Below the pieces are notes generated by a model that had not been told where the DNA came from, made no database searches, and saw only the letters and a program-made list of their open reading frames with translations. Both the position numbers and the translations under genes were made by a program. A stretch of 64,000 nucleotides of DNA. It comes from Oscillospiraceae bacterium (GTDB lineage: Bacteria; Bacillota; Clostridia; Oscillospirales; Oscillospiraceae). The DNA lies in NCBI GenBank assembly GCA_015067495.1, contig SVMI01000001.1, positions 248,001-312,000 on the forward strand. The letters are read 5' to 3'. Below, one piece after another: positions 1 to 64,000 of this stretch; position 1 is the stretch's first letter; each line of letters begins with the position of its first letter.

Positions 1-1
1 G

Positions 2-385
2 CTTATCACCCAGCACGGCGTTGGTGTCTTTTATGTGGGCAACCAAGGTACCTTCGATGCCTATGTGCGCTCTGCTCTGCGGCAGTTCCAGGAGAAACAC
101 CCCCATATCCGGTATGCAGTGGTCCTGGCCTATATGCCCGGTAAGCAAACCGAGTATGACGATTTCTCGGATACCATGCTCCCGGAGGGCATTGAGGAAG
201 TTCACCCCCGGTATGCTCTCGACTGGCGAAACCGTTGGCTTCTGCGGGCGTCCCAATACATCGTTTGCTATATCCATCACCGCTGGGGCGGCGCTGCCAA
301 GTATGTGCAGATGGCTTTGCGGCAAGGAAAAACGGTTATCAATCTCTGCGCCAACAGCGTACTTGACGGAGGGAGCTTAAAATGA
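2..385 (+). CDS. SLOG-family (DUF1273-like) protein, 5' truncated by window edge
   Basis: The reading frame is open from base 2, so the start lies upstream of the window; the first GTG, at 35, is internal. Visible blocks are FYVGNQGTFD near the start, SDTMLPEGIE in the middle and SWGG-like HRWGGAAKYVQMA near the end. These match the Rossmann-like SLOG/DUF1273 proteins common in Firmicutes mobile elements, which are thought to bind nucleotide-derived ligands. Its last bases overlap the start of the lipoprotein gene (ATGA at 382-385), so the two are translationally coupled. The specific ligand and role are unknown. Confidence 0.7.
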   Translation, partial: LITQHGVGVFYVGNQGTFDAYVRSALRQFQEKHPHIRYAVVLAYMPGKQTEYDDFSDTMLPEGIEEVHPRYALDWRNRWLLRASQYIVCYIHHRWGGAAKYVQMALRQGKTVINLCANSVLDGGSLK

Positions 386-807
386 AAAGAGTACTGTGCG
401 TCGCCTTGGTGCTGCTGCTCCTGGCGGGATGCTCTGCGCCGGAACCTGCACCGACACCGATACCTGAGCCGGAGGGTTCTTATACACAAGACATTTATGA
501 GCTGACCTTCTCAGTGGCACGGGTCTCCGGCGGCTCCGCCCGGGACTGGGATTTTACCTATAGCCATAATGACGAGGTTATCACCAGTGGACACCGGGTT
601 CTGCTGTCAAAGGAAGTCTTTACCTTCTATTCTGTACAGTTAACTGTCACCGAAGATGGGAACCCCGATAATGCTTACAGCGATTCCTTCCCGGTGGCGC
701 TCTGCGCCGGTGGCTCCGGTGAGACGGAAATCACCGTAACGGCAGCGGATGGGCGTACTTCCACCTTCAAGATTGTTTGCACCGTAAAACGGGTCGGCAA
801 ATGTTAG
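382..807 (+). CDS. Small lipoprotein of unknown function
   Basis: The 141-residue product starts MKRVLCVALVLLLLAGC, a signal peptide with a lipobox (LAGC) at Cys17, followed by a Pro-rich linker (PEPAPTPIPEPE). It should be a diacylglyceryl-anchored protein on the outer face of the membrane. The remaining ~110 residues look like a compact beta-rich domain and match no family I recognise. A GGAGG sits just upstream within the end of the SLOG gene, and the ATGA overlap makes the ATG at 382 the natural start. It could sense or bind something at the surface of cells carrying the element, but nothing in the sequence shows this. Confidence 0.75.
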   Translation: MKRVLCVALVLLLLAGCSAPEPAPTPIPEPEGSYTQDIYELTFSVARVSGGSARDWDFTYSHNDEVITSGHRVLLSKEVFTFYSVQLTVTEDGNPDNAYSDSFPVALCAGGSGETEITVTAADGRTSTFKIVCTVKRVGKC

Positions 808-1123
808 TATCGCCCCAGTTTCTCTTTCCAGGAGCTAATTATCATTTTGACTGACAAAAGTTGTGCACCCCGCAACTCCGGTACGACGCAAGATGGAGCC
901 CCGGAAAAGCCTTTGCTTGAAAAGGACAAAAGGCAGGGCGACAGCGAAGCGACGTTAAGGGAGATACGGGGAACATAAAGCGAGATGCCATGCTTCTTGT
1001 GAAGAAAATGAAGGTTGTTTTACTTTACTTCAGAGAAAAAAGTAAAAGGAAATAATATAAGTGAAAGAACACAAAAGCCTTCATTTCTTTCATAATCTTC
1101 ATATTAAGAAGCAAGCATTAAAA
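808..1123. other. Non-coding stretch without recognised gene
   Basis: About 315 bases without a convincing reading frame. It holds a short inverted repeat TTTACTT/AAGTAAA near 1023-1045 and A-rich sequence, then the terminator at 1124-1150. I see no tRNA or known RNA motif. Confidence 0.5.
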
Positions 1124-1150
1124 TACCCCCGTGGAGGATCCACGGGGGTA
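1124..1150. terminator. Bidirectional hairpin terminator
   Basis: A perfect 12-bp stem (TACCCCCGTGGA, loop GGA, then its complement) sits 12 bases beyond the stop of the minus-strand helicase gene and faces the plus-strand lipoprotein gene. Confidence 0.7.
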
Positions 1151-1161
1151 TGGAGATGATA

Positions 1162-2814
1162 TCATCTGTATGTACTGAAAGCATCTTGCGTCAAAGTTTT
1201 GGGGCCGCTAATTACATTCCCTTGCGCGGTGTGTTTAATAAGGTCTTCTTTGGGAATTCCGTAGTGCGCTGCCAGCTTTTTCTTGAAATCTTCCATAGAA
1301 AGAGTATGCCCGTTGTTGTTACTTCTGCACCATTTGGTAAACGCGTTATAAACGGTCGTAATAGTATCACAAGCATTTTTGCCAGTGCTGACAAAATCTT
1401 CGAGGCATTCCGTTGCAAATGCAGTGACGATGTTGTTTGTCTTGGCGTACTCCTCACGAGCCTCAATAATGGCTTTCGGCTCAGTAAGCTTGTACCCATT
1501 TTTGATAACAACTTGTAGCGCCATGACTGCCTTATAAATAATGCCACTGGCCTCTGCAAACATCTTCTCCAGTAGCTTTGGGTCCCGCTCTTCCTCAGGG
1601 ATGACGTTATTGCACTTTACAATGCAGAACCGGTCATATACCCAGGTACCATCATCGCCGGAGAATACCGGCATCCGGTTGGTTGCAAAAATCAGACAGC
1701 CTCTGTACCGGAAGGTGAAACCCTGTTGAGACTTTCTTTCACCCATGATGCTATCGCCGCCAGTGAGCTGTTTGAAGGTACGCAGCTCCTTCAAAGACAT
1801 GAAGCCCATATCAGCAGAGCCAACCATACGCTTACCATAAACATAGCTGGTGCCGAATCGAGCTTCCAGACCAGACAGGTCAATGGCGAAGTGATTGCGT
1901 TCACCCAGCAGCATTTCCAGGAGCAGCTTTATCTGGGATTTGCCGGTATCACCGGGGCCTGTAAAGAACAACCCCTTTTTGAAGTGGGTGCCCCAAACAT
2001 TGGAGATGCAGATACCAATAAACGCCAGAATAAAGGCTTGCAAATCCTTGTCACCGTTTGTCAAGGTATCCAGGTACTTATCGAAGGTTGGTGTGGGGAT
2101 TTCTTTCGCAGGCCAGTCACAGGGTATTTGAATGGAAGACAGATGCTTAGGGTCATGTTTTGTCTTTTTCATCGTATCCAGATGTAGCACACCATTTTTG
2201 AAATTAATGATGTTTTGGTCCGCATTGAACTTACTCAGACTTACATAATCCAGGTCAGTCATAAGTTGCTCGTAAACCTCGTTAATAATGCTCATTTTCA
2301 CAAGCTCCGGGCGATACTTCGCAATTTCTCGCTTTATAACACCCTTAAAGACATTTTCACGAGCTTCTTGATAGACTCCGTCACGGTACCAATAGATGGC
2401 ACTGTATTGATTCATTTCGTCTGAGACCAACTGATAGTGAATCCGCTCCCGCATCCAGTCTGCCAACAGCGGGGCGCTGATTTTTTCCACTATCTTCTTG
2501 TTCCGCTCTTCCCGGATAATGAAGTACGGAACGGTTGCTGTGGCTTTGGCTGCCTGCAGCACCTGCTGAATCAGTTTTTTGCCGTAGTCATCCTTATCCC
2601 ACATAGCTTGGCAGCAAATAGAGGAATTGCGGAACATCTTGTCAATGAGTTTCGCATTGTCGGTTTTAGAGGCCAACATCGTGCACAGAGCACGCTCTGC
2701 ATCTTCAAAGGAAGCATAGGCAGAGACATCACGCTCGAAGTACAACTTTTTGAAAGCGCTGCAGTTGGGACCGGTGCTCAGCTTATCGATAATATCGTGA
2801 ATGTTGTCTGCCAT
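1162..2814 (-). CDS. Phage/plasmid D5/P4-family primase-helicase
   Basis: The 550-residue product is an SF3-type helicase of the kind that opens replication origins of phages, plasmids and ICEs. The Walker A motif GPGDTGKS lies at about residues 286-293, the acidic Walker B-like segment after it (KRMVGSADMG), and the sensor region includes CLIFATNRMP followed by DRFCIVKC. The first ~200 residues resemble the D5 N-terminal region; no zinc-binding or Toprim primase motif is visible, so primase activity is uncertain. The start chosen (MADNIHD) has AAAGGAGGG seven to eight bases upstream; an upstream in-frame extension to 2907 lacks such a site and overlaps the small gene before it. One base separates it from that gene. 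Confidence 0.85.
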   Translation of the reverse strand: MADNIHDIIDKLSTGPNCSAFKKLYFERDVSAYASFEDAERALCTMLASKTDNAKLIDKMFRNSSICCQAMWDKDDYGKKLIQQVLQAAKATATVPYFIIREERNKKIVEKISAPLLADWMRERIHYQLVSDEMNQYSAIYWYRDGVYQEARENVFKGVIKREIAKYRPELVKMSIINEVYEQLMTDLDYVSLSKFNADQNIINFKNGVLHLDTMKKTKHDPKHLSSIQIPCDWPAKEIPTPTFDKYLDTLTNGDKDLQAFILAFIGICISNVWGTHFKKGLFFTGPGDTGKSQIKLLLEMLLGERNHFAIDLSGLEARFGTSYVYGKRMVGSADMGFMSLKELRTFKQLTGGDSIMGERKSQQGFTFRYRGCLIFATNRMPVFSGDDGTWVYDRFCIVKCNNVIPEEERDPKLLEKMFAEASGIIYKAVMALQVVIKNGYKLTEPKAIIEAREEYAKTNNIVTAFATECLEDFVSTGKNACDTITTVYNAFTKWCRSNNNGHTLSMEDFKKKLAAHYGIPKEDLIKHTAQGNVISGPKTLTQDAFSTYR

Positions 2815-2815
2815 A

Positions 2816-2944
2816 TCAGTTGCCCTCCTTTCCGGTAGGCTGGTCCTGAACGCCACGAATGTGGCGATCAGAACCGCCCATAGCAACGATGTTAGGGTGC
2901 GCGGCATTATACACCTCGCGCGGGGTGTTTGTAATCTTATCCAT
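2816..2944 (-). CDS. Small conserved-type protein (42 aa) upstream of the helicase
   Basis: This short frame starts MDKITNTPREVYNAAHPN and ends QDQPTGKEGN. A GAAAGGTGG ribosome binding site precedes the ATG at 2944, and the stop lies one base before the helicase start, which argues for a real, co-translated gene. It has no membrane segment or recognisable motif. Function unknown; position suggests a role in the element's replication module. Confidence 0.55.
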   Translation of the reverse strand: MDKITNTPREVYNAAHPNIVAMGGSDRHIRGVQDQPTGKEGN

Positions 2945-3077
2945 TAGATTACCACCTTTCGTAGTATTCGGCTTGCGCCGTGTGAGCTTTCCGGCTCTTA
3001 AGAAGAATGACATTCACACCCGGTAAACACCGCGAAAAACGCATTATCTCGGAGCCTGGATTGCCCGGTCACCCCTT

Positions 3078-3120
3078 ATATGACAGATTTGCTCGGAAAA
3101 GCGGCGGCTTGTACACAAGC
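3078..3120 (-). promoter_or_regulatory. Candidate promoter/operator element of the replication module
   Basis: Read on the minus strand it contains GCTTGTGTACAA and, further on, CTGTCATATAA, the same two submotifs seen upstream of genes at 8516 and 9229, although here 22 rather than 8 bases apart. It lies about 135 bases before the 42-residue gene. The rest of 2945-3226 shows nothing else. Confidence 0.3.
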
Positions 3121-3226
3121 TTTTTGAAAACCGAACTTTTAAAGCGGGTAATCAACGGATTTTCTTGAAATCCACGAATATATCCGCACAAATTTCTCTG
3201 AAAAAATATTTTTTAAAATATAAAAT

Positions 3227-3250
3227 CCCCCAGTGCCGAAGCACTGAGGG
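3227..3250 (-). terminator. Rho-independent terminator
   Basis: A stem around CAGTGC-CGAA-GCACTG with flanking C/G runs lies just past the stop of the gene at 3266 and is followed, on the minus strand, by a long A/T-rich stretch. Confidence 0.65.
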
Positions 3251-3265
3251 AGTCGTTGTGGGCCA

Positions 3266-4024
3266 TCAACCGGGGTCTGCCCTATGCAATTTACAGCTGC
3301 ACGGACAGTGGCGACAATCGTTTTCAGCGATAAAATCATCCACTTCCGGCGTTTCTGTAAACATTTTACTGCGGGTATGATATGCCCGGCGTACCAAACG
3401 GTACAATCGACAGAGGTCTGCGGCTTCCGAATTTGCGGATGCAGTCTCAGTGAAGGATATCATAGCCTCCCCGTCACGCTCATACCGAAAAGCATAAACA
3501 TCGCAGGGGTCCGCATCGCCACCTTCGTGCGTTTGAATAATCCAAATACGCCTGTCCACATCTCCAAGTCCATTGGCACGGTATGCGGGAGAACCCTCAT
3601 AAAAATCCGGTACCCACCGTAATGCAGGATCGGTAGATCCTGCATCACGGATAAGTGCTTTAACAAAACATCCGGCGCGTTCTGCATAGCGTTCCTGCAG
3701 TGTCATGCGCTTGCGCTGGGTAATGCGGTCGTAGATGGTTCCGAGTGAATTATGGACACCATCCGCAGTCCATTCCGTGCTCGACATCCGATGCTTGCCG
3801 TTTTTCCGGCAACGCAGCTTATACTGGACATGGTCGTCATTTTTCTCCATGCATACCAGGACGACGGACATACCGTCTGCATTGAAATACTGGTATCTGG
3901 GCATGTCGTTGATGCGCCCGGGAATTTCTTTCCAATGGTCCAGCCAAGCGGAGTTTTTCGATTGCTCCAGCATACTCCGGACATAAATTTCTACGGGGCT
4001 CTCGGGTTGTACAGTTTCATTCAT
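3266..4024 (-). CDS. Hypothetical mobile-element protein (252 aa)
   Basis: The protein begins MNETVQPESPVEIYVRSM and is rich in charged and aromatic residues, without signal peptide or membrane segment. The C-terminus has a Cys/His cluster (NDCRHCPCSCKLHR) that could bind zinc. No family recognised. The start at 4024 has CTGGAG nine bases upstream; the longer in-frame start at 4075 has none. It lies downstream of, and in the same direction as, the recombinase and the 111-residue gene, but a ~245-base gap with hairpins separates it, so it may have its own promoter. Confidence 0.6.
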   Translation of the reverse strand: MNETVQPESPVEIYVRSMLEQSKNSAWLDHWKEIPGRINDMPRYQYFNADGMSVVLVCMEKNDDHVQYKLRCRKNGKHRMSSTEWTADGVHNSLGTIYDRITQRKRMTLQERYAERAGCFVKALIRDAGSTDPALRWVPDFYEGSPAYRANGLGDVDRRIWIIQTHEGGDADPCDVYAFRYERDGEAMISFTETASANSEAADLCRLYRLVRRAYHTRSKMFTETPEVDDFIAENDCRHCPCSCKLHRADPG

Positions 4025-4095
4025 GTGTGTAATCTCCAGTCTGTAATTTATTATGAAAGGCACAGCGCCCATCATTCGGTTTTAAGGGTGCTGCG

Positions 4096-4160
4096 CACCG
4101 GGGAGGGAAAGCGAAAGAAAAACTCCCCGGTGGCAGCGAGTGTTGTAGGCAAGGCCTACA
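4096..4160. repeat. Two consecutive hairpins in the gap before the 252-aa gene
   Basis: A perfect 10-bp stem, CACCGGGGAG with its complement at 4123-4132, is followed by a perfect 7-bp stem TGTAGGC-AAG-GCCTACA at 4144-4160. On the minus strand they would lie in the leader of the gene starting at 4024. Their role (terminator, attenuator or protein site) is open. Confidence 0.5.
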
Positions 4161-4269
4161 TTTATCAATAAGCACGGAGTAGAAAGGATAAGACCTCCGC
4201 GCCGGGATAAAGCGTACTCCTATCAGCTTTCTTCTATAGGAATTATGACATTTTGGTTAGACGATAAAA

Positions 4270-4605
4270 TCAGAAATAGAATTCATCTGGCACGCGCTGC
4301 CATCTGATGCCGACGGGCGAATCGCTCAGAACATACTTGGTCTTGCCGACCATTTTGAAGAACTCCCCACCGGTGCTGGTGATTTCCTCGCCACCGAAAT
4401 ATACTTCGCTGACGGTGCCATCTCTGTCGTACTCGTAATGGCCGAACTCAATCAGGCGCTTTGGGGCCAGCATAGTCATCCAGCGGCACAGGTCAGCCAT
4501 GAACATAAATTGGGTTTCGTCCCCGTAAATCATAATGGTTTCCTCGCGGGGAGCATTGAGGCTGTCTTTTGCTCTGATGAAATAGGTTGCGTATTGCAGT
4601 TTCAT
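4270..4605 (-). CDS. Hypothetical protein (111 aa)
   Basis: A soluble, mixed-charge protein starting MKLQYATYFIRAKDSLNAP. GGAGG lies seven bases before the ATG, inside the spacer after the tyrosine recombinase stop, 27 bases away, so the two genes are probably co-transcribed. No recognised domain; the sequence ends SPVGIRWQRVPDEFYF. It could be a recombinase accessory protein by position only. Confidence 0.6.
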   Translation of the reverse strand: MKLQYATYFIRAKDSLNAPREETIMIYGDETQFMFMADLCRWMTMLAPKRLIEFGHYEYDRDGTVSEVYFGGEEITSTGGEFFKMVGKTKYVLSDSPVGIRWQRVPDEFYF

Positions 4606-4632
4606 TTGTTTTCCTCCATAGATATATATTTT

Positions 4633-5505
4633 TTACAAGCGGATGTAGTGCTCAGCGACAACATTGATACGACCTTGAGAATGGCCGAGCGCTGCCGAGG
4701 CATAGCCCATTGCACGACGGTCCAGAGGTGGGCGGCCACGCATATCCTTTCTCCGATAGTAGCGGTCTTCCTTGGGGATATCTTCTGTTTTCCGAGCGTG
4801 CATGAGGTACACAGTAGTCGCGTACTCTGCGCGATATGAATGGATGTCAGCTCCATTAGGGATTTTTTCAAATACTCTACCAGTGCCGGCCGCCTGCATC
4901 ATGCCGACAATCTTGGCAACATTCCCGACGATTGGTGCTTTTCGGGGTCTGCCTCCTTTGGACATCTTATTGACCAGGATACACCATCTGCCATCGTCAC
5001 CTTTTACCAGCTTGTCTCCCGTCAGAGCACGCAGCTCAGCGCGGCGAAGTCCGGTGCTGCGGCAGAACTCCACAAAGTCTGCATGGTTTGCTTCTGAGAA
5101 GTGCGCATCACGAACGGCTTGCCGTCGTGATCGCACGATGTTCTTACGCAGACGAGGTGGTACAGATATGTAATCAGCTGCGGTATCTCCGTACAGCTTG
5201 CAGAGTGCAGCCCTTTCAAGATGTATGGTGTATGCGCTCTTCTTCTCCTCGTCAATCCGAAGTCGGAGCCATTCATCGGCGTACTGGCGACACTGTGCGA
5301 GAGTCTTGCAGCCGTACTTCTCTCGACAGTACCGAATGAAATAGATGCAGTGGCGCTGATATGCCTTGTAGGTGTTCCATGAGAAAATATGTTCCTTGGC
5401 GGACCCAGCAAGCTTATGTGCGTGCTTGCTCTCTCCAATGCGGAGCTTGCTTTGCAGCACTTCCGTTACCTGCAAGGTCAACGACTTCTTATTCTTATGT
5501 CCCAT
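4633..5505 (-). CDS. Tyrosine recombinase (integrase-like)
   Basis: The 290-residue product carries the tyrosine recombinase signature in order: an N-terminal SAM-like/core-binding region to about residue 125, the first catalytic Arg in STGLRRAELRAL, then HSYR (the HxxR box) in the C-terminal third, LGHS, and the nucleophile Tyr in AEHYIRL at the very end. Such enzymes make and reseal the strand cuts in integration and excision. AAGGAGG precedes the ATG with good spacing. Its leader (5506-5900 on this strand) holds two tandem structured repeats. The target site is not known; it may be the integrase of the surrounding element or a passenger. Confidence 0.8.
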   Translation of the reverse strand: MGHKNKKSLTLQVTEVLQSKLRIGESKHAHKLAGSAKEHIFSWNTYKAYQRHCIYFIRYCREKYGCKTLAQCRQYADEWLRLRIDEEKKSAYTIHLERAALCKLYGDTAADYISVPPRLRKNIVRSRRQAVRDAHFSEANHADFVEFCRSTGLRRAELRALTGDKLVKGDDGRWCILVNKMSKGGRPRKAPIVGNVAKIVGMMQAAGTGRVFEKIPNGADIHSYRAEYATTVYLMHARKTEDIPKEDRYYRRKDMRGRPPLDRRAMGYASAALGHSQGRINVVAEHYIRL

Positions 5506-5549
5506 CCTAATGCCTCCTTGCGGGTATTATCTGTTAAGGCTAAAAGCAT

Positions 5550-5704
5550 ACCCACTCTTATTTACTGCCGCAGGCAGATGGTGTTATGGACCACCGGCTG
5601 ATTCGATAATCAGCAAAGGGAAAAAGGGTATATGCGAAACCCACTCTTGGTTTGCCAAACACGGCGGGATGTTATGGACCACCCTTGCTGATATATCGCC
5701 ATCA
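5550..5704. repeat. Two tandem structured units in the recombinase leader
   Basis: Two units start at 5550 and 5639. Each has ACCCACTCTT, then a small hairpin with different sequence in each copy (CTGCC-GCA-GGCAG; GTTTG-C-CAAAC), then GTTATGGACCACC, then a second hairpin (GCTGATT-CGAT-AATCAGC; GCTGAT-8-ATCAGC). Spacing between conserved blocks is 33 and 32 bases. Conserved blocks with changing but paired hairpins suggest a folded RNA, or recombinase binding sites on DNA. Confidence 0.6.
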
Positions 5705-5994
5705 GCGGCGCATGACGAGTTGTGTACAAATCTGCCCTCCGGCATTTTTCTGAGCGCTGTCGTTTATCCTCCTTTCAAGCTTGTTCTTTTTCGGCTCAGG
5801 GTGTCGTCCCCGCAGCTGGCTGCTGCGTCGGCGGTTGGTCCCGTCATGCGGGGACCGTGTTTTTCGTTGTCTGTGGTATCATACTCTCGCTATAATAATG
5901 ACAGAGAGAGGCGCATCACAGTACTGTTAACCGGCGCGCTGTGCCCATCACATATCTGATGCGTGCGCGCCTCTGAACAGCTACGGGGTGCGGG

Positions 5995-6041
5995 GCTAAA
6001 TGTTTACTCATACATATAAACATGATGAGTAACCATTTAGC
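5995..6041. repeat. Inverted repeat, 17-bp arms
   Basis: The arms GCTAAATG-T-TTACTCAT and ATGAGTAA-C-CATTTAGC pair with one mismatch around a 13-base loop and are followed by GCAGTTTTT on the plus strand. Another imperfect inverted repeat (GAGGCGCATCA ... CGCGCCTC) lies just before, at 5913-5973. It could end transcription or bind a regulator. Confidence 0.5.
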
Positions 6042-6138
6042 GCAGTTTTTCACCCATCCCATAGACGCAAAAATACCGCGCCATTGAACGGCACGGCATA
6101 TTTGGTCTACAGAATGTTCTCAAAAGCTGCTGATAGCA

Positions 6139-6167
6139 TTGAAAAAAGTCGATTTTTGTGGTATAAT
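6139..6167 (+). promoter_or_regulatory. Sigma-A-type promoter
   Basis: TTGAAA and TATAAT are separated by exactly 17 bases, 38 bases before the start of the AP2-like gene. Confidence 0.7.
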
Positions 6168-6204
6168 GTAGGAACTAAATTTTCGGGCACAGGAGGTGGT
6201 TAGC

Positions 6205-6675
6205 GTGCCCACAAAAATCATTATCGGCAGAAAATACGGTGCGCTGACCGTTGACGCTGCCACGACAGAAAAAGACTATCGCGGACGGACGCTGTACCTC
6301 TGCACCTGTGAGTGCACCGGAACACGCCTCGTTGCTGCTGACCGGCTGCTTTCAGGGAATGTCGTTTCCTGCGGCTGTGCGCAGAAAAAGGCGCGGGCAC
6401 AAATCGGCGGCAGTAAGGAACGGCGCGGCTGGACTTTGGAAGAAGATGCCGCGCGGATTGCGAAGCGCATGACCGGCTGCAAAGGCATTTACCAGAGGGG
6501 CAAGTCCTTCATCGCCCAGATTAAAATCCAATACAGAACCTACTACATCGGCTCCTATCGAACCGAAGAGGACGCCATCAGAGACCGGGAATCCGTTGTC
6601 CGGATGCGCATCACAGAAGGCGATGATGCAGCGATTGCGCTCATCCAACGCCTGCGAAGCCGCCTCCATAGGTAG
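6205..6675 (+). CDS. AP2-like DNA-binding domain protein
   Basis: The ~156-residue protein has two parts. Residues ~5-55 contain a Cys-rich segment (YLCTCECTGTR ... SCGCAQKK) of the kind common in phage HNH/homing-endonuclease-associated proteins. The C-terminal ~50 residues (GIYQRGKSFIAQIKI ... YYIGSYRTEEDAIRDRE) match the AP2/ERF-type three-strand DNA-binding fold. No complete HNH nuclease motif is seen, so it is probably a DNA-binding protein rather than an active endonuclease. The GTG at 6205 is chosen because AGGAGG lies eight bases before it; the GTG at 6196 is inside that site. It shares the strong promoter at 6139 with the lipoprotein gene downstream. Confidence 0.65.
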   Translation: MPTKIIIGRKYGALTVDAATTEKDYRGRTLYLCTCECTGTRLVAADRLLSGNVVSCGCAQKKARAQIGGSKERRGWTLEEDAARIAKRMTGCKGIYQRGKSFIAQIKIQYRTYYIGSYRTEEDAIRDRESVVRMRITEGDDAAIALIQRLRSRLHR

Positions 6676-6726
6676 CGGCACAATTTGACCCACCCGACTA
6701 ATTTCACTCTTTCAGGAGGATATCAT

Positions 6727-8052
6727 ATGCAATCCAATTTCAAAAAATTTCTCGCAGCCCTACTACTGGCTGCGATGATGCTGAGCCTATTTGCAGGCTG
6801 TCAGACCACAACCCCGGAGCTGAACCATACCCACGGCTCCACGGTGCAAGTTCCCGGCAGCACCGGCACAAACCCCACTACGGGCACCACGAAACCCACA
6901 GAAAGCACCCCAGGTACGGATGTAACGGTTCCCGTCACACAACCCACCGACCCAACACAACCTTCCACGCAACCTACTGACCCTACGCAGCCCACCACTC
7001 AGCCTACCGACCCTACGCAGCCCACCACTCAGCCTACTGACCCCACCCAGCTTACCAGATGCGCGCACAGTTGGTCCGATTGGACGGTCCAAAAAGAAGC
7101 GGGTTGTGAAACTGACGGCACAAAAATTCGTATTTGCCAGCTCTGCAGCAATGCGCAGCAGGAGTCAATCCCCGCAACTGGCCATAACTGGGACGAAGGT
7201 AAAGTGACCACGACTCCTACCACTTGCGATGACGTTGGTGTTAAGACCTACACTTGTAAAACTTGCGGACAGAAGAAAGTGACCCAGATTACTGGCTCTC
7301 ACTCTTTTGGTGCATGGGAATACGAGGAGTATACTTACACCTACAAGTCTGCTTCTGGTAAGACTAAGACTGCAGTTTCTCACCGCAAGGTGCGTTATTG
7401 CACTAAGTGCAATTATAAGGAAACTGATGGCACCGCAAACCACAAGTGCTTTATTGGCGCTGATAACCACACCGTAACGGTTGAGCGTGAAGGCACTTGC
7501 CAGCAAACCAAGGTATATCGCTCTACTTGTACTGTTTGTGGCTGGTCCACAACGTATGACAATGGGGAGTATGGTAAGCATACCACCAAGTTTGAAAAAC
7601 GTCATCTCACTGACTACACTGAGTATACCAATGAGCTTGACGTTACCATCCAAACATGCACAACATGCGGCGGTATTGATTATGTATATTCCGTGGGCAA
7701 GGGCTATGAACGCTATCGCATGAAGTATTATGTGAGTTGTAACAGCGGCTCTGCATATGCAGGACAAAATGTTGTAGCTATCACAGATGACCGCCTCATC
7801 AAGCATCCTACATGGCAATTCGTAACCCGTAACGAAAAGTTTGATTCGGAAGGATACCTCATTCAATGGGATTATATCTGGCATGATAAGAACGGCAATC
7901 GTTACAGTCAAACCATCAAGATGGAAGACATTCCTGCGATGTTTGAGGCTGCTGGCTACGACATGAGTAAGTACGAAGGTTATTCTTCTGTGACCTATCA
8001 ACTCATTATTGATGGCAACCGAGTACGTCCGTATAAGATTTCGTTCTCTTAA
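6727..8052 (+). CDS. Large surface lipoprotein with Thr/Pro repeat linker and Cys-pair domains
   Basis: The 441-residue product begins with a signal peptide and lipobox (LFAGC, Cys about 24). A Thr/Pro-rich spacer follows, with repeats of TQPTDP at about residues 75-110; it probably lifts the rest off the membrane or through the cell wall. After it come several CxxC pairs (RICQLCSN, YTCKTCGQ, YCTKCNY, STCTVCGW, QTCTTCGG) in repeats starting with HSW/HNW-like motifs, a layout common in surface proteins of gut Firmicutes. The C-terminal ~100 residues form an unknown domain. AGGAGG supports the ATG at 6727; the upstream in-frame ATG lacks one. A terminator follows at 8131. Confidence 0.75.
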   Translation: MQSNFKKFLAALLLAAMMLSLFAGCQTTTPELNHTHGSTVQVPGSTGTNPTTGTTKPTESTPGTDVTVPVTQPTDPTQPSTQPTDPTQPTTQPTDPTQPTTQPTDPTQLTRCAHSWSDWTVQKEAGCETDGTKIRICQLCSNAQQESIPATGHNWDEGKVTTTPTTCDDVGVKTYTCKTCGQKKVTQITGSHSFGAWEYEEYTYTYKSASGKTKTAVSHRKVRYCTKCNYKETDGTANHKCFIGADNHTVTVEREGTCQQTKVYRSTCTVCGWSTTYDNGEYGKHTTKFEKRHLTDYTEYTNELDVTIQTCTTCGGIDYVYSVGKGYERYRMKYYVSCNSGSAYAGQNVVAITDDRLIKHPTWQFVTRNEKFDSEGYLIQWDYIWHDKNGNRYSQTIKMEDIPAMFEAAGYDMSKYEGYSSVTYQLIIDGNRVRPYKISFS

Positions 8053-8130
8053 TTCCTGGCGAAATACCTCTCCTTGCGGATTGCCAACCTAAGATTGGGG
8101 TTCCGCAAAAAGAAGAGCTTAATGACAGGC

Positions 8131-8158
8131 AGCCCCGTGCGTGATCGCACGGGGCTTT
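8131..8158 (+). terminator. Rho-independent terminator
   Basis: AGCCCCGTGC and GCACGGGGCT form a perfect 10-bp stem followed by TTTCGTCTGTT. It ends the AP2-lipoprotein unit and also faces the minus-strand gene at 8175. Confidence 0.7.
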
Positions 8159-8174
8159 CGTCTGTTCTATCAGC

Positions 8175-8516
8175 TTACAGAAAAATAGGCTCTTCCTCAG
8201 CTACGCCATTCAGAGAGCGCAGCTTCTCAATGATGTTCTTCAAAAGGGCGCAGGTGGTCTTGTTCCCATTGAAGGTCAGGCTTTTGGTATAGTAGCAGTG
8301 CCGGTACGACTCATGATAGCTACTCCAAAAAGCGATAACATCGGTGCCCAGTTGAACCTTTACATCGGTACTCCAATTGGTCTTACCATGCCCTTCCCAC
8401 AAATAGGAGTGAGAGTATTTTGCAATTTCCCACGTGATTTTGCTCAGCTCCCGGATGGCAACTTCCCGCTCCTCGGGCGTCATAGCTTCCAGATTTTTCT
8501 CAAGACTGCGTTTCAT
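8175..8516 (-). CDS. Hypothetical protein (113 aa)
   Basis: A soluble protein starting MKRSLEKNLEAMTPEERE, helical at the N-terminus (EREVAIRELSKITWEIAKYS) and ending EEEPIFL. Not recognised. The ATG at 8516 is preferred since AAAGGA lies ten bases before it. Its upstream region carries the same two-part element as the gene at 9229, so both may be co-expressed. Confidence 0.55.
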   Translation of the reverse strand: MKRSLEKNLEAMTPEEREVAIRELSKITWEIAKYSHSYLWEGHGKTNWSTDVKVQLGTDVIAFWSSYHESYRHCYYTKSLTFNGNKTTCALLKNIIEKLRSLNGVAEEEPIFL

Positions 8517-8581
8517 ATGTAAATATCCTTTCATCACCGGGGTGGAATTTCATATAGATGCCCGGTTTTTATTTCAAATCT

Positions 8582-8614
8582 ATAATGACAGAGCTTAAAA
8601 ATTTATACACAAGC
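8582..8614 (-). promoter_or_regulatory. Shared upstream element, copy 1
   Basis: On the plus strand it reads ATAATGACAGAG, 8 bases, TTTATACACAAGC. An inverted copy with identical blocks and identical 8-base spacer lies at 9141-9173. This one ends 65 bases before the start at 8516. Confidence 0.5.
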
Positions 8615-8630
8615 CCTCGGCAGTGAAATT

Positions 8631-8660
8631 GCCCCGTGTGGATCAAAGATCCACCGGGGC
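8631..8660 (-). terminator. Hairpin terminator
   Basis: GCCCCG-TGTGGATC pairs with GATCCAC-CGGGGC across an AAA loop, 24 bases beyond the stop of the mazF-like gene. Confidence 0.6.
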
Positions 8661-8683
8661 ATTCGTTTTGCGCAGTATTCATT

Positions 8684-9037
8684 TTAGTCCAGACAGAGCT
8701 GTAGGCGGACTGCGGCTTTCAATCGTTCAAGCTCTTGTTTGTCGAGTTGACCACAGTATTTACCTCTCTCAAAAATCTCTCTTGGTAAAAGAGTGAGCTG
8801 CTCAGCCAAAGCGTAGGTGCGCCGGGAAAAGCATTCTGCATGAATCTCCACCTGAACAGGAAGCCTGCGGTTCGTGTTGGATGATGTAGGAATCGCTTGC
8901 AACACAGGCGAGTTGCGGCAACAAGCGTTGTTGCTTATCAAAATGTAGTAGTGCTTTCCCATACACTGTCTCGGATTTTGCTCATTGTAGGGAACGTCCG
9001 CCAGGATGATTGCTGCGTGAGTGATAGTAGTTTTCAT
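8684..9037 (-). CDS. PemK/MazF-family toxin-like endoribonuclease
   Basis: The 117-residue protein starts MKTTITHAAIILADVPYNE and follows the MazF/PemK fold order: an opening beta-strand with DVPYNE, a GKHYYILISNN strand, an AIPTSSN turn like the usual ITS motif, LPVQVEIH, and the C-terminal LAEQLTLLPREIF with the closing helix. Family members cut mRNA at short sequences. AAGGAGA supports the ATG at 9037. No antitoxin gene is adjacent upstream or downstream on the same strand, which is unusual for an active toxin; it may be a lone or domesticated copy. Confidence 0.7.
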   Translation of the reverse strand: MKTTITHAAIILADVPYNEQNPRQCMGKHYYILISNNACCRNSPVLQAIPTSSNTNRRLPVQVEIHAECFSRRTYALAEQLTLLPREIFERGKYCGQLDKQELERLKAAVRLQLCLD

Positions 9038-9140
9038 AAGTAGTTGTCTCCTTTTTTGATGATGCTTGTAATACAAGTCTTATTGCATCTAAATAAAGAC
9101 ATTTCGACGCCCCTCTCAAAAAAGGAAAATACCGGTTAGT

Positions 9141-9173
9141 GCTTGTGTATAAAAATCTGCTCTCTGTCATTAT
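9141..9173 (+). promoter_or_regulatory. Shared upstream element, copy 2
   Basis: GCTTGTGTATAAA, 8 bases, CTCTGTCATTAT: the reverse complement of the element at 8582-8614. It ends 55 bases before the start at 9229. Confidence 0.5.
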
Positions 9174-9228
9174 CTGTTTGAGCATCCACCAAACAAAAAA
9201 ATCACCGGATGCCTGAAAGGACAAAATT

Positions 9229-9633
9229 ATGTCGATTTTGAACGATGTTTTCTCAGCTATCGAGAAAATGCAAGCCAAACTGGGCAATACGCAAGAAGAA
9301 CTCCAGTCAATTGCCCAGCAGATGTACAGTGCGTATAATGACTTGCCTGGAGATATCGACCCCGCGGAAGATATGCATATTTTTTCTATACGGGAGTATT
9401 ACCGCTATAGGCTGGAAGAAAAGCAGAAGCTGCAGAGCAATCTGGATTTCGCCCGGGATTTGGCCCGTCGATTGATTGACCGTATTGAGGACGACACCGT
9501 TTCCATGGGTTTTCAACTTCATGTGGTGGACAACCTGCCGTGGCGAGCCGTTGCAGAGTGCATGGGTGTCTATGATATCCGCCAGCGCTGCGAGGACTAT
9601 CTGAGTAATGACAAGGAGGATTTCTGGTTTTGA
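9229..9633 (+). CDS. Hypothetical helical protein (134 aa)
   Basis: Starts MSILNDVFSAIEKMQAKLG and is strongly helical, with likely coiled-coil stretches in the first 90 residues. No recognised domain. AAAGGAC lies before the ATG. Its stop overlaps the TTG start of the ERCC4-domain nuclease (9630-9633), so the two are translationally coupled and may act together. Confidence 0.6.
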   Translation: MSILNDVFSAIEKMQAKLGNTQEELQSIAQQMYSAYNDLPGDIDPAEDMHIFSIREYYRYRLEEKQKLQSNLDFARDLARRLIDRIEDDTVSMGFQLHVVDNLPWRAVAECMGVYDIRQRCEDYLSNDKEDFWF

Positions 9634-10184
9634 AGAACGAAGATTATCGCATGCTCCAGTACATATCTCAAAACTATGATTTGATTGTGGATACTCGGGA
9701 GCAGATTAACCCCCGTTATGAGGAGCGCATGGAAAGCTTCAAAAGAATCGGTGTCACACCGGTGCGCCGGAAGCTGGATGTCGGCGATTACTCCGCAGTT
9801 GCCCAACTGCCCCACGGCACCATTGACTATTCGATGCGCCTGGTGGTAGAACGGAAAATGGATATTGAGGAATTGGTCATGTGCCTTGGTGCGGACCGTG
9901 ACAGATTTGAGGCAGAACTGGAACGCGCACACAAATGTGGCTGCAGACTGTATGTAGTTACGGAAAGCGGCAGCTATGCAGACCTTGCTGCCGGAAATTA
10001 CAGAAGTGAGTACGCCCCCAAGTTAGCCCTCGCTACATACCATACTTTTGAGCAAAGATACAACTGCCAGTTTGTTTTCTTGCCGCCTGGTGCGTTTCCC
10101 CTCTTTGTGCACGAAACTCTGAGACGGTTCATTATGGATGACCTGGTGGCGAAATTCAAAGCCAAGGAAATCAAACTCGCGTAA
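9630..10184 (+). CDS. ERCC4/XPF-type nuclease domain protein
   Basis: The 184-residue product has the ERCC4 active-site order: DTRE at about residue 22-25, KLDVGDYS at about 50, and VVERK at about 73-77 (the ERKxxxD-like core). Enzymes of this fold cut branched or flapped DNA. Phage and ICE versions usually serve replication or recombination. The start is a TTG that overlaps the upstream stop. A strong terminator follows. Confidence 0.75.
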   Translation: MKNEDYRMLQYISQNYDLIVDTREQINPRYEERMESFKRIGVTPVRRKLDVGDYSAVAQLPHGTIDYSMRLVVERKMDIEELVMCLGADRDRFEAELERAHKCGCRLYVVTESGSYADLAAGNYRSEYAPKLALATYHTFEQRYNCQFVFLPPGAFPLFVHETLRRFIMDDLVAKFKAKEIKLA

Positions 10185-10189
10185 AAGAT

Positions 10190-10228
10190 ACGCCCCTGGC
10201 GGATCGCAAATGCGACCGCCGGGGCGTT
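10190..10228 (+). terminator. Rho-independent terminator
   Basis: A long stem, ACGCCCC-TGGCGGATCGCA with its near-perfect complement, follows the nuclease stop and leads into TTCTCTTAT. Confidence 0.65.
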
Positions 10229-10276
10229 CTCTTATATGTAAATCGTAACTTAAGTGTAAAAACAACGCAAAAAGGC

Positions 10277-10305
10277 TTGAGCTTTAGAAATGTCTGTGAT
10301 ATACT
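10277..10305 (+). promoter_or_regulatory. Sigma-A-type promoter of a candidate small RNA
   Basis: TTGAGC and TATACT are 17 bases apart. No open reading frame with a ribosome binding site follows before the terminator at 10380. Confidence 0.5.
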
Positions 10306-10311
10306 CCAGTC

Positions 10312-10416
10312 ACGATGAGCGCTGTATATCGGGAAACAAACTCTTGCATCCTGATAAGAACAAAACTTTATAGCGTCTCGCAGCCTCATCGATTTTTCGG
10401 TGAGGCTGCTTTTTTT
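10312..10416 (+). ncRNA. Candidate small RNA (~105 nt)
   Basis: The promoter at 10277 and a textbook terminator (GCAGCCTCA, 12-base loop, TGAGGCTGC, seven Ts at 10380-10416) enclose a short transcript with no plausible coding frame. It sits at the end of the mobile element. Family unknown; it could be an antisense or regulatory RNA. Confidence 0.45.
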
Positions 10417-10476
10417 GCTGCGCAATGCCATTTTTTATCCCCCCATTATCCTATTTTTTGTTTTGCATAATACTTC

Positions 10477-10640
10477 TATGCGAAACCCAGACATATGTAA
10501 GAACCCCATTTTATGTCGGCAATAGTACGGATTTTAGCGGTTCCAACGCCAAAAATCACACAAATGCTGTTCAAACATAAGTATGGTCGGACTTAAGTTT
10601 GCTCGGGCAAAAGTAAGCCTGCGCATAGTAGTATAATGCA
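10477..10640. other. Repeat-rich terminal segment of the mobile element
   Basis: It starts with TATGCGAAACCCA, identical to 5631-5643 in the tyrosine recombinase leader. Further related submotifs follow: CATATGTAAG, TTTTATGTCGG and CATAAGTATGGTCGG-ACTTAAG. These look like recombinase binding sites near an element end. No gene is seen in 10417-10952. Confidence 0.35.
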
Positions 10641-10729
10641 AGAAATAGAAGAGGAATATGGTTGAATTAAGACCGGGCCCCACGCTGCGGAAATTTGTTC
10701 TTCAGAGGATGAGTGGGAGTGTGGGTTAT

Positions 10730-10880
10730 CAAACGGGCGTGCTTCTGCACGCCCGTTTGGCATACTCTCACGATAGTAACACATTCTATCGTAGGGCGGG
10801 AGCATTTTGTTACGGAATGATTGCCCCCGGCAATCATTTCGATTTCAGATTCGCTGCGCTCTGCAACACACCCGCCCTAC
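10730..10880. repeat. Hairpin and dispersed GTAGGGCGGG repeat
   Basis: CAAACGGGCGTGC-TTCT-GCACGCCCGTTTG is a perfect 13-bp stem. It is followed by a GTAGGGCGGG ... CCCGCCCTAC inverted-end element (10791-10880), one of several in this genome. Confidence 0.55.
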
Positions 10881-10952
10881 AATGTCGTTGTTGGTACATA
10901 GATTCCTCGCCAGCCCCTACCATCGGAAATGTAACAAATTTATAATTTGTAA

Positions 10953-11519
10953 TTACCCTCCCAACAGCAGCGGCTGGAGCTGTTTTCCCCCCATGGCGGC
11001 GGCAAGGGTCTGGGGAATTTGGTTGAAATCCGCAACCAAAGAGGTGGGCTTTTCCAGCGCGTCGTCCTGCCCGAAGGGGACAAAATAGTAATTTTTCCGC
11101 ACCAAAAGCCTTCCGATGTTCTCCGCCGCGGCGGCAAGGGCATCGTTGGTGGAGATCGCCACGATCACGGGTCGCCCGTTCCGCAGATGGCTCTTCGCCG
11201 CCATGGTCACGGCGGTGTCGGCGATGCCGTGGGCGAGCTTGGCGAGGGTATTTCCCGTGCAGGGGGCGATGATCAGCGCGTCAAACAGCTTCTTCGGACC
11301 GATGGGCTCTACCTGCGCGATAGTGTGCAGGGGTGCTGTACCGCACAGCCCGGTCGCCCGTTGGATGTGGGCTTGCGCCGCACCGAAGCGGGTATCCGTT
11401 TCGTAGGCGGCGGGGGAGAAAATGGGGGTCACAGCGTGTTCCCTGCAGAGATCTTCCATCACCGGGAACACCCGGCTGAAGGTGCAAAAAGAGCCGCAGA
11501 GGGCAAAGCCGAGGTTCAT
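10953..11519 (-). CDS. dpaB: Dipicolinate synthase subunit B
   Basis: The 188-residue flavoprotein-like subunit starts MNLGFALCGSFCTFSRVF. It shows the family's flavin-binding-like segments (ALIIAPCTGNTLAKLAHGIADTAVTMAAKSHLRNGRPVIVAIST-type, here around residues 82-125). With DpaA it makes dipicolinic acid from dihydroxy-tetrahydrodipicolinate in the mother cell; the product fills the spore core with calcium and gives heat resistance. The start overlaps the dpaA stop by four bases. In Bacillus this operon is under sigma-K, whose gene lies 14 kb away in this window. Confidence 0.9.
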   Translation of the reverse strand: MNLGFALCGSFCTFSRVFPVMEDLCREHAVTPIFSPAAYETDTRFGAAQAHIQRATGLCGTAPLHTIAQVEPIGPKKLFDALIIAPCTGNTLAKLAHGIADTAVTMAAKSHLRNGRPVIVAISTNDALAAAAENIGRLLVRKNYYFVPFGQDDALEKPTSLVADFNQIPQTLAAAMGGKQLQPLLLGG

Positions 11520-12238
11520 TGGGTATCCTCCTTTCCGAGCAGCCGCAGGGCTGTTTCGACGATCAATTCTGCCTGCGCTTCCGGCAGCAGCTTCCCCGGC
11601 AGGCCCCGGGCGTGGATAACATTTTCACCCTCGATCCCCCGCACCGAGGCAAGGTCGATCCTGATGCAATCCGGCGGGCAGACCTCTGCCTGCAAAACAG
11701 GCGCGGGAACGGTGTTGAAGATCACGCGGCAGCGGTCAAGGGAGCGCGGCAGCTGCTCCAGGGTCAGCGCATCGCAGCCAAGGGACGCGATCATGGCGCG
11801 GTCACGCTCCTTGCGGGCGGCGACACAAACCTGCGCACCCAACTGCTGCAGCTGCTGCGCAAGGCATTTTCCGATCCGTCCCCAGCCGATGATCAGCACC
11901 CTCAGCTCCAAAAAACGGACGGGGAGCTGATTTCCCGCAAGACGCAAGGCGGCTTCTGCCGTCAGGGCGGCATTTTGAGCGAGATAGTATTCGTCCTGCA
12001 GAAAATCAAATTTTTTGTAGGTTTCCAAAAGCGGATGGGAGAGCTTTCCGCCCAGCACGGTCACGTTCCGGGGAAGCGCGTGCAGGAGTGACTCCAAATG
12101 TTCTGTGTCGAAAAGCGGCACCGGCAGCAGCAGATGGGTCACGTCGGCGCGGGGTTCTTCCACCGCGGGGATGCCTCGGCTGCGCAGCAGCGGCAGCACC
12201 TGCGGCATGCCGGAAACGCAGAAAAATACGTCGTTCAT
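11516..12238 (-). CDS. dpaA: Dipicolinate synthase subunit A
   Basis: The 240-residue product has a nucleotide-binding motif, VLIIGWGRIGKCLA, at about residue 112-125, and an N-terminal segment starting MNDVFFCVSGMPQVLPLLRSRG. It is shorter than the ~290-300 residues usual for the family, mostly in the N-terminal region. It is the catalytic NAD(P)-dependent partner of DpaB. On the minus strand, CATATTGT at 12258-12265 could be part of a mother-cell (sigma-E/K-like) -10 region; this is tentative. A divergent sigma-A-type promoter serves the next gene. Confidence 0.88.
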   Translation of the reverse strand: MNDVFFCVSGMPQVLPLLRSRGIPAVEEPRADVTHLLLPVPLFDTEHLESLLHALPRNVTVLGGKLSHPLLETYKKFDFLQDEYYLAQNAALTAEAALRLAGNQLPVRFLELRVLIIGWGRIGKCLAQQLQQLGAQVCVAARKERDRAMIASLGCDALTLEQLPRSLDRCRVIFNTVPAPVLQAEVCPPDCIRIDLASVRGIEGENVIHARGLPGKLLPEAQAELIVETALRLLGKEDTQ

Positions 12239-12297
12239 ACGATCACCCTTTCACTCCACAATATGAGCCGGAAATGTCCTGTGTGACAGAGTTTTTC

Positions 12298-12326
12298 TTG
12301 CTTTTTCGAGCATTTTTTGGTATAAT
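12298..12326 (+). promoter_or_regulatory. Sigma-A-type promoter
   Basis: TTGCTT, 17 bases, TATAAT, 19 bases before the GTG of the DUF4364 gene. Confidence 0.7.
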
Positions 12327-12345
12327 AACAAAGAGGTGATTTCCC

Positions 12346-12891
12346 GTGCAACGACTTGGTTTTATTCATGACATGATGGATATTAAGGTTCTGATTTTGT
12401 TTGTAACCTCCCGCTCCGGCTATCCGCTGACCATGCAGGAGCTTTACGAGCTGTGCTATCAGGACGATTGTGTCAGTTATTTTGATATTTGCACTGCCGT
12501 TCCTGAGCTGGTGGCTTCCGGGCATCTGCAGCTGGATGCGCAGGATCGTTTTGTGGTCACGGATAAGGGACGGGAGACCTGCTCTTTGACGGAGGACTCC
12601 ATCGCCTTCACGGTCAAGCAGCGGGCGGAGAATGCCGTGGCGCGGTATAACCGCCAGATCCGCCGCTCAAGCTTCATCAAGACCCAGATCATCCCCCGGG
12701 ACGGCGGCGATTATTCCGTGATCATGTCCCTCGATGACGAGAAGGGCAACCTGATGACCCTCGAGCTGATGGCGCCGGATCAGCGGCAGGCAGTGCGGCT
12801 CAGCCGGCTGTTCGAGCTGAAGGCGGAGGACGTGTACAACGTCACGATGACGGAGCTTCTGGACGCGGAGGACGAGCTGGAGGATTCATAA
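12346..12891 (+). CDS. DUF4364 family protein
   Basis: The 181-residue protein starts at a GTG with AGAGGTGA upstream. Its N-terminal half (HDMMDIKVLILFVTSRSGYPLTMQELYELC) reads as a winged-helix-like domain, and the C-terminal half is a beta-rich domain (YSVIMSLDDEKGNLMTLELMAP). This matches DUF4364, found widely in Firmicutes with no proven function; a transcription-related role is an inference from the winged-helix-like part. Confidence 0.8.
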   Translation: MQRLGFIHDMMDIKVLILFVTSRSGYPLTMQELYELCYQDDCVSYFDICTAVPELVASGHLQLDAQDRFVVTDKGRETCSLTEDSIAFTVKQRAENAVARYNRQIRRSSFIKTQIIPRDGGDYSVIMSLDDEKGNLMTLELMAPDQRQAVRLSRLFELKAEDVYNVTMTELLDAEDELEDS

Positions 12892-12923
12892 CGGGGCGTA
12901 CATGACACGCCCCGTTTTCATTG

Positions 12924-12956
12924 TCGGGCAGGTACTTGCTCCCGCCCTACGGACAC
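12924..12956. repeat. Short copy of the dispersed GTAGGGCGGG repeat
   Basis: GTCGGGCAGGTACTTGCTCC-CGCCCTACGG resembles the ends of the longer copies at 10791, 30645, 34861 and 50622. Confidence 0.5.
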
Positions 12957-12976
12957 AATTCAAATGTAGGGACGAT

Positions 12977-13010
12977 AAAAAGGCATCGGTCGTGTGACCG
13001 ATGCCTTTTT
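12977..13010. terminator. Bidirectional terminator
   Basis: AAAAAGGCATCGGTC-GTGT-GACCGATGCCTTTTT is a perfect stem with A and T tails, serving the convergent DUF4364 and mgtC genes. Confidence 0.8.
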
Positions 13011-13011
13011 G

Positions 13012-13686
13012 TTACAGCTCTTCCAGATAGCTGACGCCCTTGATTTTCTTGACATTTTCGATCAGCACATCGTGATCGCAGCGCTTGGGCGAACGCAGCG
13101 TCGCCAAAAAGCCACGGGCACCCTCCTCGGGAGAGCCGTTGCCGTCGATCTGGATGTTGTTGATCTTCAGACCCAGCTGGCGGATCTCGTGGATGAAATC
13201 GCCCAGAGGCACATCTTCATCCAGCACAATGTAGATCTCGACTGCCTTGGTCTTGCTGTTGATGTGGTTATCCCAGTACTGCAGCAGGGTCAGAATCGTG
13301 AAGATCGCAACGCCCGCCACCAGCGCGGCTTCGTAAAAGCCGACACCCAGCGCAAGACCCACGCCCGCGGAAGACCACAGACCTGCCGCCGTGGTCAGAC
13401 CCTTGATCTGATTGTGGCGGGTGACGATGATCGTACCGGCACCGAGGAAACCGATGCCGCTGACCACCTGCGCACCCAAGCGCATGGGATCGCCCGAGGC
13501 GGTGACTTGATAGATGTACTGGTTGGTCAGCATGATCAGGCAAGAGCCGAGGCACACCAACATATAAGTACGAAGACCTGCCGGTCTGTTTTTCAGTTCT
13601 CGTTCAAGGCCGATGATGCCGCCGCAGATAACTGCCGCCAGAATACGCAGCACGATCGCCAGTAATGTAACTTCACGTAATTGCAT
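13012..13686 (-). CDS. MgtC/SapB family membrane protein
   Basis: The 224-residue protein has four to five hydrophobic segments in the first ~140 residues. They include the family hallmarks CGGIIGLERELKNRPAGLRTYMLVCLGS (partly, around residues 20-47) and GIGFLGAGTII, followed by GLTTAAGLWSSAGVGLALG. The C-terminal ~80 residues are a soluble ACT-like domain. Family members modulate membrane energetics or magnesium/phosphate balance. An AAGGAGG-type site precedes the ATG. Confidence 0.88.
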   Translation of the reverse strand: MQLREVTLLAIVLRILAAVICGGIIGLERELKNRPAGLRTYMLVCLGSCLIMLTNQYIYQVTASGDPMRLGAQVVSGIGFLGAGTIIVTRHNQIKGLTTAAGLWSSAGVGLALGVGFYEAALVAGVAIFTILTLLQYWDNHINSKTKAVEIYIVLDEDVPLGDFIHEIRQLGLKINNIQIDGNGSPEEGARGFLATLRSPKRCDHDVLIENVKKIKGVSYLEEL

Positions 13687-13832
13687 AGTTTCGCCTCCTT
13701 CTACATTTGAAGTGCATATTATACCAAAAAGCGACCTTCTTTACAAGTGATTTTTTGCACATTTTTTGCAAGTGTTTCTTGTGCGAAATAGCCAAAGTCT
13801 CTGATGGGTGCGTTTGCGCGGAGAAGAAAAAA

Positions 13833-13884
13833 TACCGCTATTTTGTGTTTTGGTACTTGCAAAAACCACAATATCTTGTATAAT
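13833..13884 (+). promoter_or_regulatory. nrdD promoter with candidate NrdR box
   Basis: TTGCAA (13857) and TATAAT (13879) are 16 bases apart. The spacer holds CCACAATATCTTGTAT, matching 13 of 16 positions of an NrdR-box-like ACACAATATATTGTGT. A weaker second match (10 of 16) begins at 13833, 33 bases upstream. NrdR would repress here when dATP is high. Confidence 0.5.
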
Positions 13885-13928
13885 AGGACGTGCACGTCAC
13901 AATTTTACCGCCATATGGAGGAAACGAT

Positions 13929-16103
13929 ATGAAGATCATCAAGCGAAACGGCGCGGAGGTCGTATTTGATATCGACAAGATCCGCACCGCCATTACCAAG
14001 GCAAACGAGGCAACGGAGGAAAAGCTCCGCATGACCCCCATGCAGATCGAGCGCATTGCGGAAAATGTGCGTATTTCCTGCGAGGGTATGGGCAGAAGCC
14101 CTTCTGTGGAGGAAATTCAGGATCTGGTGGAGAAAGCCATCATGGCACACGGCGCTTTTGAGGTGGCGAAGGCGTATATCACCTACCGCTACACCCGCAG
14201 CCTTTTGCGCCAGTCCAACACCACTGACGACCGCATCCTGACCCTCATCGAGAGCAACAACGAGGAAGTCAAGCAGGAAAATGCAAACAAGAACCCCACT
14301 ATCAACGCGGTTCAGCGTGACTACATGGCGGGAGAGGTCAGCAAGGACATCACCAAGCGTATCCTGCTTCCGAAGGACATTGTCGATGCCCATGAGGCAG
14401 GCATCATCCACTTCCACGATGCGGACTACTATGCCCAGCACATGCACAACTGCGATCTGGTCAATCTGGAGGACATGCTGCAAAACGGCACGGTCATCTC
14501 CGGCACCATGATCGAAAAGCCCCATTCCTTCTCCACCGCCTGCAACATCGCCACCCAGATCATCGCGCAGGTGGCATCCAACCAGTACGGCGGTCAGTCC
14601 ATCAGCCTGACCCATCTGGCACCTTTTGTGCAGGTCAGCCGTGAGAAGATCCGCAAGACGGTTACGAAGGAGCTGGAGACCTACGGCATCACGCCCGACG
14701 AGCAGACAGTCGCCAAGGTGGTGGAGGATCGCCTGCGTGAGGAGGTACGCAAGGGCGTGCAGACCATCCAGTATCAGGTCATCACCCTGATGACCACCAA
14801 CGGTCAGGCACCCTTTATCACCGTCTTCATGTACCTGAACGAGGCAAGAAACGAGCAGGAGAAGAAGGATCTTGCCCTGATCATCGAGGAAATGCTTCTG
14901 CAGCGCATTGAGGGCGTCAAGAACGAGAAGGGCGCGTGGATCACCCCCGCATTCCCGAAGTTAATCTATGTTTTGGAAGAGGATAATGTGCGTCAGGGTA
15001 CGCCCTACTGGGAGCTGACCCGTCTGGCGGCTCAATGTACCGCCAAGCGCATGGTGCCGGACTACATCTCCGAAAAGAAGATGCTGGAGCTGAAGGTGGA
15101 TGCCAATGGCGAGGGTCATTGCTATACCTGCATGGGCTGCCGCTCCTTCCTGACCCCTTACGTGGACGAAAACGGCAAGCCCAAGTACTACGGTCGCTTC
15201 AATCAGGGTGTGGTTACCATCAACCTTGTGGATGTGGCTCTGTCCTCGGGGCGGGATATGGACAAGTTCTGGAAGATCTTTGACGAGCGTCTTGACCTCT
15301 GCTACCGGGGTCTGCTGTGCCGCCATGAAAGACTCAAGGGTACGCTTTCCGATGCCGCGCCGATCCTGTGGCAGTATGGCGCGCTGGCGCGCCTTGAAAA
15401 GGGCGAGAAGATCGACAAGCTCCTCTATGGTGGCTACTCCACCATCAGCCTCGGCTACGCGGGTCTTTACGAGTGCGTCAAGTACATGACCGGCAAGTCC
15501 CACACCGACGAGGCGGCGAAGCCCTTTGCTTTGCAGGTCATGCAGCACATGAACGATGCCTGTAAGGGCTGGAAGGCAAAGCACAGGATCGATTTCTCTC
15601 TCTACGGAACGCCGCTGGAGTCCACCACCTACAAGTTCGCAAAATGCCTGCAGCAGCGTTTCGGCATCATCCCCGGCATCACGGACAAGAGCTACATCAC
15701 CAACTCCTACCACGTCCACGTCACCGAGGAGATCGATGCCTTCACCAAGCTGCGCTTTGAGGCGGAGTTCCAGCAGCTGTCCCCCGGCGGCGCGATCAGC
15801 TATGTGGAAGTGCCGAATATGCAGCAGAACATCGATGCGGTTCTGGAGCTGATGCAGTTCATCTACGAAAACATCATGTACGCCGAGCTGAATACCAAGT
15901 CGGATTACTGCCAGTGCTGCGGCTACAACGGCGAAATTCAGATTCAGGAGGACGACGGCAAGCTTATTTGGGTCTGCCCCCAGTGCGGCAACACGGACCA
16001 GAGCAAGATGAACGTCGCCCGCCGTACCTGCGGCTATATTGGCACTCAGTATTGGAATCAGGGTCGCACCCAAGAGATCAAGGATCGGGTACTGCATTTG
16101 TAA
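13929..16103 (+). CDS. nrdD: Anaerobic ribonucleoside-triphosphate reductase
   Basis: The 724-residue enzyme makes deoxyribonucleotides without oxygen through a glycyl radical. It opens with an ATP-cone (MKIIKRNGAEVVFDIDKI; residues 1-90), which binds ATP/dATP as regulator. The C-terminus has the zinc-binding Cys pairs CQCCG and CPQCG and the radical loop RTCGYIG. GGAGG lies before the ATG at 13929; the upstream in-frame start has no such site. The activase gene nrdG, often the next gene, is absent here: a terminator, a repeat and gdhA follow. Confidence 0.95.
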   Translation: MKIIKRNGAEVVFDIDKIRTAITKANEATEEKLRMTPMQIERIAENVRISCEGMGRSPSVEEIQDLVEKAIMAHGAFEVAKAYITYRYTRSLLRQSNTTDDRILTLIESNNEEVKQENANKNPTINAVQRDYMAGEVSKDITKRILLPKDIVDAHEAGIIHFHDADYYAQHMHNCDLVNLEDMLQNGTVISGTMIEKPHSFSTACNIATQIIAQVASNQYGGQSISLTHLAPFVQVSREKIRKTVTKELETYGITPDEQTVAKVVEDRLREEVRKGVQTIQYQVITLMTTNGQAPFITVFMYLNEARNEQEKKDLALIIEEMLLQRIEGVKNEKGAWITPAFPKLIYVLEEDNVRQGTPYWELTRLAAQCTAKRMVPDYISEKKMLELKVDANGEGHCYTCMGCRSFLTPYVDENGKPKYYGRFNQGVVTINLVDVALSSGRDMDKFWKIFDERLDLCYRGLLCRHERLKGTLSDAAPILWQYGALARLEKGEKIDKLLYGGYSTISLGYAGLYECVKYMTGKSHTDEAAKPFALQVMQHMNDACKGWKAKHRIDFSLYGTPLESTTYKFAKCLQQRFGIIPGITDKSYITNSYHVHVTEEIDAFTKLRFEAEFQQLSPGGAISYVEVPNMQQNIDAVLELMQFIYENIMYAELNTKSDYCQCCGYNGEIQIQEDDGKLIWVCPQCGNTDQSKMNVARRTCGYIGTQYWNQGRTQEIKDRVLHL

Positions 16104-16110
16104 AAAAGAC

Positions 16111-16136
16111 AAGGGCGTGCTGTTTGGCACGCCCTT
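16111..16136 (+). terminator. Rho-independent terminator of nrdD
   Basis: AAGGGCGTGC, six-base loop, GCACGCCCTT, a few bases past the stop. Confidence 0.75.
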
Positions 16137-16170
16137 TGAAATATGATAGGAAACATCACAAATGACACAT

Positions 16171-16283
16171 GTCATTGCGAGGAACCGACGCAAGTCGGTG
16201 ACGTGGCAATCTCCTGCTGCTGCGTACCGAGCTGTAACCTCGTACCGGGAGATCGCCACAGCCCTATCGGGCTTCGCGATGAC
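16171..16283. repeat. Dispersed GTCATTGCGAGG repeat, copy 1
   Basis: Begins GTCATTGCGAGGAAC and ends CGCGATGAC, with GACGTGGCAATCTCC and GGGAGATCGCCAC inside. Ends are inverted with respect to each other. Copies lie at 47612 and 56558. Confidence 0.7.
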
Positions 16284-16304
16284 ACAGAAAAACTGGAAAG
16301 AAAA

Positions 16305-16332
16305 ACGAGCGAACCGAAACCGGTCCGCTCGT
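16305..16332 (-). terminator. Terminator of gdhA
   Basis: On the minus strand ACGAGCGGACCGG and its complement form a stem followed by TTTTTC. Confidence 0.7.
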
Positions 16333-16340
16333 TGTATTTA

Positions 16341-17743
<1,403 letters not shown>

Positions 17744-17791
17744 TAGGATTGTTGCTGTATAGAAAACAAAAATCTTCCACAGGAAGAAAAA

Positions 17792-17814
17792 GTCTCCCTT
17801 TACACAAGGGAGAC
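17792..17814 (-). terminator. Terminator overlapping the methyltransferase 3' end
   Basis: GTCTCCCTT-TACAC-AAGGGAGAC; on the minus strand it is followed by TTTTTC. The stem includes the last codons of the gene. Confidence 0.65.
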
Positions 17815-18387
17815 CTTCTTTCCGCTGACTTGGTACATTTGCTCGTCGGAGATTTTGACCGTCACCTTCAGGTGCTTGGAAAACAGCACCGAAAGGTCAT
17901 CCTCGTGCATCAGACCCACGGAAACCTTGCTTGCGCCGCCCTCGTGATGGTGGTCGATCTGGGCGCGGCTCATGCCGTGGGCGACGGTCAGGATGCCGCC
18001 GGGTTTCAGAAGACCGGCGAGCCTTTCGATCAGCTTTTCCGGCTGGGGGAAATGGGGAAAGGCGTTGTAGACCACGATGCGGTCGAATTGCTTTTCAAAT
18101 TCGTATTCCGTCACATCGCCGCACAGCACCGTCACCTGCGGGAATTTTTCTCTTGCGATGCGCACCATTTCCGGGGCAATGTCGATGGCGGTGACGCTTT
18201 TAACGCCCCGGCTCAGATAATCGGGAAACAGCACGCCTGTGCCGCAGGCAACGTCCAGAACGTCAACGCCCTCGTGGATGCCCCCGTTGTCGAGGATGGT
18301 CGCGATGACCTCCTCGTGGCGGATCATGTCCGCATCCCACAGGGGGGCGAGCCGGTCAAAAAAGGAGATCACGTCCTGCTTATTCAT
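17800..18387 (-). CDS. Class I SAM-dependent methyltransferase
   Basis: The 195-residue protein has the SAM-binding motif I DVLDVACGTGVLFP at about residues 42-55, acidic motif II (VTAIDIAPEMVRIAREKFP) and a later LLKPGGILTVAHG block. This is the UbiE-like class; the substrate is unknown. The start is taken at MNKQDVIS, with AAAAGGAGC upstream; it overlaps the end of the ECF-transporter gene by eight bases, so both are one transcript. A link to a vitamin or cofactor taken up by that transporter is possible but unproven. Confidence 0.82.
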   Translation of the reverse strand: MNKQDVISFFDRLAPLWDADMIRHEEVIATILDNGGIHEGVDVLDVACGTGVLFPDYLSRGVKSVTAIDIAPEMVRIAREKFPQVTVLCGDVTEYEFEKQFDRIVVYNAFPHFPQPEKLIERLAGLLKPGGILTVAHGMSRAQIDHHHEGGASKVSVGLMHEDDLSVLFSKHLKVTVKISDEQMYQVSGKKVSLV

Positions 18388-18931
18388 GAATTTGCTCCTT
18401 TTCATAGCGGCGGGGAATCAGGTGCGCCTTGGTCAGTGCGAATACCACCGTGGGCATCAGCACCAGCTGGATGGCGATGCCGGGGATGCCGGTGACCAAA
18501 GAGCCGGTCACCCACGCAAAGGGCGAAACGCCGGGATTGAAGATCAGGGCATTGGCAAAGCCGTAGACCGCGCGCCCCAAGAGCATGGCGCTGACCATGC
18601 TGATGTAAAGGTCGGCGACGGCGGACTTGGTGCGGACGTACTTCATCAAAAGACCCGTTGCGAAGCCGTACATGCAGCACTCCACCATCATGCCCGGCAG
18701 CATGGCTGCGGGAGGCATGCCGGTGACAAGGCTGGACAGCAGCGGCCCGAAAATACCGCAGACACCGCCGTAGGGCCAGCCGCAAATCAGACCGCACAGC
18801 AGCACCGGGATGTGCATGGGCAGGAAGATCTGACCGGCGTTGGGGATGGAGTGAAATGCCATGGGCAGCACCAGACACAGTGCCACGCACGCGGCGGTAA
18901 AGACCAGCTTTTTAACGGGTGTCAGTTTCAT
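18380..18931 (-). CDS. ECF transporter S component
   Basis: The 183-residue integral membrane protein has five to six hydrophobic segments and the S-component-like motif FLPMHIPVLLCGLICGWPYGGVCGIFGPLLSS (partly, residues ~35-66). S components bind one vitamin or metal-like ligand and borrow a shared energising module (EcfA/A'/T), which is not in this window. The ligand cannot be told from sequence alone. AAGGAGA lies before the ATG at 18931. Confidence 0.78.
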   Translation of the reverse strand: MKLTPVKKLVFTAACVALCLVLPMAFHSIPNAGQIFLPMHIPVLLCGLICGWPYGGVCGIFGPLLSSLVTGMPPAAMLPGMMVECCMYGFATGLLMKYVRTKSAVADLYISMVSAMLLGRAVYGFANALIFNPGVSPFAWVTGSLVTGIPGIAIQLVLMPTVVFALTKAHLIPRRYEKEQIHE

Positions 18932-19028
18932 GATAGGTTCTCCTTTTTTGTTTGTTTTCCTCATTATAAAACCCTCTTAAATCAATTTGAAGCCCCCTGG
19001 GGGGATGAAATTTTCAAAAAAGCAAAAA

Positions 19029-19078
19029 ATGTCCGCCTATAAAATGCACTTGAAATCCGTGAGCGGACATGGTAGAAT
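19029..19078 (+). promoter_or_regulatory. tldD promoter with flanking 8-bp inverted repeat
   Basis: TTGAAA (19050) and TAGAAT (19073) are 17 bases apart. ATGTCCGC (19029) and its exact complement GCGGACAT (19063) bracket the -35 region, 26 bases apart, and may be an operator. Confidence 0.55.
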
Positions 19079-19104
19079 AGTGCATATTCTGCAAAAGGAG
19101 AAAA

Positions 19105-20490
19105 ATGCTTATGATTTCCAGAGAAATTTGTCAGCGTGTTCTGCAAAAGGCACTGTCCACCGGCGCGGATTACGCTGAGATTTTCGGTGAAAACACCACC
19201 AATCATGCCATCAACATGATCGCCAGCAAGGTCGATACCATCAAGGATACCGTCATCGCCGGTGTTGCGGTGCGGGTTTACAAGGGTATGCGCAGCGTCA
19301 TGGCGACTACCGTGGATATGAGCGAGAGCGGTCTGCTCCGCTGCGCGGAAAAGGCTGCTGATGCCCTCGGTCAGGGGTCTGCTGCCATGGACATCGTGCT
19401 GCGGGAGCGGATCTTCGGTGACATCCATCCCGTGAAGATCGTTCCGTCCTCGGTGGGAAACGGCGCAAAGGTCGCCATTTTGAAGGATGGCTATTTTGCC
19501 GCCAAGGAATATGATCCTTCCATTGTGCAGGTCAGCGGTACGCTGCTGGACGTGGATCACAACATCCTCATCGCCAACTCCGAGGGTCTTTACACCCAAG
19601 ATCGCCAGATCCGCACCCGCATCTCCATCAGCGCGGTCGCGGAAAAGGACGGCGAGACCCAGACCGGCTCTTTCAACCCCGGTCGCCGCATGGGTCTTGA
19701 GATGTTCGACTTTATTGATCCCAAGGCTGTGGGCGTCCGCGCCGCAAAGCAGGCTGTGACCATGGTCTCTGCCGGCTACTGCCCCGCAGGCGTTATGCCC
19801 GTCGCCATCGGCAACGGCTTCGGCGGCGTTATTTTCCACGAAGCCTGCGGTCACTCCCTTGAAGCATCCAGCGTTGCCTACGGCACCAGCCAGTTTGCCG
19901 GCAAGTTGGGTCAGAAGATCGCAAACGAAAAGGTCACCGCCATTGACGACGGCACCATCCCCGGCGCATGGGGTTCGATCAACATCGACGATGAGGGTAC
20001 ACCCTCCCAGTGCAACGTCCTCATCGAAAAGGGTGTGCTGAAGTCCTATATGATCGACAAGTTCAACGGCCGCCGTATGGGCATGGCTTCCACCGGCAAC
20101 TCCCGCCGCCAGAGCTACGCCTACACCCCCACCTCCCGCATGACCAACACCTACATTGCAGAGGGTGAAGACGACAACGACGCCATCATCGCGTCCATGG
20201 AATACGGTCTTTTCGCCAAGGAAATGGGCGGCGGCTCTGTCAATCCCACCACCGGCGAGTTCAATTTCGCCGTCAACGAGGGCTACATCGTGAGAAACGG
20301 TGTCATCTGTGAGCCGGTTCGCGGCGCAAGCCTTGTGGGCAAGGGTTCGGATGTCATCATGAACATCGACATGGTGGGCAAGGATATGGACATGGGTCAG
20401 GGTATGTGCGGATCTTCCAGCGGCAGCGTTCCCACCAACGTGGGTCAGCCCATGATCCGCGTGTCCAGTATCACCGTCGGCGGCAGATAA
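19105..20490 (+). CDS. tldD: Metalloprotease TldD
   Basis: The 461-residue protein carries HEACGH at about residue 248-253, the HExxxH zinc motif of TldD. TldD and TldE/PmbA form a heterodimeric protease that trims unfolded peptides, and in some bacteria it matures modified peptides and antitoxins. The C-terminus (GQGMCGSSSGSVPTNVGQP) is typical. AAAGGAG precedes both the ATG at 19105 and the one at 19111; either may be used. The partner gene follows 12 bases later. Confidence 0.93.
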   Translation: MLMISREICQRVLQKALSTGADYAEIFGENTTNHAINMIASKVDTIKDTVIAGVAVRVYKGMRSVMATTVDMSESGLLRCAEKAADALGQGSAAMDIVLRERIFGDIHPVKIVPSSVGNGAKVAILKDGYFAAKEYDPSIVQVSGTLLDVDHNILIANSEGLYTQDRQIRTRISISAVAEKDGETQTGSFNPGRRMGLEMFDFIDPKAVGVRAAKQAVTMVSAGYCPAGVMPVAIGNGFGGVIFHEACGHSLEASSVAYGTSQFAGKLGQKIANEKVTAIDDGTIPGAWGSINIDDEGTPSQCNVLIEKGVLKSYMIDKFNGRRMGMASTGNSRRQSYAYTPTSRMTNTYIAEGEDDNDAIIASMEYGLFAKEMGGGSVNPTTGEFNFAVNEGYIVRNGVICEPVRGASLVGKGSDVIMNIDMVGKDMDMGQGMCGSSSGSVPTNVGQPMIRVSSITVGGR

Positions 20491-20502
20491 GGAGGTAGAT
20501 TT

Positions 20503-21849
20503 ATGGATTATCAGTCTTTTAAGAAGGCGGTCATTGCCAAGTGCGAGGCACTGGGCATCGCCGAATATGAGCTTTACTATCAGGCTGGCACTTCTACCAG
20601 CATCGACACCTTCCGCCATGCCATCAACGAATTTTCCGCCTCCGAAGAGGGCGGCGTGTGTTTCCGCTGCATCGTTGACGGCAAGATGGGCTACGCCTCC
20701 ACCGAGGATCTTTCCGAAGCGCAGGCAGCTGCGGTTGTGGAAAAGGCGGTCGACAACGCGAAAACCCTCGAATCCGAAGAAGCGGTGTTCCTCTGCGAGG
20801 GTGGTCAGGAATATGAAACCGTGGATCGCGCCGGCTATGCGCTGCCCTCCACCGACGAGCTGATCGCAACGGCACTGGCTGTGGAGCAGAAGCTCTACGA
20901 CGCCGATCCTATGGTCATCGACGGCACGCAGGTCAATGTCCTGACCGGCAGCGGCGAGACTGCTATCTATAACTCCAAGGGTCTGGATCTCTATGAGTCC
21001 AATGCCTATTCCGGCATGGTCGCCGTGGCGGTGGTCACCAACGGCACGGAGATGTCCAACGACTACCAGATCAAGATCGGGAAGCTTAGCGAGCTGGATA
21101 CCGATGCCATGGTCAAGAAGGCTGTGGATACCGCAAAGCAGAAGCTGGGCGGCGACGTTGCGCCTACGGCGGTCTGCCCCGTGGTGTTCAGCCCTGATGC
21201 CATGTGCAGCTTGCTCAGCGTGTTCTCCTCTATCTTCTCCTCCGAAGCGGCACAGAAGGGTCTGAGCAAGCTGGCTGACAAGGAAGGCAGCAAGATCGCA
21301 TCCGACATCGTGACGCTGGTGGATGATCCGTTCCACAAGGAGAATGCCTTCCCCTCCGTCTTTGACGCAGAGGGCTGCCCCACCCACAAGAAGAGCGTCA
21401 TCGAAAACGGCGTGCTGAAGACCCTGCTGTATAACCTGAAGACTGCTGCCGTGGCGGGCAAGAAGACCACCGGCAACGCAGCCAAGGGCGGCTACGATTC
21501 TCCCGTGGGCGTGCGTCCCTTTACCATGTACCTCGCCGGCGGCGACTGCACCGAAGCAGAGCTGCTGCAGAAGGCAGGTGAGGGTGTGTATATCAACGAC
21601 CTGAGCGGTCTGCACGCAGGCGCAAATCCCATCTCCGGCGATTTCTCCCTGCAGAGTGCCGGCTTCCTGATCCGCGGTGGCGAGAAGACGGACTTCGTCA
21701 AGTCCTTTACCGTGGCGGGCAACTTCTATGATCTGCTGAACAAGATCACAGCGGTTGCCGACAATGTCACCCTGCCCAGCCCCTTCGGTTCTACCACCTT
21801 CGGCGCACCCAGCGTGCTGGTGGAAGACCTCTCCATCGCAGGCAAGTAA
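20503..21849 (+). CDS. pmbA: TldE/PmbA, partner of TldD
   Basis: The 448-residue protein has the fold of TldD but lacks the HExxxH motif at the corresponding place, as expected for the non-catalytic subunit. Typical blocks are ASEEGGVCFRCIVDGKMGYAS in the first third and GSGETAIYNSKGLDLYE mid-protein. AAGGAGG lies before the ATG, and both genes share the promoter at 19050 and terminator at 21856. Confidence 0.92.
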   Translation: MDYQSFKKAVIAKCEALGIAEYELYYQAGTSTSIDTFRHAINEFSASEEGGVCFRCIVDGKMGYASTEDLSEAQAAAVVEKAVDNAKTLESEEAVFLCEGGQEYETVDRAGYALPSTDELIATALAVEQKLYDADPMVIDGTQVNVLTGSGETAIYNSKGLDLYESNAYSGMVAVAVVTNGTEMSNDYQIKIGKLSELDTDAMVKKAVDTAKQKLGGDVAPTAVCPVVFSPDAMCSLLSVFSSIFSSEAAQKGLSKLADKEGSKIASDIVTLVDDPFHKENAFPSVFDAEGCPTHKKSVIENGVLKTLLYNLKTAAVAGKKTTGNAAKGGYDSPVGVRPFTMYLAGGDCTEAELLQKAGEGVYINDLSGLHAGANPISGDFSLQSAGFLIRGGEKTDFVKSFTVAGNFYDLLNKITAVADNVTLPSPFGSTTFGAPSVLVEDLSIAGK

Positions 21850-21855
21850 AAAACG

Positions 21856-21887
21856 ATCCGACCCCTCTCCCAAGGGGTCGGATTTTT
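21856..21887 (+). terminator. Rho-independent terminator of tldD-pmbA
   Basis: ATCCGACCCCT, short loop, AGGGGTCGGAT then TTTT. Confidence 0.8.
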
Positions 21888-21914
21888 GCAGGGCGCAGCT
21901 TTGTGAATTGCATC

Positions 21915-21943
21915 TTGCATATGTGAGCTGTTTGTGGTAAAAT
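21915..21943 (+). promoter_or_regulatory. Promoter of the surface-glycan cluster
   Basis: TTGCAT, 17 bases, TAAAAT, 90 bases before the phosphoglycosyl transferase. Confidence 0.6.
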
Positions 21944-22032
21944 AATTTGAATGACACCTATTTGACTGCAAGGCGTCTGCAAAAAGGATGCCCTTTGACG
22001 AAAAGCGACATGGAAAGATAGGAGCAATCGGT

Positions 22033-22698
22033 ATGTACGCAGGTTTTTTCAAGAGAATAATCGATTTTCTGCTGGCACTGACCGCGCTTTGTATTTTGTC
22101 ACCCGTTTTGGTGATTTTGATGATCGTGGGTGCCATCGCTATGGGGGGGAATCCCTTTTTTACCCAGCTGCGCCCCGGCAGGATCGACAAAAAAACCGGC
22201 AAAGAGCGCATTTTCAAGCTGGTGAAGTTCCGCACCATGAGCAACAAAAAGGATGCCCACGGCAATCTGCTGCCGGATAAGGATCGCCTGAACAAGTACG
22301 GCCGCATCCTGCGCTCTACCTCACTGGACGAGCTGCCGGAGCTTTGGAACATTCTGATCGGTGATATGAGTTTGATCGGACCCCGCCCGCTCCTGCCGGA
22401 ATATCTCCCGTGGTACACGGAGGAAGAAAGACACAGACACGATGTAAGACCCGGCTTAACAGGACTTGCCCAAGTCCATGGAAGAAACAATGTGGCGTGG
22501 GAGAGAAGATTTCAGTTGGATGTGGAATATGTGAGAAACATTTCCTTCATCAACGATGTGAAAATTATTTTGCTGACCATAAAAAAAGTGCTGGCAAAAA
22601 GTGATGTATCGGAAGATACCAGTCAATCAGAAGGAAATTTTGCTGAAATTCGCAGGAAACAGCAAGAACAAAATGAGGATATGAATCATGGAGCATAA
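22033..22698 (+). CDS. Polyprenyl-phosphate phosphoglycosyl transferase (PglC/WcaJ-like)
   Basis: The ~221-residue protein starts MYAGFFKRIIDFLLAL with one membrane-embedded hairpin, as in the short monotopic class. Motifs in order: RPGR, FKLVKFRTM, the catalytic-like RSTSLDELPELWNIL (Asp-Glu pair), and MSLIGPRPLLPEY. It moves a sugar-1-phosphate from a UDP-sugar to undecaprenyl phosphate, starting a glycan. TAGGAG supports the start at 22033. The C-terminal ~30 residues are polar and unconserved-looking. Confidence 0.9.
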   Translation: MYAGFFKRIIDFLLALTALCILSPVLVILMIVGAIAMGGNPFFTQLRPGRIDKKTGKERIFKLVKFRTMSNKKDAHGNLLPDKDRLNKYGRILRSTSLDELPELWNILIGDMSLIGPRPLLPEYLPWYTEEERHRHDVRPGLTGLAQVHGRNNVAWERRFQLDVEYVRNISFINDVKIILLTIKKVLAKSDVSEDTSQSEGNFAEIRRKQQEQNEDMNHGA

Positions 22699-23653
22699 TT
22701 TTTTAATTTTAAGCTGCGGCACAAGAAATAAGGTAGTACAGTATTTCAAAGAAACCTTTTCCGGCAGAGGCACCATCGTATGCACCGATTGCAACAATCT
22801 CGCGCCGGCGCTGTATGATGCAGACAAATATTACATTGTTCCGAGAATGACCGAACCGGGCTATCTGGATGTGATTCTGGATATTTGCAGGAAAGAAAAA
22901 ATTTCCGGCGTTCTGAGCCTGATCGATCCGGAACTGAGCTTGCTGGCAGAAAATGCAGATAAATTTGCAGAAGTCGGAACAACCGTGATCGGTTCTTCCT
23001 ATGAGCTTTGCGAAATGTCCTTGGATAAAATGCAGATGTATCAGTGGCTGTCAGAGCATGGCTACAGCTGCGCAAAGTCGTATATGGACAAGGACGAATT
23101 TTGCCGCGATGTGGAAGCAGGGTTGATTTCCTACCCTGTGTTCGTCAAGCCTGCCAAGGGCAGCGCCAGTGTCGCCATTTCCAAGGTGTACGATCAGGAA
23201 ACCTTGGAGCTGCTCTTTGCCCACAGTGATGAATTGATGATTCAGGAGTTTCTGGACGGGCAGGAGATCGGCGCAGATGTGTATATCGATACGCTCAGCG
23301 GCGAGGTCATCTCGATTTTCACGAAAAAGAAGCTGGTAATGCGTGCAGGCGAAACGGACAAGTCTGTTTCCTTTAAGGATGAGAAGCTGTTCGCCCTGAT
23401 CGAACGCTTTGTAAAGCAGGCAGGGTATCGCGGTCAGATCGACATTGATATTTTCGAGGTCAATGGGGAGTATTACATCTCCGAAGTCAATCCGCGGTTC
23501 GGCGGCGGTTATCCCCATGCATATGCCTGCGGATGCAACCATATGATGTTCATTTGGAATAATCTCAACGGCGAAGCAAATACGAAAAACATCGGAGCGT
23601 ATGACGACGGTGTTTATATGATGAAATACAACGAGCTCATGGTGAGAAAATGA
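22688..23653 (+). CDS. ATP-grasp ligase-like protein
   Basis: The 321-residue protein has the ATP-grasp order: an N-terminal Rossmann-like part (MEHNFLILSCGTRNKVVQYF), a central ATP-binding part with FVKPAKGSASVAISKV, then QEFLDGQEIGADVYID and the metal-binding ISEVNPRFGGG. It resembles carbamoyl-phosphate-synthase-like ligases in glycan clusters, which join an amino acid or other carboxylate to an amine. The start lies 10 bases inside the previous gene. The exact substrate is unknown; decoration of an amino sugar is a reasonable guess. Confidence 0.82.
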   Translation: MEHNFLILSCGTRNKVVQYFKETFSGRGTIVCTDCNNLAPALYDADKYYIVPRMTEPGYLDVILDICRKEKISGVLSLIDPELSLLAENADKFAEVGTTVIGSSYELCEMSLDKMQMYQWLSEHGYSCAKSYMDKDEFCRDVEAGLISYPVFVKPAKGSASVAISKVYDQETLELLFAHSDELMIQEFLDGQEIGADVYIDTLSGEVISIFTKKKLVMRAGETDKSVSFKDEKLFALIERFVKQAGYRGQIDIDIFEVNGEYYISEVNPRFGGGYPHAYACGCNHMMFIWNNLNGEANTKNIGAYDDGVYMMKYNELMVRK

Positions 23654-24201
23654 TAGCGGATAAAAGATTGAAGCTTATCAAGAGCGAAAACGGAATGAAC
23701 TATTACCTGTTTCAGCCATCGTTGTTTTCGCTTTATTATAACGATAAGGGGTTCAGACACGAGGAAGAACCGCCGCACCGCTTTTCTTTGTCGCACAAGC
23801 TGCACATGATGTGGTATTTGCTTTCCGTTCGTGGGGGATACTCCATTCTTTATCTGGAAAAGGACGGAGAAATGATCTCCTATATCGTTTTTGTGAAAGC
23901 CAATAACAGGATCATCAGAAATTGTGAGAAAAACGATTATTATACGATTTTTCTGTGGACGTACCCCGAGCATAGAGGAAAAGGCATCGCAACGCTGATG
24001 TCAAGGGCGATGCTGCAGGATCTGCAGCTGAATTACAAGCACTTCTATAAAACCATCAACAAGGATAACGTATCTTCTATCAGAGTAGCCGAAAAGTGCG
24101 GCTTTTCTGTGGAAAGCGAATGTGTGAAGACAAAATTGCTGCACACAATTCAAAGAGTTCCCAACGGGACACAATTACTGTATTCTTATTCTGCGAAATA
24201 A
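23650..24201 (+). CDS. GNAT-family acetyltransferase
   Basis: The 183-residue protein has the acetyl-CoA-binding motif FLWTYPEHRGKGIATLMSRAM at about residues 102-122 (kept split here as PEHRGKGIATLMS) and VRVAEKCGF-like SIRVAEKCGFSVES near the C-terminus. It overlaps the ATP-grasp gene by four bases (ATGA), so the two products likely act in sequence on one sugar precursor. Confidence 0.82.
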   Translation: MIADKRLKLIKSENGMNYYLFQPSLFSLYYNDKGFRHEEEPPHRFSLSHKLHMMWYLLSVRGGYSILYLEKDGEMISYIVFVKANNRIIRNCEKNDYYTIFLWTYPEHRGKGIATLMSRAMLQDLQLNYKHFYKTINKDNVSSIRVAEKCGFSVESECVKTKLLHTIQRVPNGTQLLYSYSAK

Positions 24202-24260
24202 ACGGCACGCAGAAAAAAGCAGTACTGTCTTCTGCGGGCAAGGCGAAAGAGGAAAGACAT

Positions 24261-25469
24261 ATGCGAAACATTTTGTTTTTAACGCTCAGCAATGTTGCTG
24301 ACATTGATGCAAGCGGTATTTATCAGGATCTGTTAAGAACGTTTGCAAAAAAAGGACATAAAGTATATGTTGTTTCTCCTACCGAACGCAGAAATCAAGA
24401 AAAGACGCATTTGATCGAGAAAGAAAATGCGGTGATTTTACGGGTTCAAACCGGCAATATTCAAAAGACAAACCTGATTGAAAAAGGCATCGCAACGGTT
24501 TTGCTTGAGTCACAGTATATTTCTGCGATCAAAAAATATTTTGCGGACGTAAAATTCGATTTGGTGTTGTATTCCACCCCCCCCATCACCTTGGCGGGTG
24601 CGGTGCAGTACATTAAAAAGCGCGACAGAGCGAAGACCTATTTGCTGCTGAAGGATATTTTTCCGCAAAATGCGGTGGATATTGGGGTCATGCGCAAGAC
24701 CGGCTTGAAGGGCTTGCTTTACCGATATTTCCGGGCGAAGGAAAAGAAGCTGTACGCGCTTTCGGATCATATCGGCTGCATGAGTCCGGCGAATGCAGCG
24801 TTTATTTTACGACACAATCCGCAGATTCCTGCCGGGAAGGTTGAGGTATGCCCGAACTGCATCGAGCCTGTTGACATGTCCGTATCCCCCGAGGAACGCC
24901 TTGCAATCCGGGAAAAGTACGGCATCCCGCTGGACAAAAAGGTGTTTGTCTATGGCGGCAATCTGGGAAAACCCCAAGGTGTTCCTTTCCTGATGGATTG
25001 CCTGCGCGCCCAGAAGGACAATGCTGATGTATTTTTCCTGATCGTGGGCGACGGAACGGAATACGGCAAGCTGGAACGCTTTTTTGAAACCGAAAAAGCG
25101 GAAAACAGAAAGCTTCTGCGTTCGCTTCCGAAGGCGGAATATGACCTCCTTGTCGCTGCCTGCGACGTGGGTCTGATTTTCCTCGATCACCGCTTCACCA
25201 TTCCCAATTTCCCCTCACGGCTGCTTGCCTATATGCAGGCGGGCATCCCCGTTCTGGCAGCCACCGATCCCAATACCGACATCGGCAAGGTGATCGTGGA
25301 GGGCGGCTTCGGTTGGTGGTGTGAGAGCAACGAGGTGCAGGGGTTCTGCGGGGTGGTGCAGCAGGCGTGCGACGCTGACCATGCCGCCATGAAGGCATCC
25401 GCCCGGACGTACCTGCAGGAACATTATGATGTGGAGAAAAACTGGCATAAAATCATAGATCACACGTAA
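24261..25469 (+). CDS. Glycosyltransferase family 4 protein
   Basis: The 402-residue GT-B enzyme starts MRNILFLTLSNVADIDASG. The acceptor half includes LKDIFPQNAVDIG, and the donor half has VFVYGGNLGKPQG and the nucleotide-sugar site around FPSRLLAYMQAGIPVLAA, a typical GT4/WbuB-like pattern. GAGGAAA precedes the ATG; the frame extends upstream to 24096 but without support. It would add the next sugar to the lipid-linked glycan begun by the PglC-like enzyme. Confidence 0.87.
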   Translation: MRNILFLTLSNVADIDASGIYQDLLRTFAKKGHKVYVVSPTERRNQEKTHLIEKENAVILRVQTGNIQKTNLIEKGIATVLLESQYISAIKKYFADVKFDLVLYSTPPITLAGAVQYIKKRDRAKTYLLLKDIFPQNAVDIGVMRKTGLKGLLYRYFRAKEKKLYALSDHIGCMSPANAAFILRHNPQIPAGKVEVCPNCIEPVDMSVSPEERLAIREKYGIPLDKKVFVYGGNLGKPQGVPFLMDCLRAQKDNADVFFLIVGDGTEYGKLERFFETEKAENRKLLRSLPKAEYDLLVAACDVGLIFLDHRFTIPNFPSRLLAYMQAGIPVLAATDPNTDIGKVIVEGGFGWWCESNEVQGFCGVVQQACDADHAAMKASARTYLQEHYDVEKNWHKIIDHT

Positions 25470-27634
25470 TAAAAAGTACAATCCCCCGGCTTGACCGGGG
25501 GATTTTTCATGGAATAAGGACGGGCTGTGACGAATACGGTAGACCGGAGGTGGGATTTTTGATTCCTGCGATATGGCTGGTACTGAGCGGTCTGCTTTAT
25601 TCCCTGCAGCTGTCTTCCGGCAGCTTTCCAAAGCCCTTGAGCGCAAAAGAGGAGCAACACTATCTCCAGCTTGCCGCCAAGGGCGATCTGGAGGCACGCA
25701 ACATTTTGGTGGAGCGCAATCTGCGCCTTGTGGCGCACATTATGAAAAAATACTATGCCCAGACCTCGGATCAGGAGGATCTGATCTCCATCGGCACCAT
25801 CGGTCTGATCAAGGGCATCACGACCTTTGACGCTTCCAAGGGCGCGCGACTTGCCACCTATGCCGCCCGCTGCGTGGAAAATGCTATCTATACCTGAATG
25901 AAACATCACACTCCTTTCACGTGCCAAATTAAAATTTACGGTATCCTCCGCACCACGGAGGACGATGTGAACATCATCGTCCCCTGTGGTGTCGTTGTGT
26001 TTAACGGCAATAAAACTAACAATCTTCTTTATCAGTTCAATTGTCTGTTCGTAGGTAGCAATTTCCATCAAGCGAGGGAATGTAGCAATCGAGGATTTGA
26101 TTTGCTCAATCTGTTCAAGCGAATAAGCCTCAGACTCAATTTGCTCGTTAAGCACCGCTATTCTACCACTGAGGTCGTTTTTCTTATCCTGCAAGGCATG
26201 AATATCGTCCCAAATTAATTGCTTGTCGTCGGCAGTTAAACCGCCGTCTCGCAAGTTCTCCATTTGTACGGCAATACCCGACTTGATTTTATCAAGTTCC
26301 TTTTCTAGACCCTTGATTTCTTTCAGTTCTTCCCGATTTGCTTTCAGCAGTTCTTCACGGAGATTCTGCAACTGTACATAGTAGGGGTCGTCGGGACAGT
26401 TCATATGTGCAATGGTATCAATTACCATAGCATCTAAAGCATTGCCGTCTATATCTTCGCTTGAACACCCTAACCTATCTTCCATTCGTTTGCGACAGCG
26501 ATAATTAAATCGTAGGTCGCCCGATTTGGTGTAGCGGTTTGAGTGTGTTCTGACATTCATTCGCTCACCGCAAACGGGGCACCGCACCAAACCGCTGAGA
26601 ACAGACTTGGAGGTCTGCTTGGGACGGTCGTACTTGTCAACATTCTGTTTGAGCAGTTTCTGTACCCGTATCCAGTCAAAACCGCTTACAATGCCCTTGT
26701 GCTCACCTACGGCGACAATCCACTCGCTGATGGGTTTGGTTTCGGTTGTTTGTCTAAATTGGGGGTCAAGCAATGTTGAGGTGTCTTTCTTTTCTTTCTT
26801 CTGGTCCGTTTTGTTGTAGACCATTAAGCCGTGCTTGCCGTCAAACTCGCTTTCTTCGGCATAGATTGTTTCGCAGAACTCCAAGAAATAAGCAAGAGAG
26901 TCCTTGTCGGCAATGCAATACACAGGGTTGCGGAGAATGGTTTTGACGCTCGTCCTTGTGTGCTTTTTGCCGTTTCGGGTGAGTATGCCTTTGCTGTTAA
27001 GATAATCACGAACGGCATTCATTGACTTGGTGTCAAGATACATGCGGTAAATCTCTTTAACTATCTGCAGCTCACTCTCCACAGGTGCTAAATGGTTTTT
27101 GGTCCTCCTCTTTCCCCGAATGTTGATGTTCTCTTTCTTGGACTCGAAACCTAACGGAGTGTTGCCACCGAGCCAACGACCTTCTTTTGCCAGTTCGTGC
27201 AGATTATCAGAAATACGTTCGGCGATAATATCTCGCTCGAACTCGCTGATGACAGACAACAATTTGAGAATCAAGGTGGACTCTGCGGAAAGGTTTGTAA
27301 TTTTGCCCGAACAGGCAATAAAGGTTACACCGCGCTTTTCCAGTAATTCAATGAGTGCCATCATATCATTGGTGTTACGACACACACGGTCCACCTTATA
27401 GCAAAGCAGACACTGGTAGTTGTCAATGTTTCGAATGAGTCGTGTAAACTCCTTGCGGTCAGCATAGAAGCCCGACAAGCCCTCGTCCATAAAAATATCG
27501 GTGTTCTGGTCGGTGGATTTGACATCGAATTGAGAGTAGATATGCGCACGGCACTTTTCAATCTGTGATTGAATACTGTCGCCCTTATCGGTCAACTTTG
27601 ATTTACGAACATATATAGCAAACTTTTTCTCCAT
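25460..27634 (-). CDS. Large serine recombinase (SpoIVCA-type), reading frame crosses the att site
   Basis: The catalytic domain shows YVRKS with Ser12 as nucleophile, DEGLSGFYADRKEFTRL, YKVDRVCRNTNDMM and ISEFERDIIAERI. A recombinase domain (about 160-270), a zinc ribbon (LVRCPVCGERM ... YRCRKRM ... GCSS) and a coiled coil (LREELLKANREELKEIKGLEKEL) follow. AGGAGG precedes the ATG. The element encodes 585 codons with no stop; in the integrated state the last 139 codons run into antisense sigK down to 25460. In the excised circle the same frame joins the double-HTH gene, giving a ~745-residue fusion. It should catalyse integration and excision at sigK. Confidence 0.9.
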   Translation of the reverse strand: MEKKFAIYVRKSKLTDKGDSIQSQIEKCRAHIYSQFDVKSTDQNTDIFMDEGLSGFYADRKEFTRLIRNIDNYQCLLCYKVDRVCRNTNDMMALIELLEKRGVTFIACSGKITNLSAESTLILKLLSVISEFERDIIAERISDNLHELAKEGRWLGGNTPLGFESKKENINIRGKRRTKNHLAPVESELQIVKEIYRMYLDTKSMNAVRDYLNSKGILTRNGKKHTRTSVKTILRNPVYCIADKDSLAYFLEFCETIYAEESEFDGKHGLMVYNKTDQKKEKKDTSTLLDPQFRQTTETKPISEWIVAVGEHKGIVSGFDWIRVQKLLKQNVDKYDRPKQTSKSVLSGLVRCPVCGERMNVRTHSNRYTKSGDLRFNYRCRKRMEDRLGCSSEDIDGNALDAMVIDTIAHMNCPDDPYYVQLQNLREELLKANREELKEIKGLEKELDKIKSGIAVQMENLRDGGLTADDKQLIWDDIHALQDKKNDLSGRIAVLNEQIESEAYSLEQIEQIKSSIATFPRLMEIATYEQTIELIKKIVSFIAVKHNDTTGDDDVHIVLRGAEDTVNFNLARERSVMFHSGIDSIFHAAGGIGGKSRALGSVKGRDALDQTDGADGDQILLIRGLGIVFFHNVRHKAQIALHQNVACLQIALGGKLEIVLLLFCAQGLWKAAGRQLQGIKQTAQYQPYRRNQKSHLRSTVFVTARPYSMKNPPVKPGDCTFYYV
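25480..25507 (+). terminator. Rho-independent terminator of the glycan cluster
   Basis: AATCCCCCGG, short loop, CCGGGGGATT then TTT. Confidence 0.8.
25559..25897 (+). CDS. sigK: Sigma-K, N-terminal part, interrupted by a skin-like element
   Basis: This frame encodes the pro-sequence and region 2 of sigma-K. The first ~25 residues are hydrophobic (PAIWLVLSGLLYSLQL), matching the membrane-bound pro-peptide that SpoIVFB removes. PLSAKEEQHYLQLAAKGD, NLRLVAHIMKKY, EDLISIGTIGLIKGI and LATYAARCVEN follow. Homology stops at codon EN (25882); the next codons belong to the inserted element and reach a stop at 25895. GGAGG is placed for the TTG at 25559; the GTG at 25550 overlaps it. Joining base 25882 to 30190 restores ENEILMYF in frame. 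A sigma-E-like promoter may lie at about 25513-25540 (GAATAA ... GAATACGGT), tentative. Confidence 0.92.
   Translation: MIPAIWLVLSGLLYSLQLSSGSFPKPLSAKEEQHYLQLAAKGDLEARNILVERNLRLVAHIMKKYYAQTSDQEDLISIGTIGLIKGITTFDASKGARLATYAARCVENAIYT
25879..25904. other. attL half-site in sigK
   Basis: The shared core AAATG (25879-25883) is followed by the element arm GCTATCTATACCTGAATGAAAC-type half (25883-25904, 22 bases counting the G). Together with the arm at 30164-30185 it rebuilds a near-palindromic attP. Confidence 0.8.
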
Positions 27635-27694
27635 GTGTTTAACCTCCTATATTATTTATATTTTCTCATGGAAACGGATATTTTGCAAGGCTTA

Positions 27695-28045
27695 TTAGAA
27701 TGGTAAGTCGTCAAGTGGGTCTGCATATTGATTGGCAGAGAAATTGACATACATACCAATGAGTTTGTTGCAGCGCTCCTGTTGCAGGTAGACACAGGAA
27801 ATTGGCACACCCTTTTCGTAGGCGTCCTCTATGAGCCCGTAGTTAGGGTTAAGGTGTAAATGTGTTTCGGGGTCGGTATACTCAAAGACCATAATATTGA
27901 CGTAGTAGGAACGGTCTACATCCTCAACTTTCAATCCAAAGGTTAAGTAACCCTTTTCCTCGTTATACCAAATGTTTTGGATATAACCGCCTAAAAACTT
28001 GTTCTTGGTGCCTCTTTTGGCATTGTTAATTGTTACTGGTTTCAT
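27695..28045 (-). CDS. SSB-like single-strand DNA-binding protein (116 aa)
   Basis: The protein starts MKPVTINNAKRGTKNK and has beta-rich stretches consistent with an OB fold (YIQNIWYNEEKGYLTFGLKVED, VNIMVFEY). The C-terminus, DPLDDLPF, is the acidic-Pro-Phe tail by which SSB proteins recruit replication and repair partners. GAAAGGTGG precedes the ATG. It lies 60 bases before the serine recombinase, probably in one transcript. OB-fold assignment rests on the tail and pattern, not on a database match. Confidence 0.55.
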   Translation of the reverse strand: MKPVTINNAKRGTKNKFLGGYIQNIWYNEEKGYLTFGLKVEDVDRSYYVNIMVFEYTDPETHLHLNPNYGLIEDAYEKGVPISCVYLQQERCNKLIGMYVNFSANQYADPLDDLPF

Positions 28046-28214
28046 ATAAAAACCACCTTTCGTTAATATTGTAAATAAACCTACTAATACATTTTTTTCA
28101 AAATGTCAAGAAAAGAAGATAATAATTATTAACCTATTTACGAAAGTATCTTTTACCTATGTTTAAGACAATTAGCCTATTATCTTACTATAAGGTAGAT
28201 AGCAATTAACTTTA

Positions 28215-28267
28215 TATAAGTTATTAATATTAATATCTTAAGTAAGTATATTAATTAATAACTTATA
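28215..28267. repeat. AT-rich inverted repeat (arms 22 and 20 bp)
   Basis: The left arm (28215-28236) and right arm (28248-28267) pair along their length apart from a 2-base gap, around CTTAAGTAAGT. It sits just past the tyrosine recombinase stop in a ~230-base, almost pure A/T gap (28046-28276). It could terminate transcription, bind a recombinase or act as a replication start. Confidence 0.65.
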
Positions 28268-28276
28268 GGACGGAAA

Positions 28277-29158
28277 TCACTTTTTACTCGATAGGTACGC
28301 GGCACACAAATCGCTTCTTTGCTCGCCATGGCCGAGTGCTTTAAGGGTTGCCCCCTTGCCGTGCGCCTTGCAGTGCTCCTCGGCCCATAATTTGCGAATT
28401 GAGTGAGTGCCGCTCTTGGTTCGCCCGTCGGGGGTGGTTATGTGCAGTTTCTCACAGCGGCGGCGGAGATACTTGTTGACCGAGTCCTTTTTGACCCCGA
28501 AGACCTTGTCCTGCGGATTCTTCCCCTTGATACACTCTCGGAGCAGTTTGGCGGTCTGCTCGTCCATAGGAAGAACTCTCGACCTGGACCCCTTGTCTTT
28601 GAAAACGAGTATCTCGCCCTTTTGAAAGTCTATATGACGGACTTCCAGCCGTTCCAAGGTGTTTACCCTTACCCCTGTCGCATAAGCGAATTTGAGGGCA
28701 TTCAGGCTCGCAGAGGGACGTGGTGCATCCAGTATTCGTTCCATTTCTTCTTTGGTGAATGAATACTGTTTGATTGTGTCGGTGTTCTGCACCTTGCTCT
28801 CGTCAATGGTTACGGAGTAATCGACCCTAGCCCCGTATGCTCTTAAAACACACTTTTCCAGTTTTGCAAGGTAACTGCGATAAGTGCGTGCCGTTTCGGA
28901 ACTGACTCCAGACTCTAGCTTTGTGTCTATGAAGCGCTGACACATAACGGGGGTGATGTCGGCAACCCGTTTGATGTGGTACTCCGAACGGATGAAGCCT
29001 GCAAAGTCGTGGGAGAATTCGTTGAGCGCCTTTTTGGCGGCGAGCGACTTCACGATGTGGGAATTGTCCGACTGCTTGTCGGCCTTGTCGCTGTGCTTGT
29101 CAAAGTGAGGGACGAACACAGTTGCTGAATATAATTGGTAAAATAAACTCTTTGACAT
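28277..29158 (-). CDS. Tyrosine recombinase inside the sigK element
   Basis: The 293-residue protein has a core-binding domain (about 30-140) and the catalytic pattern Arg in ATGVRVNTLERL, Lys in VFKDKGSRSR, HSIR (HxxR), LGHGEQRSDLC and the nucleophile Tyr in AAYLSSKK near the end. AAGGAGA supports the start at 29158; the frame extends upstream to 29296 without a site. A second recombinase is not needed for the sigK reaction, so it probably serves another step, such as dimer resolution or an older integration route. Confidence 0.82.
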   Translation of the reverse strand: MSKSLFYQLYSATVFVPHFDKHSDKADKQSDNSHIVKSLAAKKALNEFSHDFAGFIRSEYHIKRVADITPVMCQRFIDTKLESGVSSETARTYRSYLAKLEKCVLRAYGARVDYSVTIDESKVQNTDTIKQYSFTKEEMERILDAPRPSASLNALKFAYATGVRVNTLERLEVRHIDFQKGEILVFKDKGSRSRVLPMDEQTAKLLRECIKGKNPQDKVFGVKKDSVNKYLRRRCEKLHITTPDGRTKSGTHSIRKLWAEEHCKAHGKGATLKALGHGEQRSDLCAAYLSSKK

Positions 29159-29185
29159 TCGTTTTTGTCTCCTTTCTGAAAGAAT

Positions 29186-29256
29186 AGTCCGCTTTGTCGG
29201 GCGAACTGTGGGCGTCTGTCTTACATCCGCCCTGTGTCCGCCCGTTAAAGCGGACT
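29186..29256. repeat. 18-bp inverted repeat upstream of the tyrosine recombinase
   Basis: AGTCCGCTTT-GT-CGGGCG at 29186-29203 faces CGCCCG-TT-AAAGCGGACT at 29239-29256; only the two middle bases fail to pair. It lies directly upstream of the ribosome binding site, so it could be a leader hairpin or an operator. Shorter hairpins follow to 29440 (CGGTGCC-GA-GGCACC; CCGACTGCCGTCGG). Confidence 0.65.
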
Positions 29257-29494
29257 TGAGTAAGCGGAGTTTTAGGGTGGTCGCCAATGCGAGCACCCTA
29301 AAAAATATCGTTATCGTTCAGTCAAAAGGCGACGGTGCCGAGGCACCCTCTACCCCAAAACAGCGGTATCGTGCCGCCGATAAACCGACTGCCGTCGGTC
29401 GTGCTCAACCAATCGCCCACGATACCCTCACTAGATAAAAGATATACGCATAAGACTTTCTACAACTGAATATCTTTTCACAGGGGGCTAATTT

Positions 29495-29668
29495 ATGGCT
29501 TTTAAAGCGGTCATACATTACCCGAACAGCGAAGAAGATAGGTCAAAGTTGATAGAAGACATGGCTATTTACAGGATAATGATTATGCGCGAATACCTCT
29601 CTAAACTCGAAACCAGTTCGGGTAACAAAATCAAGATTGTTGATGAATTACTTAAGGAAAAGCAATGA
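29495..29668 (+). CDS. 57-residue protein, candidate recombination directionality factor
   Basis: A short frame starting MAFKAVIHYPNSEEDRSKL and ending IVDELLKEKQ, with AGGGGG before the ATG at 29495 and a terminator just past the stop. It is mostly helical and charged and matches no family I know. It is the only plus-strand gene of the element, in the same direction as sigK. In C. difficile a small skin-encoded protein directs excision; by size and location this gene is a candidate for that job, which is inference only. Confidence 0.55.
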   Translation: MAFKAVIHYPNSEEDRSKLIEDMAIYRIMIMREYLSKLETSSGNKIKIVDELLKEKQ

Positions 29669-29704
29669 AAATCGGTGGTGCTTTGTTGCACCACCGATTT
29701 TTCT
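29669..29704. terminator. Bidirectional terminator
   Basis: AAATCGGTGGTGC-TTTGTT-GCACCACCGATTT with A and T tails, shared by the 57-residue gene and the double-HTH gene. Confidence 0.8.
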
Positions 29705-30189
29705 TATGGGATAAAGTGAATGTCTTTGAGTTTATGATACTTTTCTTTCGGGATAATGTTCACACTATGCTCCCATCGTTCAATTTGCCGACGGGTAACA
29801 CCCAACTGCTCACCGAGGTCGCATTGACGCAAATGCAACTCCTTTCGTCGTTGCTTGATGAATACAGAGTAGGGGTAGTCAATGAACTGCAGGTATTCAT
29901 CCATTAACAAATGCCTGTCCACATTGAGTGCCTCAGATATGCGGATAATCACATCATAGGGGCAATCAAGTTGGTTGTTCTCATATCGTATCATAGTTAC
30001 CCTGTCAATGCCGATAAGGTTTGCAAGGTCGTTGCCAAACAGATTCCTTTTCTTTCGGTAAAAAGCAATCTTCTCACCGATAGTGGCATCGTCGCTGATA
30101 GTTCGCAAGGGATAAACAAAGTGGAGCATTGGTTTTCCGCTATTATCAAAGACCACGAAAGAAGTTTCATTGAGGTCAAAATAGCAAAT
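29704..30189 (-). CDS. Double-HTH (XRE-like) protein, 5' end displaced by integration
   Basis: The element part encodes 160 residues with two helix-turn-helix segments: TIGEKIAFYRKKRN ... LANLIGIDRVTMIRYENN, and FIKQRRKELHLRQCDLGEQLGVTRRQIERWE. In the integrated state the frame continues upstream into antisense sigK (open to 30378); an ATG at 30129 with a weak GCGGA upstream could start a shorter product. In the excised circle the frame is continuous with the serine recombinase. It might be a regulator in one state and a DNA-binding tail of the recombinase in the other. Confidence 0.7.
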   Translation of the reverse strand: MCYFDLNETSFVVFDNSGKPMLHFVYPLRTISDDATIGEKIAFYRKKRNLFGNDLANLIGIDRVTMIRYENNQLDCPYDVIIRISEALNVDRHLLMDEYLQFIDYPYSVFIKQRRKELHLRQCDLGEQLGVTRRQIERWEHSVNIIPKEKYHKLKDIHFIP

Positions 30190-30190
30190 G
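30164..30190. other. attR half-site in sigK
   Basis: The element arm at 30164-30185 (GTTTCATTGAGGT ... ATAGC) meets the core AAATG at 30186-30190, after which sigK resumes with GAG ATC CTG. The arm matches the inverted attL arm at 18 of 22 positions. Confidence 0.8.
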
Positions 30191-30552
30191 AGATCCTGAT
30201 GTATTTCCGGGCGCAGAAAAAGTCCAGTCAGGATGTTTCGCTGTCGGATTACATCGAAACCGGCACGGACGGGGCGGCACTTTCCCTGATGGAGGTGGTT
30301 GCCGAGGAAGAGGATCTTTTCGAGTCGGTCTGCGCCCGTCAGCGCTCGGAGCAGGTACGCTGTGCGGTGGCGGAGCATCTGAAGGGGCGGGAAAAGCAGG
30401 TCATTCTCCTGCGTTACGGGTTAAACGGCAATCCGCCCCTGCGGCAGCGGGAGGTGGCAAAGCTTTTGGGCATCAGCCGCAGCTATGTATCACGCATCGA
30501 AACGAAGGCTCTGGGAAAGCTGCAGAAGGTCTTATCCGATAACGAATCGTAA
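30190..30552 (+). CDS. sigK: Sigma-K, C-terminal part
   Basis: This 120-codon segment begins EILMYFRAQKKSSQDVSL, the sequence that continues region 2.4 of sigma-K, and carries region 3 and region 4, with the helix-turn-helix REVAKLLGISRSYVSRIETKAL. It has no start of its own; the open frame upstream is element DNA. With the N-terminal segment it makes a protein of about 228 residues, close to the 241 of B. subtilis. Sigma-K drives late mother-cell genes for coat, dipicolinate and lysis. Confidence 0.92.
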   Translation, partial: EILMYFRAQKKSSQDVSLSDYIETGTDGAALSLMEVVAEEEDLFESVCARQRSEQVRCAVAEHLKGREKQVILLRYGLNGNPPLRQREVAKLLGISRSYVSRIETKALGKLQKVLSDNES

Positions 30553-30644
30553 TTTCGGTTCTCCTTGGAAGCATTGACTATAGGCTGATCGGATTCTTTT
30601 GCTTTCGCTCTTTTTGAAACGGTTCCTCACAAAAAACAGATAAA

Positions 30645-30766
30645 AAGGGCGGCTAATAGCCGCCCCTACGATTAGAAACGCCACGATGGAGAGTGTAGGG
30701 CGGCCCCTTGGTGCCGCCATTACAATATCGATAGGTTTCATGGCGGGAGCAAGTGCCCGCCCTACA
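30645..30766. repeat. Dispersed GTAGGGCGGG repeat abutting eutT
   Basis: Contains GGGCGGCTAATAGCCGCCC, GTAGGGCGGCCCCTTGGTGC and GGCGGGAGCAAGTGCCCGCC. It reaches the eutT stop codon (30762-30764), which its terminal CTAC supplies. Confidence 0.6.
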
Positions 30767-31448
30767 GTTTTGCTTTCAAACGGATCATCAGGATATACAG
30801 AAGGCTACTCAGCCGGTTGACCGCACGCAGAAGATCCTGCCGCGTGGCGCAGCCATCCCTGTCTGTGAAGGCTGTTACCGCTTTCAGCTCCGCGTCCCGT
30901 GCGGCGCAGCGGCAGAGGTTCAGCTGCGCCATTACCGCGCCGTCAGATGCTGACGGCATGAAGTGGGGCTGACCGTAAAACTCCTGCGGGCGGTGGCTGC
31001 GGCTGCGCTGCTCGTCGGATGTCAAGCCGCACAGCTTTTTGTCCGGGATCGGCTCGTTCAGCACCTCGCAGCGCAGGAGCAGCCGCACAAAGCTGAGGAT
31101 CTCCTCAAGATCTTTTTGCAGGGAAGCAGGTGCAGTTAGTTGACATAATATCAGGTGAGCTTCCAGCGTATCGATCGCTCCGCGGAAAGCAATGCGGGGG
31201 TGGTTTTTGCACACCAAAACATCGCCGTTCAGGTGGGTCATATGCTCCGGCTTTTCCGTGACGAAGCCGCCTCCAAGCAGTTTATACTGCTCCGGGCGCG
31301 CCTGCTCAGCCGGCAGGATCGGGATCTTCTCCCGGGTCAGGAAATCCCGGGCAGCACTTGTGAGCTGATCGTTTTTTCCGAGGAAGAAGACCCGTTTACC
31401 GTCACGGTTGCGCAGATTTTCCCGGACATTTTGCTCCGTGTAGAGCAT
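30762..31448 (-). CDS. eutT: Ethanolamine utilisation cobalamin adenosyltransferase
   Basis: The 228-residue protein makes adenosylcobalamin for ethanolamine ammonia-lyase. The adenosyltransferase core FRGAIDTLEAHLILCQL is at about residues 88-104, and the C-terminal LNRLSSLLYILMIRL helix matches the family. It is the last gene of the operon; its ATG overlaps the eutM stop (TAATG). The HX(11)CCxxC metal motif of enterobacterial EutT is not seen. Confidence 0.85.
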   Translation of the reverse strand: MLYTEQNVRENLRNRDGKRVFFLGKNDQLTSAARDFLTREKIPILPAEQARPEQYKLLGGGFVTEKPEHMTHLNGDVLVCKNHPRIAFRGAIDTLEAHLILCQLTAPASLQKDLEEILSFVRLLLRCEVLNEPIPDKKLCGLTSDEQRSRSHRPQEFYGQPHFMPSASDGAVMAQLNLCRCAARDAELKAVTAFTDRDGCATRQDLLRAVNRLSSLLYILMIRLKAKL

Positions 31449-31753
31449 TATGCCTTGGTGTTAGAGCCGGTGCCGCGGCGATCCTTGGGCAGGATGGCAT
31501 CCACCTCGGTATGGGGGCGGGCGATGACGTGGACGGAGACCAGCTCGCCCACCTTTTCGGCGGCTGCCGCGCCCGCATCGGTGGCAGCCTTGACCGCGCC
31601 CACGTCACCGCGAACCATGACGGTCACCAGACCGCCGCCCACCTGCTCCTTGCCGACCAGCTGCACGTTGGCGGATTTGACCATGGCGTCCGCCGCTTCG
31701 ATCGCGCCGACGAGACCCTTTGTTTCAATCATTCCCAAAGAATTTGTGTCCAT
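31448..31753 (-). CDS. eutM: Microcompartment hexameric shell protein EutM
   Basis: A 101-residue BMC-domain protein: [25 protein letters not shown] at the N-terminus (shown in part), [17 protein letters not shown] and [11 protein letters not shown], all family hallmarks. Hexamers tile the flat faces of the compartment that holds toxic acetaldehyde. AAGGAAATGG precedes the ATG. Confidence 0.93.
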
Positions 31754-31785
31754 AAGTTACCATTTCCTTTCGTTTTTTGTTAAAT

Positions 31786-33219
31786 TTACAACTTTTTATT
31801 CAAACGTTCCAGTAGCTTTTGTGTCAGCATTTCCACCAGCGCGGGGTCGACACCATGGGTCTGCACACTGTCTTCCGAACCCCACGCCACCCGCCGGATG
31901 TTCACAAGATCCAGCGGCGAGATATTGTTGGAGGACGAGCTGCCGCCCACCGCGCCGCAGCCGAGGGTCAGGGCGGGGAACAGTGCTGTGCTTTGTCCGA
32001 TGCCGCCGAGAGCCGCCGGTGTGTTCACGAGAAAGCGGGAAACGGGGATCTGCAGCGCAAATTTTTCCACCGCCGCCCGGTCGTTTGCGTGCATGGCGAA
32101 GGTGTGTCCCGCGCCCTCGTGGCGCAGCACCTCAATGGCTTTTTGCAGGATCGCGTCCTCGCTTTCCATCACGAAAAATGCCAGCACGGGGCAGAGCTTT
32201 TCCATGGAGTAGGGGCGGGTCGGCCCTGCCTCCTGCTCCCGCGCGACCAGCACCTTCGTACCCTGCGGAACGGAAAAGCCCGCCTTTTCCGCCAGCACCG
32301 TGGCGGCTTTGCCTACGATGTCGGGATTCAGCGCGCCCGTGGGGCGGAACAGCAGCTTTGCCAGCTTTCCTGCCTCATCGGTTGACATAAAATAGAAGCC
32401 CTGTTTTGCCCCCTCCTGCCGCACCGCCGCCTCCATGGATGCTTCCACGATGATGCTCTGCTCCGAGGCGCAGACCGTGCCGAAGTCAAAGGTTTTCGAC
32501 CTTGCGATGCAGGCAAGCGCATGGGAAACATCGGCGGAGTGGTGGATATAGGCAGGTCCGTTGCCCGCACCCACGCCGATGGCGGGCTTGCCTGACGAGT
32601 ACGCCGCGCGTACCATGCCCGGCCCGCCGGTGGCGAGGATCAGGCTGATTTCCGGGGCACTCATCAGCTCCTGCGTGCCAGCCATCTGCGCCATGGAAAG
32701 GCAGCTGATGGATCCTGCCGGCGCGCCGGCTTCTTCCGCTGCCGCAGCTACGATCCGGGCAGCCCGCAGGGTGCATTCCATCGCCTTGGGATGGGGGGAA
32801 AAGACGATGGCATTGCCGGCTTTCAGGGCGATGATCGCCTTGTAGCAGACCGTTGAAGTGGGGTTGGTGCTGGGGACGATGGCGGCGATGACGCCCATGG
32901 GTACGCCGATCTCCCACAGCTGTTTTTCGGGGATCTTACGGAGCAGACCCACGGTTTTCATGCCCCGCACCGCTTCTGCCACGCGCCGGGATGCAAAGCG
33001 GTTTTTCTCGGTCTTGTCCTCTGCGTTGCCGAAGCCGGTCTCGCAGGCAGCCATCTGCGCCAGCTCCACGGCGGCTGCGGAGAATTTTTGGGCGATATTC
33101 TCCACGATCGCGTCAAGCTTTTCCTGAGAAAATGCCCCAAGACGCTCCTGCGCCGCCTTTGCCTGCCGGCACAGCAACCGGGCTTCCTGCCTTGAAGCTA
33201 AGTCCTTGTCAATTTCCAT
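31786..33219 (-). CDS. eutE: Acetaldehyde dehydrogenase (CoA-acylating) EutE
   Basis: The 477-residue enzyme turns acetaldehyde, CoA and NAD into acetyl-CoA inside the compartment. Visible are the cofactor region (IVPSTNPTSTVCYKAIIALKAGNAIV, in part) and GVGAGNGPAY, with the catalytic Cys in FDFGTVCASEQS. The helical N-terminus (ASRQEARLLCRQAKAAQERL) may be the encapsulation peptide. The ATG at 33219 sits seven bases after AAGGAG; the GTG at 33225 would be too close. Confidence 0.93.
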   Translation of the reverse strand: MEIDKDLASRQEARLLCRQAKAAQERLGAFSQEKLDAIVENIAQKFSAAAVELAQMAACETGFGNAEDKTEKNRFASRRVAEAVRGMKTVGLLRKIPEKQLWEIGVPMGVIAAIVPSTNPTSTVCYKAIIALKAGNAIVFSPHPKAMECTLRAARIVAAAAEEAGAPAGSISCLSMAQMAGTQELMSAPEISLILATGGPGMVRAAYSSGKPAIGVGAGNGPAYIHHSADVSHALACIARSKTFDFGTVCASEQSIIVEASMEAAVRQEGAKQGFYFMSTDEAGKLAKLLFRPTGALNPDIVGKAATVLAEKAGFSVPQGTKVLVAREQEAGPTRPYSMEKLCPVLAFFVMESEDAILQKAIEVLRHEGAGHTFAMHANDRAAVEKFALQIPVSRFLVNTPAALGGIGQSTALFPALTLGCGAVGGSSSSNNISPLDLVNIRRVAWGSEDSVQTHGVDPALVEMLTQKLLERLNKKL

Positions 33220-33308
33220 ATTCACGCTCCTTTTAAGATGTTATTTCATGTCCGCTGCGGCGCAGCCGCCTCGCCTCTCCCTCTGGGAGAGCCAAGGGGA
33301 TAGTGGTG

Positions 33309-33932
33309 TTATCGGGGCTGACGAGCCACCTCTGCCACCGCGGCGGAGAAGGCGGCGCAGGCTGCCGCGCAGGCACTTTGGGTGCCGGTGAGCAAGCCAC
33401 CGCCGAAATTGGTTTCGCTGGGTGGTGCGTACAGTTTACATAACTTCACATCCGCTGCCTTCAGTGCCGCATCCATGGCATACATGCCCTCCAGCGGCGG
33501 CGCGATCAGGTACGCAATGGCACTGCCGGCGGGAACATCCGCTTCCTTTGCAAGAAACGTCCCCACGCTGCTGACCGTATGGGCAAGATACGGTACACCT
33601 GCCGTCTCGTCAAAGCCGATCCCCTTCAGCATATTCAGCACGGCATCCATGCCGCTGCGCACAGCGGCTGCCGTTTGCCCGGCAAGAATGCCGATGACCT
33701 CCCCCGCGTGGGGTGTGGATGCGTTGGCTGCGCCTGCGTAAAAGCTGCGGGCATACACCACCTCCACGTCAGCGGCTTTTGTCGCCGCATCAAGGGCAAT
33801 ATAGGTGGCATCGTCGCAGTCTGTTGTCAGCATCCCGAGGCAGGGATACCCCTTGGATGCGCCCAAGGATTGGGCAAGAGCCGGGTCTGTACCGGCAAGA
33901 TACCGCACCGCCAGAACGTTCACGGGAATCAT
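33309..33932 (-). CDS. eutL: Microcompartment shell protein EutL
   Basis: The 207-residue protein starts MIPVNVLAVRYLAGTDPALAQSLG and has two fused BMC-like repeats, the trimeric pore-forming shell type. The ATG overlaps the eutC stop (ATGA), which fixes the start; the longer upstream frame is out-of-frame eutC. A gap of about 90 bases separates it from eutE. Confidence 0.9.
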   Translation of the reverse strand: MIPVNVLAVRYLAGTDPALAQSLGASKGYPCLGMLTTDCDDATYIALDAATKAADVEVVYARSFYAGAANASTPHAGEVIGILAGQTAAAVRSGMDAVLNMLKGIGFDETAGVPYLAHTVSSVGTFLAKEADVPAGSAIAYLIAPPLEGMYAMDAALKAADVKLCKLYAPPSETNFGGGLLTGTQSACAAACAAFSAAVAEVARQPR

Positions 33933-34837
33933 TGTGCCGCCTCCAGATGCAGCCCAACGCCGGACACCTTTTTCTTCAGGATCGTTTCGATCAGCTCTGC
34001 AATATACGCACCGGCTTCCGCCGCCGGTGTGCCGCCGTCGTGGATGTTGCTGACCACTGTGCGGCTGGATTCGGACACGCCCGTGTGGGGCTTGTAGGTG
34101 ATATAGGCGGACATGCTCTTGTCCGTCACCAGACCCGGACGTTCGCCCACCAGCACGCATACCAGCTCACAGCCGGTGATGTCGCCGATGGCATCGCCCG
34201 CGCCCACACGGCAGTATTTGACGAAAATGTCCTTGCCCGTCTGGATGCCCCGCAGCTTCAGTCCGTCCTTGATCGCCGCCATGCAATCCATGGCGTTGGC
34301 ACTGATGGCTGCGCTGGAAAGCCCGTCGCCTACCACGAGCTGCACCCGGGGCGGTGCGTCGATGACACCCTTGATGGCTTTGGCGTTGTGTTCGTCAAAG
34401 CAGCGACCCAGGTCGGGGCGGGTGAGGTATTCGTCTTTGTTGTCGCATTTTGTCTTGGTGGGGAGCAGGTCATGCTCCTTGGCAAAATCCGCTTCCAGCT
34501 CCGACCAGACCGCGTCCTGTGCCGCGGCGTGATCGGCACGAAAGCGCAGCATGGTCAGGGTCTTGTATCTCGCGCCGGCACGTCCCGAGCCAAGGCGGGC
34601 GGGGGTCTTTTCCTTCATGCGGCGGAATTTTTCCCCGTCGTGGGGCTTTTCCACAAGGTAGAGCTTGCGCAGATCCAGCTTCGTCACATCAGGCGCGAAA
34701 TCCCCGTCGTGATATTCTTCCGGCTGGGGCTGCGGCTCTTTTTTCGTTGCCTTGTACTCACTTGCCTTGACTGTCGGCTGCGTACCCATGGAGCGCAAAA
34801 GCTCCTCCACCAGCAAGGACAGTTCTTGTTTGTTCAT
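33929..34837 (-). CDS. eutC: Ethanolamine ammonia-lyase small subunit
   Basis: The 302-residue subunit starts MNKQELSLLVEELLRSMG; this amphipathic helix resembles the signal that targets EutC and EutB into the compartment. A charged linker (KKEPQPQPEEY) separates it from the catalytic part with KTLTMLRFRADHAAAQDAV, VVGDGLSSAAI and RPGLVTDKSMSAY. AAGGAGG lies before the ATG at 34837. With EutB it splits ethanolamine into acetaldehyde and ammonia. Confidence 0.93.
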   Translation of the reverse strand: MNKQELSLLVEELLRSMGTQPTVKASEYKATKKEPQPQPEEYHDGDFAPDVTKLDLRKLYLVEKPHDGEKFRRMKEKTPARLGSGRAGARYKTLTMLRFRADHAAAQDAVWSELEADFAKEHDLLPTKTKCDNKDEYLTRPDLGRCFDEHNAKAIKGVIDAPPRVQLVVGDGLSSAAISANAMDCMAAIKDGLKLRGIQTGKDIFVKYCRVGAGDAIGDITGCELVCVLVGERPGLVTDKSMSAYITYKPHTGVSESSRTVVSNIHDGGTPAAEAGAYIAELIETILKKKVSGVGLHLEAAQ

Positions 34838-34860
34838 GGTTTTCCTCCTTGTTTGGCATC

Positions 34861-35085
34861 GTAGGGCGGGCACTTGCTCCCGCCGCAATCACGTTTCGAT
34901 GTTGTAGTGGCGGCGCCAAGGAGCCGCCCTACGTTGGGAAACGGGACGGGAAACCTTTCCCCCACATGATGATACGTTCGTTCGTGATCGTAGGGGCGAT
35001 TCGTGAATCGCCCGCCTTGCCCCCCGGCAATCATTTAGATTTGGGATTCGCTGCGCTCTGCAACACCCAGAGGGAGAGCCAAGGG
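34861..35085. repeat. Dispersed GTAGGGCGGG repeats between eutB and eutC
   Basis: At least two units (GTAGGGCGGGCACTTGCTCC ... GGAGCCGCCCTACG; then GTAGGGGCGATTCGTGAATC). It splits two genes that are usually adjacent or overlapping, and explains the 260-base gap. Confidence 0.6.
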
Positions 35086-35098
35086 AGATCACAGATAA

Positions 35099-36463
35099 TC
35101 AAAACAGCAACGACGAGCCGTCGCCGGCTTTGGCTGTCAGCTTTCCCTTTTCCACGAAGCCCATTTTCTCCAGCCAACGCTGAAATTCCGGGATGGCGGT
35201 CTTGCCGGTGATCTCCCGCAGGGCGGCAGTTTCCCGGAAGCCGGTGGTCTGATAGTTGAGCATGATGTCGTCGCCGTGGGGGATGCCCATGAAATAGTTG
35301 CACCCTGCCATGGTCAGCAGCGCGGCGAGGTTTTCGATGTCGTTCTGGTCTGCCTTCATATGGTTGGTGTAGCAGCAGTCGCAGCCCATAGAGATACCCG
35401 TGAGCTTGCCCATGAAGTGATCCTCCAGACCGGCGCGGGTGACCTGCCGGGCATCGTACAAATATTCAGGTCCGATGAAGCCCACCACTGTGTTGACCAA
35501 GAAAGGCTGAAAATGCTTGGCAAAGCCGTAGCAGCGGGCTTCCATGGTCACCTGATCTGTGCCATGATGGGCGTTGGAGCTTAATTCCGAACCCTGACCC
35601 GTTTCAAAATACAGCACGTTTGGCCCTTCCGCTGTGCCGTCCCGCAGGAGCAGATCTCTTGCTTCTGCGATGGTTGCGGCATTGAAGCCAAAGGCGGCAT
35701 TGCCCGCTTCGCTGCCGGCGATGGACTGGAAGATCAGGTCACAGGGCGCACCGGCACGTACAGCCTTCATCTGCGCCGTCACGTGGGCGAGAACGCAGAT
35801 CTGGGTAGGAATGCACCAATGCTCCTTGATCTCCTGAAAGCGCCGCAGGATCTTGCCCACCTGCTCGGGGCTGTCGGTAACGGGGTTGAGTCCGATGACC
35901 GCGTCGCCCGCGCCGAAGCTCAAGCCCTCCAAAACCGATGCGGTGATCCCCTCCGGGTCATCTGTGGTGTGGTTCGGCTGCAGCCGGCAGGATAGCGTAC
36001 CGGGAAGACCGATGGTGGTGTTGCAGTGGGCGGTGACGGTGATCTTATTGGCGCAGTAGATCAGGTCGAGATTGCTCATCAGCTTGGCGACTGCCGCCAC
36101 CATTTCCGATGTCAAGCCCCGGCTGACGCGGCGGATGTCCGCGCCGGTGGTGGTTTCGCAGAGCAGCCATTCCCGAAATTCCGCGACTGTCTGGTTTCGG
36201 ATGGCATTGTAGGTCGGTTCGTTTACGTCGTCCTGAATGATGCGGGTGACCTCGTCGGCTTCGTAGGGGACGGCGGGATGCTCCCGCAGGTCGCCCAATG
36301 TCAAGCCACTGAGCACCACCTTGGCGGCGACCCGCTCCTGCGCCGATTCGGCGGCGAGACCTGCCAGCTTATCGCCGCTTTTTTCCTCGTTTGCCTTGGC
36401 GAGAACTTGTTTGATGTCGGCAAAAGCGTAGGTTTTGCCGGCGAGTGTTGTTTTGAGAATCAT
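35099..36463 (-). CDS. eutB: Ethanolamine ammonia-lyase large subunit
   Basis: The 454-residue (beta/alpha)8-barrel subunit shows family blocks FADIKQVLAKANEEKSGD, HCNTTIGLPGTLSCRLQ, GLNPVTDSPEQVG and ETGQGSELSSNAHHG. It binds adenosylcobalamin and ethanolamine. Its ATG overlaps the eutH stop (ATGA). Confidence 0.95.
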   Translation of the reverse strand: MILKTTLAGKTYAFADIKQVLAKANEEKSGDKLAGLAAESAQERVAAKVVLSGLTLGDLREHPAVPYEADEVTRIIQDDVNEPTYNAIRNQTVAEFREWLLCETTTGADIRRVSRGLTSEMVAAVAKLMSNLDLIYCANKITVTAHCNTTIGLPGTLSCRLQPNHTTDDPEGITASVLEGLSFGAGDAVIGLNPVTDSPEQVGKILRRFQEIKEHWCIPTQICVLAHVTAQMKAVRAGAPCDLIFQSIAGSEAGNAAFGFNAATIAEARDLLLRDGTAEGPNVLYFETGQGSELSSNAHHGTDQVTMEARCYGFAKHFQPFLVNTVVGFIGPEYLYDARQVTRAGLEDHFMGKLTGISMGCDCCYTNHMKADQNDIENLAALLTMAGCNYFMGIPHGDDIMLNYQTTGFRETAALREITGKTAIPEFQRWLEKMGFVEKGKLTAKAGDGSSLLF

Positions 36464-37545
36464 CGGTTTTCCACGTCCTTTCTAGTCAGCCACAGTGCCA
36501 CAGCCACAGCGGACACACCGCCTGCCAGCTTGCCCACGATCACCGCCGGCAGCATTTCGGGCGCGAAGCCTGCGGTGAAGCCCATATGATCGCCGAAGAC
36601 GAAGGCGGCACTGACGGCGAAGGCGATGTTGACCACCTTGCCCCGGCTGTCCATTGACCCCATCATGTCAAAGGTGGCGATGGAGTTTGCAAGGCTTGCG
36701 ATCAAGCCTGCCGCTGCGGTATCGTTGACGCCCAGCAGCTTTCCCAGCTTCAAAAGGGGCTTTTTCAGCAGCTTTGTGATCACGTATACCAAGGGAAACG
36801 CACCCGCCAGCACGATGGCGATGGCACCCACGGTCTCAAAGCCGTCGGACAGGGGCGCAAGTCCCGGAATGACCGTAAAGCCCGTCAGCTCCTCCACAAT
36901 GGCGGCTGCAAGTCCTGCGGTGATCAGGGCAAGGATCCCTTTTCCAAACCAGCCGAAGCCCCGGATCATGCCCTTTTCCCATTTCCACAGCCCCAGCGCG
37001 ATGAGCAGTGCGATCAGCACGATGGGAATGAGATTTTTGAGTACCATCATCACGGGAAAGCCTGCGGTCAAGCCGCCGGCGAGGATGCCCAGCGGGATGG
37101 TGACGATGCCGCAGAGGATGCCCTTTGCCAAGAAGGGGCGATCCTCCTCCCGCAAAATGCCCATGGCGACGGGGATGGTGAACACGATGGTCGCGCCCAG
37201 CATGGAGCCGGTGATGACACCGCCCAGCAGTGCTGCCTGTGAATCGTTCGTCAGCTCTTGCGCCAACGCGCCGCCGCCCATGTCGCAGGCTAAGATCGTG
37301 CCGGCGAACATCGCCGCATCCGCGCCCAAAAAGTTGAAAACCGGCACGACCACCGGGCGCAGCAGCTTTGCCAGCACCGGCGCAAGGCAGATGATGCCGA
37401 TCATCGCCATCGCCAGCGCACCCATGGCAAGAATGCCGTTTTCAAATTCCTTGCCGATGCCGAAGCGGTTTCCAAAGATCCGATCCAGCGCGCCCAGTGC
37501 GGCAAAGACCGCCATAACGGCGATCAGGATTTCATGGACGCTCAT
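36460..37545 (-). CDS. eutH: Ethanolamine transporter EutH
   Basis: The 361-residue protein has about ten hydrophobic segments, starting MSVHEILIAVMAVFAALGALDR, with AGTILACDMGGGALAQEL and ATFDMMGSMDSRGKVVN, both typical of EutH. It brings ethanolamine in at low outside concentration. The start lies 14 bases inside eutN. Confidence 0.92.
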   Translation of the reverse strand: MSVHEILIAVMAVFAALGALDRIFGNRFGIGKEFENGILAMGALAMAMIGIICLAPVLAKLLRPVVVPVFNFLGADAAMFAGTILACDMGGGALAQELTNDSQAALLGGVITGSMLGATIVFTIPVAMGILREEDRPFLAKGILCGIVTIPLGILAGGLTAGFPVMMVLKNLIPIVLIALLIALGLWKWEKGMIRGFGWFGKGILALITAGLAAAIVEELTGFTVIPGLAPLSDGFETVGAIAIVLAGAFPLVYVITKLLKKPLLKLGKLLGVNDTAAAGLIASLANSIATFDMMGSMDSRGKVVNIAFAVSAAFVFGDHMGFTAGFAPEMLPAVIVGKLAGGVSAVAVALWLTRKDVENR

Positions 37546-37780
37546 AGCTTCCCTCCGGGTCGAGGATCGCCACCACAGCAGCATCGATGGGCGCGTCCAT
37601 GCAGTAGCGGGATGCCACTGTGCCGGTGATCAAAAGCACATGATCACCCACACCTGCGCCCACCTGATCGGCAGCTACCATCTGTTCCTGCCCGACCTTG
37701 ACCACCAAAAAGGTCTGCCCCTGCAGGCAGGCTGCCTTTCTTGTTGCCCATACCGAGCCGGAAACAACTCCAATTTTCAT
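37532..37780 (-). CDS. eutN: Microcompartment vertex protein EutN
   Basis: An 82-residue EutN/CcmL protein starting MKIGVVSGSVWATRKA, with GAGVGDHVLLITGTVASRY and PIDAAVVAILD. Pentamers close the corners of the shell. Overlaps both neighbours. Confidence 0.92.
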   Translation of the reverse strand: MKIGVVSGSVWATRKAACLQGQTFLVVKVGQEQMVAADQVGAGVGDHVLLITGTVASRYCMDAPIDAAVVAILDPEGSYERP

Positions 37781-38175
37781 GTTTGTCCCTCCAAAATTTC
37801 CTTTGCCAGCGGTGTCAGCACCGCCCCGGGGGCAGGCTTTTGCCCTGCGGCGCGCAGCTCCCGCGCCTGCTTTGCGGTGATGAGCCGCTTTTGCCCGCCG
37901 TCCGTGAAGACCACGCCCCAGTTTTTCAGCTCCCGCTGCGCCGCGGCAAGGGAAGCGGAAAGGGCGCGGTTTTTCGGCGAAGCCGGCAAGCCGGGGGTGT
38001 ATAAAAACACCGGCAGTCCCTCGGAAAGTGCCTGCAAAACCGCTTCGTTTTGAAATTGCAGCAGCTCCGAAAGACGCATCGAGCCGATGACCACCGCATC
38101 GTAAGGCGGGGTCTGGGTGTATTCATAGCCCAGCTGCAGCGGCGGCGCAGTACCGACGAGAAGCGCCCGACTCAT
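37777..38175 (-). CDS. Ethanolamine utilisation protein of unknown role (TIGR02536-like)
   Basis: A 132-residue protein starting MSRALLVGTAPPLQLGYEY, with YDAVVIGSMRLSELLQF and VFTDGGQKRLITAKQA. Firmicutes eut operons carry a small protein of this kind between pduL and eutN; the function is not established. ATGA overlaps on both sides show tight coupling. Confidence 0.72.
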   Translation of the reverse strand: MSRALLVGTAPPLQLGYEYTQTPPYDAVVIGSMRLSELLQFQNEAVLQALSEGLPVFLYTPGLPASPKNRALSASLAAAQRELKNWGVVFTDGGQKRLITAKQARELRAAGQKPAPGAVLTPLAKEILEGQT

Positions 38176-38780
38176 GGCAAGATCCTCCCCAGATCGCCGT
38201 TTCGGAAGCCGCAGGCATTGGCTTCGTCGTAGTCAAGATGCACCGCGGCGCAAAAATTGGGATGCACCCGTACCACCATGTCTTCAAACACGCAGGGGCG
38301 GGCGGTGTAGGTCTGAAAACGCACTACCTGTCCGTCCTTTACGGCGAAATTCTCCGCCTCTGCCGGTGACAGATGGATGTGCCGGTGGGCGACGATCAGC
38401 CCCCGGGGCAGGTCCACCCGTCCCAAAGGTCCGAGAAGAGAAATGCCCGGGGTATTTTCTGTCTCGCCGGACAGCCGGACGGGCGGGGTGATGCCCAGCG
38501 TGCGCCCATCGGTCAGGGAGATCTCCACCTGCCCTTCCTTGCGCTCAGGACCCAGCACCGCAACATTCTGAAATTCGCCCTTTGACCCAAGAACGGTGAC
38601 CCGCTCCTTTGCAAGGAACTGTCCCGGCTGGGACAGAGGACGACTGGGTGTCAGTCGATGACCGAAAAGCTTTTTCGCCTGCTCCTCGGTAACGTGGACG
38701 TGCCGCCCCGATGCTTCGATTTCGATAAATAACCGCCCCATGACCGCTTCGGTCAGGGCGTGAATCGGATCATGCTCCAC
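38172..38780 (-). CDS. pduL: Phosphotransacylase PduL type
   Basis: The 202-residue enzyme turns acetyl-CoA into acetyl phosphate and frees CoA in the compartment. Two repeated barrels carry the zinc-binding motifs ASGRHVHVT and VAHRHIHLSP and a later AVHLDYDEANA. The first ~18 residues (DPIHALTEAVMGRLF) may target it to the shell. It overlaps eutA by 11 bases. It takes the place of EutD. Confidence 0.9.
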   Translation of the reverse strand: MEHDPIHALTEAVMGRLFIEIEASGRHVHVTEEQAKKLFGHRLTPSRPLSQPGQFLAKERVTVLGSKGEFQNVAVLGPERKEGQVEISLTDGRTLGITPPVRLSGETENTPGISLLGPLGRVDLPRGLIVAHRHIHLSPAEAENFAVKDGQVVRFQTYTARPCVFEDMVVRVHPNFCAAVHLDYDEANACGFRNGDLGRILP

Positions 38781-40131
38781 TGTGTTCTCCTTCCTTTTCC
38801 AGAATCAAGGTTTTGATGACCAGCGGAAAGGCAGGTCCTACTGCCGTTCCGATGTCCAGATAATCCCCATCCCGCAGCTGCACCCGGTCGATGCAAAGGC
38901 AGGGCGCATCCGGCGCGCAAAGACTGATCGCCTGACCCAGTGCCTTTGCCGCATCCTGCTCCAGCGCGACCATGATGGGCGGCGGCAGCCGGGAAAGCCC
39001 CATCGCCAGCTGTTTGAGCTGTTGATAACCGGGCGCGTGCAGTCCCTGCAGGAAAAGCACCGGCGGGCGGTCGTAATCGGACAGAGAAATCTGAGAAAGG
39101 GTGTCCGCCGTCGCTACCGCCACGGGGCAGTTTTTGATGGGAAGTGCCATATTTTTGCAAAATACCGTACTGCCGGACAGCTGGGTGCTGTGGCAGCCTG
39201 CGCCGATGACGGTGGCGCGGATGGTCTCGCTGCCAAGGCGATATTTCCCTTGGCACAAGCGGCTGTTGCGGATGCATTTTCCCAAGATCGGACCCATGTC
39301 GCCATAGAGGAAGGGAGCTTTTTCCGTTTCAATGCAATCTGCCACACCGCCGGAAAAGGAGATCACCGCTTTCTGCACGCGACAGCCGGGCTGCGCGCCC
39401 AGCTCCTTGGTGCGAAGCTGTTGCAGAAGGGGCGTTTCTTCCCGCAAGCCTGCCGCCATTTCAAGGGCTTGCACCAGCGTTTCAGCGATGGGAAAAAGCG
39501 CGGCGGGGGTGACGGTGTCTCCCTCCGAAAAAGGGCAAAGTCCATCGAGCACCGGCGAAATGTAGGTGATGCGCCCCTGTTCCGTCAGCTTGATCAGCCT
39601 GCCGCCGACGTTCAGGCAGTCGGTGCAGGTGATTTTTCCCTTTTCGATCAGAGCCAGATTGGACGTGCCGCCGCCGATGTCCATGTGAAAAACCGTCTCG
39701 CCCGTCCGGGCGGAATACTCCACCGCCCCCGCACCCCGGGCGGCAAGGACACTTTCCAAGGCAGGACCTGCGGTGGCGACCACAAATTCTCCCGCGTAGT
39801 CGCTTAAGGAGGACAGCACCGCCTCCGCGTTTTCCTTCCGGGAGGTCTCGCCGGTGATGATCACCGCGCCGGTATCCACATCGCCGCGGGAAATGCCGGC
39901 GTTTTGATATTCCTGCTCCACAAGCGCACGTATCTTTTCACCGTCAACAAGGTTTCCCTCCACCAAGGGCGTGAAATGGACGGGGCTTCGGTAGAGAATT
40001 TCGCGCCCCGTGATCTGCACATCCGGCACGGAAAAATCCGATGCCCGGTTCTGCACCTGCAGCCGGGACACCACCAGCTGCGTGGAGGTCGTACCCACAT
40101 CCAACCCAACACTTGTCAGGCTCTTATCCAA
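38770..40131 (-). CDS. eutA: Ethanolamine ammonia-lyase reactivating factor EutA
   Basis: The 453-residue protein starts with an actin/Hsp70-like phosphate loop, VGLDVGTTSTQLVVS, and has a second, HMDIGGGTSNLAL. It swaps damaged cobalamin out of EutBC using ATP. It overlaps eutG by eight bases. Confidence 0.92.
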   Translation of the reverse strand: MDKSLTSVGLDVGTTSTQLVVSRLQVQNRASDFSVPDVQITGREILYRSPVHFTPLVEGNLVDGEKIRALVEQEYQNAGISRGDVDTGAVIITGETSRKENAEAVLSSLSDYAGEFVVATAGPALESVLAARGAGAVEYSARTGETVFHMDIGGGTSNLALIEKGKITCTDCLNVGGRLIKLTEQGRITYISPVLDGLCPFSEGDTVTPAALFPIAETLVQALEMAAGLREETPLLQQLRTKELGAQPGCRVQKAVISFSGGVADCIETEKAPFLYGDMGPILGKCIRNSRLCQGKYRLGSETIRATVIGAGCHSTQLSGSTVFCKNMALPIKNCPVAVATADTLSQISLSDYDRPPVLFLQGLHAPGYQQLKQLAMGLSRLPPPIMVALEQDAAKALGQAISLCAPDAPCLCIDRVQLRDGDYLDIGTAVGPAFPLVIKTLILEKEGEHSGA

Positions 40132-41194
40132 TGCCGGATGCCTCCTTCAGGATCTGCGCCAGCAGCTCCCTTGTGACCGGCGTGGGATTTGTTTCGCAGC
40201 AGGGGTCTGCCAGTGCTGCGGTGATAAGCCCGTCCTGCTTTTGCCGAAGCACCGTGGGATCGACGCCTGCGGCGGCGAGGGTGGCGGGCAGCTTCAGCTG
40301 GGTGCGCAGACGGATCAAGCCGTTTTTCAGGTTGCGGCTCGCCATGGCATCGCTGCTGCCGCCGATGCCCGCTGCCCGGGAGAGGGCTGCATACCGGGCG
40401 GAAGAGACGTTGTTTCCGATCACCGCCGGCAGCAAAATGGCATTGAGCCGTCCGTGGGGCAGGTGGAACGCACCGCCCAGCGCGTGAGAGAGCGCGTGGC
40501 AAACGCCCAAGCCCGCGTGGGTGAAGGCAAGCCCCGCCATGGTGGATGCGGTGTGGATCTTCTTTCGCGCCGTCAGATCCCCTGCAAAAGAGTCGCTCAA
40601 ATTCCAATAGACCGTCTGAAATGCCTGCAGCGCAAGCATATCGGAAAAACCGTCGGCATTTTTTGCCACCCACGCTTCAAGCGCGTGGGCAAGCACGTCA
40701 AAGCCGCCGTCGGCGATCAATGCGGGGGGAAGTGAAGAAACAAATGCTTCGTCCAAAATCGCCATGGTGGGGCGAAGCGCCCCGTCCACCAGCGGATGCT
40801 TGACCCCGTCGTGGGTCAAAATGGAAAAATCCGTCACCTCCGAGCCGGAGCCGGAGGTGGTGGGGATCACGATCAAAGGGATCTCCCGCCCGGAGAAATA
40901 GCCCATTGCCTTGGCGCAGTCGATGGCACTGCCGCCGCCCAGCACAACAAGGGCATCGGGAGAAAATTTTTGCAGCCGCGCCGTACCCTCCGCCACCAGC
41001 AAAACGGTGGGGTCGGGGGTGACGTTATCAAAAATTTCATAGGCGCGTGCCTGCTGCCCAAGCCCCTGCGCCACCCCGTTTTTGGCAAAAAACGGGTCGG
41101 AAACGATGAAAATTTTGTCAAAATCCAGCTTTTTCAAAACGTTCTGCGCCGGCATACCCGTCACGATTTTGGTCGTGCAGGAAAAATACTTCAT
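40124..41194 (-). CDS. eutG: Iron-containing alcohol dehydrogenase EutG
   Basis: The 356-residue enzyme reduces part of the acetaldehyde to ethanol, recycling NADH. Motifs: VLGGGSAIDCAKAMGYF, TTSGSGSEVTDFSI and the iron-binding His region HAGLGVCHALSHALGGAFHLPHG (partly given). The ATG at 41194 has AAGGCGG upstream. It opens the operon, which lacks eutS, eutP, eutJ, eutQ and the eutVW regulators in this window. Confidence 0.9.
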   Translation of the reverse strand: MKYFSCTTKIVTGMPAQNVLKKLDFDKIFIVSDPFFAKNGVAQGLGQQARAYEIFDNVTPDPTVLLVAEGTARLQKFSPDALVVLGGGSAIDCAKAMGYFSGREIPLIVIPTTSGSGSEVTDFSILTHDGVKHPLVDGALRPTMAILDEAFVSSLPPALIADGGFDVLAHALEAWVAKNADGFSDMLALQAFQTVYWNLSDSFAGDLTARKKIHTASTMAGLAFTHAGLGVCHALSHALGGAFHLPHGRLNAILLPAVIGNNVSSARYAALSRAAGIGGSSDAMASRNLKNGLIRLRTQLKLPATLAAAGVDPTVLRQKQDGLITAALADPCCETNPTPVTRELLAQILKEASGIG

Positions 41195-41277
41195 CCAATC
41201 ACCGCCTTTTGCTCCTATTCTTTCCCAAAAAACACAAAACATGTATCGATAATTTGCGAAAATTTCACATTGTGTAC

Positions 41278-41306
41278 TGGAACTTGCGGCACATCTGTGG
41301 TATAAT
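41278..41306 (+). promoter_or_regulatory. Extended -10 promoter
   Basis: TGTGGTATAAT with a poor -35 (TGGAAC) 17 bases upstream, 30 bases before the U32 gene and divergent from eutG. Confidence 0.55.
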
Positions 41307-41335
41307 GCAAAGTAAGTATGCCATATGGAGAGAAA

Positions 41336-43423
41336 ATGCTTATGTTGGAACTTTTAGCGCCTGCCGGCTCGATGGAAGCACTGCGCGCCGCCGTTCAAAA
41401 CGGCGCGGATGCGGTGTACCTTGGGAGCGGCACGTTTAATGCCCGTCAGGGCGCAAAGAATTTTACGCCTCAGATGCTGACTGAGGCTGTCAAATACTGC
41501 CATGTCCGGGGTGTCGCGGTGCATCTGACCCTGAATACCCTCGTGTCCGACCGGGAGATCACCGAGGTCTGCTCCCTGATCCGCAACGCTGCCATCAGCA
41601 ATGTGGACGCGTTTATCGTGCAGGATCTGGGGGTTGTGGCACTTTGCAAGCAGATCGCCCCCCACATTCCCATCCACGGCTCTACCCAGATGTCCGTCCA
41701 CTCTCTGCCGGGCGTGCTGTTTTGCGCGGCGATGGGTCTGACCCGTGTGGTACTCAGCCGGGAGCTGAGCCGGGACAATATCCGTTACATCACTCAAAAT
41801 TCTCCCATTGAGATCGAGGTCTTCGGTCACGGCGCGCTTTGCATGTGCTATTCCGGGCAGTGCTATCTGTCCGCCGCCATCGGCGGTCGCTCCGGCAACC
41901 GGGGTCGCTGCGCTCAGCCCTGCCGGCAGAAATACGGCTACGGCCGCGTGGACAATCACTATCCCCTGAGCCTGAAGGACAACTGCCTGCTGGAGCATCT
42001 GCAGGAGCTTGACCGAATGGGTGTGGCATCGCTGAAGCTGGAGGGTCGCATGAAGCGCCCGGAATATGTGGCGGCTGTGACGAATGTCTACCGCCGCGCC
42101 CTGAACGGCGAGCCGGTTTCCGATGATATGCTGGAGACCCTCAATGCCGCCTTCAACCGTCAGGGCTTTACCGACGGCTACTACACCGGCAACACCGGCA
42201 GCTCCATGTTCGGTGTCCGGGAGGATAAGTATGACGATGCCCGCTGGCTTTCTCAGATCCGCTCATCCTACGAAACCACCGAAAATCCGCTGGTAGAGGT
42301 TGCGATGCATGTGGTCATCACCCGCAAGGAGACCTCTTTGACCGTCACAGACGGTCAGGGGCGCCGCTGTCACGTGGAGGGTCCGGCTGCGGAGCTTGCC
42401 CGCACCACGCCTCTGACGGAGGATGTCCTTCGCATCCGCCTTTCCAAAATGGGCGGCACGCCCTACCGCTGCGGCGCATTTTCCGCCGAGGTGGAGGAGG
42501 GCTTGACCATCGCTGCCGCGGCGGTCAATGCCATGCGCCGGGATGCGTTGAGCCAGCTGACCGCCCTGCGGGCAAGACGGGATACCCCCATGCTGCGCAG
42601 ACCTGAAAAGCTCGTCCGTTTCTCCGGCAAAAAGGATTCTCCCGCGCCGGTCATTCAGGTGACGAACAAGGAACAGATCACCGACAAGCTCCTTCGGATG
42701 AAGCCGGAGGCACTGTACGTGCCGCTGCACATTCTTGCGCAGGATCCTCTTTTCTGCCATGAGCTGAACCGCAAGGTCAAGGTCACGGCGGTATTGCCCC
42801 GCATCGTCCACGACCATGAGATGCCCCGACTGAAGGAACAGCTGCGTGTTGTCCGGGAGATGGGCGTCCGGGATGTACTTTGCGGCAATCTGGGCTTGCT
42901 GCTGCCCGTTCGGGAGATGGGGATGCGCATCCGGGGCGACTATGGCTTGAATCTTTACAATTCCGGCTCAGTCAATCTGATGCGTGAGCTGCAGCTCAAG
43001 AGTGCCACGCTGAGCTTTGAGATGACGCTGGCGCAGATCCGGGATGTGTCCAAGGCAGTACCCTGCGAGATCCTCGCCTACGGAAGACTTCCTCTGATGG
43101 TCACGGAAAACTGCCTGCTCCGGGGTCGCACCGGCAGCTGCAGCTGCAATCTGTCGCTGGGCAGGCTGGTGGATCGCACCGGCGCGGAGTTCCCCATCAT
43201 CAAGGACGGTGACAACTGCCGCAGCATCCTGCTCAACGGCAAGAAGCTCAACTGGCTGGACCGCCAGAAGGATCTGGATCGTCTGGGTCTGTGGGCGATC
43301 CGTCTGTATTTCACCACCGAAAGCCCCCGGGAAGTGGACAATGTCCTTGCCGCTTATCTCGACCCGCCGCCCTTTGATCCCGGCGCGTCCACCCGCGGTC
43401 TTTACCTGCGGGGTCTTGAATAA
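41336..43423 (+). CDS. U32 family peptidase (with DUF3656-like C-terminal part)
   Basis: The 695-residue protein has the U32 signature in the first half: LELLAPAGSMEALRAA, AVYLGSGTFNARQGAKNF, VFGHGALCMCYSGQCYLSA and GRCAQPCRQKYGY with the conserved Cys. Long U32 proteins of this shape are now linked to RNA hydroxylation (TrhP/RlhA-type) rather than collagen cutting; the exact reaction here is inferred. A second half with DUF3656 and a Cys-rich CLLRGRTGSCSCNLS segment follows. GGAGAG fits the ATG at 41336. Confidence 0.87.
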   Translation: MLMLELLAPAGSMEALRAAVQNGADAVYLGSGTFNARQGAKNFTPQMLTEAVKYCHVRGVAVHLTLNTLVSDREITEVCSLIRNAAISNVDAFIVQDLGVVALCKQIAPHIPIHGSTQMSVHSLPGVLFCAAMGLTRVVLSRELSRDNIRYITQNSPIEIEVFGHGALCMCYSGQCYLSAAIGGRSGNRGRCAQPCRQKYGYGRVDNHYPLSLKDNCLLEHLQELDRMGVASLKLEGRMKRPEYVAAVTNVYRRALNGEPVSDDMLETLNAAFNRQGFTDGYYTGNTGSSMFGVREDKYDDARWLSQIRSSYETTENPLVEVAMHVVITRKETSLTVTDGQGRRCHVEGPAAELARTTPLTEDVLRIRLSKMGGTPYRCGAFSAEVEEGLTIAAAAVNAMRRDALSQLTALRARRDTPMLRRPEKLVRFSGKKDSPAPVIQVTNKEQITDKLLRMKPEALYVPLHILAQDPLFCHELNRKVKVTAVLPRIVHDHEMPRLKEQLRVVREMGVRDVLCGNLGLLLPVREMGMRIRGDYGLNLYNSGSVNLMRELQLKSATLSFEMTLAQIRDVSKAVPCEILAYGRLPLMVTENCLLRGRTGSCSCNLSLGRLVDRTGAEFPIIKDGDNCRSILLNGKKLNWLDRQKDLDRLGLWAIRLYFTTESPREVDNVLAAYLDPPPFDPGASTRGLYLRGLE

Positions 43424-43442
43424 TCCGAAAGGAAATGTCTTT

Positions 43443-44006
43443 ATGCAGATCGTTCTCGCGTCCCAGTCTCCCCGTCGGCAGGAGCTGCTGGGGCTTCTGA
43501 AAAAGCCTTTTCAGATCCGCGTTGCCGACATTGACGAAACCATCGACACGGCATGTGCGCCCTATGACGAGGTGGCGCGGCTGAGCCGCGGCAAGGCGTT
43601 GGCGATCCCCCGTGATCGTGACGAGCTGGTCATCGCCGCCGATACCATCGTGGTCTGTGACGGGAAGGTGCTGGGAAAGCCCCATTCCCATGAGGAGGCA
43701 AAGGCGATGCTTTCCATGCTCTCCGGCCGCGCCCATCAGGTGATGACGGGCGTGACGGTCTTGCTGGGCGAGCAGCTGATCTCCCATACCGAGGTGACGG
43801 ATGTGCATTTCCGCACCCTTTCCCACAAGGAGATCGATGCCTATGTGGAAAGCGGCGAGCCTATGGACAAAGCCGGTGCCTACGGCATTCAGGGCGGTGC
43901 GGCACTGTTTGTGGAAGGCATCGCGGGAGATTATTACAATGTGGTCGGACTTCCGGTCTGCCGGCTGCAGCAAATGCTGAAGGAAATGGCACCGGAGCTG
44001 TTTTGA
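43443..44006 (+). CDS. maf: Maf-type nucleotide pyrophosphatase
   Basis: The 187-residue protein starts MQIVLASQSPRRQELLGLL, with VIAADTIVVCDGKVLGKP and GEPMDKAGAYGIQGGAALFV, the Maf hallmarks. It removes modified or non-canonical dTTP/UTP-type nucleotides and is tied to division control. AAAGGAAA lies before the ATG. First gene of the shape cluster. Confidence 0.93.
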   Translation: MQIVLASQSPRRQELLGLLKKPFQIRVADIDETIDTACAPYDEVARLSRGKALAIPRDRDELVIAADTIVVCDGKVLGKPHSHEEAKAMLSMLSGRAHQVMTGVTVLLGEQLISHTEVTDVHFRTLSHKEIDAYVESGEPMDKAGAYGIQGGAALFVEGIAGDYYNVVGLPVCRLQQMLKEMAPELF

Positions 44007-44015
44007 GGAGTTATT

Positions 44016-44846
44016 ATGAGGCATTTTTTCACCAGAAAAGTAAAGATCGTGCTGATCATTGCATTGCTGGTCACGGCAGGACTGGCGGTGGCTACAAATC
44101 TGATGGGGGTGACGGTGGGAGATCTGTTTGTGCAGACCATCCTGACCCCTTTGCGCACCGGCGCCAGCGCGCTGACGGATCGGGCGGAGAAGCTTTACGA
44201 CTATATTTTTGAATACGAGAAGCTGGCGGCAGAGAATGCGGCACTGCGGGAGGAGCTTTCCCAGATGCGTGACGATTCCCGGGACGCCGCCTCCATCAAG
44301 CGGGAAAACGACCGCCTGCGGGAGCTTCTGCAGCTGAAAAAGGAGCATGAGGACTACGAATTGGTGGATGCCTACATCATCACGTGGGACAGCAACGAAT
44401 GGTCTAAGTCCTTTACCATCAACCGGGGAACGTCTTCGGGTATCGAAGCGGGCATGTGTGCCATCACCGAAAGCGGTGAGGTGGTGGGCATGGTCACCGA
44501 GGCAGGCAGCAATTATGCCAAGGTCAAGACGGTGCTGGATTCCTCCCTGGACATCAGTGCCCTGATCGCCACCTCCGGCTACAGCGGCATGGTTCGCGGC
44601 GGTTACGCAACAGGCTTCGACGGGATGCTTCGGATGGATTACCTGCCCTCCGGCGCAGTCATCCGCAACAACGATCAGGTGGTCACCGCCGGCTCGACGG
44701 TGTATCCCCGCAATCTGATCCTCGGCTATATCGTGGACGCAGGCATCAACGACAACGGCATCGCCAAGTACGCCGTTCTGGAGCCTGCGGCTGACATTGA
44801 CGCACTGGAGCAGGTGTTTATCCTTACGGACTTCAATATGGAGTAA
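44016..44846 (+). CDS. mreC: Rod shape-determining protein MreC
   Basis: The 276-residue protein has one membrane segment (residues ~8-27), a coiled coil (about 60-110, EKLAAENAALREELSQM) and a periplasmic-side beta domain (VDAYIITWDSNEWSKSFTINRG). It scaffolds the elongasome and activates PBP2. GAGGAG precedes the ATG. Confidence 0.92.
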   Translation: MRHFFTRKVKIVLIIALLVTAGLAVATNLMGVTVGDLFVQTILTPLRTGASALTDRAEKLYDYIFEYEKLAAENAALREELSQMRDDSRDAASIKRENDRLRELLQLKKEHEDYELVDAYIITWDSNEWSKSFTINRGTSSGIEAGMCAITESGEVVGMVTEAGSNYAKVKTVLDSSLDISALIATSGYSGMVRGGYATGFDGMLRMDYLPSGAVIRNNDQVVTAGSTVYPRNLILGYIVDAGINDNGIAKYAVLEPAADIDALEQVFILTDFNME

Positions 44847-44849
44847 GCT

Positions 44850-45437
44850 ATGTTATTTTTTCGACGCAAACACGAATTTAAGCCCGACCGAACGGAGCCG
44901 GGCGCGCTGAAAAAGCTCTATCTGACCCGTTTGCAGCGGCTGCATCTGCTGAAGTGGTCGCTGATGGGGCTGATGCTTCTGATGCTGTCGCTGCTGCAGG
45001 ATGCAGTGCTGTCGCGCATCAGCATTTACGGCGCGACCTTTGATCTGGTTGCCTGCGGTATTTTGCTCGGCTGTATGTTTTTTCAGCCGGATACTGCCGC
45101 GGTTTTTGCGCTGATCAGCTCCATCGTCTACTATTTTTCGGGTACAGCCCCGGGCGTGTTCAGCATCGCGCTGCTGACGGCGTTGGGCGTGCTGATCTGC
45201 ATTTTCCGCCGCAGCTATCTGCGGTGGTGCTTCAGCACCACGTTTATCTGCGCCGGCATCGGATTGATGATATATAAAATGGCGATTTTTGTCATCGGTC
45301 TGTTTTTGAGCAATATCACCTTTGACCGCATCGGCGCCTTTGCCATCAGCGGCTTGCTGTCGGCAGCGGTGATCCCTGCCCTTTATCCCATTTTGACCGC
45401 CATCAGCAACATCGGAGGCGAAGCATGGAAAGAATAA
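44850..45437 (+). CDS. mreD: Rod shape-determining protein MreD
   Basis: The 195-residue protein has a short basic N-terminus and five to six membrane segments (WSLMGLMLLMLSLLQDAV, LVACGILLGCMFF and others). It starts three bases after mreC and overlaps the next gene. Family assignment relies on context as much as on sequence. mreB is not here. Confidence 0.85.
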   Translation: MLFFRRKHEFKPDRTEPGALKKLYLTRLQRLHLLKWSLMGLMLLMLSLLQDAVLSRISIYGATFDLVACGILLGCMFFQPDTAAVFALISSIVYYFSGTAPGVFSIALLTALGVLICIFRRSYLRWCFSTTFICAGIGLMIYKMAIFVIGLFLSNITFDRIGAFAISGLLSAAVIPALYPILTAISNIGGEAWKE

Positions 45438-47548
45438 CCCGCGGACGCATGACCTTTTTGCTGGTCTGCTTTTGTCTGATCATCGGCGTTTTCGCGCTGC
45501 ATCTTTACAATCTGCAGATCGTGGAGCCGGGCGGCGATACGGACAATGTTAAAAAATTCTATACCGTCACCCGTGTGAAGGCTGCCCGGGGCGATATTCT
45601 CGACCGCAACGGAAACGTTTTGGTGACCAACCGTGCAACCTATGATCTGGTTTTTAATCACTTCGTCATCGTCAGCACGGAAAAAACCAACGACCATCTG
45701 CTGCGCCTTGTGGACAAGTGCCGGGAGCTGGGCGTGGAGTATCAGGATCATTTCCCCATCTCCACCGAAGCACCCTTTCGGTATACCCTGAGTGAGCTGC
45801 CCTCTTCTTGGCAGGGGTATTTTCAGGCATATCTGCCTGCGGTGGCGGGGGGTCTGGACTCGGATATTTCCGCCCCGGTGCTGATGCGCACCCTGCGGGA
45901 ATATTACGGCATTCCTGATAGCTGGACGGATGTGGATGCCCGTGCGGTCATCGGCATCCGCTATGAGCTGAGATTGCGGCAGGATCTGACCAATCTGCCC
46001 AACTATGTCTTTATCGAGGACGTGGACAACCGCACCTTGGCGGGTATTCTGGAGCTGGGTATTCCGGGACTGAGAACGGAAGAATCCATGGTGCGTGTTT
46101 ACAACACAGAGTACGGCGCGCATATCCTCGGTTATATCGGTCAGATGACCCGGGATCAGTGGGATAACATCTATAAAAATGAAAAAGGCTACGAAATGGA
46201 TGCGCTGGTGGGTCAGAGCGGCTTTGAGGAAGCCTTTGAGGAATATCTCCACGGCATTGACGGCTACCGGGTGGATGTCACCGCCGTGGACGGAACGCTT
46301 CTGGATCAGTATTATCAAAAAGACCCCATTACCGGCGAGGAACGGCGTCCCCAGTCCGGCAAAAACGTAGAGCTGACCATCGATCTGAATATGCAGACCA
46401 CAGCGGAGGAGCATCTTGACTCCCTGATCAATGGGCTGCGCAACACCGTGGACGATACCCCTGACGACGGCAAAATCCCCGACGGCTCGGACATCGAGGG
46501 CGGCGCGGTGGTGGTACTGGATGTGAAAACAGGTCAGGTTCTGGCATGCGCCAGCTATCCGACCTACAATCTGTCCACCTTCCGTGAGGATTGGGAGGAG
46601 CTGAAGGATGCGGAGTTTGCGCCCCTTTTCAACCGGGCACTGCAAGCACCCTACGTTCCCGGCTCTACCTATAAGATGGCGATGATCGTTGCGGCGATGA
46701 ATGACGGCATCGTCACCCCAACCACCACCATCCGGGACAAGGGCGTCTATGATAAGTACGCGGGCTTTGATCCGAAATGTCTCTACTGGAGCAAGCATGG
46801 CTTGACCCACGGCGAGGTCACCGGCTCTTTTGCGCTGTGCGTGTCCTGCAACTACTATTTCTACGACATCGCTGACCGCATCAACTGGAATATCGTGGAC
46901 GAGACCGCGAAAAATCTCGGCTTGGGCGAGGCGACGGGTGTGGAGCTGTTTGAACGCATCGGCTACCGCGCCAATGCGGAGACAAAGAAGCTGCTGTATA
47001 AGGACGATCCCGACCGCAACGGCTGGTATCCTGCTGACCGGATCGTGGCATCCATCGGTCAGTCCGACAACCGCTTTACCCCCATGCAGCTTTGCGTGTA
47101 CACCTCGGTGCTGGCAAACCGCGGCACCCGCTACAAGTCCACCTTCCTGAACCGGGTGGTGTCTTCTGACTATCAGAAGCTGGAGTATGTCAACGAGCCG
47201 GTGATCCTCAGCCAGTTCCACATCTCCGATAATGCCTACAAAGCTTACACCCAAGGCATGTGGGATGTGGTGCATCACGAGAGAGGAACGGCGCACCTGA
47301 TTTTGGGGGACTATCCCATTGACGTTGCCGCCAAGACCGGCACTGCCGAAACGGATTCCGGCGGCTCTGACAACGGTGCGTTCGTCTGCTACGCGCCCTT
47401 TGACGATCCCCAGATCGCCATCGCCGTCTATGGCGAAAAGGCAGGTCACGGCTCTACCATGGGTCAGATCGCCAAGGCGCTGCTGGATACCTATTTTGAA
47501 TCCGAGATCGTCGGCGACATCTACACCGGCGAAAATGAAGTGAGTTGA
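45425..47548 (+). CDS. mrdA: Penicillin-binding protein 2 (elongasome transpeptidase)
   Basis: The 707-residue class B PBP has a membrane anchor (MTFLLVCFCLIIGVFAL), a pedestal domain (RGDILDRNGNVLVTN) and the transpeptidase with PGSTYKM (catalytic Ser in SxxK), SCN in LCVSCNYYF and KTGTAE. It cross-links side-wall peptidoglycan, switched on by MreC. GGAGG supports the start, inside mreD. Confidence 0.93.
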   Translation: MERITRGRMTFLLVCFCLIIGVFALHLYNLQIVEPGGDTDNVKKFYTVTRVKAARGDILDRNGNVLVTNRATYDLVFNHFVIVSTEKTNDHLLRLVDKCRELGVEYQDHFPISTEAPFRYTLSELPSSWQGYFQAYLPAVAGGLDSDISAPVLMRTLREYYGIPDSWTDVDARAVIGIRYELRLRQDLTNLPNYVFIEDVDNRTLAGILELGIPGLRTEESMVRVYNTEYGAHILGYIGQMTRDQWDNIYKNEKGYEMDALVGQSGFEEAFEEYLHGIDGYRVDVTAVDGTLLDQYYQKDPITGEERRPQSGKNVELTIDLNMQTTAEEHLDSLINGLRNTVDDTPDDGKIPDGSDIEGGAVVVLDVKTGQVLACASYPTYNLSTFREDWEELKDAEFAPLFNRALQAPYVPGSTYKMAMIVAAMNDGIVTPTTTIRDKGVYDKYAGFDPKCLYWSKHGLTHGEVTGSFALCVSCNYYFYDIADRINWNIVDETAKNLGLGEATGVELFERIGYRANAETKKLLYKDDPDRNGWYPADRIVASIGQSDNRFTPMQLCVYTSVLANRGTRYKSTFLNRVVSSDYQKLEYVNEPVILSQFHISDNAYKAYTQGMWDVVHHERGTAHLILGDYPIDVAAKTGTAETDSGGSDNGAFVCYAPFDDPQIAIAVYGEKAGHGSTMGQIAKALLDTYFESEIVGDIYTGENEVS

Positions 47549-47555
47549 ATTGTAG

Positions 47556-47591
47556 AACGGGTCTGCCGCAGCTGCGGCAGACCCGTTTTTT
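47556..47591 (+). terminator. Rho-independent terminator of the shape cluster
   Basis: AACGGGTCTGCCGCA and its full complement form a 15-bp stem followed by TTTTT. Confidence 0.85.
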
Positions 47592-47611
47592 GTAAACATC
47601 TAAACCATCAT

Positions 47612-47720
47612 GTCATCGCGAGGAGCGCAGCGACGCGGCGATCTCCCGGAACAACGTTACAATTTGGTACGCAGTGGCAGGAGATTGCCACGTCACCCCT
47701 ACGGGGTTCCTCGCAATGAC
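47612..47720. repeat. Dispersed GTCATTGCGAGG repeat, copy 2
   Basis: Starts GTCATCGCGAGGAGC and ends CCTCGCAATGAC, with GGCAGGAGATTGCCACGTC inside, inverted relative to copy 1. Confidence 0.7.
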
Positions 47721-47741
47721 AGAATGACCCTCACAGTTTTC

Positions 47742-48419
47742 TTATTCCGGGGGGAAGCACAGATAGGTCTTTCCCGGTTGGGGCTGCACTCCCCGCAGCA
47801 GCGCCAGCTGGCTGACGGTGACAAAGCGGAAGCCGTCCTTTTGCAGCCGGTCGATGATTGCCAGCGCCGCATCCACAGAGGAGTCTGAAAGGTCGTGGAG
47901 CAATATCACATCCCCGTCCCGCACCTGCGAGATCACCGCCGTTTCCACCGCGAGGGCGTCGTGTACCGCCCAGTCCCGGGGATCCACAGACCATGTCAGG
48001 ATGGAAAGACCTTCTTGCCGGGCGATCTGTCCCACAAGCTGATTTTCACTGCCGCCCGGGGGACGCAGAAAGGCAGGGCGGCAGCCCTCCGGCAGCAGCT
48101 TTCGTGTCTTTTCGATCTCCTGATGCAGCTCGTAGGCGGACATGTTCGCCATGTTTCGGTGGCTGTAGCCGTGCAGACCGATCTCATGACCGCTGGCGTA
48201 AATTTTTTTGGCAAGAGTGGGATAGATCTCCAGCCGGTAGCCACAGAGCAAAAAGGTCGCCTGCACATCCCGCTGCTCCAGCCCGTCCAGCAGCCGGCGG
48301 GTAAACCGCCCGGAGGGGCCGTCGTCGAAGGTTAGCGCCACATAGCGCGCCTCCTCTGCCCGGGCAGGCAGGCACCCAAGCAGAAAAATGCACAATAGGA
48401 TCAGAAAAAATCGCCGCAT
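47742..48419 (-). CDS. Polysaccharide deacetylase (NodB-domain), exported
   Basis: The 225-residue protein has a signal peptide (FFLILLCIFLLGCLPARA) and the NodB motifs LTFDDGP, HEIGLHGYSH (metal His) and FLRPPGG, then LTWSVDPRDW and VILLHDLSD. It likely removes acetyl groups from cell-wall glycan, perhaps in the spore cortex; the target is not shown. Confidence 0.9.
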   Translation of the reverse strand: MRRFFLILLCIFLLGCLPARAEEARYVALTFDDGPSGRFTRRLLDGLEQRDVQATFLLCGYRLEIYPTLAKKIYASGHEIGLHGYSHRNMANMSAYELHQEIEKTRKLLPEGCRPAFLRPPGGSENQLVGQIARQEGLSILTWSVDPRDWAVHDALAVETAVISQVRDGDVILLHDLSDSSVDAALAIIDRLQKDGFRFVTVSQLALLRGVQPQPGKTYLCFPPE

Positions 48420-48491
48420 GTTGCGAAACCTCCCGGATAGGATTTGACGAGCCGGTCAAAATGGAGTATGATAACCTCGGAGGGATGGATC

Positions 48492-49292
48492 ATGGAACTG
48501 TATTGCCCCCTGTGCGGCAAGCACCTTTGCCGCGAGGATCGCACCTACCGCTGTGAAAACCGTCACAGCTTCGACATCGCCCGTCAGGGCTATGTAAATC
48601 TGCTGCCGGTGCAGCAGAAGCATTCCCTGCACCCCGGCGATACCCGGGAGCAGGTGGTTGCCCGCCGGGCATTTTTGAAGGAAGGCTTTTATCAGAGCAT
48701 TGTGGACGGGCTGATCGCGGAAGCAAAGGCTCTTGGCTGCGCCGGCCCGATTTTGGACGTGGGCTGCGGTGAGGGCTATTACAGCAGCCGCTTAGCCGGC
48801 GCGCTGGATGCGGAGCTGTTGGGTCTGGATATTTCCAAGGAAGCCGTCCGCTGCGCTGCGGGCAGCTATAAAAACGCCGCTTGGGTCTGCGCCACCGCAT
48901 CTCATTTGCCCGTTGGCGATGGCAGCGTCAAGCTGCTGACCAGTCTGTTTTCCCTGACACTTCCCGAGGAATTTCGTCGGGTTTTGGCGCGGGATGGCTA
49001 TTTCTTTCAGGTTTTGGCGGCACAGGATCACCTTTTGGGGTTGAAATCCATCATCTACCCGGAGCTTTTCCTGCGGGAGAAGGACTCTGTGCCGGAGCTT
49101 CCGGGGTTTGAATTGGTGAAATCTGTGCCGATCCGTTTCGAATTTACCGTCGAGGGCGAGATGGTGAAAAATCTTTTGAGCATGACGCCCCACGTCTATC
49201 GCATCAGCAAAGCCGGCGCACAGGCACTGGAAAACACCAGCCTGCTGACGGACACTGCCAGCTGCGTGCTGAACATTTACCGCGGTCTTTGA
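48492..49292 (+). CDS. rlmA: 23S rRNA (guanine-N1)-methyltransferase RlmA-type
   Basis: The 266-residue enzyme has an N-terminal zinc ribbon (YCPLCGKHLCREDRTYRCENRH, in part) and HSFDIARQGYVNLLP, a family hallmark, followed by the SAM motif ILDVGCGEGYYSS. It methylates hairpin 35 of 23S rRNA (G745 or G748). CGGAGG precedes the ATG at 48492. Confidence 0.9.
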   Translation: MELYCPLCGKHLCREDRTYRCENRHSFDIARQGYVNLLPVQQKHSLHPGDTREQVVARRAFLKEGFYQSIVDGLIAEAKALGCAGPILDVGCGEGYYSSRLAGALDAELLGLDISKEAVRCAAGSYKNAAWVCATASHLPVGDGSVKLLTSLFSLTLPEEFRRVLARDGYFFQVLAAQDHLLGLKSIIYPELFLREKDSVPELPGFELVKSVPIRFEFTVEGEMVKNLLSMTPHVYRISKAGAQALENTSLLTDTASCVLNIYRGL

Positions 49293-49297
49293 CCTGC

Positions 49298-49326
49298 TTT
49301 ACTTTTCCCTGAAATGCTGATATAAT
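49298..49326 (+). promoter_or_regulatory. Sigma-A-type promoter
   Basis: TTTACT, 17 bases, TATAAT, 29 bases before the CYTH gene. Confidence 0.6.
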
Positions 49327-49355
49327 GCATACAAATTCCGAAGGGAGCTGCGCCA

Positions 49356-49925
49356 ATGGGTCTGGAACTGGAACTGAAATATGCCGCGTCGCCGGAGGTT
49401 TTGCACGCCGTGGCGCAGGAATTGGGCGATTTTGCGCCCATCTCCATGGAAACCACCTATTTTGATACTGCCGATTACGCACTGTCATCGAAGAAAATGA
49501 CCCTGCGCCGCCGTTTTGAAAACGGCGTGTCCGTCTGCACCCTCAAGACACCTGCCGGCGGCTTCGCCCGGGGAGAATGGGATGCCCGGGCGGATTGGTC
49601 GGAAGAAACGGTACGTCAGCTTTTTGACGCAGCGGAAATCGAGCCGATCGCCTTTGACGGCTTGCAGATCGTCTGCGGCGCGCGGTTTACGCGGCTGGCA
49701 AAGACCGTCGAGCTTCCCGGCTGCACCGTGGAGCTGGCACTGGACGAGGGCATCCTCTTCGGCGGCGGGAGGGAAATTCCTCTGTGCGAACTGGAAGTGG
49801 AGCTGAAGGATGGGTCGCAGGATATGCTGCTGCGCTGGGCGACGGTGCTGGCGGCAAGGTATGGGCTTGCGCCTGAAAAAAAGAGCAAATTCAAGCGCGC
49901 AAGCGCGCTGGCAGCGGGGGAATGA
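49356..49925 (+). CDS. CYTH-domain protein (triphosphate tunnel enzyme)
   Basis: The 189-residue protein starts GLELELKYAA (ExExK), with TTYFDTADY, TLRRRFENG, CTLKTP and ELEVELKDG, the charged strands lining the CYTH tunnel. Such enzymes split tripolyphosphate or thiamine triphosphate. Substrate not known. It is followed by the exonuclease gene. Confidence 0.85.
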   Translation: MGLELELKYAASPEVLHAVAQELGDFAPISMETTYFDTADYALSSKKMTLRRRFENGVSVCTLKTPAGGFARGEWDARADWSEETVRQLFDAAEIEPIAFDGLQIVCGARFTRLAKTVELPGCTVELALDEGILFGGGREIPLCELEVELKDGSQDMLLRWATVLAARYGLAPEKKSKFKRASALAAGE

Positions 49926-49926
49926 C

Positions 49927-50613
49927 ATGAGCGATTTTGCCGCATTGTTTGAAAAATATGACCGTCTGGTGCTGTTTGACACGGAAACCACCGGTCTTGC
50001 CTTCTCCCGGGATGAGATCATCGAATTTGCCGCTGTGGTGGTGGAAAACCGCGACGGCAAGGCGACGGTGGTGCGGGAATATGACGAGCTGGTCAGCCTG
50101 ACCCCGGGAAACAGTGTTCCCCAGAACATTCAGGCACTGACGGGTATTTCAACGCAGGACATTTTGGAGCGTGGCGTTTCAAAGGCGCGGGTCTGCCGTG
50201 ACATTGCGGAAATGCTTGCCGGCAACACGCTGCTGCTTGCCTACAACGCCCATTTTGATTTGAGTTTTCTTTATTATATGCTGCTGCGGGACGGCGATCC
50301 GCTGATCCTGAAGGGCAAGGACAAGCTGGATCTTTTGACGGTCTACAAGGATCGCCGTTCCTATCCCCACAAGCTGTGCAACGCCATCGAAGCCTACGGA
50401 CTTTCAGATAAGGTGGTCAACTCCCACCGGGCGGTGGACGATGTGCTGGCGACGGTGGCGGTGATGGCTGCCATGGAGGAGGAGAAGAACGATCTTCTGT
50501 GTTATGTAAACCTATTTGGTTACAATCCCAAATACGGCATCGACGGCAAGCCCATCGGCTCGGTGACCTACAAGCCGCAGGGGTATGACCCCGCCCAGCC
50601 GCTGTACGCATAA
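49927..50613 (+). CDS. DEDDh 3'-5' exonuclease (DnaQ-like)
   Basis: The 228-residue protein has Exo I LFDTETTGL, Exo II AYNAHFDLSFL and Exo III HRAVDDVLA with the His of the DEDDh class. It resembles the epsilon subunit but is a stand-alone enzyme. The C-terminal tail (GYNPKYGIDGKPIGS) is an unknown extension. The start (MSDFAALF) is two bases past the CYTH stop. Confidence 0.88.
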   Translation: MSDFAALFEKYDRLVLFDTETTGLAFSRDEIIEFAAVVVENRDGKATVVREYDELVSLTPGNSVPQNIQALTGISTQDILERGVSKARVCRDIAEMLAGNTLLLAYNAHFDLSFLYYMLLRDGDPLILKGKDKLDLLTVYKDRRSYPHKLCNAIEAYGLSDKVVNSHRAVDDVLATVAVMAAMEEEKNDLLCYVNLFGYNPKYGIDGKPIGSVTYKPQGYDPAQPLYA

Positions 50614-50621
50614 GAATATTA

Positions 50622-50651
50622 CTGTAGGACGGGTGCTTGCTCCCGCCCTAG
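50622..50651. repeat. Short copy of the GTAGGGCGGG repeat
   Basis: CTGTAGGACGGGTGCTTGCT followed by CCCGCCCTAGG. Confidence 0.5.
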
Positions 50652-50694
50652 GATATCATTACGACAAAATAGCATAAAACTGGAGGAATTTATT

Positions 50695-51138
50695 ATGATC
50701 ATTTGCCCTTGGAGCGATATTTCCCGCTATGAATCCGTCATTCCCGGCTTGAAAGAAGCCATGGAAGCGGTCAAGACCATCGACTCCCTTGAGCCTGCCA
50801 CCTATCCGCTGCCCGGCTGCGGCGGTCGTATTCTGGTGCAGAAGAACACCACCAAGCCCGCTGAGGGCAGTCTGCTGGAAGCCCACAAGAACTTCCTTGA
50901 CATCCAGTACATCGTCGCCGGCGGCGAGACCATGGGCTGGGCACCCCTGAACACCCTGACCGAGGCAAAGCCCTACAATCCCGACAAGGACGTGTGGCAC
51001 TTTGACGGCGAGCGGGATTTCATGTTCGTCCGTCCCGGCTACTGCTATGTGGTCTATCCTGAGGATGCCCATCAGCCCGGCGTGCATCTGGACACCCCCA
51101 ATGACTACGTCAAGATGGTCATCAAGCTGCCCGTATGA
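50695..51138 (+). CDS. YhcH/YjgK/YiaL family protein
   Basis: A 147-residue cupin-like protein with LEAHKNFLDIQYIVAGGETMGW (in part), FMFVRPGYCYVVYPEDAHQPG and the closing VKMVIKLPV, all typical. Members accompany sialic-acid or sugar-acid use and may be anomerases. It overlaps the DUF89 gene by four bases. TGGAGG before the ATG. Confidence 0.88.
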   Translation: MIICPWSDISRYESVIPGLKEAMEAVKTIDSLEPATYPLPGCGGRILVQKNTTKPAEGSLLEAHKNFLDIQYIVAGGETMGWAPLNTLTEAKPYNPDKDVWHFDGERDFMFVRPGYCYVVYPEDAHQPGVHLDTPNDYVKMVIKLPV

Positions 51139-52004
51139 TACTGTTTAATACCGAATGCTTCCTCTGTCAGCTGAAGCGGAATGTGGAAACAGCTCGAAAG
51201 CTGGGGAATGAGCAGACTGCCACCGCCTTTTGCCGGGAGCTGATGCAACTGTTTGCAACAGTGGGGGAGGATGTGCCGTCGCCGGGTCTTGCGCCGGAGA
51301 TCTCCGGGCTGTTTCAGAAATATTACGGTCTGCCCATTGACCGCTTTCAGGAAGAAAAGCGGCAGGCAAATGAATTTGTGCTGGCGCGCATGGATGCCAT
51401 CCGCGCCCACATCGAAGCTGCCGATGAGCCGCTTCTGGCGGCACTGCAGTGCGCGATTTTGGGCAATTATCTGGATTTTGCGGTGCTGCAGAAGGATCTT
51501 TCCTTTGCGCTTTTGGACGATATGCTCCGTTCCTCCGGCGATATGGAGCTGGATATGGATGCCTTTGAGCAGTTCAGGCAGGAGCTTGCCAAGGGCAAGA
51601 AGCTGCTGTATCTGACCGACAACGCAGGTGAGATCGGCTTTGACCGCCTGTTTGCCGAGCGGATCAAGGCAGAGTATCCCCAGCTGGAGATCATCGTCTG
51701 TGTTCGCGGCGGTCCGGCACAAAACGATGCCATGCGGATCGATGCGGAACGGGTCGGCATGCCTTTCCCGGTGATCGACAACGGAAATTCCGTCCCCGGC
51801 ACGATGCTTGCCCGCCTGAGCAAGGAAGCAAAAACAGCCATGGACGAAGCGGATGTGATCCTTTCCAAGGGTCAGGCAAATGTGGAGACCCTTTATGGAA
51901 ACGGCTACAACGTTTACTATGCATTTTTGATCAAATGCGGTCGATTTGAAAAGCTCTTCGGCAAGAAAATGCTGACGCCCATGTTCGTCCGGGAACCAAA
52001 ATAA
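51135..52004 (+). CDS. DUF89/ARMT1-like damage-control phosphatase
   Basis: The 289-residue protein shows the DUF89 signatures LYLTDNAGEIGFDRL (metal-binding Asp/Asn), VRGGPAQNDAMR and VILSKGQANVETL. The N-terminal CxxC (ECFLCQLKRN) is usual. Members remove phosphate from damaged or reactive sugar phosphates. The coupling to YhcH suggests a sugar phosphate from its pathway. Confidence 0.88.
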   Translation: MILFNTECFLCQLKRNVETARKLGNEQTATAFCRELMQLFATVGEDVPSPGLAPEISGLFQKYYGLPIDRFQEEKRQANEFVLARMDAIRAHIEAADEPLLAALQCAILGNYLDFAVLQKDLSFALLDDMLRSSGDMELDMDAFEQFRQELAKGKKLLYLTDNAGEIGFDRLFAERIKAEYPQLEIIVCVRGGPAQNDAMRIDAERVGMPFPVIDNGNSVPGTMLARLSKEAKTAMDEADVILSKGQANVETLYGNGYNVYYAFLIKCGRFEKLFGKKMLTPMFVREPK

Positions 52005-52009
52005 TACAA

Positions 52010-52031
52010 CCCCCGGTGTGCACACCGGGGG
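52010..52031. terminator. Hairpin terminator
   Basis: CCCCCGGTGTG and its complement CACACCGGGGG, between convergent genes. Confidence 0.65.
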
Positions 52032-52039
52032 CTTCTCAT

Positions 52040-52669
52040 TCAAAATTTTTGTATCGGCTCGTTGCCACCACGCCAGGTCAAAAAATCGCCAAAAGAATTG
52101 GCTTCGTTGATTTGCAGCTCGTAGAGCCGGCTGACACCCTCGCACAGTGCCGCACCCACCCGGAATTTCTCCGGCATATCCGGAATGCGGACGGACGAGC
52201 CTTTGCCGTCAATCTGAATCAGCAAATTTTTCCGATCGATTTTGACCCGCAGATCGTGGATCTCACCTTCTGCCAAAGGCAAAAAATCCGCCATGGCATG
52301 ATGGTGATGAAGAATTTCTCCCTGACGGGTATAGCGCCACACGTTCACACCATGTTGCCAAATAACCACCTCAATGCAGGCGGCATAGCGGAAATCGCCA
52401 TCGGCATCCGGCTTCGCATCCTCCGCAAACATCAGCATCGGTGCGCCCGTTCCCTCAAAGGAGCAGCGCAGAGCGGCTTCTGTTCCGTTTTCAAAAATCT
52501 CGTCGGTCAGCGCGCCGATGTAGGCATACCGACCGTTGAAGTGATCATCCAAAGGATCCGCCACCGCGTCCTCTTCCTGAATAAAATCCGCCTTCGCATG
52601 AAAGCGGAGGATAAAGGCTCGGCGCAGGGCATCCCGCCAGTTGCCCTTTTTTGCAAATGAAATTTTCAT
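52040..52669 (-). CDS. Hypothetical beta-rich protein (209 aa)
   Basis: Starts MKISFAKKGNWRDALRRAF. Alternating strand-like segments (IEVVIWQHGVNVWRY, IHDLRVKIDRKNLLIQIDG, YELQINEANSFGDFL) suggest a lectin-like or glycan-binding sandwich. No family recognised, no signal peptide. AGGAGG is six bases before the second of two adjacent ATGs. Confidence 0.65.
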   Translation of the reverse strand: MKISFAKKGNWRDALRRAFILRFHAKADFIQEEDAVADPLDDHFNGRYAYIGALTDEIFENGTEAALRCSFEGTGAPMLMFAEDAKPDADGDFRYAACIEVVIWQHGVNVWRYTRQGEILHHHHAMADFLPLAEGEIHDLRVKIDRKNLLIQIDGKGSSVRIPDMPEKFRVGAALCEGVSRLYELQINEANSFGDFLTWRGGNEPIQKF

Positions 52670-52689
52670 CATTTACCTCCTATGGAAAT

Positions 52690-52712
52690 CGGACCTGCGG
52701 TGTGCAGGTCCG
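52690..52712. terminator. Hairpin between two minus-strand genes
   Basis: CGGACCTGC-GGTGT-GCAGGTCCG, with TTTTT on its plus side; may end transcription of the nucleotidyltransferase. Confidence 0.5.
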
Positions 52713-52718
52713 TGCTTT

Positions 52719-53645
52719 TTATTTCCAAAGTCCGTCGGGGTACAGACCCGCGGCGGTCTTTTCCCGCAGAGCGGCGACCACCTGCGGCTTGTCGGCGGCG
52801 TAGGTCACGCCGAACCACTTGTCGGGAGAGGAGAGAACCTTGACGGTTGCCTTGTCCTCCTTGATCAGCTCGTCCACAGCCAGCGGCAGGAAGTACTCTG
52901 CCTTTTCGGGGTTCTTGACAGCCAGCGTGTCAAGGAAGCTGGGGAAACGCTTTTCCAGCTCACCCAGGAAGCTGGGGGTGTAGCCCCACATATTCATGGA
53001 GACGAGGGTGTCGGCACTCAGGTCTTCCCAATTTTCGCCGTCTTCCGTGAAGTGGATGCCGCCGTCGTACTTTTCGATGCGGGTGCGCTCCACGATCTTG
53101 GCAAGGTTGCCCTTTTCGTCTGCCTGACAGACACCGCGGGCGACGCTGCCGTTGTCGGTGACGGTATTGCCCAGCAGGTAGCCTACCATGCAGTAGTCGT
53201 ACTTTTCGCCGTCTTGTGCCTTGCACAGCGCATCGTAGATCACCCGGTAAGCGGACTTGCCGTAGTAGTCGTCCGCGTTGATCACGGCAAAGGGAGCATC
53301 GCCGATCACGTCCTTAGCGCACAGCACAGCGTGGCAGGTTCCCCAAGGCTTGGTGCGTCCTGCGGGGACGGCGTAGCCTGCGGGCAGCTTATCCAGCTCC
53401 TGATAGGCGTAGCGGATCTCCATGGGACACTTTTCCAGACGTTTGCCCACGGTCTCCATAAAGTCCTTGCGGATGGCTTCCTTAATGATAATGACGGCGG
53501 TTTCAAAGCCGGCTTCGTGTGCATCGAACAGAGAGAAGTCGAGGATCGCTTCGCCCTGACTGCCCACGGGGTCGATCTGCTTCAGACCGCCATAGCGGCT
53601 GCCCATACCGGCTGCCATCACAACAAGAATTGGTTTTTTTGCCAT
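52719..53645 (-). CDS. Sugar-phosphate nucleotidyltransferase
   Basis: The 308-residue protein begins with the nucleotidyltransferase motif VVMAAGMGSRYGGLKQIDPVG, with FAVINADDYYG (metal Asp pair) mid-protein. It should join NTP and a sugar-1-phosphate; sugar and base unknown. The C-terminal third is not a left-handed helix repeat. A GGAGA-type site lies before the ATG. Confidence 0.85.
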   Translation of the reverse strand: MAKKPILVVMAAGMGSRYGGLKQIDPVGSQGEAILDFSLFDAHEAGFETAVIIIKEAIRKDFMETVGKRLEKCPMEIRYAYQELDKLPAGYAVPAGRTKPWGTCHAVLCAKDVIGDAPFAVINADDYYGKSAYRVIYDALCKAQDGEKYDYCMVGYLLGNTVTDNGSVARGVCQADEKGNLAKIVERTRIEKYDGGIHFTEDGENWEDLSADTLVSMNMWGYTPSFLGELEKRFPSFLDTLAVKNPEKAEYFLPLAVDELIKEDKATVKVLSSPDKWFGVTYAADKPQVVAALREKTAAGLYPDGLWK

Positions 53646-53661
53646 AATATTGATCTCCTTT

Positions 53662-54579
53662 TCAAAGTCGTAATACGATTTCTGTTTTTTTCAGCTTGTC
53701 CCACGAAAATTCCGCCGCAAGCTCGCGGGCGCTGAGCGGTTCGCTTTTTTCAATGAGTCCGCAGCTGAAAGCAAGGCTGCCCAGCAGCTGCTCCGGCTTC
53801 ATGCGGCTGCGCAGCGCGCCCATGTCCAGATCCCGGTCACGCTTGCTCAAACGCCGTCCGTCCGCTGCCACCAGCAGCGGAATATGACCGTACCGGGGGT
53901 GGTCAAAGCCGAACAGCTCCTGCAGGTACATCTGCCGGGGTGCGCTGCCCAACAGATCCATGCCCCGCACCACTTCCGTTACACCGGCTTCGCCGTCGTC
54001 CACGGTCACTGCCAGCTGATAAACGTAAACGCCGTCGGCACGGCGCACCACAAAATCGCCGCATTCCGCGGTCAAATTCTGGGAAAACGATCCCTGACAC
54101 AGATCGTTCAGGGAATAGGTACGATCCGGCACCTTCACCCGCCATGCAGGCGCGCGACCGAAGGCGGCTTTTTCCGCCTCGGTCAGGTCACGGCACGTGC
54201 CGGGGTAGACGTAGGTACCGTCGGATAGGTGCGGGGCGTTGACGCTGTGCAGCTGACTGCGGGTGCAGTAGCAGCCATAGAGCAGACCGAGGTCTGCCAA
54301 ACGGTCAAAATAGCGGTCATAGACGGCACTTCTCTTGCTCTGGGGATCGGTTTCCAAGTCCCACTCAAGACCCAGCCAGAGAAGATCGGAGCGCAGCACC
54401 TGCGCAAACTCCTCGCTGGTGCGCTGGGTATCCAGATCCTCCATCCGCAGCACCCATGCGCCGCCCCGGGCTTTGACTGACAGCCACGAGATCAGTGCCG
54501 CAAAGACGTTGCCCAGATGCATCCGCCCGGAGGGGGTGGGCGCAAAGCGACCCACGGGGGCGGTCATTCCGTTCGTCAT
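53662..54579 (-). CDS. gluQ: Glutamyl-Q tRNA(Asp) synthetase
   Basis: The 305-residue protein resembles the catalytic half of glutamyl-tRNA synthetase: PTPSGRMHLGN (HIGH-like), RMEDLDTQRTS, a zinc site (YGCYCTRSQ ... YPGTCRDL), and RRLSKRDRDLDM (KMSKS-like). It lacks the anticodon-binding domain, as in GluQ, which attaches glutamate to queuosine. The ATG overlaps the preceding stop (ATGA). Confidence 0.88.
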   Translation of the reverse strand: MTNGMTAPVGRFAPTPSGRMHLGNVFAALISWLSVKARGGAWVLRMEDLDTQRTSEEFAQVLRSDLLWLGLEWDLETDPQSKRSAVYDRYFDRLADLGLLYGCYCTRSQLHSVNAPHLSDGTYVYPGTCRDLTEAEKAAFGRAPAWRVKVPDRTYSLNDLCQGSFSQNLTAECGDFVVRRADGVYVYQLAVTVDDGEAGVTEVVRGMDLLGSAPRQMYLQELFGFDHPRYGHIPLLVAADGRRLSKRDRDLDMGALRSRMKPEQLLGSLAFSCGLIEKSEPLSARELAAEFSWDKLKKTEIVLRL

Positions 54580-55001
54580 GACAGAAAGGCGGCGATCCAG
54601 TAGATCAGAACGCCGAGGATGCCAAGACTCAACACGCTTGCCACACCCATCAGGATGATCTGCCAGCGATCTTCTGCGGCGGCTTCCGCTTCCCTGCGGG
54701 CATGTTCCCGTTCCTCGGCACGCTTGCGGGCGCGCTCGGCACGGTCGCTGCCGTAGTCATTGGAATAATTTCGTACCACGGGAGGATCGGAAGGCATAAT
54801 GAGCTTGTCGGGGTCTTCAAAAGCAGGCTCACCGGGTTCTTCGAAAGAAGGGGCGTGGACGGGCTTCACGTGACCGTAGCGGTCAGCGGTGTCGTCGTTG
54901 TCCTCTGCCATGATGCTGGCAATGAGGGCGTCCAGCTCTGCGTCGGTGACGGGGGTGTTATTTTCGATCGCACCGGGGGTGCGTTTTACATCTTCATTCA
55001 C
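54576..55001 (-). CDS. Hypothetical tail-anchored membrane protein
   Basis: About 141 residues: an acidic, disordered first half, an Arg/Glu/Ala-rich helix (DRAERARKRAEEREHARREAEAAAEDR, in part) and one C-terminal membrane segment (MGVASVLSLGILGVLIYWIAAF). It should sit with its N-terminus in the cytosol. GTG at 55001 is preferred, nine bases after AAAGGAG; the ATG at 55010 touches that site. Coupled to gluQ. Confidence 0.65.
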   Translation of the reverse strand: MNEDVKRTPGAIENNTPVTDAELDALIASIMAEDNDDTADRYGHVKPVHAPSFEEPGEPAFEDPDKLIMPSDPPVVRNYSNDYGSDRAERARKRAEEREHARREAEAAAEDRWQIILMGVASVLSLGILGVLIYWIAAFLS

Positions 55002-55156
55002 GGGGGTCATCTCCTTTGATAGCACTATTTTACCGCAAAACAGAGGGGATGTAAAGTAAAAAAGCCTTGAACTTCTTGTACAAAAACAAAAATTTTATGC
55101 AACTTAAAATTTCCTTAACATTTATACACTTTTTTTATTCATAACTTCCGTTTATT

Positions 55157-55241
55157 ATAATGTTAAACGTTTCGATTTCTTCTTTTTCATTTTTTCTCTC
55201 CTCTCTTCTGTAAAATCCGCAGCCTTGGGCTGCGGATTTTA
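55157..55241 (+). terminator. AT-rich gap with promoter-like -10 and strong terminator
   Basis: TATAAT at about 55157 precedes a pyrimidine-rich stretch and a perfect stem TAAAATCCGCAGCC-TTG-GGCTGCGGATTTTA (55211-55241). A ~70-base transcript is possible; the -35 is poor. The rest of 55026-55260 holds no gene. Confidence 0.4.
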
Positions 55242-55259
55242 CTTTTTCGGGAAAGCCCC

Positions 55260-55288
55260 TTGCCTTTTGGATGAAAAAATGATACGAT
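55260..55288 (+). promoter_or_regulatory. Promoter of the SDR-rpiB unit
   Basis: TTGCCT, 17 bases, TACGAT, 25 bases before the SDR start. Confidence 0.55.
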
Positions 55289-55313
55289 GACAAAAATGAG
55301 ACGGAGGTGTCAC

Positions 55314-56015
55314 ATGAGAACTGTCGTTGTGACGGGCGGCTCCCGGGGGATCGGCGCAGCTGCGGTGGAACGTTTTGCCAAGGCGGGCGATCGGGTCTGG
55401 TTTTTGTATGAGAAGGAACACGATGCTGCCGGTGCGGTTGCCCGCAGAACCGGCGCGACGGCTGTCTGCTGCGATGTTGCCAACGGCGAAGCGGTCAGGG
55501 CTGCCTTTCGTGTGATCGGAGATGTGGATGTGCTGGTATGCAATGCGGGCATCTGCGGCGTCAGCGGCTTGATGAGCCAGCTGCCGGAGGAGGCTTGGGA
55601 TCGGATCTTCGACGTGAACGTCAAGGGCATCTACAACTGCATCAACGCGGTAACGCCGTCGTTTTTGAAAAAGCAGGCAGGCTCTGTTGTCACCGTGTCC
55701 TCCATGTGGGGGCAGGTGGGCGCATCCTGCGAGGCGGCGTATTCTGCCACCAAGGGCGCGGTGATCGCCCTGACCAAGGCACTCGCCAAGGAGCTGGGAC
55801 CCAGCGGTGTGCGGGTCAACTGCGTAGCACCGGGGGTGATCCTGACGGATATGTGCGCCGGCATCGACCCGGAAATTCTGGAGGAAATGGCGGAGGAAGC
55901 CCCCGTCGGACGCAACGGCACGCCGGATGACGTGGCGCAAGCCATCGAATATCTGGCGAACGCCGACTTTGTCACCGGACAAGTTCTGCCTGTCAACGGC
56001 GGATATATCATTTAA
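55314..56015 (+). CDS. Short-chain dehydrogenase/reductase (FabG-like)
   Basis: The 233-residue protein has TGGSRGIGAAA (cofactor loop), VCNAGICG, VSSMWGQ, YSATKGAV (catalytic Tyr/Lys) and a C-terminal VNGGYII. It may be a 3-oxoacyl-ACP reductase or a sugar/alcohol dehydrogenase; it is not in a fatty-acid operon. GGAGG fixes the ATG at 55314. It shares a transcript with rpiB. Confidence 0.85.
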   Translation: MRTVVVTGGSRGIGAAAVERFAKAGDRVWFLYEKEHDAAGAVARRTGATAVCCDVANGEAVRAAFRVIGDVDVLVCNAGICGVSGLMSQLPEEAWDRIFDVNVKGIYNCINAVTPSFLKKQAGSVVTVSSMWGQVGASCEAAYSATKGAVIALTKALAKELGPSGVRVNCVAPGVILTDMCAGIDPEILEEMAEEAPVGRNGTPDDVAQAIEYLANADFVTGQVLPVNGGYII

Positions 56016-56026
56016 GGAGGAAAATT

Positions 56027-56467
56027 ATGAAAATTGCGATTGCTTGTGATCACGGCGCGCTGGCACTGAAAAATACCCTCATCGCCCACCTGACCAAGGG
56101 CGGCTTCGAAGTGGTGAACTTCGGAACGGATACCCTCGATAGCTGTGACTATCCTGATTTTGCCGCCCCTGCCGCCAAGGCAGTTGCCGCAGGCGAATGT
56201 GAGAAGGGCATCGTCCTCTGTACCACCGGCATCGGTGTTTCCATCACCGCCAACAAGGTCAAGGGCATCCGCTGCGCCCTGCTTTCGGATGTGATGAGTG
56301 CCCGCCTGACCCGGGAGCATAACAACACCAACATGATGGCGATTGGAGCAGGTGTGGTCGGCGAGAAGCTGGCACTGGAGATCGTGGATACATGGCTGGG
56401 AACAGCTTTTTCCAACGATGCGCGCCATCAGCGACGCATCGACAAGATGATGGCACTGGAAAAGTAA
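56027..56467 (+). CDS. rpiB: Ribose-5-phosphate isomerase B
   Basis: The 146-residue protein starts MKIAIACDHGALALKN, with CTTGIGVSITANKVKGIRCAL (in part) and EHNNTNMMAIGAGVVG. It interconverts ribose-5- and ribulose-5-phosphate. AAGGAGG precedes the ATG. Confidence 0.95.
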   Translation: MKIAIACDHGALALKNTLIAHLTKGGFEVVNFGTDTLDSCDYPDFAAPAAKAVAAGECEKGIVLCTTGIGVSITANKVKGIRCALLSDVMSARLTREHNNTNMMAIGAGVVGEKLALEIVDTWLGTAFSNDARHQRRIDKMMALEK

Positions 56468-56472
56468 AGAAT

Positions 56473-56502
56473 AAGCACCCGCTCTCACAGAGCGGGTGCT
56501 TT
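56473..56502 (+). terminator. Rho-independent terminator of rpiB
   Basis: AAGCACCCGCTCT-CAC-AGAGCGGGTGCTT. Confidence 0.75.
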
Positions 56503-56557
56503 GCTTTGCGGACGTGTAATGCATGCCCCCTGCGATCGGAAATGTAACGAAAAGCAT

Positions 56558-56664
56558 GTCATTGCGAGGAAGGCGAAGCCTGACGTGGCAATCTCCTGCC
56601 ACGATCTGCCGATTTGTTACATTGTACCGGGAGGTCGCCACGGCACGTTGTGCCTCGCGATGAC
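56558..56664. repeat. Dispersed GTCATTGCGAGG repeat, copy 3
   Basis: Starts GTCATTGCGAGGAAGGCGAA, ends CTCGCGATGAC. Confidence 0.7.
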
Positions 56665-56741
56665 ACAGCCTTCGGCTGTGCGCGTGCGGATCATATCCGC
56701 CCCTGCGATGGAAATGTAACACGAACATCAGAAAGAAAAAA

Positions 56742-56823
56742 TTTTCTAAATGCGAATAATTCCTATTGACAAAAGGAAAACTATGTGCTATAGTAATATC
56801 ATAAATAAGAACAATTCTTATTT
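56742..56823 (+). promoter_or_regulatory. Rubredoxin-ferritin promoter with two Fur/PerR-like boxes
   Basis: TTGACA (56766), 17 bases, TATAGT (56789). GAATAATTC (56754) overlaps upstream of the -35, and a perfect AAATAAGAA-CAA-TTCTTATTT lies at 56803-56823. Bases 56742-56773 are identical to 61323-61354, upstream of the Fur/PerR-like gene, and the second box starts 37 bases after the -35 in both. Confidence 0.7.
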
Positions 56824-56877
56824 AGACAAAAAACAACACACGCGAAAGCGTATCAAAATGATTTGGAGGATTTTACT

Positions 56878-56994
56878 ATGAAGAAATTTGTTTGCACTGT
56901 TTGCGGTTACGTTTACGAAGGCGACGAGCTGCCCGAGGATTACGAATGCCCCCTCTGCGGCGTCGGCCCCGATCAGTTTGAAGAGGAAGCGTAA
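56878..56994 (+). CDS. Rubredoxin
   Basis: A 38-residue protein starting [20 protein letters not shown], with CPLCG after it: the two CxxC pairs that hold one iron. It is short for a rubredoxin (usually ~52), missing the C-terminal part. It passes electrons to rubrerythrin- or SOR-type enzymes. TTGGAGG before the ATG; ferritin follows 32 bases on. Confidence 0.88.
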
Positions 56995-57026
56995 GCTTCC
57001 GAAAAAAGGTCGAAAGGAGTATTCCG

Positions 57027-57536
57027 ATGAATGAGAAGATTGCTGCCCTGCTGAATGAGCAGATCAACAAGGAGCTGTACAGCGCCTATCTCTATCTGGA
57101 TATCGCCAACTACTATGATTCCATCGATCTGGATGGCTACACCAATTACTACATGGTGCAGGCGCAGGAAGAGCGTGACCATGCGCTGCTCTTTATGAAG
57201 TATATGCAGATCAACGGTCTGAAGGTCACGCTGGAAGCCATTGGCAAGCCTGACAAGACCTTTGACTCGGTGCTGTCTCCGCTGGAGGTCGCCGCCGAGC
57301 ATGAGCGCTATGTCACTGCCCTGATCAACAACATCTATCATGAAGCCCATCAGGCGAAGGACTACCGCACCATGAAGTTCCTCGACTGGTTCGTGGATGA
57401 GCAGATGGAGGAAGAGGACAATGCCGATTCCATGATCAGCCGTTACAAGCTCTTTGGCAACGACCCCAGAGGTCTGTACCTGCTGGATCAGGAATACGCG
57501 GCGCGGGTCTACACCGCTCCGTCCCTTGTTCTGTAA
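57027..57536 (+). CDS. ftnA: Ferritin
   Basis: The 169-residue four-helix protein has the ferroxidase residues in LNEQINKELYSAYLYLDIA, QAQEERDHALLFMKYM and EAHQAKDYRTMKFLDWFVDEQMEEE (each partly given). It stores iron and limits Fenton chemistry. AAAGGAG before the ATG. Same transcript as rubredoxin. Confidence 0.93.
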   Translation: MNEKIAALLNEQINKELYSAYLYLDIANYYDSIDLDGYTNYYMVQAQEERDHALLFMKYMQINGLKVTLEAIGKPDKTFDSVLSPLEVAAEHERYVTALINNIYHEAHQAKDYRTMKFLDWFVDEQMEEEDNADSMISRYKLFGNDPRGLYLLDQEYAARVYTAPSLVL

Positions 57537-57550
57537 AAAATGCAAAAAGT

Positions 57551-57574
57551 GACCGCGGAGAAATCTCCGCGGTC
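57551..57574 (+). terminator. Terminator
   Basis: GACCGCGGAG-AAAT-CTCCGCGGTC then TTTG-TTTTTT. Confidence 0.75.
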
Positions 57575-57585
57575 TTTGTTTTTTA

Positions 57586-58428
57586 TCAGATGGAAAGCAG
57601 CTCCTTGATCTTGGTGACGGCGTCGGAGAAGGCGGTTTCGCAATCGGGATACTTGTAGGGATTGTCGAAAGCCTTGCCCACCAGCGCGTTCAGTCCGCCG
57701 AAGGTCTGCAGATGCGGCTCGAGGGTGATGAGCGTACCCTCGTGATCGGCGGCGTAGTCCAGCAGGATCTTTTGGATCTGAGCCTCGCCCTTTCCGGGAG
57801 GGACGACTGCGCCGGCTGCCAGCGCGTCCTTGATGTGGAAGTAGCGGATGTGGGGCTTGAGCAGCTGGTAGGCATCCCAAGGATCGACCTCCTCCAGCAC
57901 AAAGTTGCCCATGTCCAGCACGCATTTCAGGTCGCCGCCGAAGATGTTCATCAGCTCCAGACAACGCTCCGGGATGTCGCCGTAGATCTTTGCCTCGTTT
58001 TCGTGGCAGAGAACCACACCGGCAGCTTTTGCAAGGTCGATCATACGACCCAACGCATCAATGACCTGCTGGCGGCACTGGGTGACGGGCGTGTCATCCG
58101 TGCCGTAGAAGCTGAACATGCGGATGTTGGATGTGCCGAGGATGTTGGCAAATTCGAAAATTTTACGGGCAGACTCCATGTGGGCATCCAGATCGCCGTC
58201 CAGCCGGATCTTGCCCAAGGGCGAGCCGATGGAGCTGACACCGATGCCGTTGTCCCGCAGCTTTTCGGCATAGCCTTTGATCTGCGCAACGGTCATGTCG
58301 GCGACGTTGCCGCCGTCCGCGCCCCGCAGCTCGAGCATGTCGAAGCCAAAGCACTTGGCGGCTTCGATCTGACGGTCAAAATCCGTGCTGTATTCATCAG
58401 TAAAGGCGGAAAAAACAAATTTCTTCAT
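57586..58428 (-). CDS. Sugar phosphate isomerase/epimerase (xylose isomerase-like TIM barrel)
   Basis: The 280-residue protein has metal-site blocks VVLCHENEAKIYGDIP, CVLDMGNFVLEEVDPWD and RYFHIKDAL. It belongs to the AP-endonuclease-2-like barrel family, often acting on inositol-like or keto-sugars. It lies two bases from the oxidoreductase upstream, so it is one operon with it. Confidence 0.87.
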   Translation of the reverse strand: MKKFVFSAFTDEYSTDFDRQIEAAKCFGFDMLELRGADGGNVADMTVAQIKGYAEKLRDNGIGVSSIGSPLGKIRLDGDLDAHMESARKIFEFANILGTSNIRMFSFYGTDDTPVTQCRQQVIDALGRMIDLAKAAGVVLCHENEAKIYGDIPERCLELMNIFGGDLKCVLDMGNFVLEEVDPWDAYQLLKPHIRYFHIKDALAAGAVVPPGKGEAQIQKILLDYAADHEGTLITLEPHLQTFGGLNALVGKAFDNPYKYPDCETAFSDAVTKIKELLSI

Positions 58429-58429
58429 A

Positions 58430-59302
58430 TTAAACCTCCGGGTAACAGATCAGCTCACGCTGACCGCTGGTGATGGCGCGGTCGATGGCATTGAGCACAA
58501 AGACGGGGGAGAACAGCTCCTCGTAGGAAAGATCCGGCTCTGCACCCTCCATCAGGTCGGCAAATGCCTTAAATTCCGCGTAGTACCATTCGTTGCCCTG
58601 ATTGGCGACGTAACCGCCCTGCGTGCCGTTCTTTGCGAAGCGGGCGGCATAGTATTCGCCGCTGCCCACGGTGTAAAGGCTGCTGACGGTGAAATCCCCG
58701 TAATGGAACAGCACGGTGTAGGCATCCTTGGCGGCAGTGACCTGCACGGCATCGGGATAGCGACCGAAGGCTTCCAGCACCATCTCCACCAGATGCTGGG
58801 AGTAGAAGTAGAAGCCGCCGTAGGGATTGTCCATGTTCAGGGGCGCACGGACGATACCGCCGACGGTAGCACCGCCCACCTGCGCGGCACATGCCTGCTT
58901 CAGCTGGACGATCTCAAAGGCGTGGCGCAGGCTGGAGCCGCCGGTGACCTTGATGCCCTTTGCTTTCAGCTGGGACAGAAATTCCACCGCATCCGCTTCC
59001 GTGCAGGTGATGGGCTTGTCGATGAACATGGGAACGCCGCTGTCCATGTAGGGCTTGGCGTACTGGTAGTGATGGTCGCCGTGGCGGGCGGTGATGACGA
59101 TGCCGTCCACCTTGCCCACTGCTTCGTCGAAGCTTGCCATAACGGGGACATCAAACTCGTCGTGCAGCTTCTGCGCGGCGGCAACGTCGTCGCTGTAAAC
59201 GCCGATGCATTGGATGTGCGCCAGCTCGGGGCGGGTTTTCATGTGCTTCAGAAATGCGTTTGCATGGCTGTTTTCACAGCCGAGAATGACAATTTTCTTC
59301 AT
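58430..59302 (-). CDS. Gfo/Idh/MocA family oxidoreductase
   Basis: The 290-residue protein starts KKIVILGCENSHANAFLKHM, a variant Rossmann loop, with FIDKPITCTEADAVEFL (EKP-like, here DKP). It oxidises or reduces a cyclic polyol or sugar with NAD(P). Between the isomerase and a second such enzyme. Confidence 0.87.
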   Translation of the reverse strand: MKKIVILGCENSHANAFLKHMKTRPELAHIQCIGVYSDDVAAAQKLHDEFDVPVMASFDEAVGKVDGIVITARHGDHHYQYAKPYMDSGVPMFIDKPITCTEADAVEFLSQLKAKGIKVTGGSSLRHAFEIVQLKQACAAQVGGATVGGIVRAPLNMDNPYGGFYFYSQHLVEMVLEAFGRYPDAVQVTAAKDAYTVLFHYGDFTVSSLYTVGSGEYYAARFAKNGTQGGYVANQGNEWYYAEFKAFADLMEGAEPDLSYEELFSPVFVLNAIDRAITSGQRELICYPEV

Positions 59303-59314
59303 ACTCTTACCTCC

Positions 59315-60385
59315 TCAGAACTTCACGGGCAGGGGATTCTGCGCGTGGACAGTTTCGATGACGCGGATGACCTCTCTTGCCATGTAGGGGGTGACGGTCA
59401 TGGGTCTTCCCTCGGTCAGCTTGTAGTAAAGCTGCTCATAGAGAGAGGCTGTGCCGGTATCAAAGGCAGTGCCGTTGAATTTGCCCTCTTCCTCATGCTT
59501 GATGAGGGATTCTCTGCAGTAGACGGGGTTGTGACTGCCGTCGTGGATGTACTCCTCCTGCACCGGCTGCTCGGGGTTCTCACCGGGGACGAGGTAGGTC
59601 ATTTGATACTCGGTCGTCGTGCACTGGAAGGTGCCGAGGGTACCCTGCAGCTTCAGGTTGTAGGGGCTGTAGGCATCGTTTGCAACCATCTCAATGTCCG
59701 CAAAGGGCTTGCCGGGAGCATCGAGGATGATCTTGGAGGAGTCGTCAGCGTCGCCGCTGGACAGAACATTCTCCAGCTTGCTGTAAGCCACACGGATATT
59801 GGGGTCAAAGTCCATCAGACCAAGGGAAATGCCGATGGGGTGCGGACCGGTATTGTAGGTGTTGCCGGCGCACTTTTTCTGCAGGGTCTGCCAGTCCCAG
59901 CGGCGGGAGAAGCTGTTGTAGCGCAGCTTAATCTGCTTGATCTCGCCCAGCTTGCCGGATGCCGCCAGCTCCTTGGCAAACAGATAGAAGGGGGCAAGGA
60001 AGGTCTGCTGGAAGACTGCCAGCACCAAGCCTTTATCCTGCGCCAGCTTGATCAGCTCGTCGCACTCGTAATGGGTGCGGGCGAAGGGCTTTTCCACCAG
60101 CACGTTGAAGCCGTGAAGGAGAAGGTCTTTGGTGATGGGGGCGTGCATCTCGGAATAGGTGGCGTTGACCACAAGGTCGATGTCCTCAATGCCATACAGC
60201 TCCGTATAGTCCGCGAAAACGGTGCAGCCGGGATGGCGCTCCAGCGCGATCTGACGGCGCTGCTCACTGGCTTCGACCACGTACTTTACATTATAATATT
60301 TATTGTCGTCGCGCAGAAAGTATCCGCCGTGGATATCTCTGCCGCTGCGTCCCTGACCGATGATCGCTACATTCAGCTTTTTCAT
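59315..60385 (-). CDS. Gfo/Idh/MocA family oxidoreductase, second copy
   Basis: The 356-residue protein starts KKLNVAIIGQGRSGRDIHGGYF, with the EKP motif in NVLVEKPFARTHYECDEL. It is longer than its neighbour and not a recent duplicate. First gene of the operon, divergent from the AraC-type regulator. Confidence 0.9.
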   Translation of the reverse strand: MKKLNVAIIGQGRSGRDIHGGYFLRDDNKYYNVKYVVEASEQRRQIALERHPGCTVFADYTELYGIEDIDLVVNATYSEMHAPITKDLLLHGFNVLVEKPFARTHYECDELIKLAQDKGLVLAVFQQTFLAPFYLFAKELAASGKLGEIKQIKLRYNSFSRRWDWQTLQKKCAGNTYNTGPHPIGISLGLMDFDPNIRVAYSKLENVLSSGDADDSSKIILDAPGKPFADIEMVANDAYSPYNLKLQGTLGTFQCTTTEYQMTYLVPGENPEQPVQEEYIHDGSHNPVYCRESLIKHEEEGKFNGTAFDTGTASLYEQLYYKLTEGRPMTVTPYMAREVIRVIETVHAQNPLPVKF

Positions 60386-60416
60386 GCTATTGACCTCCTG
60401 AATATAAAATAGGTTC

Positions 60417-60445
60417 TTGTAAAGGGAGAATGACTTTGCTAAAAT
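60417..60445 (+). promoter_or_regulatory. Promoter of the AraC-type regulator
   Basis: TTGTAA, 17 bases, TAAAAT, 20 bases before the ATG. Confidence 0.55.
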
Positions 60446-60465
60446 GAAAATGCGAGGTGAGTGAT

Positions 60466-61242
60466 ATGGAATATGCCAACGGCATACGATACAACTATGC
60501 TTCTGCCGAGGGAAAGCCCGGTGTGCTTGCCCAGCTGCACTGCCACAATCGGTTTGAACTGCTGTACATCACGGGCGGCAGCATGGCGCACGTGGTGGAG
60601 GACAGAAAATATCTGGTCAAGAGCGGCGATCTGGTGCTGGTGCGTCCGTCCACCTATCACCATCTGGAACGGCTGTCGGAGCAGCCCTATGTGCGCTATG
60701 ATATTTTGTTTGACCCGGAGCGCATCGGCATTGATCTGACGAAGCTGCCGGAGGAGATGGAAGTCATCAGTTTGCTGAATAACCCCATCGCCGACGGCTT
60801 GTTCCGCAAGCTGAATTATTACCATGAGAATTTAGAGCCGGCAGCCTTTGCGAAGCTCGTGGAGCAAATGCTTTTTGAGCTGTTTCTCAATTTGCAGCTG
60901 TTTTCGGATACGACGCACCGGGAAAAGATCTTCCTTTCGCCCATTTTAACACGGGCACTGGCATATATCAATGAGAATCTGTTTACGATCACAGATGTGG
61001 ATGAGATCGCCCGGATGCTGTACATTTCGCCGAGCAATCTTTATTATCTGTTTCGCACATCGCTGCACCAAACACCCAAGAAGTATATCACCGAGAAGCG
61101 GTTGCTGGCGGCACAACGGAAAATCTTCGCCGGCAACAGACCAACGGAGGTTTATAAGGAGTGCGGCTTCCGGGATTACACGACCTTTTATCGAAGTTAT
61201 ACGGCTCGATTCGGTCGTCCTCCGTCAGAGGATGGGAAGTAA
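60466..61242 (+). CDS. AraC-family transcriptional regulator
   Basis: The 258-residue protein has an N-terminal cupin sensor (HCHNRFELLYITGGSMAHVV, partly given) and a C-terminal double-HTH domain (ITDVDEIARMLYISPSNLYYLFRTSLHQTP, then YKECGFRDYTTFYRSYTARFG). It probably senses the sugar handled by the divergent operon. GAGG eight bases before the ATG. Confidence 0.9.
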   Translation: MEYANGIRYNYASAEGKPGVLAQLHCHNRFELLYITGGSMAHVVEDRKYLVKSGDLVLVRPSTYHHLERLSEQPYVRYDILFDPERIGIDLTKLPEEMEVISLLNNPIADGLFRKLNYYHENLEPAAFAKLVEQMLFELFLNLQLFSDTTHREKIFLSPILTRALAYINENLFTITDVDEIARMLYISPSNLYYLFRTSLHQTPKKYITEKRLLAAQRKIFAGNRPTEVYKECGFRDYTTFYRSYTARFGRPPSEDGK

Positions 61243-61322
61243 TCTCATTATAATCAACAGAAAACGATAAGTCCATTACATTTTCGATTAAATAGATTGC
61301 ATTTTCTACAATGATAAAATAT

Positions 61323-61392
61323 TTTTCTAAATGCGAATAATTCCTATTGACAAATAGGAAAAGTCATGCTATACTCTAGATGTAAATAAGAA
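61323..61392 (+). promoter_or_regulatory. Promoter of the Fur/PerR-like gene with two boxes
   Basis: TTGACA (61347), 17 bases, TATACT (61370), GAATAATTC at 61335 and AAATAAGAA at 61384. The layout equals that of the rubredoxin promoter, which points to autoregulation. Confidence 0.7.
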
Positions 61393-61416
61393 TTGTTTGC
61401 AAATAGAGGTGATGTA

Positions 61417-61833
61417 ATGACAGTATCCACAAAAAATTTCAGAAAGCGAAACGCGATCCTCACATGCCTGCGCCAGCGTACGGATCACCCCTCAGCGGAG
61501 ATGATCTTCAACTCCCTGAAGCCGGAGATCCCGGATCTCTCCATCGGAACGGTTTACCGAAACCTGTCGATCTTCCGCCAGCAAGGGGTGGCGACCTCTG
61601 TGGCGACGGTGGGCGGTGTGGAGCGGTTCGACGGAACGGTGGAACCCCATGTCCACTTTATTTGTAATGAATGCGGCTGTGTCATTGACCTGCATCAGAT
61701 GCAAACACCTGAAGCCCTCGGTACGGAAGCGGCAAGCTGCGTCGGCGGCAGGGTGGATGGATGTCAGCTCTCTTTTACGGGCGTTTGTAAAGAATGCCTT
61801 GCAAATCAAAAACCCGGCAGCGAAACTGCCTGA
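61417..61833 (+). CDS. perR: Fur-family regulator, PerR-like
   Basis: The 138-residue protein has a winged helix (FRKRNAILTCLRQRTDHPSAEMIF, in part; IGTVYRNLSIFRQQG) and the dimer domain with HVHFICNECGCVIDL and CKEC, the two CxxC zinc pairs. PerR senses peroxide by iron-driven His oxidation. Fur cannot be excluded; the oxygen-defence neighbours favour PerR. AGAGGTGAT precedes the ATG. Confidence 0.87.
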   Translation: MTVSTKNFRKRNAILTCLRQRTDHPSAEMIFNSLKPEIPDLSIGTVYRNLSIFRQQGVATSVATVGGVERFDGTVEPHVHFICNECGCVIDLHQMQTPEALGTEAASCVGGRVDGCQLSFTGVCKECLANQKPGSETA

Positions 61834-61878
61834 TTTATTAAAAATAAAATTATAAAACATATTTTGGAGGAAAAATTT

Positions 61879-62469
61879 ATGAAGAAGTTTGTATGCCCCG
61901 TTTGCGGTTATGTCCACGAAGCAGAAGTTATGCCCGAAGGCTATGTCTGCCCCGTCTGTAAGGTTTCCGGCTCCAAGTTCAAGGTTCTGGAAGAGGGTAA
62001 GCTGGCTGCTGAGCATGAGTACGGCGTCTACGGCAAGACCGTTAAGAATAACCCCGACATCTCCGAGGAAGACAAGAAGTTCATCTTCGAGCAGCTGATG
62101 GCGAATTTCAACGGCGAGTGCGCCGAGGTCGGCATGTATCTGTGCATGGCTCGCATTGCACATCGCGAAGGCTATCCCGAGATCGGTCTGTACTGGGAGA
62201 AGGCAGCTTACGAAGAGGCAGAGCATGCTTCCAAGTTCGCGGAGCTGCTGGGCGAGGATCTGGAGCCCAACATGAAGGCCACCACCAAGGCAAATCTTGC
62301 ATGGCGCGTTGACTGCGAGTACGGCGCAACCTCCGGCAAGTTTGATCTTGCCAAGGTCGCCAAGGCAAACGGTCTGGATGCCATCCACGACACCGTCCAC
62401 GAGATGGCTCGTGACGAGGCTCGCCACGGCCGCGCACTGGAAGGTCTGCTGAAGCGTTACTTCAAGTAA
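61879..62469 (+). CDS. rbr: Reverse rubrerythrin
   Basis: The 196-residue protein begins with a rubredoxin domain ([13 protein letters not shown] ... [10 protein letters not shown]), followed by a four-helix diiron domain ([52 protein letters not shown]). Domain order is the reverse of classical rubrerythrin. It reduces peroxide and oxygen in clostridia. TGGAGG before the ATG at 61879. Confidence 0.93.
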
Positions 62470-62475
62470 TCAGCA

Positions 62476-62706
62476 ATGAGTAGCATCCCGTCTAAATGCC
62501 CCAAATGCGGCAATACCAAAGCATGGAAAGAGGATGTAAATGCCTTCAAATCCGGTGTTTCGGTTGGCGGGTTAGGTCGCATCCGCTTTGGCGCACCGAG
62601 AGGGCTTCTGGCAAGACCCGTTATGAAGGCAGCAGGTTGCTACAAAGTAACATATCGCTGCCACAACTGCGGATTCCGAAAGGAATATGAAACAGAAGAT
62701 GCATAA
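62476..62706 (+). CDS. Small zinc-ribbon protein (76 aa)
   Basis: Starts MSSIPSKCPKCGNTKAWKED and ends CHNCGFRKEYETEDA: two CxxC pairs around a Gly-rich centre. Ribosome binding site poor. It starts six bases after the rubrerythrin stop, between that gene and a second copy of the rubrerythrin 3' end, so it may have come in with a duplication. Confidence 0.6.
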   Translation: MSSIPSKCPKCGNTKAWKEDVNAFKSGVSVGGLGRIRFGAPRGLLARPVMKAAGCYKVTYRCHNCGFRKEYETEDA

Positions 62707-62761
62707 TGCAACCCGTCACGGCAACGCCCTGCAGGGTCTGCTGGAGCGTTACTTCAAGTAA
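62707..62761 (+). pseudogene. Remnant copy of a rubrerythrin 3' end
   Basis: The bases code RHGNALQGLLERYFK and a stop, close to [15 protein letters not shown] at the end of the intact gene 290 bases upstream. Nothing else of the gene is left. Confidence 0.7.
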
Positions 62762-62773
62762 GAGGTAACTTTT

Positions 62774-62926
62774 ATGTGGGAATATAAGGTTGTCAAATAT
62801 TTCGGCAAGGTAGAAGAAGCTGCCCACCAAGATATCCTCAGCCAATACGGAGCGCTTGGTTGGGAACTTGTGAGTGTCGTAGGTAATCAACAACTGTTTA
62901 TGTTCTACTTCAAGAGAAAAAAGTAA
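62774..62926 (+). CDS. DUF4177-like small protein (50 aa)
   Basis: Starts MWEYKVVKYFGKVEEAA, with LSQYGALGWELVSVVGN and ends FMFYFKRKK, the strand-helix-strand pattern of DUF4177. AGAGGT before the ATG. Function unknown. Confidence 0.68.
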   Translation: MWEYKVVKYFGKVEEAAHQDILSQYGALGWELVSVVGNQQLFMFYFKRKK

Positions 62927-62945
62927 TATATCGACGATCAAATGA

Positions 62946-62978
62946 CCGCCGGTCCCCACACCGGGGATCGGCGGCTTT
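62946..62978 (+). terminator. Terminator
   Basis: CCGCCG-G-TCCCC, loop, GGGGA-T-CGGCGG then CTTTCT. Confidence 0.65.
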
Positions 62979-63010
62979 CTGTGATAATATGCAAAAAGGA
63001 GAATGATTTT

Positions 63011-63340
63011 ATGAAAATTCGTATCGATAAGGAAATCGTTGAGTTCACCCCGGAAAATGCTTCCGAGCAGGTAGAGCTGGAGGCACTGTGGGTCAAGCTG
63101 GGCAACTGCATCGGCGACACCAAGAAGCTGCAGCCCATCGGCGTTTACGTTCCCTCTGAAAACAAGACCGCTCAGTTCCACATCGAGGGCTTGAGCGAGC
63201 AGGAAAAGGTTCAGACCCCGGAAGTCCGCGCGCCCTACGACACCGACGTCTACTGCGTCACCTGCAACAAGACCGTCCACGTCAAGGCGGGCGAGCTTGT
63301 ACCCTCCTGCTGCGGCAGACTGATGGAGCTGCTGGACTGA
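63011..63340 (+). CDS. Protein with C-terminal desulforedoxin-like domain
   Basis: The 109-residue protein has an unknown first part (MKIRIDKEIVEFTPENASEQ) and a C-terminal iron/zinc site YCVTCNKTVHV ... VPSCCGRLMELL, the CxxC...CC pattern of desulforedoxin and desulfoferrodoxin. The SOR catalytic domain is absent. AAAGGAG before the ATG. It likely carries electrons in oxygen defence. Confidence 0.7.
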   Translation: MKIRIDKEIVEFTPENASEQVELEALWVKLGNCIGDTKKLQPIGVYVPSENKTAQFHIEGLSEQEKVQTPEVRAPYDTDVYCVTCNKTVHVKAGELVPSCCGRLMELLD

Positions 63341-63492
63341 TGGAAAAGGAGCTGAAAAGCGGCTTGATCCCCGTGGTGAAGGCAGAAAAGGAGTGCGACG
63401 TCTATTGCCCCATCTGCCGCAAGGCGCTGCACGTGCAGGAGGGTCAGGTCATTCCCCGCTGCTGCGGCAAGACAATGCAGGTGCTGGATTGA
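63340..63492 (+). CDS. Desulforedoxin-like small protein (50 aa)
   Basis: Starts MEKELKSGLIPVVKAEKECD, with YCPICRKALHV and IPRCCGKTMQVLD, very like the end of the previous gene. It overlaps that stop by one base (TGATG). The two look like a partial duplication. Confidence 0.7.
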   Translation: MEKELKSGLIPVVKAEKECDVYCPICRKALHVQEGQVIPRCCGKTMQVLD

Positions 63493-63500
63493 TTTTTAAC

Positions 63501-63529
63501 TTGCCACCGCAAAAAAACTGTGCTACAAT
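63501..63529 (+). promoter_or_regulatory. Sigma-A-type promoter
   Basis: TTGCCA, 17 bases, TACAAT, 29 bases before the lipoprotein start. Confidence 0.65.
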
Positions 63530-63557
63530 GAGAAAAAAGCACAAGGAGGCTATTTTT

Positions 63558-63857
63558 ATGACAAAACGTGTACTTTCCGCTCTGGTGGCGGTGCTGCTGG
63601 TGCTGGGTCTGTTCGCAGGCTGCAACAACAATGACGGCGTCCTCACTACGGATGATGCCAAGAAGATCGTCTGCGATGACCTGAAGCTGGATGCAAGCAA
63701 GGCAAACACCATGGATGTCCACATGACGGAGGTTGATGCTCTGGCTTGCTATGCCGTGTATGTTTCCGTTGGTAGTCAGCATTGGGAATACATCATCAAC
63801 AGCCTGACCGGCGAGATTCTGGAGCGCAACGAGCGCGACAGCGGTCACAGCCATTAA
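63558..63857 (+). CDS. PepSY-like lipoprotein (99 aa)
   Basis: Signal peptide and lipobox (VLGLFAGC), then one PepSY-like domain: LTTDDAKKIVCDDLKL ... WEYIINSLTGEILERN. Such domains sit at the surface and may inhibit proteases. AAGGAGG before the ATG. Confidence 0.78.
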   Translation: MTKRVLSALVAVLLVLGLFAGCNNNDGVLTTDDAKKIVCDDLKLDASKANTMDVHMTEVDALACYAVYVSVGSQHWEYIINSLTGEILERNERDSGHSH

Positions 63858-63861
63858 AAGC

Positions 63862-63890
63862 AAAAGGAGCGGATTAATCCGCTCCTTTTT
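63862..63890. terminator. Bidirectional terminator
   Basis: AAAAGGAGCGGATT and AATCCGCTCCTTTT are fully palindromic. Confidence 0.8.
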
Positions 63891-64000
63891 TATTGCAGAA
63901 AATGCTTGCCATCAGCAGGCATGCCCATCCGAAAAGACTGATGACCCATACCTGCGAGCAGACCATGGGGGTGGAAACCAAGATCAGCAGCCAGTACATC
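63874..64000 (-). CDS. C-terminal end of a membrane protein (cut by window edge)
   Basis: On the minus strand the frame reads MYWLLILVSTPMVCSQVW, then VISLFGWACLLMASIF and NKKGAD before a stop in the terminator stem. Hydrophobic throughout. Whether the ATG at 63999 is the start is unknown. Confidence 0.5.
   Translation of the reverse strand, partial: MYWLLILVSTPMVCSQVWVISLFGWACLLMASIFCNKKGAD

What the first reader, a model, noticed from the sequence alone, without database searches (positions are those of the whole stretch)
25559..30552. sigK split by a minimal 4.3-kb skin-like element
The left frame ends its sigma-K homology at CVEN, the right frame starts at EILMYF; both share AAATG (25879-25883, 30186-30190). 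Joining them restores ENEILMYF in frame and gives a protein of about 228 residues with pro-sequence, regions 2 to 4 and stop. In B. subtilis and C. difficile, sigK is interrupted at the same region by far larger elements that are cut out during sporulation. Here the whole element is 4307 bp, so it may show the smallest working set for this developmental DNA switch.
Basis: partly seen in the sequence, partly recalled or inferred. Interest (0 to 1): 0.95.

Follow-up and report, generated by a model that had tools for sequence, protein, structure and literature searches.

The report
Element splitting sigK and its recombinase
A late-sporulation gene (sigK) is cut in two by a 4,307-bp DNA element whose own recombinase reading frame is cut at the same joint, so removing the element would likely restore both genes at once; in relatives the recombinase tails look swapped exactly at that joint.

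Summary
sigK is split at CVEN|EILMYF by a 4,307-bp element with AAATG at both ends. Joining the flanks restores a SigK frame, both halves are under constraint, and no second SigK was found in the 97%-complete genome. Ten of ten intact relatives read show the empty site.

It is a skin-like element, but not the smallest: four genomes of another genus carry 1.63-1.65-kb sigK elements holding only a serine recombinase and a small ORF, a putative directionality factor that the window also has (29495-29668).

The new feature is a reciprocal split. The recombinase frame runs across the joint: on the circle it would continue in frame into the XRE double-HTH ORF at the other end (745 aa). Natural unsplit recombinase-XRE proteins exist (9 and 20 of the best 120 hits of two searches). 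Elements of either orientation share the design, with exceptions. Unsplit relatives differ by XRE modules exchanged at the joint: one pair is identical for 609 residues up to the core, then 40% identical.

Excision, its timing, mobility and the XRE function are inferred. Proposed: the full-length form serves the free element; the truncated form, with the small factor, excises it in the mother cell.

The parts
25559..25883 (+). sigK 5' part: start (TTG behind GGAGG) to the core; the open frame runs on to a TGA at 25895-25897
   Evidence: NCBIfam SigK TIGR02846 19-113, E 4.2e-43; joined frame
25879..25883 (.). attL core AAATG; comparison with L023 (left AAATG, right AAACG) narrows the crossover to AAA
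25884..27634 (-). large serine recombinase, first 584-585 codons (within the element); its frame reads on through attL into antisense sigK to 25460 (724 aa in all)
   Evidence: PF00239, PF07508, PF13408 over cut-off; PHROG integrase family 95; ORF
27695..28045 (-). 116-aa ORF, rare family, tentatively SSB-like (OB fold, DDLPF end)
   Evidence: no Pfam, NCBIfam or PHROG match; 14 homologues; low-confidence model pLDDT 63.6, SSB structures among weak matches, none below E 0.001
28046..28276 (.). AT-rich intergenic stretch (21% GC) with inverted repeats
28277..29158 (-). tyrosine recombinase (293 aa)
   Evidence: PF00589 over cut-off; PHROG integrase families
29495..29668 (+). 57-aa ORF, candidate recombination directionality factor
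   Evidence: family found in 28 of 64 loci scanned, 5 of them seeds of the model; the only other gene of the 1.63-1.65-kb elements; no library match
29668..29701 (.). perfect 14-bp inverted repeat between the convergent 57-aa and XRE ORFs, likely a two-way terminator
   Evidence: I10
29704..30190 (-). XRE double-HTH module: open from the core at 30190; first ATG at 30129; on the circle in frame with the recombinase
   Evidence: PF12844 and PF01381 over cut-off; circle frame of 745 aa
30186..30190 (.). attR core AAATG
30187..30552 (+). sigK 3' part, from AAT GAG ATC (N E I) to the stop
   Evidence: NCBIfam SigK TIGR02846 111-226, E 1.4e-31

Best explanation
A 4,307-bp element, predicted to be mobile, splits sigK at CVEN|EILMYF, and its serine-recombinase reading frame runs across the same joint into an XRE-HTH frame at its other end, so one crossover would likely restore both sigK and a full-length recombinase-XRE gene. 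Shown in sequence: the sigK joint and its restored frame, the in-frame reading across the element's two ends, natural unsplit recombinase-XRE proteins, the same design in relatives of either orientation, and XRE modules that differ between otherwise identical recombinases from the core onward. Inferred: in the chromosome a recombinase without its XRE tail is made, and with the 57-aa ORF as directionality factor it excises the element in the sporulating mother cell; the free circle makes the full-length recombinase-XRE protein, which serves the free or integrating phase (binding the element's DNA, favouring attP x attB). The two DNA states thus encode two versions of one recombinase. How the element moves between cells is unknown.
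For: sigK joint, frame and profile match; empty site in 10 of 10 intact genus loci read; constraint on both halves. Circle frame of 745 aa; the same in L023, L082 and L083 of 7 two-ended elements. Natural full-length fusions: 9 of the best 120 and 20 of the best 120. Predicted attP in frame in natural unsplit proteins (...EDSK|CY...) against split relatives ending ...EDSK at the core. P0211 and P0249 identical for 609 residues ending at EDSK, then 40% identical; P0211 and P0192 XRE about 100% (rounded) but recombinase 58%. In five genus left ends the XRE frame has no ATG before residue 95, yet the 75 codons after the core have dN/dS 0.18-0.20 in L026 against L031, L034 and L038. Model of P0249: the joint lies in a disordered linker between two folded modules. 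Movement: P0001 shares the first 586 recombinase residues with the window but has a different antisense-sigK tail; 25 of 26 close relatives have such tails. Sporulation genes present.
Against: No excised sigK or circle was seen in this organism; an attP pattern search of viral contigs gave 0. Of 7 two-ended elements, L030 and L080 have no XRE in the circle frame and L032 has a stop at the core. Of 14 genus left ends, 4 lack XRE in frame and 1 is too short. L126 and L130 are not open to the core. The window's XRE has its own ATG 19 codons after the core, and L025 and L028 also have an early ATG, so a separate product is possible; non-ATG starts were not excluded. Some unsplit genes lie on long contigs (P0196, 401,826 bp), so they are not all free circles. 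No unsplit gene was found among the genome matches. The sigma-E motif scan before the 57-aa ORF is not significant (shuffle p 0.84). SpoIIID scores 109.2 against a cut-off of 111.5.
Confidence: 0.7

Rival explanations
1. An ordinary skin-like element: the XRE gene is an independent regulator with its own start, and the in-frame reading across the element's ends has no function.
For: The window's XRE ORF has an ATG at 30129; XRE is missing from some elements and from the 1.63-1.65-kb ones, so it is not needed for excision.
Against: 29 natural full-length fusions in the two lists; no ATG before residue 95 in five left ends while codons after the core are constrained; predicted attP in frame in natural unsplit proteins; modules exchanged at the core.
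Confidence: 0.12
2. The split is real but XRE is a state-dependent regulator rather than a direction switch: as in integration-dependent immunity, the joint decides which form represses the element's genes.
For: XRE domains are typical repressor folds; precedent in mycobacteriophage BPs (PMC4557955, passages).
Against: The module is joined to the recombinase and not to a separate repressor; no operator was looked for here.
Confidence: 0.35
3. A dead insertion: sigK is lost, the host no longer needs it, and the halves are relics.
For: No excision data; the organism is known only from its genome here.
Against: Both halves constrained and without stops; recombinase with all three domains; sporulation genes present; the same joint with rejoinable sigK in other families of the class.
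Confidence: 0.06
4. An assembly artefact.
For: The genome is in 21 contigs.
Against: The independent record L023 (SVPA01000010.1) has the same element at the same codon in a diverged sigK; 24 of 136 genus genomes show sigK ending at this codon.
Confidence: 0.01

Closest known systems
B. subtilis skin (48 kb; SpoIVCA and Skr)
   Same: Element in sigK, serine recombinase beside the 5' part and facing it; the recombinase frame slightly overlaps the sigK 5' part (passages of PMC10745906); 64-aa directionality factor just upstream of the recombinase (passages of PMC6957869).
   Different: Prophage-like and over ten times longer. No detached XRE module is mentioned in the passages I saw; its sequence was not examined here.
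C. difficile skin (14.6 kb; CD1231 and CD1234)
   Same: sigK, serine recombinase plus small directionality factor; 12-bp shared motif at the joint (introduction and passages of PMC5025042).
   Different: Different sigK site and orientation from B. subtilis; prophage-like with 19 genes. XRE split not examined here.
gin element in gerE of B. cereus (28.6 kb)
   Same: Non-phage element in a sporulation gene with several recombinases; needs GirC and GirX (abstract, introduction, one results section and discussion of PMC5595907).
   Different: Other target gene, 31 genes, three serine recombinases; no split recombinase described in what I read.
Integration-dependent immunity of mycobacteriophage BPs
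   Same: attP inside an element gene, so integration gives a C-terminally shorter protein with another activity (abstract and passages of PMC4557955).
   Different: There the split gene is the repressor and 33 residues are lost; here it is the recombinase, which loses a whole HTH module, and a host sporulation gene is the reciprocal partner.
SCC elements (CcrA/B/C)
   Same: The recombinase's nearest NCBIfam names are CcrB and CcrC; accretion of elements at one site is recalled and mentioned in the discussion of PMC5595907.
   Different: Far below the curated cut-offs (139.9 and 104.4 against 900 bits).

Membership tests
skin / sigK-intervening element | Lies in sigK and precise removal restores the frame | tested here: met
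skin / sigK-intervening element | Carries a large serine recombinase beside a joint | tested here: met
skin / sigK-intervening element | Short shared core at both joints | tested here: met
   AAATG, narrowed to AAA with L023
skin / sigK-intervening element | Encodes a directionality factor | tested here: inconclusive
   57-aa ORF family found with these elements; homology to Skr or CD1234 could not be tested, activity unknown
skin / sigK-intervening element | Mother-cell (sigma-E) control of recombinase or directionality factor | tested here: inconclusive
   motif scan not significant for the window
skin / sigK-intervening element | Excised as a circle during sporulation | not testable with these tools
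   needs reads or culture
skin / sigK-intervening element | Prophage-like gene content (typical, not required: gin and Bcbva island IV lack it) | tested here: not met
   no structural phage gene among the listed ORFs searched; only the two recombinases match phage integrase families
integration-dependent switch (BPs type) | Attachment site inside an element gene, so that integration truncates its product | tested here: met
   circle frame and natural unsplit relatives
integration-dependent switch (BPs type) | The split gene is the phage repressor | tested here: not met
   the split gene is the recombinase
integration-dependent switch (BPs type) | Long and short forms differ in activity | not testable with these tools
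   needs assays
SCC (Ccr) element | Ccr recombinase over the curated cut-off | tested here: not met
   139.9 against 900 bits

The most novel reading that the evidence does not exclude
A self-editing recombinase: attP lies inside the recombinase gene, so every integration rewrites the enzyme's C terminus and every excision rewrites it back. The chromosome makes an excision form, the circle makes a recombinase-XRE integration form, and direction memory sits in the DNA joint itself. The joint is also a protein-module shuffling point: tandem or co-resident elements swap XRE tails at the core, so this recombinase family evolves by running its own reaction on its own gene, with sigK as the reciprocal partner.
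Probability: 0.42. Interest if true: 0.92.

Novelty: new variant of a known kind. Interest (0 to 1): 0.84.

Why it matters
Excision of DNA from sigK is a classic developmental rearrangement, but how its direction is enforced is known for few elements. Here one crossover splits both a host developmental gene and the element's own recombinase gene, which predicts two recombinase forms tied to two DNA states; that can be tested in E. coli with two plasmids. It suggests a route by which recombinases gain and swap DNA-binding modules. The 1.63-1.65-kb relatives suggest a two-gene developmental switch small enough to rebuild in a laboratory strain. In this genus at least 33 of 136 genomes show sigK split at one of two sites, so such switches look common in these bacteria.

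Tried and rejected
Smallest-element claim: rejected. sigma-E promoter before the 57-aa ORF: not significant for the window, p 0.84; that script also picked some start codons wrongly (for example L025, L028, L030), so it is a weak negative. SSB identity of the 116-aa ORF: weak only. Presence of that ORF in the family: 1 of 400 genomes, the window's own. attP pattern in viral contigs: 0. Rfam on the window: 0. P0030 in phage and plasmid records: 1 and 7 weak matches, none covering 80%. Genome-contig scan with the window recombinase: one relative, L023. Unsplit genes in genomes: none among 8, 26 and 22 matches; long open frames there come from antisense tails or from reading through the TGA at the core. 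Viral-contig scan with the unsplit proteins: 20 relatives, matched to at most residue 585 of 753.

Corrected on the way: circle translations with wrong offsets redone; L083 first given a wrong core, then an AA core that restores both frames; the 3' half redone in frame. Left open: whether unsplit genes on long contigs are tandem junctions; the DNA of those contigs could not be read.
Full report
OBSERVATION. The window carries sigK in two pieces. AAATG stands at 25879-25883 and 30186-30190; joining the flanks gives one frame with the SigK motif YAARCVENEILMYFR. NCBIfam puts the left piece on SigK positions 19-113 and the right piece on 111-226. The 10 intact genus loci fetched all show the empty site GAAAATGA. 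Against five intact relatives the 5' half has pN/pS 0.14-0.19 and the 3' half 0.24-0.34. The genome (1.98 Mb in 21 contigs, 97.1% complete) has SigG and SigE over a curated cut-off and a SigF-like protein below it, and no second SigK was found. Spo0A, SpoIVA and an M50 protease are over cut-off; SpoIIID scores 109.2 against 111.5 bits. The element has 44% GC against 56% in the flanks.

GENES. From left to right: large serine recombinase (-), 116-aa ORF (-), AT-rich gap, tyrosine recombinase (-), 57-aa ORF (+), XRE double-HTH ORF (-). The recombinase frame reads through attL into antisense sigK, 724 aa in all. The 116-aa ORF has 14 homologues among 5.8 billion proteins and is tentatively SSB-like (the DDLPF end as an SSB sign is recalled). 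Among the proteins searched only the two recombinases match phage families, as integrases.

A SECOND COPY, AND MOVEMENT. L023 (SVPA01000010.1, titled Oscillospiraceae bacterium isolate SIG579) has the element at the same codon in a sigK whose halves are 55% and 48% identical to the window's, while the element proteins are 83-100% identical. It is 6.9 kb because about 3 kb lies between the 57-aa ORF and the tyrosine recombinase. Its right core reads AAACG, which narrows the crossover to AAA. In the protein database P0001 equals the window recombinase for its first 586 residues and then changes to another antisense-sigK tail (27 of 79 identical); 25 of 26 close relatives have such tails and the 26th, P0019, ends DTDSK, as in the opposite orientation. 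This fits recent transfer between hosts; the route is unknown.

THE RECIPROCAL SPLIT. On the excised circle the recombinase frame would continue without a stop into the XRE frame at the other end: 745 aa...SGIDSI|CYFDLNETSFVVFDN.... A search with that reading found 9 natural full-length fusions among the best 120 proteins, at 37-41% identity and 97-100% coverage. Relatives in sigK include elements that face the other way, with the recombinase at attR. There the recombinase frame reaches the core, where sigK usually supplies the stop (AAATGA), and the XRE frame starts at attL in the matching phase. In the genus search, 16 of 22 loci have the recombinase beside the sigK 3' part and in 14 of the 16 it is open to the core; L126 and L130 are not. 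Of 14 genus left ends 9 have XRE in the matching frame (two cut by contig ends), 4 do not and 1 is too short; L032 and L039 are not in that 14 (L032 has AAATGA at its left core and a reduced HTH read in sigK's frame; L039 ends before the core). Of 7 two-ended elements, the window, L023, L082 and L083 give a complete fusion while sigK is restored; L030 and L080 have no XRE in that frame and L032 has a stop at the core.

SELECTION ACROSS THE JOINT. In five genus left ends (L026, L031, L033, L034, L038) the XRE frame has no ATG before residue 95. Between L026 and L031, L034 or L038 the 75 codons after the core have dN/dS 0.18-0.20 and the later codons about 0.02. So the codons after the core seem to be translated as the continuation of something before it; non-ATG starts were not excluded, and L025, L028 and the window do have an early ATG. 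Between the window and L023 the 19 codons from core to ATG hold two synonymous and one non-synonymous change, too few to weigh.

SHUFFLING AT THE CORE. A second search, with the L082 circle reading, gave 20 natural fusions among the best 120. Five of them (P0196, P0211, P0249, P0250, P0253) read ...HWGE[DN]SK|[CY]Y..., while the split genus relatives L040 and L041 end ...EDSK at the core. P0211 and P0249 are identical for 609 residues, ending at EDSK, and 40% identical after it. P0211 and P0192 have XRE modules of about 100% identity (rounded; the last 124 residues are identical) but recombinases of 58%; P0207 and P0192 about 100% (last 191 residues identical) and 63%. Such exchange is what site-specific recombination between co-resident or tandem elements would leave; homologous recombination nearby is not excluded. 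P0196 lies on a 401,826-bp contig, so unsplit genes are not all free circles. The AlphaFold2 model of P0249 (mean pLDDT 73.6, pTM 0.36) puts the joint in a disordered stretch, 550-630, between the recombinase and the HTH module.

NOT THE SMALLEST. Four genomes of one other genus (L109, L110, L111, L114) have sigK elements of 1,634-1,648 bp; joining restores a sigK frame, and inside lie a recombinase of about 450 aa and a 68-70-aa ORF of the 57-aa family. That family was found in 28 of 64 loci scanned, 5 of them seeds and some loci overlapping. It is the candidate directionality factor by analogy with Skr upstream of spoIVCA (PMC6957869, passages) and CD1234 (PMC5025042, passages). No XRE was seen in these mini-elements, which suggests that XRE is not needed for excision (inference).

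HOW COMMON. From, of 136 genus genomes: 24 show sigK ending at the window's codon, 9 at a second site near residue 64, 75 are contiguous over both sites and 28 are unresolved. G016, with an intact and a split copy, is counted as contiguous; G112, cut by a contig end, as unresolved; often only one half was seen. The listing was cut, so the split counts are lower bounds. In the class, 7 of 8 recombinase matches lie beside sigK and 21 of 26 in a second search have sigK sequence in the fetched locus; four genomes are in both.

MECHANISM PROPOSED. Integrated: the recombinase lacks XRE and sigK is off. In the mother cell the 57-aa factor would turn the recombinase to attL x attR; the circle leaves, sigK is whole and the recombinase gene regains XRE. 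The full-length form then serves the free phase, by favouring attP x attB or by regulating the element. The integrated state and the reading frames are shown; excision, timing, direction control and the XRE role are inferred.

LITERATURE. Searches of the held open library listed no paper whose title or abstract start describes a serine recombinase gene split by its own attP; most subscription papers are not in it. The closest is integration-dependent immunity, where attP lies in the repressor gene (PMC4557955, passages). The overlap of recombinase and sigK 5' frames in B. subtilis and B. cereus biovar anthracis is in print (PMC10745906, passages), so the antisense tail is not new; the detached XRE module and its exchange are what I did not find.

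Noticed in passing
L045, L049, L125, L126, L134 (genus genomes G103, G089, G075, G118, G124): sigK in this genus has at least three insertion sites: near residue 64 (KK|YYAQ), at CVEN|EILMYF, and near residue 213 (GISRSYVS|). Some genomes look doubly interrupted, for example G124 with sigK piece 65-113 between two elements.
   Followed up: partly
L109, L110, L111, L114: sigK elements of 1,634-1,648 bp in one genus, holding only a recombinase of about 450 aa and a small ORF; by eye the recombinase lacks much of the coiled-coil stretch.
   Followed up: partly
L023 3501-6477: The larger copy of the window's element has about 3 kb of cargo, mainly a 642-aa repeat protein, between the 57-aa ORF and the tyrosine recombinase.
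   Followed up: no
window 25880-27634 against L023 8001-9755: The recombinase genes are a mosaic: dS is 1.2 overall but 0.13 in the last 40 codons before the core, which suggests recombination near the joint.
   Followed up: no
L052 (IMGVR_UViG_3300002450_000450): A contig filed as viral has a recombinase of this family beside a sigK 5' fragment, so it may be a sigK element.
   Followed up: no
L003 (own genome, SigE): The SigE protein also reads CIENEILMYIRK, close to the SigK insertion site, yet is uninterrupted here.
   Followed up: no
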